Source: Rhizophagus irregularis (taxonomy: Eukaryota; Glomeromycota; Glomeromycetes; Glomerales; Glomeraceae). Taken from it: DNA of 64,000 nt. Positions 1-64,000 of this stretch are shown here, piece after piece (position 1 is the stretch's first letter; each line of letters starts with the position of its first letter). Where the stretch lies: NCBI RefSeq assembly GCF_026210795.1, contig NC_089433.1, forward strand, positions 248,001-312,000. The letters run 5' to 3'. The position numbers were made by a program, and so were the translations under genes. The notes beneath the pieces were generated by a model. It searched no databases. It was not told where the DNA came from and worked only from the letters and a program-made list of their open reading frames with translations.

Positions 1-251
1 TATTTTATACATTTCTTAAATAATTCTTTTTTTTTTTATAATTATCCAATTATTTAAACGAGTAGCAAAATATTTTACACATTCCTTAGTTTGTAATTTT
101 AAAAAATTTTGATTTTGATCGATCGGCTTAAAATTATTCCGGATAAACAATACACAATTTCTGTACTATCGTAAACTTTGATCAACATTAAATTGATTTA
201 CAGCTTGCTTAATTATTTTTTACCTTCTCTTCCAAAATATAGTAAAAAAAA
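1..251 (+). promoter_or_regulatory. Duplicated 5' flank of the BTB-TLDc pseudogene
   Basis: This stretch is a shortened copy of the DNA just upstream of the intact gene at 5928. Both share the block around AACGAGTAGCAAAATATTTT and the motif TTACCTTCTCTTCC shortly before the start codon. The duplication that made the two plus-strand genes therefore included the promoter region. Looser copies of the same block occur at 41225-41440. No clear TATA box was identified. Confidence 0.5.
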
Positions 252-1777
252 ATGTTATCGCAGTTTTTACTAGATTAAGTGAAAATTATATTGAAATTTT
301 AAATGATGATGAATATTATGATATAACAATTGAAGTTGGTAAGGATCCAAATGTAAAAATATTCCGTGCACACATGATTATCCTGTGTTACCGCTCTCCA
401 TTTTTACGACGAACTTTAATTTCAAATAAAAAGAATAACGATGGTATTTTGGCTCATATTAAGTTATCAGATATCTCACCAGAAATCTTTCAAATTATTC
501 TAAAGTAAGTAAGTAAGTCAAATTTATACTAACTTTTATTAGCAATTAAATATTTTATATTTAATAAAATTTTTTATATTATTAGATATATTTATGGTGG
601 TATAATTTTTTTTAATGAACAAGAAACTTTAGAAATTTTGAAAGTATTGATTGCTGCTGACAAACTTCACCTTCAAGAATTAGTTGACTATTTACAGAAA
701 TATTTAATTGAAAATAAAGTTGAATTAATGAAACAAAATTTTGGACTTGTTTATCAAACAAGTTTTTAATCTGATTCTTTATTAGATCTTCAACAATTTT
801 GTATAGATTGTATGACTAAACATCCTCAAAAAATGTTCAAGTCACTTGATTTTACTTCACTTTCTGAAAAATCTTTGGTTTCACTTATTAAAAGGGATGA
901 TTTACAAATGAAAGAAGTTGAAATTTGGGATCATGTTTTAAAATGAGGACTTACGCAAAATTCTTCTCTTATTTCAGATCCTGATACTTGGACAGATGAT
1001 GATTATGAAATGATGAAAAATACTTTACAACCCTGTTTACCGTTAATTAGATTTTTTAGTTTATCATCTGAAGAATTTGCACAAAAAGTTCGTCCATACA
1101 AAAAACTCTTAGGACGCCAACTTTATGAGAATTTGTTAAATTCATATTTGGATCCTAACATTGAACCAAGTGATAATATTTTACTTCCCAGATACAAGAA
1201 TGTTGATGGAGTTATTGATTCAAAAATTGTTAATTTAAATATTGTTTCTTTGGTTTCAAGATGGGTAGATAAAATAGATATTAAAAGTAAATTTGCTTAT
1301 ACGAGAGAATTATATTTATCATATAAATTTAATTTATTATTAAGAGGAAGTCAAGATGGATTTACTCCTAAGAGGTTTCATGAATTATGTGATAATATAT
1401 CTCATACTATTACATTCATTAAAGTAAGAGGAACAGAAGAAATTATTGGAGGATATAATCCTTTGATTTGGAAAAGTTTGAATAATGAATATGGTGAAAC
1501 AAAAGATAGTTTTATATTTTCTTTTAAAAGTAAGGATAACTTCAAAGTTCCAATTTTGAGCCATGTAAATCCAAAGGATATAAATGGAGCGTTATTTTAT
1601 CATACTAGAAGTGGTCCTACGTTTGGTCGTGATCTTTATATAGGCGTAAAAGGAGTTGATTCAGATGAATATCATCGTAATTATTGTAGAAAATATAGGT
1701 ATGAAAAAGAGATAAGGAATACAGAAGATCTATTCTCAATAGAAGACTATGAAGTATTTCAAATTGTAAAAAGTTAA
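252..1777 (+). pseudogene. BTB-BACK-TLDc protein, disabled copy
   Basis: This is a paralogue of the intact gene at 5928-7443, aligned end to end. Three lesions are visible against that copy. One T is missing in the T-run after codon 4 (about 264-268), giving a stop at 276-278. A CAA codon has become TAA at 767-769. A TGG codon has become TGA at 944-946. After the last lesion the frame stays open to 1777, covering the BACK end and the whole TLDc domain (residues such as DGFTPKRFHELCD and IIGGYNPLIW). The intron is still recognisable at 505-585 (GTAAGT to TAG). A shorter product starting at the ATG at 1010 is possible in principle, but it would lack the BTB domain. The lesions are mild, so decay is probably recent. 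Confidence 0.85.
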
Positions 1778-2099
1778 GCTATATAATTTGTATTTAATTT
1801 TGTTCTTAAAGCTAGTTGTACTTTGTAATTACAGATAGAATTATATAAGATTTTTGTAAACGTACATTATAATAAATTCTGGGCCTGGGTATAATGACTC
1901 AAGTTCCAATTTAATCAACTTAAACTTATAAATAATTAATTATTACTTATTTGGTAAATATTTTTTTTTTGTTTTTTATTGATTAATTGATTTAGAAAGT
2001 GATAAATACATATATACTGTATATATATATATATTAATTATCAATAGTAAAAAAAAATATAATAGTTGAAAAAACTTCAAAAGTAAAATTTCATGATTG

Positions 2100-2260
2100 T
2101 TAATACTAGTAGATGTCAACAAAATGGCTTGTCAGCAAAATAGGGATTCGTTGAAATGGTTTCAGAAAAATGTGATGTCGGCGAAATGGCAAGTCGGCAA
2201 AATTACATCAAACAGTTGTCGGTAAAATGGGTGAATATGTAAGTTCATCTACCACTATCA
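2100..2260. repeat. Degenerate TGTCGGCRAAATGG repeats
   Basis: Five or so imperfect copies of a motif close to TGTCGGCAAAATGG follow one another at irregular spacing. The reverse-complement form recurs at 50285-50395. The family is not recognised. It could be the body of a miniature transposon. Confidence 0.5.
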
Positions 2261-2274
2261 ATAATTTTAATAAG

Positions 2275-2615
2275 TCAGGACCTTGTAAAATATTCAATTC
2301 AATATTTTCACAGTAAATAAACCTAATAATATAATTTACACAATAAATTTGATATTTCAATTTCGAAAAATATTTCTATTACATTGTCATTATAATTACA
2401 TAAGAATGATATTAAATAATTAAAGATTTGATTCTTCTAAAAATAAATTTCCATCTCTTTTCTCAGCCCATTCGTTATAAGATGCAGTACGAAAATCTTT
2501 AATACTTTGTTCTTCTCCAGCAGTCCAGCATAAATAATAACGTCATATCCAATTTCTGTTCAAAAAAATTTTCATAGTCTCTATATACTAACTCTGCCCA
2601 AAATTTCTAAGTCAT
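2275..2615 (-). pseudogene. BTB exon 1 remnant of a BTB-TLDc gene
   Basis: The minus strand reads as a decayed copy of the first exon, intron and exon 2 start of the gene at 3383-4845. The ATG corresponds to 2613-2615. About 45 nt are missing where intact copies encode the residues around ARSQYF. There are also small indels, and the copy breaks off just after the start of exon 2. No open frame survives, so this is not a gene. Confidence 0.75.
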
Positions 2616-2732
2616 TGTTTACTTTTAAGAAAAGCAAAGTTTTATGTTGATTGTTTAACTTTAAATTTCTACAATTACTGCCAAAATTTTGAAGTGTCAT
2701 GAATATTGATCAAAAATTGGGTTTGGATTTTA

Positions 2733-3038
2733 TTATTTGGTGGATGACAAAGTCTTAGAATGTTGTACCTCAAGTGTCGATTCACGCCAGGTGATAACTG
2801 ACGTGCGTCTAGGAATAGAGAAGTTCAAATTGAGTCGGTTCGTTCCATACGTCAGTTCCAAACCGGGTTTGATATGTACTGACTTGGTTCTTAACCAAAG
2901 TGACAAAAACCGATTATGGAACCGAACTGGTTTTTTGGCCCAACTTGGTTTTTCAATAGTATCAGTACCGAACCGAGTGAGCCGTCCGTGCGTGAAAATT
3001 TGTGACCTTAGAATAACAGATTGATTAGAATAACTCAC
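2733..3038. repeat. GC-richer island with AACCG motifs
   Basis: This island is clearly less AT-rich than its surroundings and is dense in AACCGR/CGGTT motifs. Part of it matches 29360-29530 in reverse orientation (shared phrases include GATACTATTGA and GTTCCATAAT). Open frames of about 100 codons exist on both strands here, but neither looks like protein. A non-autonomous transposon relic is the likeliest explanation, by analogy with the ACCCG-rich hAT-type element at 35783. Confidence 0.4.
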
Positions 3039-3382
3039 GAAACTACTTCATTCAAAATTACTTATAAATTACGAGTTTTTTTAATATATGATTTCATAAA
3101 TCAATTAAGTATAAAATTTCACAATATATATAATTTATTGTACTATACGAATTTATTTATAGAATAAAAGCAATGTCATTAATAAAAAACGTGTTTGTTA
3201 TGGAAGTGCGATATGCGTCATGTATTTGACTCACGTTCAGTTATCATCTGACACAAATTAATCGACACCTGGAGGTACAACATATATATTAAAAAAAATT
3301 GTTTTTAAAAAAATATATGCATTCAATATCTATATAATAATAATAAATTCTTTATTTATGGAAAAATTTTTTTTAATAGAAT

Positions 3383-4845
3383 TTATTTTTTAATTACTTG
3401 AAATACTTCATAATCTTCTACTTCAAAATTTTCTGGAATTCCTATCTTTGGATAGTCATCACCATAACCACGATCTTTATTAGACCAATTATTATTATCA
3501 CAGTATATATTACCCATAGTTGGACCGTAATTATAATTACAAAAAACAGCACGATTTTGTTTCTTAACATAACTGACTTTTGAAGTAGAAATATTTTTTC
3601 CATTCGTAGAATTAAAAATAAAGCTATCTGCTGTAGTCTCCCATTGATAACGACTTCCATTCCAATCAAGTGGATTATAACCTCCAATTAATTGTGTTGA
3701 ATTTTTAATTTTTGCTATCCAAATAGTAGCTCCTTTATTATCACAATTTTTATGAAAAGATTTAGTATCAACTCCATCTTGACTTGAGCGATATAATAGC
3801 TTAAAATCGTAAGGAACATTTTTTCTATAATGTGATGAATCTTTTTTATCAATCCACGAAGCAAATAGAGGAATATGATTTGACTCAATCAATGTTGAAT
3901 CTAATCTTTGTTTTCTTGAAGGTGGTAAATTAGTTTTAGGTTTCACATTAGGAACTATATAATATTCCAAAAGATCATGAATTAAATCTTGTGGTAAGAT
4001 GTCTTTGTAACAATAAACTTTGTAAAAGAAATCAGTAGGTTCAATATCATAGAATCGAATTAAAGGAATAAATCTGTATAATTCTCTTTCAATTCTTATA
4101 ATATCATCTTTATTCCATTTTGTTGGATCATTCTGCATATTTTGTTGGGCAAAACACCATTTTAATAAATACTCCCAAATTTCAATGTCATTCATAATTA
4201 AGTCGTCCCTTTTTAATAATAATTCCAATAAAGGAGCTTTTAAATTGATAAAATTTTCAGAACTGAATAAAATTTTAGGTTCTTCACAAATTTTTTCAAG
4301 GCAAAAATTCCATAAATCCGTAAATGTTTCATGTTGATAAATAATTTCAAGAATTCCGGTTGGATTTTGTTGTAAAAATTCAGTTTTATGTTCAATCAAA
4401 AATTCTTGAATGTGGGAAACTAATGAATTGATATTTAGCTCATCCACAGCTACCAATAACTCCAATACATCAGGACCTTGTAAAGTCTTCAATTCAATAT
4501 TTCCACAATAAATGAACCTAACAATATGATTAATAGTTAAATATTTTATAAATTTAGATGATTAATAAATTTATTAAATAACATATCTTACCTAAGAATG
4601 ATATTAAATAATTTTGGTGAAATATTTGATTTTTTAAAAATAAATTTTCCATCTCTTTTCTCAGCCCATTCATTAGAAAATGCAGTACGAAAATATTGAG
4701 ACCTAGCACATAAAACATTTGAATGAGCATGAATTTCTTTAATATTTTGTTCTTCTCCAACATAAATAATAACGTCATATCCAGTTTCTGTTTCAAAAAG
4801 TTTTTCATAATCGCTAGATAACTCTGCCCAAAATTTCGAAGACAT
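3383..4845 (-). CDS. BTB-BACK-TLDc domain protein
   Basis: Two exons, 4845-4592 and 4517-3383, encode 462 residues. The intron (4591-4518) starts GTAAGA, ends GTTAG and splits an Arg codon. The N-terminal BTB/POZ domain (about residues 1-110; YDVIIYVGEEQN, ARSQYFRTAF) usually mediates dimerisation and binding to cullin-3 ubiquitin ligases. A BACK-like region follows (about 115-230; WEYLLKWCFAQQN). The C-terminal TLDc domain (about 285-460) shows LLYRSSQDG, QLIGGYNPLDW, ADSFIF and EDYEVFQVIKK. TLDc domains are linked to oxidative-stress protection and V-ATPase regulation in other eukaryotes. The role here is unknown. The ATG at 4845 is chosen because exon 1 has exactly 254 nt in every intact paralogue of this window. 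It is transcribed away from the copy at 5928, with about 1.1 kb between their starts. Confidence 0.9.
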
Positions 4846-5540
4846 TGTTTATTGTAAATAGTAAGAAAAGCAGTAAATTTAAAGTTTATAGTCGAAGCCT
4901 TAATTATATTATATTATGACGATCGTGTAACCTAAATTCCTAATAAAAATAATTTCCTGCGTATTTGTCAACTTTATAACATTGATCAAAGATCATGATT
5001 ATCATATTTAATCAATTTTTTAAAAGATTAAAACTGAAATAACAAGCATATGGAAAAACATAAATTTCATAAAAACCATTTTCTGTTGTACCTAAGCAAA
5101 ACAATTTGTCAATTTTTAACCTTATTATTAATTAAAAATTTTATCCCTCTAACTGTAATTTTTCTAAAATTATTAATAAATTTCAGGCAAATACAGTATA
5201 GCCAGAATGATAAATGAATATTTTATGTACGTACTAGTGATTTAATACACAATTTAATTAACAAAAGAAATGGGTGAATTTTTTCCGCATGTTTTTTAGT
5301 ATATACACAGTTATTTCTACTTAAGGAATAAAGTTAAAAATTCTATAATATCCATTAACATACCTCTGATAATTTCTTAAATAAAATTAAAATGTGATTG
5401 TGAAATGTAAACTACAATTTTAATTTACCGTTCTCTTTTTGCGTTATATAATAATAATTTTATGATAAAAAAATATATTGTTCATAAAATTTGTACTATT
5501 CTGAAATTGTATTTTACAATTCAATTTTTTGATTGATATT
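4846..5540. other. Intergenic, upstream of two divergent BTB genes
   Basis: This is AT-rich DNA between divergent genes. No coding frame, repeat or clear promoter motif was recognised. Any regulatory elements of the minus-strand gene should lie near the 4846-5000 side. Confidence 0.5.
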
Positions 5541-5927
5541 AAGACTAGAATGGTAAAAAAAAAATATTTTATACATTTCTTGATTTATATTTAAATAATT
5601 CCAATTATTTAAACGAGTAGCAAAATATTTTACACATTCCTTAGTTGGTAATTTAAATCTAATTATTAAATATAAATTATCAAATTTTGATTTTGCTTGC
5701 AATATCATTAAAAGCTATGATCGATCGCTTACTGGCTGAATCAAACGATGATTAACCATAAAAGAATTTGTACAAATTGCAATAATAGTCGGCTTAAAAT
5801 TATTTCAGCCAAACCGGATAAACAATACACAATTTCCATTTATATCTGTACTATCGTAACATTAAATTGATTTACAGCTTACTTAATTATTTTTTACCTT
5901 CTCTTCCAAAATATAGTAAAAAAAAAA
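5541..5927 (+). promoter_or_regulatory. 5' flank of BTB-TLDc gene, shared with pseudogene
   Basis: The flank matches bases 1-251 in blocks, including the AACGAGTAGCAAAATATTTT block and the pyrimidine-rich TTACCTTCTCTTCC just before the ATG. An A-run directly precedes the start codon. The shared block shows that coding and upstream DNA were copied together. No TATA box is obvious. Confidence 0.45.
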
Positions 5928-7443
5928 ATGTTAACGCAGTTTTTTACTAGATTAAGTGAAAATTATATTGAAATTTTAAATGATGATGAATATTATGATA
6001 TAACAATTGAAGTTGGTAAGGATCCAAATGTAAAAATATTCCGTGCGCACATGATTATCCTGTGTTACCGCTCTCCATTTTTACGACGAACTTTAATTTC
6101 AAATAAAAAGAATAACGATAGTATTTTGACTCATATTAATTTATCAGATATTTCACCTGAAATCTTTCAAATTATTTTAGAGTAAGTCAAATTTATAACT
6201 TTTATTAATAATTTAATATTTTATATTTAATACAATTTTTTTATAACGTAGATATATTTACGGTGGTATAATTTCTTTTAATGAGCAAGAAACTTTAAAA
6301 ATTTTAAATGTATTGGTTGCTGCTGACCAACTTCAACTTCAAGAACTAGTTGATTATTTACAGAAATATTTAATTGAAAATAAAGTTGAATTAATGAAAC
6401 AAAATTTTGGACTTGTTTATCAAACAAGTTTTCAATCTGATTCTTTATTAGATCTTCAACAATTTTGTATAGATTGTATGACTAAACATCCTCAAAAAAT
6501 GTTCAAGTCACTTGATTTTACTTCACTTTCTGAAAAATCTTTGGTTTCACTTATTAAAAGGGATGATTTACAAATGAAAGAAGTTGAAATTTGGGATCAT
6601 GTTTTAAAATGGGGACTTACGCAAAATTCTTCTCTTATTTCAGATCCTGATACTTGGACGGATGATGATTATGAAATGATGAAAAATACTTTACAACTTT
6701 GTTTACCTTTAATTAGATTTTTTAGTTTATCATCTGAAGAATTTTTACAAAAAGTTCATCCATATAAAAAACTTTTGAAACCTCAACTTTATGATGAATT
6801 ATTTAAATCTTATTTGAACCCTAATATTGAACCAAGCAAAGATATACTACTTCCTAGATACAGGAATGTTGATGGAATTATTGATTCAAAAATTGTTAAT
6901 TTAAATATTGTTTCTCTAATTTCAAGGTGGATAGATAAATTGGATATTAAAAGTAAATTTGCTTATGTGAGAGAATTATACTTACCATATAAATTTAAAT
7001 TATTATTAAGAGGAAGTCAAGATGGTTTCACTCCTAAAAAATTTCATGAATTATGTGATAATTTACCTTGTACTGTTATATTTATCAAAGTAAAAGGAAC
7101 GGATGAAATTATTGGAGGATATAATCCTTTGATTTGGAAATGTTTGAATGATGAATATGGTGAAACAAAGGATAGTTTTATATTTTCTTTTAAAAGTAAG
7201 AATAATTTTAAAGATCCAATTTTGAGTCATGTAAATCATGAGAATATAAATAGAGCTATATTTTATCATACTCAATGTGGTCCTACATTTGGTCGTGATC
7301 TTTATATAGGCGTAAAAGGAGTTGATTCAGATGAATATCATCGTAATTATTGTGGAAAATATAGGTATGAAAAAGAGATAAGGAATACAGAAGATGTATT
7401 CTCAATAGAAGACTATGAAGTATTTCAAATTGTAAAAAGTTAA
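5928..7443 (+). CDS. BTB-BACK-TLDc domain protein
   Basis: Exon 1 is 5928-6181 (254 nt) and exon 2 is 6252-7443, giving 481 residues. The 70-nt intron begins GTAAGT, ends GTAG and splits a Glu codon; across the junction the protein reads IILEYIYGG. The order is BTB (about 1-110; YDITIEVGKDPN, CYRSPFLRRT), BACK-like (about 125-240; WDHVLKWGLTQN) and TLDc (about 290-480; RGSQDGFTPKKFHELCD, IIGGYNPLIW, DSFIFSF, GPTFGRDLYIG, EDYEVFQIV). It differs noticeably from the other four intact genes (a subgroup beginning MLTQFFTRLSENY) and is closest to the pseudogene at 252. Adaptor function with cullin-3 is inferred from the family only. Nothing is broken. Confidence 0.92.
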
Positions 7444-7846
7444 GCTGTATTTAATCTTGTTCTTAAAGTTGTTATGAGATTAATTGTAAACGTACATGAA
7501 TTTTGATGGTACGTATAAAATAAATTCTTATGGAGTTTTATAATAACTCAGTTTTCAATTTAAAAATTAAAGCATAGGCGTTACTGTATGTAATTTTATG
7601 AGGTATACTGGCCAAAATTAATTCTTTGATTGAATAATTCTCGTAAAAATAGATTTATTTGGTCTTATTTTTTAAAGAAAAAGTAGCTGATTACTAAAAG
7701 ATAACTGGCAGGTAAATAAAAAATTTTCTGATTCATCAATTATTCTGTAGGTTATAATTCGCCATAAATGTAAAATACAAATATAAAATAACCAAATTTA
7801 TTAGCCCGATAATGAGAAATGAATGATTGTAATTTGTCTAATTTAT

Positions 7847-7942
7847 AAATATACTGATGTTGATAAAGTTAGACAAAAAATTAAAGAAATGATTAACAAA
7901 GAAGAATGGAATACAGATGAATGTTTAGAATTGAAGGAGTAG
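7847..7942 (+). pseudogene. Fragment of the ion-transport protein C-terminal exon
   Basis: In one frame the sequence encodes TDVDKVRQKIKEMINKEEWN and ends at TAG 7940-7942. It matches the start of the last exon (30130-29923, minus strand) of the ion-transport gene, which reads ADVDKVRRKIKEMINEGEWN. Nothing else of that gene is present nearby, so this is a lone duplicated exon piece. Confidence 0.75.
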
Positions 7943-8039
7943 TTTACTCTACATATTTTTTTTATTTTTGAACAGGTTATTAAGTGAAACTGAGCTACTA
8001 AAGCTCAAAAATATCAATAGTGAAGAATACAAAATAATT

Positions 8040-8983
8040 TACGACTGCAGTGTTTCATCATCTTCCCAACGTTTAAGATCCTTCTTGGTTATAAGCTCGC
8101 AAGTGTCCTCCATAACCTCATATATCTTATCTGGGTTGAAAAAAATAGTTCGTGAGACCTTCAATCAAACTAGATCCCATGTACTTCATATTATGTCCCA
8201 TATCGTCCCAACAAAACATGTGACTATGATTATCCAATATCCAGATTGAAAATCCAGCAGAATGATCAATACATACAGCATGAGGATCAATAATACCGAA
8301 TGTTTTAGCAAAATACTTAATATTATCTTCATTCAATAAGTTTGTCAGACCTGACAGATCTTTTTTACTCGTATGAAATGAAATCCAAAGTGATCATTCT
8401 TCAAGAGGGAAAGTAGCGCTGGCAATTTCAACAAGGAGGTACTACATCTCTCGTTCTCACATGAATTAAGTGAACTCTCATTCGGATATCGGACCTCACC
8501 AGAATTAGATACTGTACATCCACGGGTTCACTTCCACACAATTCCCAATGTCCCATTTTTCCAGCTTCTCCTACATACGTAAATCTTGAGAGAAAAGAGA
8601 TCGATTGGTTTTCCACCAATTCTCAATCATCTTTTTTCTGTCTTGATCCTTGGGAACCATGATTGATGCTTCAAACAATGCTTTAATGATCCTGTAATAA
8701 CTTTGGTTCCAGACAAGTTTATCACTGATGGAGATTCTCTGCACTCAAGATGGTCGTCCATAATGTAATTAAATATTTGTATAAAGATTTTCAAAAATAT
8801 TATAAATAAATCTTGTTATAAAAAATCTGGACTAGATGCTTGAAGAGAAAGGTCTGGTCTATTTCCAGAAGAATGCCAAAAATGGGGAAATACCCAAAAA
8901 GAAAGAACTTAATTTTGCTGATAGATTTGGAAAAACTGAAAAATGGTTTGATGCTCAGAATTTTAGAACTTTTTTGATATAAT
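8040..8983 (-). pseudogene. Broken copy of the 17462-18540 multicopy gene
   Basis: The minus strand aligns along its length with 17462-18540. Matching segments include YYRIIKALFEASIMVPKD, NRSLFSQDLR, LILVRSDIRMR, YFAKTFGIIDP and FCWDDMGHNM. The copy carries an in-frame stop after SQDLRM, an indel near 8520, and several stops and insertions towards both ends, so it is not functional. It is useful because it shows which frames of the better copy were conserved. Function is unknown. Confidence 0.75.
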
Positions 8984-9004
8984 GTGATAAATACAGTATG
9001 TACT

Positions 9005-9265
9005 ATAAATATTTGGGAGCAATAATAAAAATTGATGAAAAATATTGAAATAATATTTATTTGCGTGATTATTTAGTCATGAAAAATTTATTAAGGAGGA
9101 AAAATTGATTTCATAAATATTTGAGAGCAAAAATTGATGAAAAAAAATTGAAATAATATTTATTTTACGAGAGAAAAATATTTTATTCATGAAAAAATTT
9201 TTAAGGAGAAAAAATATTATTTAATCATGAAAAAATTTTTAAGGAGGAAAAAATTTTTTAAGGAG
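9005..9265. repeat. Two imperfect tandem copies of about 110 bp
   Basis: Two adjacent blocks share AAATATTTGRGAGCAA, AAATTGATGAAAAA, AATAATATTTATTT and CATGAAAAAATTTTTAAGGAGG. The last phrase is repeated once or twice more at the end. No coding function is visible. Confidence 0.6.
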
Positions 9266-9661
9266 GAATGAGAGAGGAGTATGGTATCGTAATTTATATT
9301 GTATTTATTCACTTGTCACCTAAATTTGTACTAGTTTTTTACTATGAGTTTCATATATACACAATATATATACAGTGATTACATTTATTCTTCTGAAACA
9401 TATAAGTGACCTTCTTATATGTATATGAAATAATTGACGTAATTATTTGGTAATAATTGTTTATTAAACAATAAACGGCTGCGCCATTTTATCAGTACTT
9501 TTCCCAGTACATAGGACACGGAGGAGGTGACACAGCAGAATAATTAGATAAATATGTAACAGCTTAATTTCTCGATTTTACAATTTTTTAAATACTTTAA
9601 TTGTCTCTAGCAGGAAAAAGAAGATTTTTCTTAATGATTGACAGTTAAAACTAAAATTTTA

Positions 9662-11217
9662 GTTAGCAAAAAAGGTAAAAAAATATATAGTTATAATATT
9701 ATATGGAGAATTAAAAAATTAACTAACGAAGTAGACAAAAAAGAAGATAATGCTTCTAGCGAAACACGAATGTACTAACGAAAATGAATTCAAAATTTTA
9801 TTGAGAAGTATTATAATTGGTTTACTAATTTTTTGTGAAAATAGTGAAATAATTCTAGGTATAAACGAAAATATTAAAAAATTATTATTTGATTTTAGCA
9901 ATAATTTTAGTAATAGAAAAAAGATAGATAGCGATTTTTACTTAGAATTATTATTTATAGAAAATTTTTTAGACTACAACGAGATTAGGATAATAGATAG
10001 TGATGAAAAAGAATATAGAATATTAAATACTTTAAGAAAAGAAACGAGGGAAATTTTAAAGGATAAAACTGTGGTACATACGATTAAATATAATTTCAAA
10101 ATAGTGGATGAAGGGCTTTTAACGAACGAATATAATTTATTCTGGAACAATAGAATAATAACAGGAGGCTTTAGGGGCTGGAGGAAAAAGTCACGAACGC
10201 TATTTGGAAAAATGAAATACTTAATAGCGAAAATTTAAATGATCTATTTATGTACAATTACAAAAAAGAATTCGATTGGAAGACAACTTTAGAATTTGTT
10301 AGTAATAGAATTAATTTTACACAAAGACAATGCAGTAACAAAGATACGAAAGAAAGATCTTATAGGATTAAGAATTTGTTGAAAGAACAACCGACTTACA
10401 AAATATTATATAAAAGAAATACTAACAAAATAGAAAATGAAATATGTATAAGATGTGGGAAAAATGAAGAAGAAGATTGGAACATATTTGGATCTGCGAA
10501 GATAACGAATTCTCGATTGATGAAATTGTACAAGAATCAATATATCGTTTTGAACAAAATTTAAAGAAATGTAATCAAAATGAAGAAGTAGATATTTTGA
10601 GGAATTATAATTTTGACTTTATTAGAATTTTAGAAAGCCCATCGATAATTTTGAGAGGTAAAAATAAGAAGTGGAATTAATTAGAGGAGTCTACAACGAA
10701 AATTTCAATAGTTTATCGAACAAAAAAGAGGAGAAATCATTGATAAAAAGACTTTGGATGTTTACGTATGACGAAATTAAAAATCGGTTATGGATACCAC
10801 TGTGCGAAGAAATTAAAAGATTAGAAGAAAAAGCAAATATACAAAAATTAGACCTTAGAAAAAAGAGAGAAAGACAGGAAGATAAAACGGAAGATCAAAT
10901 TAAACGAGATAAAAAAACAAAAACAGAAGAAAATTTAGAAAAATTAAACAAAAAAAGATTCAATAAAAAAATTAGTTTAGTAACGTTAGGAAAGTTAACG
11001 GGATCTATAGTGGATGGTAATAGTATAGCAAATGCATGGGAGTGATGATGGGACACAATACATTTTAGTATAGTTCTAGTTATAGTATTTTGTTTCGAAA
11101 ATTACTTAGTTATAGGGTTTTGAGAATTTTTTTTCGAAAAGCTTTAAGTGTTTTAATAATTTAATTATGTAATTTGTATCAATTAATAAAACGCGTTACT
11201 ATTTAAAAAAAAAAAAA
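9662..11217 (+). mobile_element. 3' part of a non-LTR (LINE-type) retrotransposon, frameshifted
   Basis: Four overlapping open frames (from 9750, 10250, 10477 and 10671 to 11045) form one degenerate protein. The first part resembles an eroded RNase H-like region followed by FWNNRI. The middle has a C-x2-C...H-x3-C knuckle (CIRCGKNEEEDW, then EHIWIC in the next frame), typical of the C-terminal finger of non-LTR reverse transcriptases. The tail is Lys/Glu-rich and ends GNSIANAWE. At least three frameshifts separate the frames. Two of them (near 10480 and 10672) fit loss of one G after TGG. The element ends in a poly-A run at about 11205-11217 after TTAATAAAACGCGTTACTA. The reverse transcriptase core is absent, as expected for a 5'-truncated insertion. 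Confidence 0.7.
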
Positions 11218-11220
11218 TAC

Positions 11221-11485
11221 TTTAATTGTCTACTTGTGAATCTAAATTATTATTGATCACTGATCTAAAAACTATTTTATAAATTTGTTGAATTTTACTA
11301 ATATTTTCATCTGTTTTTGTATTATTTTTATCTTTAAAATTAAATTTTCATTATTTAGATAGATCAGTTAATTATAGGGTTATTCTTAATTTATTATCGG
11401 TAACTCTAAGTATTTTATAAAATTATGTAATATTAGGATTCTAAATAATTAATAAAATGCGTTACTAATTGTTTTTTTAAAAAAA
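11221..11485 (+). mobile_element. Second LINE 3' tail, non-coding
   Basis: This block resembles the 3' untranslated end of the element just before it. It ends in AATTAATAAAATGCGTTACTAA followed by T and A runs. It is probably the tail of another truncated LINE of the same family, inserted next to or inside the first. No open frame is present. Confidence 0.5.
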
Positions 11486-12549
11486 TTAATTTATAAGAAA
11501 TAAAGTAAATTTTGTTGGTAATAAATAAATAGATGAAGTGATCAGTTAAAATAAAAGAACATTTTATTTTTAAAGTCGGGATAACATCTTATAATAATCA
11601 CGAAAAGAGGTGAGGATTTGTATTAGAAATGTCCGTCAACCTTTGATACTCCAAGATAACATCCTGATCAACCATGAAAGCTGATTTATCAAGGTGAGAT
11701 ATTTCTAAATTATCCCAGGAAGAATATCTACTAAGAGCAACATAAGCTTGACCGGGTGAAAAGATGTTCCCATCCAATGCTAAGCATACCCTTGCTAAGG
11801 TCAAACCCTGGGCTTTGTGAACGGTAAGGGCGAAACAATTTTTGCATACGATTGCAATTGTTTCCATTTATCTTAAAATAATGGGTTTGCTTATAAATGT
11901 CAATGTTGAGATGAAGTCCAACAACTCAGCAGAAACCATGAACGTGATAATCGTGATTTATGAGTGTACAGAGTCTCATTTTGCAAGGTGAGCAAGAAAT
12001 CCGGAAAGAGATGTAAAAATTTTCATGACATGATGCATCAGGTGTTGACTTGAAATCCGATCACTCCTTGCTGGAACATTCAACAGGAGCTGCTGGTAGA
12101 AGTACAATTCACCATCTTCAACCCTAAGAAAACGATGCCTGGTTATTATTTCTTTTGATCGTTTAAAAACATAATTATTCAGATCATCACGGAATGCTTG
12201 ACGAGTGGTAGCAGGTGGCGAAGGTGTGATTAAATACCTCTGAAAGTATTGAAAGTACGTGAGGTTCTCAAACTCCTGGAGGTGAGGACGAGCCATGTAC
12301 TTCATGATTGTATAAGGGTTGTCATCATCATCATCTATCATGTAGACAGGAAGTATCGTACGAGTCCTTGTGGCAGGAGGATCAGTCATGAGAAACTTTA
12401 CGGTAACAGAAGAGCTGCAAATATCGTGACCTAGGAGCAAACACATGAGTTCTATTGATCCAAGGCGACGCGCTATGACATGCTCCCTCAAGAGATCATT
12501 CTCATAGATATTGAATACATGTGATGGTTCTCTTTTCGTAATGTACTTT

Positions 12550-13808
12550 CCCTATAAAAAAATTGGATACGTTTTTTATAAAGTTTTCATACGATTTTTT
12601 TCCTTAGAAATAACGTATCATAATAAGATACGGAAAAATGCAAAATTCCGTATCACTAAAAATATGGTTTGAATACGGAATTTGCACGGGATTCATATGG
12701 AATTTACATGATTTGATCACTGATTTTATCACGAAATTTATACGATTTGGTCACTGAATTTACTATTTGTATTACAGTTTACTATAATTGTATTTTCATA
12801 AATCTAATTTTACTTTATTAAATTAAATAAAAAATAAAAAATAAACAAAATACAAATATATTATGAAAATTCCCTCCTTATTAAAACCACCTATTGCAAC
12901 CAAAATTATCTATAAGTTCAGGTTCATTTGGAGTCAAATAACCTAAAAAAACAAAAAAAAAAAGAAACATAAGAACGTCTAACTTAATTGGAAACAAAAC
13001 CCCCCCTCATATAGTATCTGCAATCATCCAAGTCACCAAAGGTTAGCATTCCTACAAAAAAAGAAAGAGAACTCCAGAATGTCTGACCTACATAAAAGAA
13101 AAGAATTATGAAGTGTCTGATGAAAAAGAAACCAAAACAACAAAATAAATCCAAAACTGACCTACAAAAAAAGAAGACTCCGAAGCAACAAAACTGTAAT
13201 AACCTATAAAAGAAAAGAATCTGAACCCAACTTACAAAAAAAAAAAGAAAATTTGAACTGACCTAAAAAAAGAAAAAAATCCTGAACCATCCTACAAAAA
13301 GGAAAGGACTCCCAAACTGATCTACAAAAAAGAAAAAAGAAAACTGAATCTTCTCACAAAAAAAATCTGCTGGCCTATGAAATAAAAAAAGGGATAAATA
13401 TAAATATAAATAAAAAAAGAAAAGGGAATAAAGAATAAATCAAAAAAAAATATTTTTTTAAAAAGAGGGGTAACGAAGTTAGGAAAGTTAAAAAAAATTT
13501 TTTTTTAAAGGGAGGACGTCAAAGTTAGAATTTATAAAGAGGAAATAGAAATAGAAAGAAGAAAATTTTAGAAAAAATAACAAAAATAAGACGAGAAAAG
13601 AGAGGAAGATCAAACTCATCAAAGTAAGGGTTTATATAAAAAAACAAAAAACGTATCATAACAAATCAATAAACAATCACGTGATCTCGTGTTATGATAC
13701 GGGATTTTTGTAAAATTATCTTCTAATAATATTGGATACGGAATCTATAGAAACGTACATAGAATGTATATAAAACGTATCCTTTCCGTTTACATATTTC
13801 TTATAGGG
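12550..13808. mobile_element. 1259-bp non-autonomous inverted-repeat transposon inside the Helitron
   Basis: The ends are CCCTATAA (12550-12557) and TTATAGGG (13801-13808). Second inverted blocks GGATACGTTTT..TATA lie a little further inside. TTT flanks both sides (12547-12549 and 13809-13811), a 3-bp target duplication. Removing the insert with one TTT rejoins the Helitron frame exactly (MT, then KYIT). Subterminal ATACGG motifs recur at both ends. No transposase frame is seen, so it would need a helper. The superfamily is not assigned. Confidence 0.8.
13050..13375. repeat. About 30-bp minisatellite, CTGACCTACAAAAAAAGAAA type
   Basis: Eight or nine degenerate units of roughly 28-45 bp lie in the body of the transposon. 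On the minus strand each unit reads as a pyrimidine run ending in TGTAGG, which looks like a 3' splice site. No matching donor sites are evident here. Confidence 0.55.
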
Positions 13809-15011
13809 TTTGTCATGTATCTGGCGAATCCCTTATCGGTTATGTATTGGACGTTGATATGCGCATCCCAAAGCAAAATGTATCGCAGGGTGGTAAGGTA
13901 CGACCCAAGAATCAGCTTCGGTCAAACACTTATATACGTATCGGGATTCACCTGTAACATAATGGGTTTTTTCGCTATAGGGACGTGGAAAGCCTTTCTT
14001 GCATGTTTGCCCTGGAGGTGCGGGTCCCTGACATTTTGAGCTGCAGGTGTGTATTTGATTCGCCAAAACAGCAGCGTAAAGTTCCAGTTCATAAAGAGAA
14101 TCGAGCATAGTTGATCGTATGACATCATTCGCAATCATTTCATCAATTACCGGAGGTTCATATTTAATCAGACTCACGATAATGGCCGTCGTGGATCTCA
14201 TGCTTTGATTGATGGAATTGGTTTTATTAGAAAGATTTCTAATATTTGGATCGTGATTAACTTCAACCCAAAACTCCTGCTGGGGTTCTCGGTCTCCAAG
14301 GTTTTCCTCGACATAAAACTCCAATGCATAGCTTCCATTAACATTTCTGACAGTTTTGGTAGTGATGCCTGCCAAGATAACACTCAAACCCAATGGAGGC
14401 ATCGTATCAAAGTCTATCCCATCGATCACCTTAATAGAGGTCGCATTGATCTTATTATTTTATCAATCAAATAATAAAGATAATGTTTAGCAATTCAGTA
14501 AAAGAAAAATAACATTAATTATTATAAAAACTTACCGTATACCATCCTGCACAGGCTACAAATTTCCCCCCTTAAACATATCACATCCCTCTTTTCAAAA
14601 TCTTCAGGAAATAAAATAAAGTCATTGGTAGAAATAAAATTCTTGAGGAACTACAAATACCAATAGAAATATCATTGGAAAGCGCGTAGCAGGATTGATA
14701 GCTCCTGCTAAATATCCATATTGAAAGGATTCTGCCGTGTTCGTAGAACTAGACTCATTCAATGTATGTCAATCTGAGGCTCGATATTCTTGTCAGAAGG
14801 AATAAATGCTTTTATCTTCAAATAAATTATTTTCGTCGCATCATTCGTGTCCAACCTCGACACAGCCGTAATCTCTTTAACCGTATATTCTTGCGTAAGT
14901 TTTTCGTTGGAATCATGTATGTAGCAAATGGTAGAAATCTTAGATGGCATTTCTTTTTGTAAAAGAAAAAATTTTTTTTTTTGTATAATATTTTCGTTAA
15001 TAAACACTGAA

Positions 15012-15300
15012 AATAAAAAAAAAATTAAATGGAAGAAGGGAGTTTTTTATACCTATTTTACAATGTTAACTATATTATTTTTTTTCAAATTAATTCTAAT
15101 TAAAAAAATTCTTTCAATCCACATTCTCAAAAAAAATTTTCGTGAGGCTTCAATCAATATTATCAAAAAAAAAAAATTTCACGAGGCTTCAACAATTTTT
15201 TTTTTTCACTTCGCCATAATTTATACTTCTTTATCCGGACATAAAATACAATTTTTTTTCGCAAGAATCATCAATTAACTATCATTCTTTGCTATAGCTC
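15012..15300. repeat. Poly-A/T low-complexity DNA with a short duplication
   Basis: Long A and T runs dominate. The phrase TTCRYGAGGCTTCAA occurs twice about 50 bp apart (near 15137 and 15178). Open frames here are artefacts of the A/T runs. Confidence 0.45.
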
Positions 15301-15690
15301 ATATATTTCGCAAGTTAAAAAGCCGGTCTAAAAAAAATTTTTTTTGACACGTAATATTGTTTCAGATCTCAAGTGTTTGATTATGCAAAAAAAATTCTTA
15401 ATATTTCTTAATATGGAAACGAAATGATAAAAATTTACAAGATAAAAGCTAGTTTTTGAAAAAAAAAGCCATAATCGTATGGGACAATAGGTTAATATAA
15501 TAATTCATTCAATAAATCATATATAAGCCACTTAATTTCACATTCACAAGGGCAAAACAAATTAAATCTACTATGTAACATATTTTATCTATTATTACAA
15601 AAAAAATGGAAAAAAAGTAGTATATAATGATTCATTAGGCACCAGACAGTCCAGACACGTTAAAAAAAAGTGATCAAACAATTTGAAAGT
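15301..15690. other. Intergenic, nothing recognised
   Basis: AT-rich DNA with no convincing frame, inverted repeat or known element. Confidence 0.4.
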
Positions 15691-15769
15691 TCGGATCGTT
15701 GACCAGGTCACACAATTTCATCAGCCAATAATTATCAATTCAAACCCGATCAAAATCCCGAACGATCAG

Positions 15770-15960
15770 TAATCATTTATCATTTGGTCATTTCCAATCA
15801 TTTGATTTTGATTGGCTAATATTTATCACATAAATAATCATGTGACAAATAATGAATGTAGTGTAGGCAAAAATCATAATGCTGGCCAAAATTACATTCA
15901 AATGACCAAGGTCATTTGTCATTTGTCATTTGAATCATTTGGTCATTTCAAGTCATTTGC
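15770..15960. repeat. TCATTTGGTCATTTC repeats with a perfect inverted repeat
   Basis: Short words built on GTCATTTG recur many times. Within them CAAATGACC (15899-15907) and GGTCATTTG (15910-15918) form a perfect 9-bp inverted repeat with a 2-bp loop. This may be the subterminal part of a miniature transposon. Confidence 0.45.
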
Positions 15961-17100
15961 CCTATGGAGGGAGGGTAGGGCGAAATAATATATAATCTAA
16001 ACAGAACTTATAATAAATCAATACCTTAAACAAATGTGTAGAACACTAATTACCTCCTATTATTTATCCTACGATAATTATGTACTAAATTTGTGTTAAT
16101 CACTTGTCACATGCTAAATTTGTATCAGTTTTATACGGACGACAACAATGATATGTAAAAGAGAAAGGTATAAGAAGATAAATTTTTAAAAGACTATGAA
16201 GTAATTATTTCAAATCATAAAGAATATTTATTTATGATAGTAAATGAATGTATTTTTATTACAAAAGAATTTTTATTTTAATAAATGAATTACGATAAAT
16301 GATAAATTTTGCAAAATCACTATAGCATTATAGAATTTTTTAATTTTCGGATATTTCAATTTTTTTTTTAGAAATATAGCTTTTTATATAAACAAAATGA
16401 TTACAATAATTACAATAAGTAAAATATTAAAAGAAGCGAAGATGATACTGCGAAAAAAAATAAATGAATTCAATGTTTATATGTATACTTTACCCGAAAA
16501 TAGTATTTTCTTATGAAAATTTGTTAAATTTCAATATCATTATGTTAAAAGAAAATATCATAATTATGGTCATTAACTTGAAAAACCTAATGTTTTAATT
16601 TTGAAAGTTTAACTAAATTAAAGCTCTTTTATTGGAATTATTATTAGTAAGTAGTGACTCAATTTCTATAAGTAAATTTATATGTTAAAATGTCTTTTAC
16701 CAATAATTATTTAATTGTATGTGTGTGAACCACTAATAATAAAAATTATTACTGGGAAGTGTATATAAAATGGTGACCTGGGTGCGCATGAAATCAATTT
16801 TATAATTTTAAATATATTACTTTTGTCAACGGATAGGAACAAGGATAGGAAGGGATATCACGGATATAAAGAGGTAGAATATTTATAATTCAGGTTATTA
16901 TTGTTCTCGAATATTTGGAATTAGCAAAGATATTTAGAATTAGCAAAGAATAAAATCTACCGATCGGCAAAGACGCAAATCATAGCGAGCACTTTTTCAC
17001 GTCATATCTTAGTCCTAGAATATACTTTATAAGTTCTTTACCATTTGGTGACAATGATATAATCAATTAAGCAGCCAATCGCCAAGCCCCTTGGTGCAAT

Positions 17101-17153
17101 AATCTTGACTCATCTTTTCTCTTTATGAGTATTACATTGGTTGAGTCAAGATT
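17101..17153. repeat. 12-bp perfect inverted repeat (AATCTTGACTCA)
   Basis: AATCTTGACTCA at 17101-17112 is followed by its exact reverse complement TGAGTCAAGATT at 17142-17153, with a 29-bp loop. It could form a hairpin. It lies about 300 bp upstream of the multicopy gene at 17462. Its role is unknown. Confidence 0.6.
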
Positions 17154-17189
17154 CATATATCAGACAGCGAACTAACTAAAAACTTTCAG

Positions 17190-17245
17190 GTATGTCTTTT
17201 CCCCCAATAAGAAAAGTAGTATGTCTTTCCCCCCAATAAGAAAAT
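17190..17245. repeat. 29-bp tandem duplication with GTATGT donors
   Basis: GTATGTCTTT followed by a C-run and AATAAGAAAA is present twice in a row. Each copy begins with a good splice-donor motif. It may be a duplicated intron start upstream of the 17462 gene, with a possible acceptor CTCTTTAG near 17325. Confidence 0.45.
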
Positions 17246-17461
17246 CGTGGACTGAAGACTCGGTAACCTTAGTTTTGTTCGTAAAGGAAGAAAGTTCATT
17301 AATAATTTAATTTTTCTCTTTAGATATGGAAATGTATCGAGAAACTAGCGAATCTCGACAACACGACGCTACAAATTTACAACAAGGTTCTCTTACCGTA
17401 CAAGTATGTCTCAACAAAGTTTATTTTCTTTTTTAGCCAGGTCACGCATAGATATTGATCC

Positions 17462-18540
17462 TTGATGTTCTTCTACATTAGAAACAATCAAACACTTTTT
17501 CCAAGAAAATCCAAGAACAACAAGCCACTACCAATAATAGTAAAAATCGATGGGACCACAATAGTGATAGGCACAATATGGGACTATTTATATACAGCAA
17601 ACTTCCAGCCAAAATATTTATTCTTATCGCGATTCTCACTTTGTGTGTTCCTTTTTATGGGATTGACTTTTCTCAAAAAAACTTTAAAATTCCGAGCATC
17701 AAACAACCAATTTTCAATTTTTTCAAATATATCAGCAAAATTAAGTTCTTTCCTTTTGGGTATTTCCTCATTTTTAGTGTTGTTCTTTTTGAAAAAAGAC
17801 CGGACCTTTCTCCTCAAGCATCAGAACCAAATTGCATTATGGATGACGATCTTGAGTGCGGGGAAACGATGTCCATCGGTGATAAACGTGTCCTGGAAAC
17901 AAAGTTATTACAAGATCATCAAAGCATCGTTTGGAGCATCAATCACGGCTCCCAAGGATCGGGACAGAAAAGAGATGATCAAGAATCGATGGAGAAACAA
18001 TCGATCTCTTTTCTCCCGAGATTTATGTACGGAGAAGAAGCTGGAAACATGGGACATTGGGAATTGCGCGGAAGTGAACCCGTGGACGCACCTAATTCTG
18101 GTGAGGCCCGATATCCGATTGAGAGCCCACTCAATTTATGTGAAATCGAGAAAAGTAGCACTTCCCTGTCAAAATTGCCAGCTCTACTTTCCCTCTTGAA
18201 GAATGACCGCTTTGGATTTCATATAATTACGAGTAAAAAAGATCTGTCAGATTTGTCAGACTTATTGTACGAAGACAATATTAAGTATTTCGCTAAAACA
18301 TTTGGTATTATTGATCCTCGTGCTGTATGTATTGACCATTCTGGACTTTCCATCTGGATATTGGATAATCATGGTCACATGTTTTGTTGGGACGAGATGG
18401 GACATAATATGGATTACATGGGATCTAGTTTGATTGAAGGTCTCACGAACAATTTTTTCAACCCAGATAAGATATATAGGGTTACGGAGGATACTTGCGA
18501 GCTTAATCGTTGGGTAGATGATGAGACACTGTGGCCATAA
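17462..18540 (+). pseudogene. Multicopy protein of unknown function, frame broken
   Basis: One frame is open from 17462 to 18199 and a second from 17578 to 18540. Comparison with the decayed copy at 8040-8983 shows which parts are conserved. In the first frame these are KIIKASFGASITAPKDRDR, NRSLFSRDL, WDIGNC, HLILVRPDIRLR and the Cys-rich LPCQNCQ. In the second frame they are YFAKTFGIIDPRAVCIDHSG, SIWILDNHGHMFCWDEMGHN and SSLIEGLTN. The conserved reading therefore switches frame near 18195-18205, just after LPCQNCQ. Both copies keep similar DNA there, so the switch could be an old frameshift or a missed splice. The hydrophobic N-terminal run in the second frame is probably a shadow. No domain was recognised and no function is proposed. 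Its presence in two damaged copies suggests a transposon-associated family. Confidence 0.5.
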
Positions 18541-18595
18541 ATTATTTTATATTCTTTACTATTGATAGCATGTATGACTTTGGGCTTTACTGAAT

Positions 18596-18945
18596 TCTTG
18601 AACGTGAGAAATTAACGAATTAATATTTAGTTCTAACAATATGATTAATAGTTAAATATTTTTTACAAATTATATGATAAAATTTATTAAACATTAATAT
18701 TTTACCTAAGAATGATATTAAATGATTTTGGTAAAATATTTGATTTCATTTTCCATCTCTTTTCTCATTAGGAAATGCAGTACGAAAAAATTGAGACCTA
18801 GCACATAAATATTTGAATGAGCACGAATTTCTTTGACATTTTGATCATTAGTATCTGCATAAATAAAACGTCATAATCGTCATATCCTATAGTAAGTCCT
18901 GATTCTCTTTTAAGCTAGCTGGTCAACTCCGCCAAAGTTTTAATT
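18596..18945 (-). pseudogene. Decayed BTB exon 1 and intron
   Basis: The minus strand matches the start of the gene at 20418-21898 in scrambled form. A scrap of exon 2, the intron and exon 1 sequence are present, with many small indels (for example near the residues equivalent to AEKRDGKF). Most of exon 2 is deleted. It is not translatable. Confidence 0.7.
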
Positions 18946-19419
18946 AAAGATAAAGGAAAGGAAATGGTTAATTCTTTGGACATTTTTGTATAAATAGACC
19001 ATTATTTGTACTGAATCTTTTTTACATTGTAGTTTTATTATTGTAAAAAATGGTTGAATTTTTAAAACAGTTACTATTGTTAATTTCTATAACGATAAAA
19101 CATTATCCTAATGGATCCACTTATCTGTTGCTTCTATTTCTTTTTTTTCTTTGGAATAGTGTAATTCTTAAGCAAGTTAATATAGAAACTGTTATCAATT
19201 ACCTTTTTTCGGATTTAATTTCTTTTTTTTTCTGATACGTCATAAATTCTTTATTTTTTTTTTCTCACATTTTTGAATTACAAATTTTTTTTAACTATAT
19301 TATGTTGAAACAGAGGGAAATGATGCAATTCTTGAATCGATATGGAGGCATGAAAATATAGCATTGTATGACGGGCGCAACAAATTAGGAAACTGTTGGA
19401 GAATGAAGGTTTTATTTAC
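18946..19419. other. Intergenic, T-rich
   Basis: No gene is recognised. An open frame of 61 codons near 19050 is made of T-runs and is not supported by any other feature. Confidence 0.4.
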
Positions 19420-19800
19420 ATTTTCATAATCGTTGGATAATTATATTTTGAAATCATTTTTTGTTGTAAATGAGAATAGGAAAAAAAAAGAGCAAAAATT
19501 TTAGTTGCAGCCGAAACCTTATTTATATTGTTTTACGTTGATCGTGTTTCCATAAATTTCTATAATGATATTTTCTTCACGCCAATTAAAATTTAAATGA
19601 TCCAGATTATCTAATTCTACCTAAAACCTCAAAGAAACTAACCAAAGTCATTGGAAGTAACTTCAATAAATTAAGTCAAAACTACGCATGTACGGTGCAC
19701 GTTTAGGTCAAAAGCGAATAAATTTTCATTTGTTGATAAAATTTGTCATATTAATGGTTTCATCAACCTTCTAACTCTAGATGTTTGTCAAGCTGCAATA
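19420..19800 (-). repeat. Third copy of a BTB gene 5' flank
   Basis: This matches the upstream DNA of the minus-strand gene (21850-22260) and, inverted, of the plus-strand gene (26100-26410). The match includes the first dozen codons of BTB exon 1 (start codon near 19466) and the TTATTTATATTG promoter-like motif. The coding part stops abruptly, so it is an orphan promoter copy. Confidence 0.65.
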
Positions 19801-20417
19801 ATTTTATTGAGTTCGAAATTCCCATAATTCCAGCGTTTTTGATACTTACCTCCTGGTTGGCTGTTTTTAAGACGTTTCTCATTCACATTCTTTTCATTCA
19901 CTTCTCTATTTTCGTCATTTATTCGATTTGTGAAATAATCGTTGAAGCGTTGTGAATTTCATAATCACTTTACTTTTTTCCGCTAAACGAACAATTTCAT
20001 TTTCCGATCGCGAAATATTCTGTCTCTTTCCTACTAATAACTGATTTTGCTGTTTCTTTCAATTAAACAGCATATTTCTTATACTGAAATGATGTATTTT
20101 TCTATTAAAAGAAACGCATTTTTTTATTAAAGAACGATGAAATTTACACCAAACTTACATGGCACAATTGACATAAGTTTATACCTATCCTTTAATAATA
20201 TCATCATGCTAACTATTTTATTACTTGAAAAATAAATATTTTAAGATATTTATTTACTTTATTAACAAATTAAATATGTTTATATACAGTTTCTTAAAAT
20301 TTAATAAACTGAAGTTGTTTTACTTATTAGGTTCGCAGAAAACTTATTATTGATAGTGAAATATTTTTTTCAGAAGACATATAATGAAAAAAAAACAATT
20401 TCAATTTCATCTTAAAT

Positions 20418-21898
20418 TTACTTTTTAATTACTTGAAATACTTCATAATCTTCTACTTCAAAATTTTTTGGAATTCCTATGCTTGGATAGACTTCTCCAT
20501 AACCACGATCTTCATTAGACCAATTAATATTATTAAGACAGTATATATTACCCATAGTTGGACCGAAATTATACTGACATAAAACAGCACGATCTTGTTT
20601 CTTAACATAACTTACTTTTGAAGTAGAAATATTTCCTCCATTGATAAAATTAAAAATAAAGCTATCTGCTGTAGCCACCCAACGAGGTTGTCTAGTATCC
20701 CAATTAAGTGGATTATACCCTCCTATTAATTGTGTTGAATTTTTAATTTTTGCTATCCAAATAGTAGCTCCTTTATCATCACAATTTTTATGAAAAGAAT
20801 TAGTATCAACTCCATCTTGACTTGAGCGATATAATAACTTAAAATCATAGGGATTATTTTTTCTATTATAATGTGAAGTATCTTTTTTATCAATCCACGA
20901 AGCAAAAAGAGGAAGATGATTCGATTTAATTAAAGTTGAATCGAGTGGATATTTTAAATTTGGCTTTCTTGAAGGTGGTAAATTAACTTTTGATTTTATG
21001 TCAGGAACTATATGATATTCCAAAAGATCATGAATTAAATCTTGTGGTAAGATGTCTTTGTAACAATAAACTTTGTAAAAGAAATCAGTAGGTTCAATAT
21101 CATAGAATCGAATTAATGGAATAAATCTGTATAATTCTCTTTCAATTCTTGTAATATCATCTTTATTCCATTTTGTTGGATCATTCTGCATATTTTGTTG
21201 GGCAAAACACCATTTTAATAAATACTCCCAAATTTCAATTTCATCCATAATTAGGTCATCCCTTTTTAATAATAATTCCAATAAAGGAGCTTTTAAATTA
21301 ATAAAATTTTCAGAACTGAATAAAATTTTAGGTTCTTCACAAATTTTTTCAAGGCAAAAATTCCATAAATCCGTAAATGTTTCATGTTGATAAATAATTT
21401 CAAGAATTCCGGTTGGATTTTGTTGTAAAAATTCGGTTTGATGTTCAATCAAAAATTCTTGAACATGAGAAATTAACGGATTGATATTTAGTTCATCCAC
21501 AGCTATCAATAATTTTAATACTTCAGAGCCTTGTAAATTCTTCAATTCAATATTTCCACAATAAATGAACCTAACAATATGATTAATAGTTAAATATTTT
21601 TTACAAATTTATATGATAAAATTTATTAAACAATAATATCTTACCTAAGAATGATATTAAATAATTGAAGTGAAATATTTGATTTTCTAAAAATAAATTT
21701 TCCATCTCTTTTCTCAGCCCATTCGTTAGAAAATGCAGTACGAAAATATTGAGACCTAGCACATAAAATATTTGAATGAGCATGAATTTCTTTAACATTT
21801 TGATCATCTCCAGCATAAATAATAACGTCATATCCTATTTCTGTTTCAAAAAGTTTTTCATAATCGTTGGATAATTCTGCCCAAAATTTTGAAATCAT
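20418..21898 (-). CDS. BTB-BACK-TLDc domain protein
   Basis: Exons 21898-21645 (254 nt) and 21570-20418 encode 468 residues. The intron begins GTAAGA and ends GTTAG, at the same position and phase as in its paralogues. BTB spans about residues 1-110 (YDVIIYAGDDQNVKEIHAHS), the BACK-like part about 115-230, and TLDc about 285-468 (DKKDTSHY before it, then LLYRSSQDG, IGGYNPLNW, ADSFIFNF, GPTMGNIYC). It is nearly identical to the inverted copy at 26401-27871, differing by scattered substitutions and small length changes in the variable loop after YNPLNW. Such near-identity may reflect recent duplication or gene conversion. A TATA-like TATTTATA lies 68-75 nt upstream. Molecular role is inferred from the domain families only. 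Confidence 0.92.
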
Positions 21899-21965
21899 TT
21901 TTTTTGTTGTAAATGAAAAAAAGGAAAAAAAAAAATGGCAAAAATTTGAGTTGCAACCGAAACCT

Positions 21966-21973
21966 TATTTATA
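21966..21973 (-). promoter_or_regulatory. Putative TATA box of the 20418-21898 gene
   Basis: TATAAATA on the minus strand, 68-75 nt before the ATG. The same word is conserved at the same distance in the inverted copy (26327-26334) and in the orphan flank near 19525. Confidence 0.5.
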
Positions 21974-22339
21974 TTGTTTTACGTTGATCGTGTTTCCATA
22001 AATTTCTATAATTGGAAGCAATGATATTTTCTTCACGGCCAATTAAGATTTAAATGATCCAGATTATCTAATTCTACCCCAAACCTCAAGAAACTAACCA
22101 AAGTCATTGTGAGTACTGCCAATTAATTAAGTCAAAACTACACATGTACGGTGTACATTTGGGTCAAAAGCGAATAAATTTTTATTTGCTGATCGTCATA
22201 TTAAAAATTAGACGTATTAACGGTTTCCTTGACCTTCTAACTCTAGATGCTTGAAATTTTCTCTAAATAAAATATGTGTATATCGGTATTAACGTCGACA
22301 TAATTTTTTTAAGCCACAATAATTAAATTTATTTTAAAT

Positions 22340-23060
22340 TTATATTAAAAACAAATATTATTACTAACACTTACCTAAAATTAAATAGGATAATATACTG
22401 GATAATTATAAAAGAATTCAGTTAACAAAAAATATTATATAAAATATATAACAATAGGAAATAATGATGCTATATATGATATTAATCATTTTTTTTAAAT
22501 AAAAAATTTAGAATTATATTAATACTACATAAATATGCAATAATAAAATTTAATAAATAATTTTTAACTATTAAAAATAAAATATCACCAAATAATTTTT
22601 AAAAGTTAGATAGTTTAAAAATATATTAATATTATATAACATATATGCATGTAATATTAAAGTTTAAATTATATGTAGAAATTATATTGAGTATGTAACT
22701 ATTTAATTACTAATTAAATAGCTTATAACCCACTCGGCTAAAAAAGATTACAAAATATTTTATTATTTTTTAAATAAAGTTATGTAAATATTGTATAAAT
22801 ATGTAATAATAAAATTTTTATTAAATAAATAACTTGCAAATATTTAATAATAGAATTAAATGAATAACTTACTTCCTATATTATTAAATAATTTTTTAAT
22901 AAAGAATTTAGCTAGTTTAATTGTATGTAAATATTATGTAAATATGTAATAATAGAATTAAACAACCCATACTATAAAAATAATTTTCTTAAATAATTTA
23001 GTTAGTTTAAATTATATATAAATATTATACTGTATAAATATGAATAATAGAATTAAATAG
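22340..23060 (-). repeat. Decayed satellite related to the 38.5-39.6 kb intron-like array
   Basis: Read on the minus strand, units of roughly 100 bp repeat phrases such as AATTCTATTATTACATATTT, AAACTAGCTAAATTC and TAGGAAGTAAGTTATT. These are the same phrases as in the plus-strand array at 38484-39567. Some units keep TAG-3 nt-GTAAGT (for example near 22870), while others have lost it. No coding function. Confidence 0.65.
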
Positions 23061-23957
23061 ATAAAGTGAAAAAGAACGTGAGAGTTTATATTTAAAAAGA
23101 TTCATTGAACATAATACAAGATTTCCCACATCTCATAATTAATTGCATGAATTTTTTGGATTATAGTAATTAGAAAATTTAGTATGTTTAAAGTTTGTTA
23201 AATATAATTTACACTCTTGGTCATTCAAATACATAAAATTGATTAAAATGTTTAAAATTTATAGAAATATAGAAATCATAATTATGAACGAGCACCAACA
23301 TTATATAGTATTTAGGACTTACCTTTCTTATAACAAATATCAACAATAACTTTCCAAATATGAAACGTCATTAATGGTAATAAACTAAGGAACCCAATAA
23401 TTTTCTTTATTTCACATTCACCAAAAATATTTAGACATTCGCTATAATAAAATTTATTATAGTGATTTCTCTACCCTTAAATTGTAAGTGAATATTACAT
23501 AAGTTATTTACAAATGATTTTATTTAACAAATTATCTCGTTTAATATATTTACTTTCATATTCCTTGGAGCTACTTGAAACTCATTACAAATTTTTTAGA
23601 ATAATTTTAATCTATTAAATATTCATACTATATACTTTTTTACCTTTACATTACTGTGAGCTATTATTAAATAATAAGTATCGCATTTCTTTATTAATCA
23701 TCTTATTATAAAACATAGATTACATTAATTTAGAAATACTTAGAGGTAAACAATTATAAAAATTGAATAACCCTATAACTAACAAGTCTATTCTAAAAAA
23801 CGAATACTATGCTAAATAAATAATCTACTTACTAAACGCAACCTGTAATAAATACAATAAAATATATAAAAATTATTTGTAAAAGTTAACAAAGTTTTGC
23901 CTACTTATAAAAATTTTACTAACGTTTTATGTATATACTCTATGCATAATATTGATA
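23061..23957. other. Intergenic, nothing recognised
   Basis: AT-rich DNA with no convincing gene, hairpin or known element. It lies downstream of the minus-strand frame at 23958-24350. Confidence 0.4.
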
Positions 23958-24350
23958 TTATTCTGAATCCGATACTATATCACCCCTTGTAATCGCTTTC
24001 TTCTTTTTACGTTTTTTCTTATTACTATCTTTCGTCTCATCTGAATCATCCGAACTTAAATTATCATCTTTTGGTTTTATTGAAATTAGTGGCCTTAAAG
24101 GTAGTCTTTTACTAAAATCTTCATTTAAATTTGTAAATTCTTTAACCACCTCCTTATTACTTCCAATATGTGATGCCGGTTTACTCGACGATGTAGGCAC
24201 TGGCGTTGATGTTGATTCAATTTCTAATTGGTCCATCGCATCGAAATATAACTCTTTATTCACTTGAAAGTCGTCCGACTGTTGTGTAGATGAATTATTT
24301 CTTGATGCAAAATGCACTTTTTTTGAACTTATATTTTTTGTTCTTGCCAA
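23958..24350 (-). CDS. Hypothetical 130-residue low-complexity protein
   Basis: The frame is complete from ATG to stop. The protein begins MARTKNISSKKVHF, continues through Ser/Thr-rich sequence, and ends in a basic cluster (KKKRKKKK) that resembles a nuclear-localisation signal, followed by acidic residues. A short segment, KEFTNLNEDF, resembles MEFTTLNDNF in the frame at 28231. This hints that both derive from the first frame of LINE-type elements. No catalytic domain is visible. It could be a real small gene or a transposon gag-like fragment; I lean to the latter. Confidence 0.4.
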   Translation of the reverse strand: MARTKNISSKKVHFASRNNSSTQQSDDFQVNKELYFDAMDQLEIESTSTPVPTSSSKPASHIGSNKEVVKEFTNLNEDFSKRLPLRPLISIKPKDDNLSSDDSDETKDSNKKKRKKKKAITRGDIVSDSE

Positions 24351-24664
24351 ATAATTCTTATTGACTTTCCCATTTAAAAACTGATTTGCAATTAAGTATG
24401 ATTTACATACATAGTACTATGCTAAAATTTACCCTTCGTACTACATAAACTTTCTATTGAACGTCATACAGAAGATCATTATTCATTGCGCCACTTTGTT
24501 GAATAAATCAAGTTAAACAAAAAAGGTATAACTATACTTTAAAAGTTAATTCATTGACGCTATCGTTACGACGTTACGTAAACAAACTTTACGTTAATTA
24601 TAAAATAAAAAAAAATTTTTTTTTATTTATTTTTTTTTTGTTCGACTTAAATGACTATATAATC

Positions 24665-25345
24665 ATGACTATACAACCTGAAAATTTACTTGTTTGTTCT
24701 ACAGCGGGAAAAATATATGCTATCAGTAAGATAGATGGCTCTCAAATATGGAAGACCGAACTTAGTGGAGTACATGACGGTGTTGGTTCATTATTTGTAT
24801 CCGGTGATAAAGTTTATGTTGGAATGAATGGTTGTTTAATCGCTTTAAACTTGATTAAAGGAACGGAAATTTGGAGAAACTCACTGTCAGGGATGGGATA
24901 TAATGAAATATCATTACTTGTTGTTAACATAAACTCTGAAGGAGAAGTAACATCTCATGAAGCTCAATCTTCTATCGTTATAGTTGCTTCTCACGGAAAA
25001 GTATATGGAATAAATTCAGAATCAGGAGATATACTTTGGAAAAATAAATTGAAAAATGGTGGTTATGAATTGCCTTCTTTAATAATAGATTCACCTGATA
25101 AAGTTCTTGTTGGATGTGGAAAGTTGGTTTATAAAATTAATATTTATGATGGAAAAACTATCTGGCAAAAGAAAGTTTCTACTTGTTTACTTGGTTGTTC
25201 TCATGTTACTATGGCCACTCATCAAAGTAGTTTACAAAATGCATTTACATACACTGGATTTTGTAATAATCCTATCGCTCAACATTCTAGAAAGGAAAAA
25301 GAAAATAATAAATACGAAATTGCTTACGGTACAAATATTATATAA
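24665..25345 (+). CDS. Quinoprotein-like (PQQ repeat) beta-propeller protein
   Basis: A single exon encodes 226 residues. Short repeats of the PQQ/WD40-like type follow one another: GKIYAISKIDGSQIWKTEL, DKVYVGMNGCLIALNLIKGT, GKVYGINSESGDILWKNKL, and KVLVGCGKLVYKINIYDGKT. Each has the family's Trp after a turn, and together they would form blades of a beta-propeller. This fold usually binds ligands or proteins; no enzyme activity can be read from it. The frame is open upstream to 24554, but the ATG at 24665 is preferred because the earlier stretch is Phe/Lys low-complexity over an A/T run. No signal peptide follows the chosen start. A decayed copy lies at 43925-44170. It is shorter than a full 7- or 8-blade propeller, so it may pair with another copy. 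Confidence 0.8.
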   Translation: MTIQPENLLVCSTAGKIYAISKIDGSQIWKTELSGVHDGVGSLFVSGDKVYVGMNGCLIALNLIKGTEIWRNSLSGMGYNEISLLVVNINSEGEVTSHEAQSSIVIVASHGKVYGINSESGDILWKNKLKNGGYELPSLIIDSPDKVLVGCGKLVYKINIYDGKTIWQKKVSTCLLGCSHVTMATHQSSLQNAFTYTGFCNNPIAQHSRKEKENNKYEIAYGTNII

Positions 25346-26052
25346 TGTATTGTTAATTAGTGGGGATTATTTTATAAACGTAAATTGTGTTAGTAGAAAA
25401 TATTTGATGTATATTAAATGAGAATTTCAAATTTTATATTTTATGTAAAATATCAAATTATATTTATTATATTGATTTAAAGTTCCCTTTAGTATTATTT
25501 TTTATTAAAAAAAAATAAAGGATAATTTTTTTTTAAAAAAAAAATTCAATATTTTATATATTGCGAATAATACGCTGATGCAATTATTACCATATTTGAG
25601 AGATTGACTTTTCGCCAGTATATGAACGGGATCTTGTAAAATTTTAAATATATTACTATGAAGTATTCTTACGTCATCATGTTGATTTGTTATACAATCT
25701 CGTATGAAAAAGTTATGCTGTAAAGGAAAATCCGAAAATGTTTAAAATCAGATTATTAAATTTTTTTTTTTTTACAAAATTCTTTCCTACCTGCCTGATT
25801 GCTGGTTTTTTTTAACATTAATAAAGTTAAATTGTTTACAACATAAGTTTGTGTGGTAATAAAGGAAACAAATTCAAACTTAATAAAATAATTTAACTAG
25901 GAAACGTAAGTCCAGTAAAATGCGATTTCATTAGGTGGCGATCACGTGGTGGACAGAGAATTCACGTGATCGATTTTTTTTTCATAGTGCGTAGACATAT
26001 ATTGTCCTTCGCTTCGCTCCAGACAATTATTGTAGCTTAAAAAAATTATGTT
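25346..26052. other. Intergenic with short inverted repeats
   Basis: GATCACGTG and CACGTGATC flank a short spacer near 25938-25971. No gene was seen. The right end joins the inverted duplication. Confidence 0.4.
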
Positions 26053-26326
26053 GATGTTAATACGATATATACATATTTTATTTGGAAAGAAAATGACAAA
26101 CATCTAGGACTAGAAGGTCGAAGAAACCGTTAATACGAATTTAATCGACAAATAAAAATTTATTCTCTCTTGACCCAAGCGTACACCGTACATGCGTAAT
26201 TTTGACTTAATTTTTTGACAGTACTTCCATGACTTTGGTTAGTTTCTTTGAGGTTTGGTAGACGTAAAGAAAATATCATTGCTTCCAATTATAGAAATTT
26301 ATGGAAATACGATCAACGTAAAACAA

Positions 26327-26334
26327 TATAAATA
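26327..26334 (+). promoter_or_regulatory. Putative TATA box of the 26401-27871 gene
   Basis: TATAAATA, 67-74 nt before the ATG, conserved in position with the inverted copy at 21966-21973. Confidence 0.5.
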
Positions 26335-26400
26335 AGGTTTGACTGCAACTCAAAAATTTTTGCCGTTTTTTTTTCCTTTTTCTCATTTACAACAAAAAAA

Positions 26401-27871
26401 ATGATTTCAAAATTTTGGGCAGAATTATCCAACGATTATGAGAAATTTTTTGAAACAGAAATAGGATATGACGTTATTATTTATGCAGGAGATGATCAAA
26501 ATGTCAAAGAAATTCATGCTCATTCAAATATTTTATGTGCTAGGTCTCAATATTTTCGTACTGAATTTTCTAACGAATTGGCTGAGAAAAGAGACGGAAA
26601 ATTTATTTTTAGAAAACAAAATATTTCTCCGCAATTATTTAATATCATTCTTAGGTAAGATATTATTGTATTTTATCATATAAATTTGTAAAAATATTTA
26701 AATAATTAATCATGTTATTAGGTTCATTTATTGTGGAAATATTGAATTGAAGAATTTACAAGGCTCTGAAGTATTAAAATTATTGATAGCTGTGGATGAA
26801 CTGAATATCAATTCGTTAATTTCTCATATCCAAGAATTTTTGATTGAACATCAAACCGAATTTTTACAACAAAATCCAACCGGAATTCTTGAAATTATTT
26901 ATCAACATGAAGCATTTACGGATTTATGGAATTTTTGCCTTGAAAAAATTTGTGAAGAACCTAAAATTTTATTCAGTTCTGAAAATTTTATTAATTTAAA
27001 AGCTCCTTTATTGGAATTATTATTAAAAAAGGATGACTTAATTATGGATGAAATTGAAATTTGGGAGTATTTATTAAAATGGTGTTTTGCTCAACAAAAT
27101 ATGCAGAATGATCCAACAAAATGGAATAAAGATGATATTATAAGAGTTGAAAGAGAATTATATAGATTTATTCCTTTAATTCGATTCTATGATATTGAAC
27201 CTACTGATTTTTTTTACAAAGTTTATTGTTACAAAGACATCTTACCACAAGATTTAATTCATGATCTTTTGGAATATCATATAGTTCCTGACATAAAATC
27301 AAAAGTTAATTTACCACCTTCAAGAAAGCCAAATTTAAAATATCCACTTGATTCAACTTTAATTAAATCGAACCATCTTCCTCTTTTTGCTTCGTGGATT
27401 GATAAAAAAGATACTTCACATTATAATAGAAAAAATAATCCCTATGATTTCAAGTTATTATATCGCTCAAGTCAAGATGGATTTGATACTAAATCATTTC
27501 ACAAAAATTGTGACAATAAAGGAGCTACTATTTGGATAGCAAAAATTAAAAATTTAAAACAATTAATTGGAGGGTATAATCCACTTAATTGGAATGAAAG
27601 TCGTTCTTGGTATGCTACAGCAGACAGTTTTATTTTTAATTTTATCAATGGAGGAAATATTTCTACTTCAAAAGTAAGTTATGTTAAGAAACAAGATCAT
27701 GCTGTTTTATGTCAGTCTAATTACGGTCCATCTATGGGTAATATATACTGTCATAATAATAATTGGTCTAATGAAGATCATGGCTATGGCGATAATATCT
27801 ATCCAAACATAGGAATTCCAAAAAATTTTGAAGTAGAAGATTATGAAGTATTTCAAGTAATTAAAAAGTAA
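26401..27871 (+). CDS. BTB-BACK-TLDc domain protein
   Basis: Exons 26401-26654 (254 nt) and 26722-27871 encode 467 residues. The 67-nt intron runs GTAAGA to TTAG and splits an Arg codon. BTB is about 1-110, the BACK-like region about 115-230 and TLDc about 285-467, ending EDYEVFQVIKK. Against the inverted twin (20418-21898) a few BTB-domain residues differ: F for L in YEKFF, E for A in FRTEF, and L for W in NELAEKRDG. The last change removes a Trp present in the twin and in the other close copies, and may point to relaxed constraint. The region after YNPLNW (NESRSWYATADS) also varies. Reading frame and splice sites are intact. Confidence 0.92.
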
Positions 27872-28230
27872 ATTTAAGATGAAATTGAAATTATTTTTTT
27901 AATTATATCTTCTGAAAAAATATTTCACTACCAATAATCACAGTTTTCTGCGAACCTAATAAGTAAACAACTTTATTAAATTAAGTTCAAGATGCATAAA
28001 CATATTTAAATTTGTTAATAAAGTAAATAAATTTTATCTTTAATAATATCATTATGCTAACTATTTTGTTATTTGAAAAAAATATAATATTTTAAGGATA
28101 GGCAGGGTATAAACTTATGCCAACTTTACCATGTAGGTTTGATGTAAATTTCATCACTTTTTAATATAAAAAATGCGTCTCTTTTAATAAAAAAAATACA
28201 TCATTTCAGTATAAGAAATATGCTGTTTAA

Positions 28231-28503
28231 TTGAAAGATACATCAAAATCAGTTATTAGTAGGAAAAAGGACAGAATATTTCGCGATCGGAATGAAATTG
28301 TTCGTTTAGCAGAAAAAAGTAAAGTGATTATGGAATTCACAACGCTCAATGATAATTTCATAAATCAAATGAACGACAAAAATAGAGAAGTAAATGAAAA
28401 GAATATGAATGAGAAACGTCTCGAAAACAGGCCACCAGGAGATAAGTACCCAAAACGTGAAGCAGACAAACAATTTAAAGAAAAGTTAATTAACTTATGT
28501 TGA
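28231..28503 (+). CDS. Small Lys/Glu-rich frame, possible transposon ORF1 fragment
   Basis: The open frame encodes about 90 charged residues, including RKKDRIFRDRNEIVRLAEKS and MEFTTLNDNF. The same DNA is present, frameshifted, in the inverted duplication arm at about 19850-20060. A LINE-type 3' tail follows directly (28504-29110). A truncated or internally deleted non-LTR element is the best reading, but no diagnostic domain is visible. The listed start may be arbitrary. Confidence 0.35.
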   Translation: MKDTSKSVISRKKDRIFRDRNEIVRLAEKSKVIMEFTTLNDNFINQMNDKNREVNEKNMNEKRLENRPPGDKYPKREADKQFKEKLINLC

Positions 28504-29110
28504 GGTCACGTGATTTAACGTAAAAAATTTTCCAACGAAAAGAAGGAGTCATATTGTTATTTTAGTTGTTTCTATAATGATTTTGTTGGATCAAGAAAGT
28601 ACTACATTGGAAATTTTAGGGATACGTTCATGATATCAAAATCCAAGTTTTCACTCGGAATCGACATTCTTTCTTTTTTAGAAGAATGCTATTGGTGCAA
28701 CGTATTATCGCGTAGTGGATTGGACCAAGACTTCATGGACGTTATTACTAATTTTTGTTTTTTAGGATGGTGAATTAAGCCTAAATGGAAATCTTTAAGA
28801 GCTGGGTTTCTGATAGAATTTGGTTAACGAATACATAATTACAATGGCTCTCAAACTATACGGATAAGTAACATGAAATTGAAAGTGGAAGCTTGGACAA
28901 AGTCTTTTTATTATTTTGTTAATTTTCATTTTGGTTATCCTTTTAGCAGAGTTTTTCTAGTGACGAGAATTAGTTTTTATTTAATATGTTGATTTTTTAT
29001 TTTTGGATTTTGAGTGCATCTATGTATTTTGATAAATTAATATATGTAATCTATATTATGGTTTACAGGTATTAATAAAGAAATGCGTTGCTAATTTTTT
29101 TTTTAAAAAA
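28504..29110 (+). mobile_element. LINE 3' tail
   Basis: Non-coding DNA ending in TATTAATAAAGAAATGCGTTGCTAA followed by T and A runs. This is the same terminus as at 11190-11217 and 11450-11485. It marks the 3' end of a truncated non-LTR retrotransposon. Confidence 0.55.
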
Positions 29111-29359
29111 AATATTAAAATCAGTTATTACATTAAAAAGTGCATTTGCACGTTATAGAAAACAAAAAAAAAGTTACTGACTATATTTATGTGTACTTAT
29201 TATAATATTTCTTTGTTAAATATGATACTAATTATCATTCTTTATAAAAAAAGTTAATAGTAAAAATAGTAAATAAATGTACAACTGAACGTTTGACGAA
29301 TTGATTTAATTTGTAAAGTTATAAAAAAATAGATTGGATAGTTAATTTGATGTATTACT

Positions 29360-29530
29360 TATGGGGATGAGAACCAGCTCGCTCGGTCTGCTCTGGTTTT
29401 GAACCGATACTATTGAGTTGATCTGGCTCAAATTGGATGAACGTTCCATAATCCGATTTGATCAGCTCGACAAAAATTTATCAGAACTGATCAGAACCAA
29501 AAGTACCAAACCGAACAGGAACACTAACTC
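29360..29530. repeat. GC-richer island, partial inverted match to 2733-3038
   Basis: CGGTYTG and AACCG-type words cluster here. The segment ends in GGAACACTA, identical to one terminus form of the hAT-type element at 35783. A matching left end with an 8-bp duplication was not found. Confidence 0.4.
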
Positions 29531-29922
29531 GAATTGTTCAACCACGAACTTTTCCCGAGTAAATCTATCTATTAAAGATTTTTAGCATTTAAAGAACGAA
29601 AAAATCATTATTTAATTAGCTGGATAAGCATTAATTTTTTTCTATACCCTTTTTTACTGATTTTTTTTAGTAATTAAATAATAGCATTATTAGTTTTTGT
29701 TTGGGTTCAGAAATTTCCTTGACAATAATATTGGTAAAATTTTTACAAAAATAATTTTTTGTTTTTTATTTAATAAACAAATAAAAATAAAATAATAGCA
29801 AATATAACTCATAAAATAAAACCTATAAAATATGAATATAAAATAAAAATAATTGGTAAACTCAATAAAATATATATATATATATAACAAAATACTAGCC
29901 ATAATATGACTAATTCAACTTT

Positions 29923-32900
29923 CTACTGCTGCTGTGATAATTTACTACGCAAATCACGTATTTCTTCTAATATATTTTTTAAAGTAGTTTCATCAACAGG
30001 ATTATGTTGAATATTGAGTCGGTTTAATAAATCCTGCTTTAATTCCAAAAATTCACCTGTATTCCATTCTCCTTCATTAATCATTTCTTTGATTTTTCGC
30101 CGAACTTTATCAACATCAGCATAATAGTATCTTAAAAATAAATTTATATAAAAAATTAATAAAAAATTAATTTTGCATAAAAACATAATAAAATAATCAA
30201 ATTTACATACATTACTTCAGGAAACCATTCATGCCAACGCCTTTGATGTGGTAATAAATAAAGTAATTCTATTTCAGCTAGAATCTTTGAAAAAGTCAAA
30301 AAATTTTAGTAATTTACAATGATTTAACTAAATAATGATGATAATATACAGTACCTCTGCTTTCTGTACTAAATATGAGGCTTTATTATTATCTTTTTCA
30401 ATTGCATTATTAAGTAATCCAATAAGCAAATTCATAAGATATACAACAACCAATAATGAAAATAGAACAATTAGTATTACAAGTGATGGGTTGTCTTTAT
30501 ATGTCCAATTTGATAATGCACTTGAATCTCCTATAATAAAATATATATTTTATTAAATTACTAATTAACAAATATAATAATTAGAAAGAATTCCTATTTA
30601 CCTATTAAGAATAAATACATTGCAAAAATAGCAGTCCCAAAATCTACAAACATGTTTGTATTTCCATCGGGTGGTTGAATGAAATATTGATTTTGATTAA
30701 CAGTTCCATCAGCAAATAATTGATAATAAGCGGGGGCTATATTCCAAGGGTTATTTGGATCATCATTATTTGTATTTTTTTTTTCAAAAGAAAAATTAGA
30801 TGTGGGTGATAATAAAATGTAAAATGTATGCGCAAAACTAATTATAATAATAAATAAAACTACTAAAAAAGAAGCAATTTGTTTTCCAACACTAATCATA
30901 ATTGCAAAATATACACCAAAAGATTCAAATACTCTAAAAAATAACAAAAACTTTATATCTAAAAATAAGCATGAAAAAGAAATTAAGTGAATATTTCTAT
31001 TATTTGTTTGAATCCAATAAATAGAAGTACCAATTGGAAAAAAGAATGCAATTATATCTATAATATTAGATAATAATTAATAATTTTTATAATAATAATG
31101 TTAGGTACTAATTACAATACATTCATATTACCAAATATATTCCAAAAATTACGGAACCATCTAATAGGATTATAAATAAACTGACGTATTTCAAAACTAA
31201 GATGAATAAATCCAAGTATAATAGAGGCAATTAAAAGTTGGTTTTGAGTATCTTCATCAATATATTGTTGAGGAATTGTTGCAGCAGCAGTAAAGCATCC
31301 AAGAAAAGCCATATATACAATCCAAATTAATGCATAGTAGTATTTTCCATAGTTATTCCATTTAAAATCAATTAATGTCTCTCCATTCCAAGTCTTATAT
31401 ATATCTTTATTTATTGTTTCGACAAATGGACTATACTGAGGTTTAATTAACTCTTTAAACCAATTATATTTTTGTGGATAGTTAACAAATTTAATATATG
31501 GATTCATAAATATAATTGTTGGTGTTGTTGTATGTTTAAAAAGTTCTGAAGAAATGTGATAAAAAATGTCATTAAGATGTCATTAACATTCAATAACAAA
31601 AAATAAATAGAAAACATATTACCTTCTTTAGCTTTAACAAAAAAATGGTATATATAAAATATAGGTAAAAGGGGCAAAATTATTAAGATTTGAATAGAAA
31701 TTAGCATCAAGTACATAATTATATGTTTATCACCAATTTCACTCATTAATAGGTTATATTTACACCACCGAATAGATTTAGTTAAATTAATTATTTGAGG
31801 ATATTCAGAAGAGGAATAGAGATGTAAATTGATATTCTTATATTCTATACTGTAAAAAGAAGAATCTGTGATCATTGTTGTTTCTGATGAATATCTTGAA
31901 ATATAATCTGGATAGCTTTTATTCAATAATGCCATTGTAGAAGTAATAATACTTAAATACATCCTATTATTTCCTAAATCTTCTATAAAATAATTAATAC
32001 ACTTTTTATAAATATCTTCTATTAAATCTAATTTATGTTCTTCAATTGCAAATGTTAATAATTCAACACCATACTTCAAAAGTCTCTCCTTATTATCTTT
32101 TATATATGTTTCCCATTTATCATAATGTTTTAAACTATCATAATTTGATAAAGGTAAAGTAGGTTTTGAAAATATTTCTTTATAATTTTTCAATTGTTCT
32201 ATAATATTATCTTTGTTTTCGATTTTTAAATAATAATATTTGTCTGTAGAAATGAATTCTTTGTTGATCTTCATATAATAATAATAGTTTAAAGAAATAG
32301 ATTTGTTATTTTCATTAAAATTATAAATAAAAAGACCTATTGTTGTCAATATAATGATATCACTGTCATTAAATAACTTAAATCCAAGTACATATTGACC
32401 TGCATTAATATTTTCTTCTCTTGTACAAATTGGATCCTGACTATTAACTGTATTATTTCCAAAAACTTCTAGTCTAATTATTCCCTTATCTAATTTAAGC
32501 TTCCATTCAATTAAATTTTGAGTCAATGTCACTTCGTTATACTTAATATGATCTATTTCTTGGAATAAAGCATGTATAGTATCCATATATCTATTATTGA
32601 AGATAATATTTAAGAGATCAACTGTTTTATATGTTTCTTTCTTGTTCTTAAAATCATCATCAACATACCAGTTTTCAATAATTTCATTAGGAATTTCGAA
32701 TTTTGAACTGTTTTTTGCTAAAATTTCTTCATGTTTGATCTTTATAATATGTCCATCTCGAATTCCAAATACATATTTGGTCGTAGTTCGAATTTTATTT
32801 AGTAAACTTCTGGCCTGACATTTTTTCGATAATTGTCCTTTCTCTTTTAACCGGTCTAAACATTTATCCCAATAAAGTTCTTTAATGATACTGCCACTCA

Positions 32901-33937
32901 ATAAAGGAATCAATGAAGGGATTAAACAAGTACGATTCATAAAATTATGTAGTTGAATAACTAATTGAAATTAATTTAATATGAATAATGGTATTGCATA
33001 AATTTTTATAATTTTTAACTCTAAATACTGTACTTACCATCATTAATATTATTAATATCCAAAGAAACAAAAGGAATTTTAAAGTCAATCGAATAAACAA
33101 TAATTTTATTATTTATTCTTATATAAATAAAGTTCTCATCATTTCCAATGATGATATTCTGTAAAAGACAAATGATAAATTAATTGTACGATCCTATTTG
33201 AAAATATTTTGTAATTAACTATCATATTTTATTACCTTGTCGTATGAAATATAATTTTTCAACTCGTAACTTATAAGTTCTATCTTGTCTTTTTTAAATA
33301 TTCTTATACTTTTTCGAGTAATAAGATTATATTCATAAATAGAATTATTTGAAAATAAATAAAGCTTATCATATTTTGATATGCTAATAAAGTCAAAACC
33401 CTCCGGTATTTTGTAAATTCTTTTACAATTTAATTTGTTATTTTTAGTTTGCGTGGAATAAATAAAAATAAAATTATCTTTTACTTCACGTAAAATAAAT
33501 TCACCTTTTAAGGTAAAGGTATAATAATTATAATTATAGTTAACGCCACAATCCAAAATAATTTTCTGTTTACTATTCATGTCGCATATTTCTAATAAAA
33601 TAAAATTAAACCGTAATTAAATATATGCAAATATTAATCGTTTGAATTGATAAAATAATTATGATTTACCCAAATATTCATTATAGTCGATATACGCAAG
33701 TTTCTTATCATTGGAAACAAATATTTGGTATAAAATTTTATCGGAATCTAATTTGATAAACAATTCCGGTTTAAATGGACACTCATTAATATTCCAACCG
33801 GCAATTGAATGATCATAATTACTATATGTAACGAGGTATTCTTCATTTGGCGATATTTCTATTTTAGTAATAGGTTCACTGTTATGTGGCTTATCAATAT
33901 CGTTACCAATATCAATTTCTACCGCAATGTTACTCAT
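29923..33937 (-). CDS. Ion-transport (TRP-like) channel with N-terminal propeller-like region
   Basis: Nine exons in consistent phase give 1136 residues: 33937-33670, 33591-33236, 33158-33038, 32960-31623, 31545-31132, 31057-30602, 30530-30355, 30284-30211, 30130-29923. All introns are GT-AG. The N-terminal 250 or so residues resemble WD40-type strands (SPNEEYLVTYSNYDHSIAGW). A long middle follows. The C-terminal 400 residues are rich in membrane segments: IMYLMLISIQILIILPLLPI, ALIWIVYMAFLGCF, LLIASIILGFIHLSF, DIIAFFFPIGTSIYW, FLLFFRVFESFGVYFAIM, IASFLVVLFIIIISFAH. A pore-like NPWNIAPAYYQLF and a last helix SLVILIVLFSLLVVVYLMNL complete it. This matches the ion-transport fold (six helices with a pore loop). 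The tail is a coiled-coil-like LRSKLSQQQ. Ion selectivity cannot be read. A copy of the last exon lies at 7847-7942. Confidence 0.88.
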
Positions 33938-34052
33938 TTTTTTTTAAAAAAATAAAATAGCAAACTTTATTATAAAAGAAAGTAGTGTTTTACAAACTGG
34001 CTATCATTAGTTACGGCAAAATATGAAATACGTATGTACAGTATAAATACCT

Positions 34053-34195
34053 ATTATAATGGAAAAATAATTAGCCGCAACGTGATCCGGACCCGGCTCA
34101 GGCGTAAATCGTCGTGGAATTCCAGGAGATTTTCTGCGATTAAACCGGGTCCGGATGATCGGCAATCAGGAATTCGGCTCTAATTACACCATTAT
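34053..34195. mobile_element. Miniature inverted-repeat element
   Basis: The ends are roughly TATAATGG..TAATTAG..CCG and its inverse CGG..CTAATTACACCATTATA. Inside, ATCCGGACCCGG (34085-34096) and CCGGGTCCGGAT (34145-34156) form a perfect 12-bp inverted repeat. The right terminus matches the end of the relic at 37880-38040. Confidence 0.6.
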
Positions 34196-34862
34196 AAAAA
34201 AATAATAAGAGAAATGATCATCGATTTATAAGCATAATCTGACATCATAAGTCCAAGCGTTGGCGTTAAAAAAAAAAGTTAGCCTTATATGACAAGGTTT
34301 AATGTAGTGATGTAAATTTAAGGAATTTATTATCTTAATTTGTTTACATTGAATAAAATAATTGGTTCTCTCTTTGTTAACCAAATATGAAATATGCATA
34401 ATTCAATAGTTCATGTATTTTTTAAAAAATATTATTTTTAATGTGTTCGCGCCTGATCTACGCTTAATAGTTAAGACCACTTGATCGGCAAATTCATTCT
34501 AATTACTAACGTATGGGAGAATTAATTTTGATCACCCTTTCACTAATACTTATAAATGATAGGTAATTAACTTTATAGGAATAACAATAGATCAGTATAA
34601 TCTATATCTATATAATAAATAAATAAATTTTAATATAGAAAAATAAATTTTTTATAATAGTGGATCGGTAACTGACATTTTTCAATAAGTAATTAACTAT
34701 CTTTAGCAATAATGATAGATACCTATAACGGATGTTTTTTTTTGAGATGTATTTTTCAATTATATAGATTAATATAGATTTTTTTAACAATAGAAAATTA
34801 TGATGGTATTTTTTTTTTATATCTTTTATATCAATAAATTATTTAAAAAGTTTTTACTTCAA
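34196..34862. other. Intergenic, nothing recognised
   Basis: AT-rich DNA without a supported gene or repeat. Confidence 0.4.
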
Positions 34863-34979
34863 ATCACCGGGGGTAATCATCACCGTTGGCCAGAATTATC
34901 AATTTTTACCGGCACTATATTTTTTTAATCCTGGTCGATCGTCATAATTTCAGTCACCGGTGATCATCACCCCAGTGAT
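34863..34979. mobile_element. Short inverted-repeat element (TCACCGGGGG ends)
   Basis: TCACCGGGGGTAATCATCACCG (34864-34885, 22 nt with few differences) is mirrored at 34958-34978 as TCACTGGGGTGATGATCACCG on the other strand. The 117-bp unit could fold into one hairpin. It contains the GGCCAGAATTA word seen elsewhere. Confidence 0.55.
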
Positions 34980-35239
34980 AACTAGTAAAATTCTATTTAA
35001 AATTAATAATGTATTTGTAAACACATAAATAAATAATAAATTCTACAATACTACAACGTGTAATAATAAATTTCCATATATAACACATCTACAGATCTAC
35101 TTATCTAAAAAATTTGGTTGACGTTTGGATTAGTCTCCGTATAAATAATTTGAATTGTGTAACTTGAAATCCCATGCCATATAATTAAAACCCGTGACAG
35201 GCGTGACATGCCTCCGCCTGATCTATTTATGATCAAAAA

Positions 35240-35700
35240 CTATTCGATTCCAATAAAATAATCCAATTTTTTTTTTGATTATTAATTTTTTTTGTCCGAT
35301 TTTTTTTTTCAAATATTTTTAACTCCTTTTTTTTAAAAAAAATTTTTCAAACCGAAAAAATTTTTTCTCCCTTTCTTTCAGTTTAGTTTTTTTTCAACCT
35401 GAGAAATTTTTTTTTCTCATTCTTTTCCCGTTTAGGTTTGATTTTTTTTCCCAAACTGAAAAAATTATATTTTTTTTTATTAAATAATCCCCATTCTTTT
35501 GGTCTTTTAAGACCAAATTTTTTTTTCACTCTTTTGGATCGGATTATTGTCCTTTTTTTCAGAATTTTTTTCGTACTTATTTTTTTCGGAAGTTTCCCTT
35601 TTTTAAACTGATTTCTTTCTTTACCCTTTTTCTTCCCCCAAATTTTTTTTAAAATTTTTTTCTTTTTCTTTCAATTTTTTATTATTATTAAATAAAAAAT
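35240..35700. repeat. Pyrimidine-rich low-complexity DNA
   Basis: Long T runs broken by CAAACYGAAAAA- and TTTTCCC-type words. The strand asymmetry is strong. No gene. Confidence 0.5.
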
Positions 35701-35782
35701 AAAATATTATATTAAATATATTTACAAAATTATTGTTTTTTTTAAAAAATCACCATAACATATCAGATATAGGAAAATTGAC

Positions 35783-36556
35783 TAGTGTTCCGAATGATAC
35801 GAGTCAACCCGGGTTAATTTGACCCGACTCGACTTTTAAATCAGATCGGTACTAACGATTTTTAATGACCCGTGACCCGCATGACCCGCATGACCCGACC
35901 CGCCGGGTCGGGTTATAAATTTCCTTGACCCGGGTTTGACCCGGATCGACCCGGATGTTTTTAATTCTGGGAAAATTATAATTTTGGCCAAAATTAAGCC
36001 AAGAATTAGTTTTAACAAATATTAACATAGCTTAATCAGAAAAATAAAAAAATTAACCTTTGTCTTTTGAGAATAATATTTTTCTGATAGCTTTAGAATT
36101 CCAATTTATCTTTGATTTGAATATCTGCTAATTATTTTGCCTAATTCTTTGACTTTTATTATATTAAACCAGGTTCAAAATTCGTATTTTTAATTTTATT
36201 TTATTTAATTAGTCTAGGAGAAAATAAGAGCTAGTGTTACATGTTTTGTATAACCATTCATGATACAAATTTCAGGTGGCTACTAGTGGTTAATCACTAA
36301 GTTGCCTTTTTTTCAAATAAAAAAAATTAATTTTGTTATTATTATAAGAAAATCTCACATAATATAAGTTAGTACCCATTTTACTTAAATGTTCGGGTCT
36401 AACCCGGGTTACACGAGTTAAATTATACTCGGTCGAGTCAAGGGTCGGGTTACGAAAATATGAGACCCGAATAAATACGAGTCTTATATTTTTTTATTCA
36501 GATCGGGTCGAATATTTCCTCAAAACCCGACCCGACTTGACCCGGTAGGAGCACTA
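35783..36556. mobile_element. 774-bp non-autonomous hAT-type transposon
   Basis: The termini TAGTGTTCC (35783-35791) and GGAGCACTA (36548-36556) are inverted repeats with one mismatch. The flanking 8-mers AAATTGAC (35775-35782 and 36557-36564) are identical, an exact 8-bp target duplication typical of hAT elements. Both subterminal regions are packed with ACCCG/CGGGT words (35808-35955 and 36393-36545), a plausible transposase-binding array. No transposase frame is present. Confidence 0.85.
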
Positions 36557-36564
36557 AAATTGAC

Positions 36565-36949
36565 CAACGTTGATAGAAAGATGAGTAAGGTTTTTTCAAT
36601 TAAATTGAACACTGGATAAATAGTTTGATTTTTCAAATTCATAAAAATCAATCAATTAATTTAATTAATTATAAAATATGTAAAATATCGATTTTTTTTT
36701 GAAGAAATTGTTGATTTAATAATAGATTGTTATAACCAAATCCATATCCGAAATTCTCTAAATAACTACCAGATTTTTTGAATAAAGATTTTAATTCTGG
36801 TTTAGTACCAAAAGAATAATAATAAATGAAATGAATGGATTCTATAAATACATTTAATTATTCAAATATTCTTTTTAAGTTGGTTATAAGTTTAAGATTG
36901 ACGTAATATAAAATAAGAAATAATTATAAAGTTTATGATTATTAAAAAA
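36565..36949. other. Intergenic, nothing recognised
   Basis: AT-rich DNA between the hAT-type element and the purine-rich minisatellite. Confidence 0.4.
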
Positions 36950-37300
36950 TTAATCAAAAAAATGAGGGTGAATGAAAAAAATGAAAAGAATGGAGGGGGA
37001 CGAAATGGCGCAAAGGGAATAAAAAAATGAAAGGAACGAAGGGTAGTGTAAAGAGAAGTGGGAATGGAAAAAAAATGAAAATGACAAAGGATAGTGTAAA
37101 GGAACGAAAAAGATGAAGTGGGAATGGAATAAAAATGAAAGATACGAAGGGTATTGTAAAGGAATGAAAAAGACGAAGGAACGAAGAGGAAATGAAAAAC
37201 AATGGAAAAAATGAAGGAAGGGAAGAATAAAAAGAGCAAAAGAGATGAAGAGGCAAAAAGAAAACAAAAAAATGGAGAAGGGACGAAATGAGATAAACAG
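36950..37300. repeat. Purine-rich minisatellite, about 60-bp units
   Basis: Degenerate units around GAAAGGAACGAAGGGTAGTG, TAAAGGAACGAAAAAGA and GAAGTGGGAATGGAA recur four to five times. The plus strand is almost pure purine. Long Phe/Leu/Ser frames on the other strand are composition artefacts. Confidence 0.6.
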
Positions 37301-37589
37301 GGGACCAAGTAAAAACAAAACTCATAAAACTAAAAGAAGAAGTAAAGTTAGTAGGAAACGGAAATTACATGTAATAAATAAACAAAAACAAAAAAATAAA
37401 AAACATACCTTAGTGAAGAACCGAAAGACCTAAAAAGAATGAATTCAAAATATAAAATGATCAGCTCATTAATTAGCCAATAAAATTTAATGTACAAATT
37501 TAATAATGAAGTGATATCACCGGGTAAATTATACAGGTTCAATCACCCTAGGTGAAAAATTATTAAATTGCAAACGTCAAATCATTATT

Positions 37590-37763
37590 AATATAAGCTA
37601 TATAATAGTAAATATAATTTATATCATTCTAATATTATAAATATAATTTAATAATAAAAAACTACTGTAACCATCTTTAATTTACTTAGTATTACATTAT
37701 AATACTAATTTTTTTATTTAAACAAACTCTGGTCCCGGTGCGAAGCAACGGGTGACTGCTAGT
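37590..37763 (+). mobile_element. Helitron 3' end
   Basis: The segment ends in a GC-rich hairpin CCCGGTGCGAAGCAACGGG, then GTGACTGCTAG, with T next (CTAG at 37759-37762, T at 37763). This is the classic Helitron 3' arrangement of hairpin, CTRR and target T. About 170 bp upstream also match the inverted copy at 53395-53760, which carries an extra insertion. Confidence 0.7.
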
Positions 37764-37879
37764 AAAATATATAAAAAATTTTATAATCATTTATACTTTA
37801 TTAAGCTATAATAAATGTTCAAACAAAATATACTATTATTTAATTTAATTATACTCCTGTTACCGCTTAAATTACTGTT

Positions 37880-38040
37880 TATTATTTACGGCTAACTACA
37901 CTTTTTTAAAATAAAAATGTAGTTAGCCGTAAATATCTAGCCGTAAATAGAACAAATTATTCAAGATCGATGGCTGGTGTTGTTAGCCGAAAATTTACTG
38001 CGCCTTCGGCTGAATCTTTCGGCTAATTACACCATTATGA
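37880..38040. mobile_element. Hairpin-forming miniature element relic
   Basis: TTTACGGCTAACTACA (37885-37900) and TGTAGTTAGCCGTAAA (37918-37933) form a perfect 16-bp inverted repeat with a 17-nt loop. Further GGCTAA words follow. The right end CGGCTAATTACACCATTATG matches the end of the element at 34053-34195. Confidence 0.6.
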
Positions 38041-38244
38041 CTAAAAAACGACTCTCGCGAATTAAAGATTTTGTTTGTCACACATAAAATATTAAGTGCT
38101 TGTGATCAAACATAATTGCACATAATGCATATAATGCATCCTACCTGCGTTTTGTATAATTTTTAAATAACTATATATACCCACATTAATAAGGCGTTTA
38201 ACAGAGAAAATATATAAGGAATTTCGATATAATTACATAGTGTA

Positions 38245-41048
38245 ATGGCTCATAGTAATGATAAAGGTAAAAATATATATCAAGAATATTTAATGCAACT
38301 TAGAATTCAATCCTAAACAAATTTGCAATATAATGAAAATAGTTTCAAGTAGTACCAAGGAATCTGGAGGTAAATATAATATGTTAAACAAATTGATAGT
38401 TTCTTAATTTTATTTTACAGTGATATTCACATATTATTTAATCTAACTATATTCTTGTTTACTTAAAAATTATTTTAATAATTTAGCTTGTAAGTCAATA
38501 GGTTATCTTATAATTTAAATATTTATTGAATTACTTGATAAATTATTTATTTTTTCTTAATGTCTATATAACTAAATAATTCATTTAATGATTAATAAAT
38601 GCTATAGTTAGTAAGTTATTGTTTATATATTTTTTAATGTAAAATTACATTGTAGTATCCAAATAATTAAATTTTATTAACAACTATTTAATAATCTAGG
38701 GAGTAAGTTATAAATCATTTAGCCAAAACTATTATAGTTATTAAAATTAACATATAATTCAAAATTATTATATTATTTATTTAAATAATTAGAGTGTAAG
38801 TGATATGATATATTTAAACAGTTTAAATTGTTCATATTTCAGATTTATACATCTAATAATTAATAATAATATTTACAGGGTGTAAGTTACTATATATCAT
38901 ATCATATATGTTCTGTTATTTATATATAATATAAATTAACCAAATACTTAAAAATATTTGGTAGATTGTAAGTTATTAGTCATTTATTTAATTCTACTAT
39001 TATTTATAACATTTACATCATATAATTTAAACTAACTAAACTTTTTATTTAAAATAATTTATTAATAATATAGGGGGTGGGTTATTTAATTTAATTATTC
39101 TAAATTTATGTAATATTTACATATAATTTATACTACTAATTAAATTCTTTATTTAATAATATAGTTTGTAAGTGATTTATTTAATTTATTTATATAATGT
39201 TTACTTATGTTTAAACTAAACTTTTATTTAATAATGATGATAATCATATAGTTCGTAAGTGATTTATTTAACTTTATTATTATATACTTATATGATATTT
39301 GCATGCATTTTATATATTTTATACTAAATTAAATTCTTTATTTAAAAATTATTTAATACAGGAAGTAAGTTATTATTTAATTCAATTACTACATACTTAG
39401 ATATTATAATACAAACTAATCAAATTCTTTATTTAAATTTATTTAATAATATAGAGGGTACGTTGTTTATTTAATTTTATTATTTTTGTTTTGTGCAATA
39501 TTTATGATAATTTAGCTAAGATTTTTTTATTTAAAAATTACCTAATAATTTATTTAAGCTCGTGAGTTATAAATATTTCAATTATTTATTTAGATACTTA
39601 GTTTAATTTTAATTAACTGAATTCTTTATTTAAATAAATATTTGGTAATTTAGTTATTTTTATTAATGGTGACAAAAGTAGTGGATTATTTAAACCCGCA
39701 GTAAAATCATTAGATGATCGTGATGATGGCAGTAAGTTATAAATAATGATTATTATATATTATAATATAAAAACTAAGTTTTACATTCAATTATATTTCT
39801 ATTTAAATTTAGAGTAAGTGTGAATATTATTTTTTGTTTTTAATTTTAATATAACTTTTTAAAATACAACTTAATTATTTAATTATAAGATTTGAAGGAA
39901 GTAGAAATGCAGATACATTTATTCTTGAAAGCAATTTAAAATGGATTCCTTATGATAAATTTAAAAATGTTGAACGTATTGGTGATGGAGGATTTGGAAT
40001 TATATACAAAGCTATTTGGTCATTAAAAAGCGGAGATAAAGAAGTGATTCTTAAAAGTTCAAAATCAAATTTGGACAAATCTTTAATAAATGAAGTATGA
40101 TAATACAATATTTATTTTTTAAATTTAATTATAATTTATTTCTAACTAATATATTTAATTTGTATTTTTTAGTTGATATATCTTGCAAATTGTTTGGAAT
40201 CAACGGAAATTATTAATTTATACGGATACACAAAAAATCCAGATACTTTGAATTATATGGCAGTAATGAAATATGCAAATAAAGGTAAATTAAGAAGGAA
40301 TTTAGCAAAAGTAATTGAAATGAATTGGAAACAAAGATTATGTATATTATATAAAATTATTTCTGGGCTTCATGAAATCCATAATCAAAATCTTATTCAT
40401 TGTGTTTTAAGTGATGCTAATATTTTAGTTCATAAAGGTGAAGAGGATAAAGAGAATACTTTTTTTATTGGTGGGTTTGGATTATGTCAACCAGTATCTT
40501 TTAAAAAAGGGGATATTTTTGGTGTTATGCCATTTGTGGCACCTGAATTATTTAAAGGTAAACCTTATTCTCAAGCTAGTGATATATATAGTTTTTCTAT
40601 GATTATGTGGGAATTTACATCTGGAGTACCACCATTTGATAGAGAATTTGAACTTGATTTTATTTTAAGTATTTGTGGAGGTAAACTTCCTGAAATTATT
40701 GAAAATACTCCACAATGTTATGTAGATTTAATGAAAAGATGTTGGAATACTGATCCATTAAAAAGGCCATCTGCATCAGAAGTTAGGGGTATTATTGGAA
40801 GCTGGATTTTCCATTATTCTGATAATACTAATGATGAGTTAATAAGCAATGATATTATGGAATTTATAAATGCACCAGTTGGATATGCAACTGAATCTCT
40901 TCCACAATTTCTTAGTAAAAAAGAATTGGAAGAAATTCTTGAAAATAAATATTTAGAACCAAGTGTAAGTATAGATCTGAATGAAATGCTAGATTTGGAT
41001 GATTTGGATGATTATACAATTAAAGATACGAAGTCACTAGGTAGGTAG
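38245..41048 (+). CDS. Protein kinase-fold protein, predicted pseudokinase
   Basis: Supported exons are 39890-40094 and 40173-41048, which join in frame (SLINE then LIYLANC). The glycine loop GDGGFGIIYKA and a beta-3 Lys (VILK) are present. The catalytic HRD is HCV (40398-40406), and the DFG Asp is Gly (GGFG, 40470-40481). APE is intact (VAPELFKGKPYSQASDIYSF). Loss of both Asp residues predicts no normal phosphotransfer. Upstream exons are inferred: 38245-38266 (MAHSNDK), 38343-38369 (SSTKESG) and 39654-39731 (GDKSSGLFKPAVKSLDD), which share one phase. The phase into 39890 then needs one more base; the lone A at 39813, between TAG and GTAAGT, would supply it. The intron-like array 38484-39567 sits inside. 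A TATA-like motif lies near 38173. The 5' half is uncertain. Confidence 0.65.
38484..39567 (+). repeat. Twelve tandem intron-like units separated by 3 nt
   Basis: Twelve successive sites read AG, three bases, then GT in a donor context. The donor G positions are 38490, 38611, 38703, 38796, 38882, 38968, 39077, 39168, 39255, 39365, 39458 and 39562. Nine donors are GTAAGT; the others are GTGGGT, GTACGT and GTGAGT. Ten acceptors are TAG or CAG followed by triplets such as CTT, TTA, GGA and AGT. Spacing between donors is 86-121 nt. Several units hold a CTAAC- or CTAAT-like branch motif before a T-rich stretch. The array lies within the 5' part of the kinase gene. Confidence 0.8.
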
Positions 41049-41224
41049 TATAGTGTTCAAAAAAAGCAAATTATTTATGTGAAATTAATTTTATTCTTTT
41101 ATAAATCATTTAATTATTAAAACAGATGAGGATTAACTTATCATTTGCGTTTTGTTTAAAATGGTTTAGTTATATCATGCATTAAACAGAACATGCATTT
41201 TATTTTATTCTTTTGAATTATTTA

Positions 41225-41440
41225 AACACTAAGGCTAGAGTAGTAAAATATTTTACGAGTTTCTTAGTTTGTAATTTAAATAGTTTCTTTTCTATAACTT
41301 ATCGATTATTAATTATGTATCCCTTTTTTTACTCGGAATTATTTAAACACTATAGCTAGAGTACTAAATATTTTACAAATTTCTTAGTTTGTAATTTAAA
41401 TAATCTCAATTATTAAATATATTATCAAATTTGAACCTTT
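41225..41440. repeat. Two copies of a BTB-promoter-like block
   Basis: TATTTAAACACTA, GCTAGAGTA, ATATTTTAC and TTTCTTAGTTTGTAATTTAAATA appear twice about 115 bp apart. They resemble the upstream block of the genes at 252 and 5928. No coding part follows. Confidence 0.5.
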
Positions 41441-42378
41441 ATTTGAAATGGAAATTTGATTTTATTTATAATATTATTAATGTTAAAAGATACAAAGTAT
41501 GTATTAGAACCAAAATTTTTTAATATTATGAATTTAACAAAATAATGTAACATATAAAGCCATTATTTTAACATTCCTTTAACAAAAATCATCTCATGGT
41601 AATTTCAATAATTTCTAGTGTGGTAAAAACAAAGATAGAGTTTTCAAGAATCATGACACAATCATATTCTGCTTTCAGTTGTAAAAATAAAACATAAATT
41701 ATTGAAAAAAAATTATACATAATCATTAAATATATATTATAGTAGAAGCTTTAATTTTTACAAGAATATAGGTATAAACTATCCAATTTTATTTCTAAAT
41801 TTTAAGAGTTTTTCGTATAAACTTAAAGGGCATAGGATTATAAATTAGTGCAGTATTATCAATAGTACTTTTTTTAATATCATACTTTGAACTTTATAAA
41901 GCATTAAATAAAACAATACTAAAGAAAAGAAGAAAAAATCTAAAATGAAAAAAAAAATTAGAACAGACTTTTTCTTTTTTTAGCTACATCACTTATTAAG
42001 ATTATATAAATTATAATAATTGATATTTTTTTTTTAACGGTTAAATATGACTATAAATTAATCCTTTAGTAAGTTTTACAGTTTAGTTATACTTTTTAAT
42101 ACTCTTACCATAATAATGGCATGATCTTGCGTGACTGACGCAATAACTATTATTTATAAATTTCTGTGAGCATCTGCAGTGACGTTATTGACGTAGCTTT
42201 GTTACGGCAGTTACGTCGGTAAAGTATGCACCTCTATCTGCAGTCTTTAGCATTAGTTCCTATCCCACAATTTTAACAAAAAAAAGATATAAATATAATT
42301 ACTATTAATTTACCTAATATGAAAATTAAATCAATTTTTTGAAAATATTATAAATTGAATTTTGCGCCCGTTTATTTG
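41441..42378. other. Intergenic, nothing recognised
   Basis: AT-rich DNA downstream of the kinase gene. No supported gene. Confidence 0.4.
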
Positions 42379-42870
42379 CGGCAAGATTTCTTTATAACAA
42401 TAAAGACCTTTAGCTAAATAGAATTGAATTAAAGGAATAAACCTGTGTAATTCTATCTTGATTCTTGTAATATTTTCTTTATTTCATCTTTGTTGCATCA
42501 CTCATTATATTTCCGAATAAAATACTATTTAATGATGATTTTAATAAAGGAGATTTTATATTAATAAATTTTAGAGTTGAATAAGTTGAATAGAATTTTA
42601 GGCTTTTTATGACAAAATGTCCATAAATTCATATATAATTCATGTTCCCTATAAAAAATTTACTGGGAAAAACTCCGATAAACGATCATTTTTCTAATTT
42701 GTATTCCAAGAAAACTCCGACATGTGATCAATTTTATTTTTTGAAAATTTTAGTTTTTAACCATCTATCTATTTTCTCAATATATTAAAAAAATGGAGAT
42801 GAAAATAGTGAGGCTTAGCACATAAAATATTTGATCGAATATGAAATTCTTTAACGTCATACTCATCGGG
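42379..42870 (-). pseudogene. Heavily decayed BTB-BACK-TLDc fragment
   Basis: The minus strand of 42379-42646 aligns loosely with the BACK-like part of exon 2 in 3383-4845 (words equivalent to FIPLIRF, LLELLLK and KILF). The stretch 42785-42865 aligns with the exon 1 segment around ARSQYF. Unrelated DNA separates the two. Many indels and stops mark this as the oldest BTB relic in the window. Confidence 0.65.
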
Positions 42871-43924
42871 AAATTTTTTTAGGAGATATATCGCCGATCA
42901 ACGGATTCTTCGATTAGAATCGATATGGTTAAATTAACAATAATTATCAATATTGTTAAATAACGATAATTAACTTTATACAGTTCTTATAATTTAAATA
43001 GAGTATTTTTTATGGTTAAATAACGTCAAATTATTTTATTATTTACAGATTGCTTTATTCATTAATAATAAATAATTACACTATTAATAAATAATTACAC
43101 TATTAATAAAATATACTGTATGATTCGATATATACTAAAATTTACACTAAAGTCTACTATACTAAAAATCTAAAATCTATACTAATCTAATTACGTTCAA
43201 AACTGATTGTATCCATTATCCCTAACTCAGTATCTAAAAACTACAAAAAGAGATGAAAATTAACACATTTTTGTAAATTATGAAACTTACCGAATCCATA
43301 TCACAAGTCTGAAACTTTGAAAATTTAAAATAAGTTTCGAAAACTTCAAAACTACCAGTATCTAACGCAGCTGGAAGCAAAAGCCTTATATTATTTTATG
43401 AAGATCGCATTACTGTAACTTTCTATTATTTACTGCGGATTTGCGTTTACATATGTTGTAGTATGTATATTTTGTGGATAAAATAATATTGATGGTTTTA
43501 TGATTTAGATAAAATCTTTTATAATTTACTGCATTTGACAATAATTTAGTAAGTAATGCGCTTCATTAAGTAATGGTATTAACTTTTGCTAACAATTGTA
43601 TTAAGACGTTAGGATTGTAGATATTTATCACGTTTTTACGAATTTTTTTTTTCATTGTACCACTATTATCTATCATAATGCCAAGTAAAATGACTCTTTT
43701 ACAAAAAGTTACTTTTGTTTTTTACTTATTTGAAATATTTATAGTCTGTCGCCAAGTTTTGCTAGGAAACCTATTTTAGGAAACCTTTTACGTTGATTTA
43801 AGATTTTATAAAAGTATTAATTATAATCTTTGATCATATACATTATTAAACTTTTAAAAAATAATGTTCGAGCCCGTGATACGGTTGCGTGATTTGGAAT
43901 AAATGATCTGCAACAATAGTTATT
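42871..43924. other. Intergenic, nothing recognised
   Basis: AT-rich DNA. A short duplication ACACTATTAATAAATAATT lies near 43078-43110. No gene was seen. Confidence 0.4.
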
Positions 43925-44170
43925 TCATCGCTTTAATTTTTGAATTTTTGGTTAATGGAACAAAAGTTTGGAGAAGCTATCTGTCGTGAATGATGTACAT
44001 ACAATGGACGTCATTATTCGCTACTAACTCAATTCTGAAGGAGAAAGCGGGGACTAAAATCTCTATTGTTGCCTTTACGGAAAAATATAGAGTAGAATCA
44101 GGAGATATATCGAATCACATTTTTTAAATGTTGGATATGAAATTCTCTCCAGTATTGTGATTTATAGTTT
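43925..44170 (+). pseudogene. Decayed copy of the beta-propeller gene
   Basis: The DNA aligns with roughly 24838-25110 of the propeller gene through shared words such as ATCGCTTTAA, TTTGGAGAA, CTGAAGGAGAA, GAATCAGGAGATATA and GTTGGATATGAA. Frameshifts and stops occur throughout, so no product is expected. Confidence 0.7.
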
Positions 44171-44566
44171 ATATGATAATATTGAAAAAACAACTGTACA
44201 AAATTATTATTTATAATTCTGGAAAAGAAATTCCTGGATAAGTACAATAAGTACTTGAGGTGAATTAATGTAAAAAAGAGAGAATATTATACACTTTAGC
44301 AATAGATAACAAAAATTTAAACAAATTTACCTGTACATACTGCGGCACTATGATCGTACCACAATTGTTAGTTGTTTCCTTGTATAGGTTTGTAACGATT
44401 GTAACGTGATACTAAACAACAATAATGAAAATTGTGCAACTTGTGCGATGTTGATCCTTGAATAAATTATATAATGAGACTTTTGTAGAGCGCACAACTT
44501 TTTCGAAAAAAAAAAAATATTTATATATATGAACAAATAAAAAAAAATTTTGTTCTGGTGATAAAT

Positions 44567-46629
44567 ATGGCCTCATTAAATGAATGGATTGACCTGAAAA
44601 TAAAGGATGGTGACATAAATTATTTTGAGTATGATGAATTTACTAATATAGAAAAAGTTGGTGAAGGAGCATTTGGAATTGTGAATAGAGCTGATTGGAA
44701 AAGTGGTGAGATCAAGGTAGCATTAAAAGTTCTTACAAGACATTCTACAGTTGGTGAAAATAATATGAAAAAGTTTCTTAAAGAGGTAACGGAAGTTTTT
44801 AAATTTAACTATTATATGGGATAAGTACTAATTTAATGATCTTGCTTTAGTTAAATAATTTAAGAAAAGTTTGTTTTCATCCAAACATAAATCAATTTTT
44901 TGGAATTACAAAAGGTCAGTATTTCATTAATTTATAAAATAATAACATTTTTAATTAATTATCTTTATTTTCTTAGAACCGATATCAAATAATTATATGA
45001 TGGTATTACAATATGCTAATCAGGGGAATTTAAGAGAGTATTTAAAGAATAAATTTAATTCATTAGAGTGGAATGATAAAATTCAATTATCTTTAGATAT
45101 TACACGTGGGTTAAAATGCTTACATTCAAGAAAAATAATTCATAGAGATCTGGTAAATTTATATTAATTCTGTTTAAATTCAATTTTTGATTAAATATTA
45201 ATACATTTTAATAATTTACGTATATAGCATGCAAAAAACATATTAGTTCACAAAGATAAACCAATGATTGCGGACCTTGGATTATCTAAACAGTTGAGTG
45301 CTGATACTACATCAAGTTCAACAGTTTATGGAATGCCAGCATATATTGATCCACAATGCTATAAAAATGAAAATTATATAAGAGATAAAAAATCAGATAT
45401 TTACAGTTTAGGAGTTCTTTTATGGGAAATAACAAGTGGATGTCCACCTTTTTCAAAAAGCCCAGTTCACATTGTAAACATTAAGGTTGCTAGTGGTATT
45501 AGGGAACAACCGATAATTAATACTCCTTTAGCCTATGTGAATCTTTATAAAAAATGTTGGGATGATAACCCAGATTTAAGACCAACTGTTGATGAAGTCT
45601 TTGATATATTGGAAAGGATTTCTCTACAGGATTTACAGGATAACACTATTACTAATAATGAAATTAATCCTAATATTATAAAAGATTTAAATAAATTAAT
45701 TTTAAATTCTAATAATTCGGATTTGACTAATCAAGATGATTCACAATCATCACAATTAATAGTATCAACTAATATCGATTTATCACAACAAATAAGTAAG
45801 TAAAAATTATAACTATTATCACAATTTTATTTTAGAAACTTATTTGACGTTTATATTATTAGGTACACCATTATCATCCGTTTTACCTAGCATTAATGAA
45901 GATGAAATTGGATTAAATAATACTTTAAACGAAATTATAATTGCTTATATAAATTATAATAACAAGGGAGAGACAAGAAATTTTAATTTTGATAAGGTAT
46001 TAAGAAAATATGAGTCAAAATCAAAAGAAATTTTTAATTATCTTTTGAGTAATCCGAATATACAGCATCATAAAGTGATGGTTGGTAAATTTTACAATGA
46101 AGGATTTGGATGTAGTAAAGATGATTATAACAAAGCTCTTGAATGGTACATTGAAGCAAGTCAGCAAAATGACATAAATGGTCATTATGAAGTCGGTCAT
46201 TTCTATTTCAGTGAGGGTAATTATGTAAAAACATTTGAATATATTAATCTTGCTATTAATAATGGATTAAATATAGCTTTACGTTTTCTCGCATATTGTT
46301 ATAAATTTGGTTATGCGGGATTGGAAACTGATTATATTAAAGCATTTGAATTATATAAAACATTATCTGAGAAAGGATTTATACCTTCTCAATACGAATT
46401 AGCTAAATGTTATAATAATAGTATTGGTACTCAAGAAGATAAAAATGAGGCTTTAAAATGGTATAAATTATATCAAAAAAATGATGGAGAATGTGATGTA
46501 ACGTCCACAATCGTGGATATTGAAAATGAACTGGTAAATATAATTTTACATTTTTCTTTTATTTTGAGATTTATAATAGAAAAAAATCTATATTAACTTA
46601 ATTTAATTTTATAGGAACAAAATAAATAA
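44567..46629 (+). CDS. Protein kinase with C-terminal Sel1-like repeats
   Basis: Six exons in consistent phase encode 570 residues: 44567-44785, 44851-44914, 44977-45152, 45228-45795, 45863-46533, 46615-46629. The last exon adds only EQNK and is inferred from a good GTAAAT...ATAG pair. The kinase domain (about 25-295) shows the glycine loop GEGAFGIVNRA, the Lys in VALKVL, IIHRDL with the catalytic Asp, the metal-binding Asp in IADLGLSK, and a CWDDNPDLRP motif. It is therefore predicted active on Ser/Thr or Tyr. After a Ser/Asn/Asp-rich linker, about residues 390-550 contain Sel1-like helical repeats (GKFYNEGFGCSKDDYNKALE, YCYKFGYAGLETDYIKAFEL, LAKCYNNSIGTQEDKNEALK), usual for protein binding. 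This kinase plus Sel1 architecture is common in these fungi. Upstream lies the predicted pseudokinase in the same orientation. Confidence 0.9.
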
Positions 46630-47951
46630 ATTTGAATATGTAATTTAATTTACTCAACATATTTATTGTCTAATCGTTAATATATTATATGAAGTTAAAT
46701 ATTGTTATTGTAGTAATTAAAAGAAATCTTGATTGTTTATAAATTAAGAGATATTTTATAATTAGTTAATCAAAAATTATATCATTATTTTTTGTAAAAT
46801 TTGTATATCTACAAGTCTTTTAATTAAAAAAAAAAAGTCTCATAAAAATAAATATTCAGTATTTGTTTATAAATTCTTTTTAATTTTTAATTTTTTAAAG
46901 AAATTGATTATAAGTAAATATGTATATTACTTTTATAGTAAGAGAATATCTTTGAAATTAAAACGATTAAATCGCTAAAGTTGAATATTTATCGACATAT
47001 ATACCGTATCACTAACGTAAACCTAAAATTGAATAATTTAGCGATAACAATTTGATGGTATTGAATATCATGTCGTGTGGTTGACTGTCTTCGTCCAAGT
47101 GTGGGGGAACGAAAATGAGGCTTTGTGGTAATAATTGATTTATACACCTAAATTTTCTCCGGAAACTCACATAAAAGAAGCCGAAGTGTTGTCTAAGAAG
47201 TAATTATCCGGACGAAGCGATTAAAGACAATATTTATAACAACGTCTATTCACCGTTCAGATATTTCCATCAATCATGTACTAAATTATGGTAGGTTATG
47301 TACGGGTAAAATTATTACTCGCAATTTAGTTCCAAATTTACGAATCTTATAGAGGCCATTGGTCGTTAGCCCTACTTATGGACCAGGATGACCTTTACTA
47401 GGTGTTTAAAAAACCCTTTATTTGTTTAATTTCCACATAATCATACTTATTTGATTCTCATATAATCATACTGAATTATAAAGTCATATATAACTAATGC
47501 TTTAGTATATTTTTGTCTTTCAAAAGCTCTATCTAAACAACGTATGGAATAACGCTATAATTGATACATGTCATTAGTGTATGACGAAACTTTGATCATT
47601 TACAACCAATTCAAGTGGCTTTATACAACCTTCGAAAATAAATTTTAAATAAATAAGAAATCATTTTAATATTCTTAATATTCTTCTACTATTAGTATGT
47701 ACCTGATATATAGTCATCAAAACTTTAATTTTCATTTAATATGTATTAATGATCCTTTAATATAAATTTAATGATGTGATTATTTTATCTTTTATTTAAA
47801 AATTGTTATTAACAAAAATGTCTTACTTTACAATCACAATTGCCGTTATTATAATTACTGATGCTAACGTTGATTTAAAGAATACCGTAATTTTATTGAA
47901 AAATATATACATATTCAAATCCTTTCCAAATTTATTATACTGCATGTATAA
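46630..47951. other. Intergenic between convergent genes
   Basis: AT-rich DNA with no supported gene. A plus-strand frame of 70 codons (47803-48015) overlaps the sulfurtransferase gene end and is judged a shadow. Confidence 0.45.
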
Positions 47952-49569
47952 TTACTTTTTCCCAACAATAGGAGAATCTTCTTTACTAGCATATTCAGTC
48001 CAACTACCATCATAAACTGCCAATTTTTCTGCTCCAATTTTTTCTAAGGCTAAATATAACATCGTAGCTGTAACACCACTACCACAACTTAATACAATAG
48101 GTTTATTTAAATCAATATGTTTTGATTCAAATAATTTTTTTAATTCATCATCTTTTAATAATGTTGTTTTTGTATTTGGATCAATTATTGAATTAAATGG
48201 TACTGAAAATGAATGTGGCATGTGACCACTTGATAATCCTATAAGTAATATTAAAAATTAAGTAAATGATCATATAAATAAATATTATTCTTAATAAAAA
48301 TAAATTTACGTACCTGCTCTTGGTTCCGGAGCTGTTCCTTCAAATCTAATAATGTAAAACAATTTTTTTTTTAAAAAAAAAAAAAATTACTCCACTTAAA
48401 TAGAATGTTTTATACATTTTACCTTGCTTCAGGCCTTGCATCGAGAACTTGTTCAAAATCTGGTGAATCAGGTCCTTTATTTATATTGTTCCTAATATCT
48501 TCATAATTTCTAACAAGTTCTTCATTTAATGTTGGAGTTTTATATACTTTTGGCTAAAGTAAAATAAAATAGAAAAAAAATTTATTAATATAAAAATATA
48601 TATACATATATATATATAATATATTAATCGAAATAAAATTTGTTTTATATTTACCGTAAATGAAACTGGACCACTTTCTATTTCCCTTTTTTCAGCTATC
48701 CATTTAGGTAATCCCCCGTCAATAACGGATATTTTTTCGTGGCCAAAGACCTTCAAGACAAAAAAAATTTTTTTTAACCTCTAATTATATTTTAACGGTA
48801 AAAAGAAATTGTAAAACATACCCTGAAAGTCCAATATACCCTTGTAGAAGAAAATAATCCGATAGAATCATAGACAACAATATGATCTTTTTCAGAAATT
48901 CCCAACTCACCTACAATATTTATATATATATACAAAATATTTGGTTTTAAAAAATTATAAATTATTAAGTAATAAAAATTAAAATTCGCCAACAAAAAAA
49001 AAAATGATTACAAACCTATTGCCTTGGCGAAATTTTCAGAACTTGGTAACATATGAGGTAAATCTGTATTTTTATCCTTAATTTCATCGATTCCAAAAAA
49101 TCTTGCATTCTAAATAAAAATCATTTATTAATAATATCCGAAATTCCTAATCATAAAAATATATACTGTATATATATATATATATATTTTTGCATGTATA
49201 ATAATAATTTTAACTTTTGTTTTATTTGTTACCTTTATTCTTTTTTCCAAATATTCTTTGTAAGGATCTCTATTAGCATTTGGCATATGCCAAGAACCAT
49301 CAAGAGGTATGATTGATTCATGATTTTGTGCAACCCATTCGGTTGAAACGATATTCGGAACAGTAGAAAAAGAAGACATCGCTATATATATATATATATA
49401 TGTGAAAAAATAAGAGTTAATTTTACAAAAAAAAAATATAAAAAAATAGGATTTTACCTTTCCTAAAACCAAAAACTAATGGTTTGTGAGAATTAATCAA
49501 CTTATTAAAATGGTTAGATAAAGAATAAGTATTTTTTATAATAAACCGATGAGAACGAAGGACGTTCAT
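47952..49569 (-). CDS. 3-mercaptopyruvate sulfurtransferase, mitochondrial form possible
   Basis: Eight exons in consistent phase encode 329 residues: 49569-49458, 49381-49233, 49109-49016, 48910-48822, 48750-48655, 48553-48423, 48345-48314, 48238-47952. Two rhodanese domains are visible. The N-terminal one has STEWVAQN, PLDGSWHMP, VVYDSIGLFSSTRVYW and VIDGGLPKW. The C-terminal one has VLDARPEARFEG, SGHMPHSFSVPF and the active-site loop CGSGVTA. CGSGVT is the mercaptopyruvate sulfurtransferase signature; thiosulfate-specific rhodaneses usually have CRKGV. The enzyme moves sulfur from 3-mercaptopyruvate to acceptors in cysteine breakdown. Exon 1 encodes MNVLRSHRFIIKNTYSLSNH, which is basic with no acidic residue, a likely mitochondrial presequence. 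A second ATG just inside exon 2 (49379, MSSFSTV) would give a cytosolic form. Confidence 0.92.
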
Positions 49570-50284
49570 TTTCTTTATTTACAGGAAAAAAAAATGATAG
49601 ACTAAAAAAAAAATGTTTAAATTAAGGATCGACTGATCAACTTTAATTTAATATATCCTAATGGGTCAATTTCAATTCCGACAAAAAAAACTGCGCCAAT
49701 GCATATATCTCATAAAAATTTCGCAATTTTAGGCAGAATTATAAATGATCGGCGCTACTGGTTCCCATATTAAGTAATGCCAGCCATACTGGTAGTTGAT
49801 TTGACATGTATTAGGCCGTTTTGACGAGATCCATTAAGGCGTCGAATTTTAAAAGGCTTATCATAATATTTTAAATTTTGAACTATAAACTAATAAAACA
49901 ATTAATGCCAGTAAGATAATAGCTTTATTGTTGAGGTTAAAATAATAATATACTTTATTACTTATCCGTACTTTCGTCTAAACATTAAATGTCTGGGAAG
50001 AATTCCTTCAGAATGTATGATGTGTAATGATAATGAAGCGAGAGGCAGTTGTAAAGTAATGAATTGGATTAAATTCGATGAAATAAATAGTGGTGATAAA
50101 ATTAATAAATGTTAAATGAGAATTATAATAGAAAGTTTATAAAAAATCGTATGTAAAAGAGTCAAGAGCTTTCTAGTATAATGAAAGCAATGTTCTTAAT
50201 ACGTAAAAATTAGATCTACTCATTTCTAGTTGATCGGTTCGTAATCAACCCATTTCTATGTAAGAGTCTGATTCGTTTAATCAA
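49570..50284. other. Intergenic, nothing recognised
   Basis: AT-rich DNA upstream of the sulfurtransferase gene. No supported element. Its promoter should lie near 49570-49700, but no TATA box stood out. Confidence 0.4.
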
Positions 50285-50395
50285 CATTTACTACCGACAA
50301 ACGTTTTACCGACAAGTTTATTTTGTCGACAAACATTCACCGATAGTCATTTCGCCGACAGCCATTTCACCTGAGTTTATTTTGACAGCAGTGTA
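50285..50395. repeat. TGTCGGC repeats, inverse of 2100-2260
   Basis: Words such as ACCGACAA, GTCGACAAA, TTTCGCCGACAGCCATTTC repeat here. They are the reverse-complement form of the family at 2100-2260. Confidence 0.5.
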
Positions 50396-52302
50396 AAACT
50401 ATTTTAAAAAGATTTAAATTATTTATTTTTGCTCATCACAAGCTAAAATGACTGATAGTATGTGATAATAATTAATAAAAATTTAAAAAATTTGAGGTTA
50501 CGGCGAAATGATCTGTCGATACAATATCTGCCTTATGTATTTTATTATACGATCTATTGTTATTATTAGAAAAAAAATTTAGAAAAAATTTCTGAAAGAT
50601 TTTGTTATATCTATAAAGATCTATTGGCATTATTAGAAAATTTTATTTATACTATATCTGTCTTATGTACTATACCTATTATTAGAAAAAAAAAAATTTT
50701 AAAAAAAAAATTTCTAATTTGTAATTTTCATTCCGTAATATTTTTGTTGGCTGGATTATATAATAGTTGTTGCTTATGGCGAAGGTAATTGGCCATGTGT
50801 TGTTTGTGTAGCAAGCGGGGAATTTTTTTTTTTTGATTAAGTAATTTATACAAAAAAATTTTGATTTTCTTTGAAATATTAATTATATCTATTGGCGTTA
50901 TTAAAAAAAAATGTTTCAAAATGTTTTTCTATAAGATTTTATATAAAAAAATGTCTTGCAACATTTCTTATATTATTGTTGATAAATAAACATAGCGAAC
51001 CATTTTTTTTATGTGTTTTAATATAAAAAATGGTTTGCAATATTTCATAAAATTTTGCTAGAGTTATCCTATAATAATAATTAGAATTAATAATTAATAT
51101 GATATCATAAAATTTGAATCCTTATTGGCTGAGATATGTCAATTTGAAGTTCTAATGGCAGTGTTCAATAACTTTCATTTAAAAAATCTTTAAAAGCATG
51201 TTAAGCTCCCCCATGAAAATGACCTCTTGTTCCTTATAATTATTAAAGATTTCACTAATAAAATAGTTTTTCTCTTATAATATATTTAAAAAGAATAATA
51301 GTACTTTAATATATTTTTCATATAAATTTAAAATATAGAAACCAAATAAAATAAATATAATTCCAAGCTTTCTATAACCTAATTTGAATAAATTTTTATA
51401 AAGATATTTTTGAGCGTAGAATTAACTAAATCATGAAATTAGTTGAGTTATTATAATATTTTAATCGAGTGCGATCAAAATTTCTTATCCAATAAAAAAA
51501 TTAAGCACAGGGAATGACATCAATTTTATTCTAAATAAAGAAAAAAATTTACTTATAAAAGAACATAACTATGTTCATTCTCTTCCTATTTATCACCCAG
51601 TAAAAAAAGTTGATCCGTTTTTTATATTCCATCTTTTTTTCCGTAAAATACTCATATTTCTAAACTTACATCACGGAATTTATCGAATTATTTTCATTCT
51701 CCGTGAATGAATCCGTGAAAGGCTGGAGTTTTTACAAAAATGACGGATAAAATTTTTTTAGGGTCATATTTGCAAAAAATAGAGTCATATTTTTGGATAC
51801 AAAATGAGAAATATTAAACCAAAAGTATAATAACAAGAATAAGGTTGAAAATGCGATTAACGATATAATTGATATAATTGATCAATTTATCCATCTTTAT
51901 TCGCTTTATCTGGTAATTTTATTAATTGTCTCAAAACGCTTGCGTATTGATCGGGACCCGAGCAGATCGGCAACATTCAGGGCCAGCAATGCATAATTCT
52001 GGTCAGAATTATTCAAAAAAAAGAAAATTTACATGATAATTCTGGCGAACCTCCCAATTATTTAATAATGAGTAACTTTAAATCTTTAATAATGTATAGT
52101 ATACTTTTGTAATACTACAGCTTGCAGCTCTCACAAGAACTTTTCTTTGTACTTTTGTTCAAAAATAATAATAGCTTCTTGATTAGCTCGGAACCAAATA
52201 TTCTGAGAACAAAATTAATCATTAGAAGCTCAAGAGTTATAAAAGAAAATCTGTTTTTTACAATAAAAAAAAAATTTTTTTTTTTTAATAATTCTAATTA
52301 AT
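50396..52302. other. Intergenic with short diffuse repeats
   Basis: Between 50510 and 51060 the phrases ATCTATTGGC(A/G)TTATTA, TATCTGYCTTATGTA and ATATAAAAAATGKYTTGCAA recur in decayed form. No gene was seen. A GC-rich scrap GATCGGGACCCGAGCAGATCGG near 51950 resembles the body of the 34053 element. Confidence 0.4.
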
Positions 52303-52626
52303 ATGCAAACTACTATTTTCAACATCAACTTTTCGATCTTCGATAAAAAATTTATCCCTGAATTTATTACACAAAATGAACATTCTCATACTGTTGACAT
52401 TGGCCAGAAACTAGATGGTAACGAATTTTGGCCTAAACAATATAAATCACCTAATAAGGTCAAAAAGGTCTTCTCCAAGTCTCTTAAAATTTTGAAACGT
52501 AAATTCACTTGTAAAATTTGCGAAAGTAAAAATACAGTTATAGCCGAAGAATCAATGATTTCAAAAATTGCTTATCGTAAGAAAACTTCAACCGACAAGA
52601 GTATAGCAGAAATTATTGATTTTTGA
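52303..52626 (+). CDS. Hypothetical 107-residue protein
   Basis: A complete frame starts at an ATG after a T-rich leader. The protein is basic in its second half (KVKKVFSKSLKILKRKFTCK) and has one CKIC motif but no second Cys pair, so a zinc site is not supported. No membrane segment or known domain was found. Its codon-like base use is more even than the surrounding DNA, which favours a real gene. AATAAA-type words occur about 280 bp downstream. Confidence 0.45.
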   Translation: MQTTIFNINFSIFDKKFIPEFITQNEHSHTVDIGQKLDGNEFWPKQYKSPNKVKKVFSKSLKILKRKFTCKICESKNTVIAEESMISKIAYRKKTSTDKSIAEIIDF

Positions 52627-53394
52627 TAATTACTTGTTGATAGAGAAATTCCAGAATGTTTACGGCTTTATTCTGTTTATGGCGGGATGAAAGTGATTCT
52701 TTTATAACGAACTCCTAATATTTCAATGTTTCTGAAGTTGTTAAATGAAAATTTTTTAAAATTCTATGATTTTAGTGTTTCTAAATCAAAACTAATGTAT
52801 CATTGTTAATAATTATATATACTTGTATACTTTTGTAAAAAAAAAAAATATGTAAAATATAAAATTATTCAAATTTCAGCTATATAGTGTGATTAATAAA
52901 TATTGTATGATTGATAATTTAACTTTATTGTTTTAATACGTGAATGGAGTAGTTTACAATATCTATTTGCAATATCCTTGCTTACAAAGAAATTTTTGAT
53001 GTTTTGTCTAATTTTTTTTTGATCTCGCGCTTAAATATAACTAAAGCCATTTATAATCTCATATAAATCCGCTTCGCTGTGATACAACAGTATAAGCAAG
53101 TACTGTATACCAAGATTTTATACATAATAAGTTGCTCATGCCCAAGCTTGTGAAAAGTAAAAATAGTAAATATGTTAAAAATAGCAAACTTCGCAAATTA
53201 TCATGATATTGCCTATAAAATTAATAATTTTGGAGAAATTTATGTTCAATACTAAAGTTTTCCAATGCTGAATCTATATAATATAATAAAAAAATTCATG
53301 TCGATCTTCTAACGTTTAGATTAGCCTGTATAAATCATCTTTGAATTGTGTAATGCATGATTCATCTGCGCCTAACAGTACTACTAATTATATA

Positions 53395-53760
53395 CTAGCA
53401 GTTACCCGTTGCTTCGCACTGGGACTAATGAGTTTGTTTAAATAGGCCAAGAACAATTTGGTATTACAGTCAAACCTTTATATAATGATATGTCGGGACA
53501 TATATGAAATTTTTAGAAAATATCGTTATATCAATGGTATACCGATATTTATATGTCCTCACATATAGTGGGAAAATAAAATTTTATCGGTATATCAAGT
53601 TTTTAATAGTATATCGATATATCGAATATCGGTATATCGAGGTTAGACTGTATAATGTAATACTAAGTAAATTAAAAATGGTTACAGTTTTTTGATTAGT
53701 AGAATGATATAAATTATATTTAGAATGATATAATTATAGTGCATTAGAGTAATTAGTAAA
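53395..53760 (-). mobile_element. Helitron 3' end, minus strand
   Basis: On the minus strand a hairpin of CCCAGTGCGAAGCAACGGG precedes TAACTGCTAG (CTAG at 53398-53395) and T. It is the same family as 37590-37763, with an alignable upstream part. It is interrupted by the 53467-53650 insertion. Confidence 0.65.
53467..53650. mobile_element. 184-bp mariner/pogo-like miniature element
   Basis: The ends are CAGTCAAACC and GGTTAGACTG (one mismatch as inverted repeats), flanked by TA on both sides (53465-53466 and 53651-53652). CAGT termini with a TA duplication are typical of the Tc1/mariner group. The related Helitron tail at 37.7 kb lacks it and shows the unoccupied TA. Confidence 0.75.
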
Positions 53761-54000
53761 TATCTGACATGAATACTTATGAAAAGAGTACATAGTTATA
53801 ATAAGTATTTGTAATCAATAAATGGGCTAATTAATTTTTTTAATTTCAGTAATAAAATAGCAATGATTAGCAATTTGTATTAATGCTATAATTTACTGAT
53901 TAATGAATTTTAACCATAATAATATAGATCAAATATTTCAGGAGCAGACAGACCACCCATTACACAATTCAAATTATTTATACAAGATAATCTAAATGTT

Positions 54001-54659
54001 ACAGAATTTTTTTAATTATATAGATGAACAGTATTTATGTATTTATGATATTAATTTAACTTACTTTAATATGTGCTATATAATGAAAAAATTATATGAT
54101 ATATCATATGAAACAGAGATCAAAAATATATTTTATTATGTGTGTCTACTAATTTTATTACAGATTACAAATAAAATTGTAAAATCATACGAAATTATAA
54201 TATTATAGATAATTTTAATTTTATAATAGCTTTTTTAAAATATTTTTTTTTGGTAATTTGATAATAAAGTTACGATAATTTCAAATGATTAACATTCATA
54301 GTACGATTTAATGATTTATTATATAATAAAATGATCGGCATTCATAGTACTAATGATAAAATGATGATATAAATAAATGGTAATGATCGGTATTCATGAT
54401 ATTGGTTTACCGATCCAAAAATTTAAACAGATAATAAATCAATAATACAGACAAATAAACATTATATCATTATACAATTTTAAAATTTTTTATATGACTA
54501 ATCTAAATATGACCCATTTTTTTTAAATAATAGATAAAAGGGTTTAAAATTTGAATGCACCTGCACCCACTCACGTGACATGATTTTAAAATTTTATTGG
54601 TGATAATCAATCTATTTTTTATTTTTTACTTTGTTTAGGAACGTTTTTTAATTACTCTT
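54001..54659. other. Intergenic, nothing recognised
   Basis: AT-rich DNA. A partial duplication AATGATCGGYATTCAT occurs two or three times between 54280 and 54400. Confidence 0.4.
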
Positions 54660-55670
54660 TTTTTGTAGGAATACCCTGAAGATGAAATGGACCCCTAAAA
54701 ATAAAAGGTGTGTTTTTTTCAATTTTTTTTCCCATTCATTTCGTTCAAGAACAACGTCCCTAACATTCTTTCGTAATTTTTTTTTTATAGGAACACTCCC
54801 TGGAGACTCTTAAAGACAAAAGGTAAAATTCTTTTTCATTTATATTTGTTAATTTCGTTTAAGAACATTCCTAACATTCTTCAATAATTTTTTTTATAGG
54901 AACACCTCCTGGTGACTCTTGGAGATGAAAGGTAAGTTTTCTTTTTTTGTTTCTTTTATTAATTTCATTTAAGAACATTTCCTAACATTCTTTGAATAAT
55001 TTTTTTTATAGGAACGCCCCTGGTGACTCTTGGAGGCGAAAAGTAAGTTTCTTTTTGTTTCTTTTGTTAATTTCATTCAACTAAGGATGTTCCTAACATT
55101 CTTTCAATAATTTTTTTTGTAGGAACGTCCCCTAGATAAAAGATAAGTTTTCTTTTTTCGTCTCTTTTGTTAATTCCATTTAAGAATGTTTCTAATGTTC
55201 TTTCAATAATTTTTTTTATAGGAACGCCCCTGGTGACTCTTGGAGACGAAAAGTAAGTTTCTTTTGTTTCTTTTGTTAATTTCATTCAAGGACGTTCCTA
55301 ACGTTCTTTCAATAATTTTTTTTGTAGGAACATCCCCTAGATGAAAGATAAGTTTTATTTTTTCGTCTCTTTTGTTAATTCCGTTTAAGAATGTTTCCAA
55401 TATTCTTTCAATATTTTTTTTTTATAGAAATGTCTCCTGGAAACTCTTGGAGACGAAAAGTAAATTTCTTTTCATTTCTTTTGTTAATTTCATTCAAGAA
55501 TGTTCTATTAATGTTCTTTTAATAATTTTTTTATAGGAATGCCTCCCAGAGACTCTTGGAGACAAAAGATTTTTTGTATTCTTTTGCTAATTTTGTTTAA
55601 GAATGTTTCCTAACATTCTTTTGATGGTTTTATAGGAACACCACCTGGAGATGAAATGGACTCCTGGAAA
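54660..55670 (+). repeat. Ten tandem intron-like units of about 107 bp
   Basis: Acceptor-like T-runs ending in TAG start at 54666, 54787, 54897, 55009, 55120, 55219, 55325, 55425, 55534 and 55633. Most are followed by GAAC or GAAT, then the block CCTGGTGACTCTTGGAGAC or a shortened form. Units 1-4 and 6 then show a GT donor (GTAAGT in units 3, 4 and 6), leaving exon-like segments of 31-39 nt. Each intron-like part has TTAATTTC, AAGAACRTT and CTAAC (for example 54871-54875), then TCAATAATTTTTT. The exon-like lengths are not multiples of three. Confidence 0.8.
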
Positions 55671-56339
55671 CAATTAATAAATTTTAACAACAGAAAAAGG
55701 TAATAGAAAACAATAAGACTTATATAGTTATATCAGTTTATTAACTGTTTCAAAAAAAACTTTAAAAAAGCCTTTTCATTTAAAAAAATTAAATAATGAA
55801 TAAGATTATTTGATGAATAAATAAACGATAACACTGATCAGCCAATCAAATTTAAAATATTATAAATCACGTGATAGGGTGCAGTGTGCGTTCAAGGTAT
55901 TATTTTTATTTTTATTTTAAGATGATTTGATCAGCAAATGCTAATTACTAAAGTATAAAAAAAATAATTTTAGTTCCCTATTACTGGCGTTTTGCTAATA
56001 CTAATTAGTATTAATCTCACTTTTTTAATCAATTAATATTTATCTCATTTGTTATTTTTTCAGTACAATTATTATTATTTGGTTAAATTGAAGTTTACAG
56101 ATTTTTGCGAGATTATATATTTTTTTTTAGTTGATTTAAAATTTTTCTTATACTTTTTTTCATTATAACATATAGAAAAAATTTTTGTAAATATATTTAT
56201 TCAAAATAATCTTATTTAATGAAGCAAATATTAAAATTTAAGCCTCACATTTTCGATTTTAAAGAAAAAATCACTGTATTTATTTTTAATGAAGTGATAC
56301 AAATAAAAAAACAATAACAATAAATAAAAAAGTTAAGTA
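55671..56339. other. Intergenic, nothing recognised
   Basis: AT-rich DNA between two satellites. Confidence 0.4.
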
Positions 56340-56758
56340 AATTACAATGATCAAGAAGAAAGATGCTAATAAAAAATGAAGTAACAATGGAGTAATGGAA
56401 AGTAATAGAAGAAGAAAGGGAGTAAAAAAGAGTAATGAGAAATGATAGGAAACAAAAAGGAAAAATAGGACATGATGGATGATGAAAAAGAGTGATGAGA
56501 GATGAAAAGAAGTAATGGGAAGATAAAGAGGAGTGATGAGAGACGAAAAGGAGACGAAGAGAGTGATTGGAGACAAAAAGGAGTGATGGGAAACGAAGAG
56601 GAGTGGTGAGAGATGAAAAGGAGCGATGAGAGACAAAAAGAAATGATAGGAAGTAAACAGGAGGAAAAAAGAAATAATGGAAAATGAAAAGATGTAATAG
56701 AAAATAATGGGAGACGAATAATGAGAAGTAATATGAGGTGAAAAATAATGAGACTTTA
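56340..56758. repeat. Purine-rich minisatellite, about 22-bp units
   Basis: Degenerate units of GAGTGATGAGAGACAAAAAGG repeat about 18 times on the plus strand. Frames rich in Ser, Phe and Leu on the minus strand follow from this composition. Confidence 0.6.
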
Positions 56759-56760
56759 CT

Positions 56761-57216
56761 TTGAATCAATGTCAATTTCCAGTATGTGTTGCATTCTCAA
56801 TAACAATTAATAAATCACAAGGGCAAACTCTGAGCAGGGTTGGTGTTTACCTACCTGAACCTGTCTTTACACATGAGCAATTATATGTTAAGGTTTTTAT
56901 AGATAATGGTGAGAACTGCAAGACAAGAAACATTGAATACTGTGAAATATTTCATTCTATAAATAGATTTCACATTTAAAAATAACATTTTGTATGTATA
57001 ACAATATTTCATATGTAATATTTTATATATAACATTCATACACAATTCACTTTTATTAGTATAAATATGTAAATTATATAAATTTATTAGATTATTTTTA
57101 TCATACTGTAAATAATATTATTAAAATACTAAGCCTATTTCTAAAATATAGCTATACCATTGTTACTTTTCTTGACAAGTTTTATCCCCGGCGCAGCGCG
57201 ACGGGTTACACCTAGT
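56761..57216 (+). mobile_element. Helitron remnant: helicase end plus 3' terminus
   Basis: Frame 56761-56979 encodes [20 protein letters not shown] and [15 protein letters not shown], the last conserved motifs of a PIF1-type Helitron helicase. Where the family has ALSR, this copy runs into [10 protein letters not shown], so it is degenerate. A hairpin CCCGGCGCAGCGCGACGGG follows, then TTACACCTAG (CTAG 57212-57215) and T, the expected Helitron 3' end on the same strand. Confidence 0.7.
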
Positions 57217-57750
57217 ATGACAATAAAAAAAAATGATTATCTGAAAATCAAATAATTTATATTTCATGAATATTTTTTTTTTTTTACAAAATTAAGCGCC
57301 CAATATGAGAATCTTGTTTGCGTGGCCGGAATTATATAATAAAATGCAAAATAATATGTTTTTTTTCATATATAATTCACAGTGATCCATAAAATTACGT
57401 CTATATTCGTAAAATCTGATTTTTTTTTCTTTAGATAATGAAATTCCATAATGGCATGATAATAATCTAACATGAAAAAAGAATTTTAAGTTTAAGAAGT
57501 TTGAAAAAAAGAAACTCCTCAGTTCGTTATATGCTGAATGTAATCTATACTTACTTTAGTCAAATACCGAACCATTTCTAGGAAAATTTCAAGGGTAACA
57601 TGAGAGAAGCTGCAAAAAAAAAGTGGTCTTAGTATGGTTAAAAATCATACTAATAATTCCTATGATAGGAGAAAGGTAAGCTAACCCTCCTCAAGGAAAG
57701 CCAGTTTCTCCTTAATGTTCCTTACTAGTCCGTTACTATCCATTATTACT
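57217..57750. other. Intergenic, nothing recognised
   Basis: AT-rich DNA. Possible transposon scraps near 57660-57740, without defined ends. Confidence 0.4.
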
Positions 57751-57853
57751 ATACTAAACTAAATAAAAGACAAAAAAAAATACAAATAATGACAAATAAC
57801 CTATACTAAACTAAATAAAAAACAAAGAAAAAATACAAATAACGACAAATAAC
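57751..57853. repeat. Tandem duplication of about 52 bp
   Basis: ATACTAAACTAAATAAA followed by an A-rich stretch and GACAAATAAC occurs twice back to back with a few differences. Confidence 0.65.
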
Positions 57854-58124
57854 AAAAATAAAATACAACAAAAATACAACATATATTCATATAATGGATA
57901 ATCTGTGGTACCCCTAGTAAGGCGACAATTATCATAGAAAGTAAGTTGCTGGTTGTCAACTTACCACTATAGCGAAGAAATTCAATATTATCAATATCCG
58001 TTCAAATTTATTTTCAATTTTTAAATACGTTATACGCTGAATGTAAAGTCTAAATAAACCGTCAGAAAATATCCAAAAAAATTTATATTTCATTATCAGA
58101 ATATATGACATTATTATCAATATA
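57854..58124. other. Intergenic, nothing recognised
   Basis: A short inverted phrase AAGTAAGTTG/CAACTTAC sits near 57940-57966. Nothing else was seen. Confidence 0.35.
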
Positions 58125-58670
58125 TAAAAAATAAACTAGAAAACACTTCATACCATGATACTTATTTTTTTTAGCGAAATATCAAAAATTTTAGGAAAGG
58201 TCTTAAGCCCTTTTCTTTACGTCTTCCTTTAGGTATGTGGGTTGTTGTGTGTAGGTTTGTGTGTGGGTTTGTGCGTAGGTGGTGTATGTTTTTGTATTTC
58301 CTTGCTCTTTCCCTTCCCGATCATAAATATTAAAAAGAAGTAAATAAGAAGTAAATAAGAATAAACTAAAAGACACTTTATACCATGATATTTTTGTTTT
58401 TTAGCGAAAATATCAAAATTTTAGGAGAGGTGATCGTAAATATTAAAAGGAAGTAAATAGAATAAACTAAAAGACACCTTATATCATAATACTTTTTTTT
58501 TTTAGCGAAAATATCAAAAGTTTTGATAGAGGTGATCGTAAATATTAAAAGGAAGTAAATAGAATAAACCAAAAGGCACTTTATACCATGATACTTTTTT
58601 TTTTTAGCGAAAATATCAAAGGTTTTGAGAGGGGTGTTCGTAAATATTGAAAAGAAGTAAATAAGTAAGT
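58125..58670. repeat. Tandem repeat, about 103-bp units
   Basis: One separated copy (58130-58215) and three adjacent copies (58352-58454, 58455-58560, 58561-58665) share AATAAACYAAAAGGCACTT, ATACCATGATA, TTTTTTTAGCGAAAATATC and GGTGATCGTAAATATT. Each unit has a T-run ending TTTAG, again like a 3' splice site. A GT-rich stretch (58240-58300) lies between the first and second copies. Confidence 0.7.
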
Positions 58671-60287
58671 GTATTTTTAAAAAGAAGTTTGAAGTTTGAG
58701 AGAGCTTTTGAGGTATATTTATATCTTTTGAGATTTATCAGCGTAGTACTATAAAAAAAAGTAAAAAAAAACCAGTATCAGTAAAGGTTTATGCAAAAAA
58801 AAAATAATAACCAGTATTGTGATTGCAATCTACCTCTTTATGGCAAGCTTTGGATGAGTCATTATGAAGAAAAAGATGGATGGATAGATAAATTAATTAT
58901 TGAGTTTCAATTAAACTATTAAACTATTATATGTATACTGAGATAAACATGCATGATCTTGATATTGATCATCTTTATTGATATTTTCGACAACCGGATC
59001 AATGGCGCAAGCCACACATCGGACTTTATTAATTCTCAATTGCGACTAAACAATCAGAAATATATATATAGGGGTCAGGTGATGAAAAAAAATTTTTTAA
59101 TTTAAAAATAACAAAAAAGAATGTTTATTTAATTAAAAACGTCGAAATTAATGTTTTAGTAAACGTCGAATTTGACTTTTTTTTTAATTCAAAAATAACA
59201 AAGTAGTATACAATAAAATAAAATGTATCGTTATAGTATTTACAAGAATTCCTTAATTCCAAATAAGATGTTATAAATAATTCTAATTGTTTATTAAAAG
59301 TTTTTGTATATTAAATATTTAAAAATGAAAAATATACTGTATAATATAAATATGATGACAAAATATTTGACAACAATCCAATATTAAAGAAAATTAATGT
59401 CTAAAATTAACCGTTCATTGCTAAATAATTTATTAAAAAATAAACTGCTATCAAATTTAAGTTCACATTGGCAAAAAAAACTTTAGATAGATTATTTCAA
59501 GTAAAATTTACGCGTTTAATAAAAATAAAAGACGAATTCACTACACACCAAAATTCTTAGTCGAATATACCTGAAACTACCAATATGACTAACAGGTAGT
59601 TTCTTTTCACTCATATTTTCATAATAAATTATTTATAACTTCATTAGTTCATCTGGAATAAATTTCTCGTATATACAGTACACTCATTGTGCGAGAATAG
59701 TATATTCGTACAAATTAAAGAATTTGATTGAAAATTATTTCTGAATTTTCATACCTAACCTAATAAATTACAAATTGAATAAACCTTTGTCAAAACTTGC
59801 AGCTGCCGATGATTATACTTATAATTATTTCCGGTTTAACGTGACGTGTCCTTTTACCTTTTATATGTTATTTAGTATCTTTAGTATCTGAAGAAATATC
59901 AATAATAATTATGCAATTATAGTTTATTTATAGCTTAATAAAAAAATATCAGCATGATGAAAAAGCACGATCCTATTTGGTCTTTCAAAAATATTAGTAG
60001 TATAGTACTTAATAACAAGAAAAAATTAATTAGTAATAAAATAATCAACATATTGATAAGCAAGCTTATTAAATAATAATCAAGAGATTATTTTTAGTTT
60101 ATTTTGCAACGCATCTATATAATTCTCTTAACGTTAATTCTCTAATTTCTAATTCCGATTCCAATTATAATATTAATAATTCCCTAAACTTGTTGCAAAA
60201 GTATTTCGTATTTCAATTTCAAGTACACATCTCCAAATTATTGGATTAATTCATTTATTTGCGATTTTTCGAGTCACGTCTGATATC
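58671..60287. other. Intergenic, nothing recognised
   Basis: Long AT-rich region without supported genes. Confidence 0.4.
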
Positions 60288-60750
60288 TGACGCGCGTCAC
60301 CTTATCGCACAATAAAGTTTCTATAGTAAACACTTATTTTATTAATGAAATTACTTCTTTAATATTCTATAAGTAAACTTACTGTATATATCACAATGAA
60401 TTACACATATTATAAAATTTTATACTTATTTGTAAAATTATATATTGTAAATCTACTTGAAATACTTGTAATTTCTAAATAATTTTAATGAAGTGTTTTT
60501 CATGAGTTTGAGTCTAATCAATCTAATATTTAGGTAATTAATTTATTACAATAAGCACAAAGGCTCATGAAATGGGTTGGAATTGACATTAAAAAAAGAT
60601 TATTTGATGCCCGAATCTGGTCATAAGACTTTTGATGTTGAACAAATTTCTGAAGAACGGACTGAGTCGAACCGGAAGCTTCTAAAAAGGATACCCGTGT
60701 GTTAATTGTTTGGTTATAACTTAATGTTATGTGACAAATGACGCGCGTCA
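60288..60750. repeat. Two identical TGACGCGCGTCA palindromes
   Basis: The 12-bp palindrome TGACGCGCGTCA occurs at 60288-60299 and again at 60739-60750. CpG is scarce in this AT-rich DNA, so two identical copies stand out. A degraded relative (GAGTCAAATACATGACGC on the minus strand) lies near 3205-3235. They may be the ends of a miniature element. Confidence 0.45.
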
Positions 60751-60842
60751 GGACGTCAGGTTGTTCAGGGGATCACATTTTTTATTGTAAAACCTTTTGT
60801 GATTGGCCGTTATTCTAATACACCAATTGTTATAAATATATA

Positions 60843-60879
60843 AATTTGGCCGGAATTATGTTTAATTCTGGCCAAAATT
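60843..60879. repeat. Palindrome of the TTGGCCAGAATTA family
   Basis: AATTTGGCCGGAATTA and TTAATTCTGGCCAAAATT face each other, forming an almost perfect inverted repeat of about 36 bp. Single copies of the same word occur near 7608, 15890, 34888 and 35980. Confidence 0.55.
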
Positions 60880-61167
60880 GAAATTTCAATCGCATTTTTT
60901 TTCATGTGTATTCTTAAGACAATTATAAATTATGTCCTTGAATTATTATAATACTTTGTATAATAAAATTTAAAAATCCGCAGGATATTCGTAATTTGTC
61001 ACATGACTTTAAAAAAAATGAATGACAAATCTACAGTAACTGTTTCTAGAAATTCATGGTACACAAACTACACAATCGACATGAAATTATTTAAATAAAG
61101 CTACGGGTTTCATTCCTTTCAAACTTAAAATTTTTTCCTTTTTTTTTATTTTTATATTAAAAATAAC
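60880..61167. other. Upstream DNA of the last BTB-TLDc gene
   Basis: The flank does not match the upstream DNA of the other four intact genes apart from the A/T runs before the ATG. The promoter was not identified. Confidence 0.4.
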
Positions 61168-62652
61168 ATGTCTTCAAAATTTTTGGCAGAATTATCTAGC
61201 GACTACGAAAAACTTTTTGAAACTGAAATTGGATATGATGTTATTATTCATGCTGGAGAAGGACAAAATTCGAAGGAAATTCATGCTCATTCAAATATTT
61301 TGTGTATTAGGTCTCAATATTTCCGTTCTGCATTTTCTAATGAATGGGCTGAGAAAAGAGATGGAAAATTTATTTTTAAAAAACCAAATATTTCACCTCA
61401 ATTATTTAATATTATTCTTAGGTATGATAATAATTTTAATAATTTATGATAAATTTTTTTTATTCTCATGATTCAAATCTTTCTAATTGTTATATTTATT
61501 AGGTTCATTTATTGTGGAAATATTGAATTAAAGAATTTACAAGGTCCTGATGTATTGGAGTTGTTGATAGCTGTGGATGAGCTAAATATCAATTCGTTAG
61601 TTTCCCACATTCAAGAATTTTTGATTGAACATAAAACTGAATTTTTACAACAAAATCCAACTGGAATTCTTGAAACAATTTATCAACATGAAACATTTAC
61701 GGATTTATGGAATTTTTGTCTTGAAAAAATTTGTGAAGAACCTAAAATTTTATTCAGCTCTGATAAATTTATTAATTTAAAAGCTCCTTTATTAGAATTA
61801 TTACTAAAAAGAGATGACTTATATATGGATGAAATTGAAATTTGGGAGAATTTATTAAAATGGTGTTTTGCTCAACAAAATATTAAGGTTGATTCAACAA
61901 AATGGAGTAAAGAAGATATTATTAGAGTTGAAAGAGAATTATACAGATTTATTCCTTTAATTCGATTTTATGATATTGAACCTGCAGATTTCTTTTACAA
62001 AGTTTATTGCTACAAAGACGTCTTACCGCAAGATTTAATTCATGATCTTTTGGAATACCACATTGTTCCTAACATAAAACCTAAAACTAATTTACCACCT
62101 TCAAGAAAACCAAATTTAAAGTATCATCTTGATTCAACCTTGATTGAATCAAAACATATTCCTATTTTTGCTTCATGGGTTGAGAGAAAAAATTCTTCAC
62201 ATTATAATATGAAAAATATTCCATATGATTTGAAATTATTATATCGTTCAGATCGGGATGGAACTGACACTAAAACTTTTCATATAAATTGTGACAATAA
62301 AGGAGCTACTATTTGGGTAGCAAAAATTAAAGATTCTACACAAATAATTGGAGGGTATAATCCACTTGATTGGGATGAAGTTTCATATTGGAAAACTACA
62401 GGAGATAGCTTTATTTTTAATTTTACTGATGGAAAAAATATATCTACTTCAAAAGTAAGCTATGTTAATAATCGGGAGTATGCTGTTTTTTGTCATGATA
62501 CTTATGGACCAACCATGGGCAATTTGCACTGCAACCTGAATGGTTGGTCTAATGTTAATCGGGGTGATGGAGATCGTTATCCTAATATAGGAATTCCAGA
62601 AAATAATTTCAAAGTAGAATATTATGAAGTATTTCAAGTAATTAATAAATAA
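61168..62652 (+). CDS. BTB-BACK-TLDc domain protein
   Basis: Exon 1 61168-61421 (254 nt) and exon 2 61503-62652 give 467 residues. The intron starts GTATGA, ends ATTAG and splits an Arg codon as in the paralogues. BTB covers about 1-110 (YDVIIHAGEGQNSKEIHAHS), the BACK-like part about 115-230 (WENLLKWCFAQQN), and TLDc about 285-467 (LLYRSDRDGTDTKTFHINCD, IIGGYNPLDW, GDSFIFNF, GPTMGNLHCN). It belongs to the same subgroup as 3383, 20418 and 26401 but is the most diverged of them. For example, it has VERKNSSHY where the others have IDKKD. It reads EYYEVFQV instead of EDYEVFQV near the end. An older duplicate is likely. The frame is intact. Confidence 0.92.
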
Positions 62653-63150
62653 AAATCAAATGTAGAAAATTCATTAATGGATAATTAACAAAATTTTATA
62701 TTTTATTGAATTCATTCGAAAAAAAATTATGAGGCCACTATTAATAAAAACACTGCAATACTTTCAAGAAATACGTGTTACTAACAAAAAAATTCCCTAT
62801 TTTATATGAAGATATATATAAAAATATTTATAAAATTTTTATATTTAATTTTATATGTATGTCGGTGAACGTTGGTCTGTGAAATGATTGAATGATTGCG
62901 GTAAAGTAATTATCGGTTAGTTAAACGCGATCCAATATTTTTTTTCTATATCCTTGTATAAAAATACGATGCTACATTCTGGATATGGATTTACATTTCT
63001 TTTTTTAAAAAAGTTCTAACCTTACATTTCGTAGTTCACCGAAAAAAAAAAATCAATAATAAATAGCCACATTTTCTTTGTTAACCAAATTTAGTATTGC
63101 ACAATTTTTTCTCCTCCTATTTTTAAAATTTTTAAAATTTTTAATATTCA
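62653..63150. other. Intergenic, nothing recognised
   Basis: AT-rich DNA. A polypyrimidine stretch (CTCCTCCTATTTTT) precedes the next start codon. Confidence 0.4.
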
Positions 63151-64000
63151 ATGGAAGAACCTTTAGATTTAGGAGATTTGACCGTTGGGAAGAAAATTAT
63201 TGCAGAAAATTTTGCAAATTGGACTAGTGGGAATAAAATAATTGATAATTTCATTCAAGAAAAGCAATTAAAATTCGAAGGTGGTGCATTATTTGAATGG
63301 ATAACCATATAATGAGTTTATTGATATTAAAGAAATAAAAGATAATTGTTTAACTACAGCAATATATAAGACTGGTCCATTAAATTATGATATAAACGAA
63401 AAGGAATGGATAAAAGTATCATATGACAAAGTTGTATTAAGATATTTATATGACTTACAAAATATTACTGACGGACTTATAAATAAGGTATTGAATTTCT
63501 CTATTAATTCTATTAATTGATTAAAATACAAATATTTATTTATTTTTTTTTTTATTATTGATAGATCGAATCATATTTAGGAAAATATTTTAGTTATGGA
63601 ATAGGAATATCACAAAATCCAGATACAAAAGTTTATATTTTGGTCTTTAACATTAAATATCTTAAACGTTATTGTGTTAAATGTGGTTATAAACATCCAA
63701 AGAAAAGTGAAAAATTGTGTTTTCGATGCAAATTTAATCTTAAAATTGATTTTATAAGCAGAACTAGTGGAAATAAGAAAATTGATGAATTCATTCAAAA
63801 AATGCAATTAAAAATTAATAAATATAATAACACAATGTTTGAATGGATACCATACAATGAGTTTTTTGAGATTAAAGAGGTGGATGGGAAAGGTAGATTT
63901 GTTACAGCAATATGGAAGGAAGGTTTATTACATTTTGATGATAATGAAAATAAATTGATAAGAAAGTCATATGAAAAAGTTTGTTTAAAATATTTATATA
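63151..64000 (+). CDS. Kinase-type protein with two tandem N-terminal modules (partial)
   Basis: The gene runs off the window. From the ATG at 63151, module 1 reads NWTSGNKIIDNFIQEKQLK and FEWI, then hits a stop at 63310-63312. One extra A in GGATAACC, compared with GGATACC in module 2, explains this. With the frame shifted back it continues as YNEFIDIKEI and VVLRYLYDLQNITDGLINK. An intron (about 63488-63565, GTATTG to ATAG) follows, then IESYLGKYFSYGIGISQNPD. Module 2 has a two-pair Cys motif CVKCGYKHPKKSEKLCFRC, a likely zinc site, then GNKKIDEFIQKMQLKIN, FEWIPYNEF and a beta-3-like VCLKYLY. These are the usual N-terminal parts of kinases in this lineage. Module 1 lacks a glycine loop. The frameshift suggests a pseudogene or an assembly error. 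Confidence 0.6.

Follow-up and report, generated by a model that had tools for sequence, protein, structure and literature searches.

Consecutive three-nucleotide exons predicted upstream of the kinase domain in a gene family of Rhizophagus irregularis

Introduction

What becomes of a run of twelve intron-sized units in which every AG is followed, exactly three nucleotides later, by a GT in splice-donor context? Such a run lies in the 64-kb stretch of the Rhizophagus irregularis genome that was analysed here (positions 248001-312000 of contig C5; hereafter, the window). A first-pass annotation of this DNA suggested that, if all of the sites are used, the transcript would gain a series of 3-nt exons of one codon each, and that any number of them could be included or skipped without a change of frame. 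It offered as alternatives the recursive splicing of one long intron and a satellite born from the tandem duplication of an intron. We address these possibilities with a gene model for the locus, with related loci from the rest of the genome (146,748,485 bases in 32 contigs), and with the distribution of stop codons that would arise if the triplets were joined and translated.

Results

A predicted kinase gene with twelve 3-nt exons

A pattern scan of the 64-kb window for AG-NNN-GT[AG]NGT recovered twelve of twelve consecutive units on the plus strand between 38485 and 39561, with donors spaced 86-121 nt apart, just as the first-pass annotation had reported. The array had also been placed correctly, and by our gene model the gene that contains it extends from 38245 to 41048 (Table 1). 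Nine of the twelve donors are GTAAGT, and the remaining three read GTGGGT, GTACGT and GTGAGT. Since the same AG-NNN-GT pattern is found elsewhere in the window only three times on the plus strand and three times on the minus strand, the occurrence of twelve sites within 1.1 kb is not due to chance.

Table 1. Predicted exons of the array-bearing gene and other features of the window
Feature	Position	Strand	Description
Exon 1	38245..38266	+	22 nt, begins with ATG; MAHSNDK plus first base of next codon; opens the 414-aa frame
Exon 2	38343..38369	+	27 nt, encoding VSSSTKESG; last base G, exits in phase 1
Twelve 3-nt exons	38487..39561	+	Introns between them 83-118 nt
3-nt exons 1-4	38487-38489, 38608-38610, 38700-38702, 38793-38795	+	AG at 38485, 38606, 38698, 38791
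3-nt exons 5-8	38879-38881, 38965-38967, 39074-39076, 39165-39167	+	AG at 38877, 38963, 39072, 39163
3-nt exons 9-12	39252-39254, 39362-39364, 39455-39457, 39559-39561	+	AG at 39250, 39360, 39453, 39557
78-nt exon	39654..39731	+	Follows the array and precedes the 1-nt exon; entered and left in phase 1
1-nt exon (A)	39813..39813	+	Takes the frame from phase 1 in the array to phase 2 at the kinase exon
First kinase exon	39890..40094	+	A|TTTGAAGG...; glycine-rich loop GDGGFG; Pfam match of spliced protein
Last exon	40173..41048	+	Remainder of the kinase domain plus C-terminal tail; 41048 is the last base of the stop codon
Decayed relic of same gene type	22375..23661	-	Remnant of 5' exons; about five recognisable units
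Second tandem array	54734-55621		Period ~109; units like a 31-32 nt exon plus intron

Spliced as predicted, exons of 22, 27, 12 x 3, 78, 1, 205 and 876 nt yield one open frame of 414 aa, and all of the introns are GT-AG introns of 76-118 nt. Reading passes from the upstream exons into the array in phase 1 and must enter the kinase exon in phase 2; the 1-nt exon supplies the missing base and restores the kinase frame after the array. Conceptual translation of the twelve triplets together with the preceding G gives AFRKWYWVFRKA. The spliced protein matched PF07714 (E 7.4e-37) and PF00069 (E 1e-32) in Pfam, and its PK_Tyr_Ser-Thr score was 127.5 bits against a curated cut-off of 23.1; only kinase families exceeded the Pfam cut-offs, and neither a NACHT nor an ankyrin domain was detected in this protein. 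The HRD and DFG motifs carry the catalytic aspartates of protein kinases. As read by eye, the window copy has HCVLSDAN and GGFG at the usual places of these motifs (40173-41048), and because both aspartates are missing the protein is probably best regarded as a candidate pseudokinase.

A family of array-bearing genes

A search of the genome with the array DNA gave 181 matches (303 first-look candidates, 30 of which were scored), and at least 30 distinct array places could be told apart among the matches listed. Nineteen of the 30 places listed made up a first set of arrays (L001, L003, L006-L008 and L013-L026); another, L028, entered with a second set, and seven (L002, L004, L005, L009, L010, L011 and L012) were excluded from most counts because they are contained within L013-L017. 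An early count of 264 triplets includes duplicates from such overlapping loci.

In 17 of the 19 first-set arrays, a motif for a 1-nt exon follows the array, with the form AG|A or G|GTAAGT; the exceptions are L014, the stretch for which ends before the motif, and L017, in which none was found. One exact form of this motif occurs at 94 sites genome-wide compared with 1 for a reversed control; because no more than 12 first-set arrays out of 19 fall at those sites, 94 is a lower bound on the size of the family. The second set of 20 loci was taken by a fixed rule from the 82 motif sites that had not yet been fetched (every fourth site, starting at the second). These stretches were limited to 4 kb, with the result that long arrays miss their 5' end. 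Parsed 3-nt units lay upstream of the motif in 20 of the 20 loci, and 19 of these loci had at least 11 units. For the 39 arrays of both sets, the number of parsed units ranges from 3 to 76, with a median of 30.

The exon that opens the kinase domain (A|TTTG... or similar) is open in 15 of the 19 first-set arrays and, by a simple search, in frame in 17 of the 20 second-set loci. Our script did not find it in L014, L016 or L017, and in L026, as first read, it reaches a stop after two residues. In the 33 arrays for which the script recovered both exons, the codon that spans the 1-nt exon is GAA in 26, AAA in 4, GGA in 1 and TAA in 2. One of the TAA codons (L030) is explained by a final unit with the donor GTAAAG that was missed by the parser. 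The other (L025: last triplet TTT, 1-nt exon A and the A of the kinase exon) stands, and L025 is possibly a broken gene. Starts that resemble exon 1 (ATG...AAAG|GT) are visible by eye in related loci, and exon 2 is open and in phase in 10 of the 19 first-set loci as identified with a regular expression. In L007, L013 and L014, exon 2 has the look of an in-frame minisatellite, with acidic EEFEGS-type repeats that differ in copy number between the genes. A counterpart of the 78-nt exon is present in L003; 35 of the 39 arrays leave no such exon, since their last parsed unit is followed by the 1-nt exon after 40-140 nt. Judged by these shared features, the array gene in the window belongs to a large family of putative kinase genes.

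The three-base spacing is maintained across the genome

Random AG-to-GT spacing in genomic copies of the unit had been named, alongside an absence of junction reads, as an observation that would refute the proposed exons, and such spacing was not what we saw. One donor-side sequence, GTAAG plus one exact 23-nt intron tail, is present at 950 places in the genome; at 932 of them exactly three bases separate the GT from a preceding AG, while reversed-pattern controls returned 0. When acceptor and donor were picked by separate position scores, with an acceptor matrix trained on 3-nt units, 563 of 627 donors had their best acceptor at a distance of 3 nt; another length scored best for 10, and 54 had no acceptor. 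Both of these tests are less biased than the unit parser, which by construction takes 3-nt exons only. A count based on anchors recovered both AG and GT where they were expected in 268 of 453 cases. It carries little weight in either direction, because many of the 60 misses listed had an extra ATAAG-like stretch between donor and anchor or an anchor that was a few bases off. In a profile prepared with the splice sites masked, one base accounted for ~90-99% of many intron columns and for ~43-52% of the triplet columns; since the alignment smeared the masked columns, the profile was not used as a test of spacing.

The spacing bears on the possibility that the array is a single long intron, removed either stepwise by recursive splicing or as a whole, and that the triplets never appear in the mRNA. 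Omission of the entire array would preserve the frame, and stepwise removal would require acceptor and donor sites to be near each other. In known recursive (ratchet) sites, however, the AG is directly followed by GT and the exon has a length of zero. With three bases between AG and GT in the 932 places noted above, the array sites were rejected as ratchet sites. Introner elements, which are similar introns inserted in many unrelated genes, provide another comparison. The arrays that we examined are all tandem, and the last unit is 40-140 nt from the 1-nt exon in the 35 of 39 arrays mentioned earlier; it should be noted that 20 of the 39 were chosen by the 1-nt motif, and that unrelated genes were outside the scope of the search.

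Stop codons are absent from the predicted joins between neighbouring triplets

Because the array is entered in phase 1, a codon would take its first base from the end of one triplet and its other two from the start of the following one. None of the 1041 phase-1 joins in the 39 arrays of both sets forms a stop codon, compared with 35.5 expected from 5000 shuffles of unit order within arrays, for which the combined minimum was 20. The first set (19 arrays, 656 units) contributed 592 joins and 0 stops, with a shuffle mean of 21.4 and a minimum of 8 over the 5000 shuffles, and the result was replicated on the rule-picked loci of the second set (506 units, 449 joins, 0 stops). At the 129 joins where the following triplet begins with AA, AG or GA, the preceding base is never T, compared with 304 of 912 joins with other starts (p 1.6e-21), and for the second set alone the corresponding counts are 0 of 41 at-risk joins and 139 of 408 others (p 1.5e-7). 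The joins T|AA (0/27), T|AG (0/81) and T|GA (0/21) are each absent, and T|AT (Tyr, 75/289) and T|GG (Trp, 85/239) are common. Base by base, the pattern at the joins is that of the genetic code itself.

The block duplication described below inflates the number of joins, and the counts were therefore repeated on distinct triplet pairs. The avoidance remained in the first set (T in 0/51 versus 70/234, p 1.4e-7) and in the second (0/27 versus 65/188, p 6e-5). The other two phases were rejected as reading frames. Phase 2 gives 138 stops in the 39 arrays, and phase 0 gives 4 stops in the 506 triplets of the second set; the 656 triplets of the first set have 0 stops in phase 0, where merely 2.0 were expected (P = 0.07) because triplets that start with TA or TG are rare. 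Retention of an intron would introduce a stop in 1034 of 1041 cases. Joins over gaps of more than 135 nt (82 breaks, with unparsed units) were excluded from the main count, and 5 stops would arise if the sequence were joined across them. These stops fit a missing unit at the break, and a broken gene is also a possibility. Given the stops at breaks, the TAA of L025 and the early stop of L026, some genes of the family may be decayed. Triplets that start with AA, AG or GA are also poor in T at their own third base (24/147 versus 308/1015, p 3e-4), a bias that is weaker than the effect at the joins and that stop avoidance does not explain.

If the triplets were outside the mRNA, there would be no reason for TAA, TAG and TGA to be avoided in phase 1 only, and we regard removal of the array as one long intron as very improbable. 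Splicing could run stepwise from 5' to 3' even with the triplets kept.

A further possibility is that the array is a satellite which arose by tandem duplication of an intron, that the spacing has been kept by copying, and that the lack of T reflects intron ends inherited together. The units are clearly tandem duplicates with subfamilies, the acceptor subtype is associated with the first two exon bases, and the two bases that are joined flank the same intron and could have been inherited as a pair. Within the subfamily of units with the acceptor AATATAG, however, none of 82 at-risk joins carries T, compared with 81 of 278 others (p 6e-11), and A, C and G each occur before AG. As the avoidance persists within this subfamily, shared ancestry of intron ends does not account for it; two smaller acceptor subfamilies (0/8, p 0.11; 0/5, p 0.32) have too few joins to tell. 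Copying does not account well for the spacing either. In the relic on the minus strand of the window, only one of about five units keeps AG-NNN-GTAAGT and the 1-nt exon has been lost (AG|GTAAGT), with no kinase visible by eye downstream of the relic. In the second tandem array, the units of which have intron-like ends (TATAG|GAAC...GAAAG|GTAAGT), the distance from AG to GT is 31, 32 or 39, or no such pair was found. In these two cases, in which the spacing was lost or varies, tandem duplication alone has not kept it. We give the satellite explanation next to no credence. A listing of repeats in the window also includes a 102-nt unit, repeated 3.1 times at 58348-58663, that has the intron-like ends GTAAATAG ... 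TTTTTTTTTTTAG.

It is also possible that units are freely skipped or included and that each transcript carries a different subset of them. Any subset of the 3-nt exons preserves the frame, the donor and acceptor sequences are similar among units, and the codon-sized exons of the Tuber melanosporum nank genes are described as alternatively spliced in the portions of two papers that were accessible (PMC4986451, PMC9815663). Free skipping as the rule predicts that stops would be avoided between non-neighbouring units as well, but no such avoidance was detected at lags of 2 to 8. At lag 2, T is found in 33 of 122 at-risk pairs and 220 of 812 others, and reversal of unit order likewise showed no significant avoidance (p 0.15). 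That the avoidance vanishes between non-neighbours points to consecutive joining of the exons, and we consider routine skipping unlikely. Occasional skipping is not excluded, as only about 3.5% of single skips (33/934) would create a stop; the lag-2 result suggests that skipping of units is not strongly felt by selection.

The suggestion that all of the sites are used and that the transcript gains the 3-nt exons is supported by this coding evidence, which disfavours both the stepwise removal of one long intron and a non-coding satellite. The exons are codon-sized as had been proposed, but they are not codon-aligned, since in phase 1 every codon is split by an intron. The skipping of units would indeed be neutral with respect to frame, but stop avoidance confined to immediate neighbours argues against its being free.

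Copies of these genes without introns were sought with three joined array peptides, one alone and two together with the start of the kinase, and none was accepted. The first of these searches had no positive control, and only 150 candidates were scored in each of the other two. Most of the matches start at the kinase exon; some, not all of which were checked singly, extend toward the array, a few of them without a stop. One match, C4:772336 (query 8-75), was rejected as an intron-free copy and read as an extension through the following intron because its start lies inside a 1-nt exon motif (C4:772332-772350).

The codons vary more than the introns around them

Among 1658 pairs of units from the same first-set array, with flanks aligned with at most 4 gaps, the triplets differ at 0.338 mismatches per site versus 0.057 for the flanks. 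Even in pairs with 60 identical flanking bases the triplets are not uniform: of 291 such pairs in the first set, 12% differ at the first base and 17% at the third, and of 163 in the second set, 10% differ at each of these bases; AG and GT are constant in this comparison by construction of the parser. In collinear block duplications, some of which overlap, changes were counted at 8/114 and 4/81 triplet sites (total 12/195) and at 22/2961 and 19/2098 flank sites (total 41/5059). Variability alone could not separate diversifying selection on the codons from homogenisation of the introns around conserved codons.

Among the 1041 predicted array residues, R, F, D, W (8.2%), N and Y are abundant, whereas C is scarce (0.3%). 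As judged by eye, many segments open with some version of [LF]-x-[DN]-W and their central parts appear unrelated between genes; F is the last residue in 30 of 39. The predicted segment fits a variable stretch between fixed ends. In the first set, the acceptor subtype is related to the start of the exon: AATATAG is mostly followed by GG or AG, TTTTAG by TT, and TTTAAATAG by AT. Since the subtype is tied to the first two exon bases, the subfamilies of units match the middle base of the codon and thus its chemical class.

Discussion

The reading that we favor, and in which we have high confidence although it is inferred from sequence without RNA or peptide data, is that the triplets are joined in genomic order by splicing and read in phase 1, with a 1-nt exon that sets the frame of the kinase. 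The avoidance of stops provides strong support for ordered joining and translation, and the phase-1 reading and the role of the 1-nt exon are supported by phase bookkeeping that is consistent across the family. The residues just N-terminal of the kinase domain would then be encoded by consecutive 3-nt exons, each accompanied by a GT-AG intron of ~97 nt. Array codons would straddle the introns, and the downstream 1-nt exon would set the frame of the kinase exon. One way in which this could be accomplished is that the spliceosome recognises each short intron singly (i.e., intron definition) and removes all of them; the use of every site, the mechanism and the order of removal are inferred.

An arrangement in which a codon sits within a homologous repeat of ~100 nt may allow unequal exchange and block duplication to add, delete or move codons in frame. 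Block duplications were seen, and recombination as the source of codon change is inferred. The variable segment might in turn feed a kinase or pseudokinase with a receptor-like role, which is likewise inferred. We would give about even chances to the region being a diversified binding segment of such a receptor-like protein, an assessment that is based only on variability and residue composition. A larger proposal, in which codons act as recombination cassettes and about a hundred kinases carry a hypervariable binding segment that can be grown, shrunk and reshuffled in frame, so that an immune-like repertoire is built on repeats that are spliced out, can be put forward only tentatively, and we lean against rather than toward it.

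If the favored reading is correct, standard annotation of these kinases may overlook their most variable part, and the family would represent an extreme for the spliceosome, with as many as 76 parsed 3-nt exons in a single array and a 1-nt exon besides, and a natural test bed for intron-defined splicing. Codon-sized exon arrays would extend from truffle NLRs to kinases in what is apparently another fungal phylum, which suggests that arrays of this kind may have arisen repeatedly in fungi as a means of diversifying recognition proteins. Should the segment be a recognition surface, the family would be a candidate repertoire by which a root symbiont distinguishes self, host and microbes.

Schistosome micro-exon genes and aphid BICYCLE effectors have many short exons and fast-evolving products; their exons are longer than one codon and their introns are not known to be near-identical tandem repeats. 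Bicycle effectors are mentioned in the accessible text of PMC11333574, and the SP7-like effectors of the same source were rejected as relatives because, as far as that text goes, they are unlike proteins whose repeats are preceded by a single conserved intron.

Single-nucleotide exons have been described for Arabidopsis APC11 (PMC4674806) and Fusarium CYP621A (PMC12940212), where, according to the parts of these papers that were available, the exon is similarly required for phase compatibility. Those are single-gene cases with support from RNA or expression constructs, whereas the 1-nt exon of Rhizophagus is inferred from sequence, comes after a run of predicted 3-nt exons and is repeated at 94 places by exact pattern. 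The 3-bp microexon of Drosophila homothorax (PMC7392893) is also a spliced exon of three bases, but as described in the text available it is one alternatively spliced exon in one gene, with no tandem array.

The closest likeness is to the nank genes of Tuber melanosporum, and the first-pass annotation's statement that no case had been described does not hold, since the 3-bp mini-exons of these NACHT-ANK NLRs are in print. Dozens of codon-sized mini-exons are attributed to them in the accessible parts of three papers (PMC10197012, PMC4986451, PMC9815663, citing Iotti et al. 2012). A search of the literature on small exons, with most subscription papers and all bioRxiv preprints outside its scope, found no report of such arrays in Rhizophagus among the papers listed. 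The two systems share dozens of 3-bp exons, which in Rhizophagus are inferred from coding evidence, and an expanded fungal family, and the truffle exons are credited, in the text seen, with diversifying a recognition domain. They differ in that nank encodes NACHT-ANK NLRs and the Rhizophagus genes encode predicted kinases in what appears to be another phylum, and in that the Rhizophagus array is N-terminal of the kinase domain, whereas the truffle exons are said to affect a C-terminal recognition domain. Moreover, in contrast to the splicing described for nank in these partial sources, the sequence in Rhizophagus points to consecutive joining in phase 1, and a 1-nt exon closes the array. Arrays of 3-nt exons are thus already known from truffle NLRs, and the predicted kinase-linked arrays of Rhizophagus would extend that kind.
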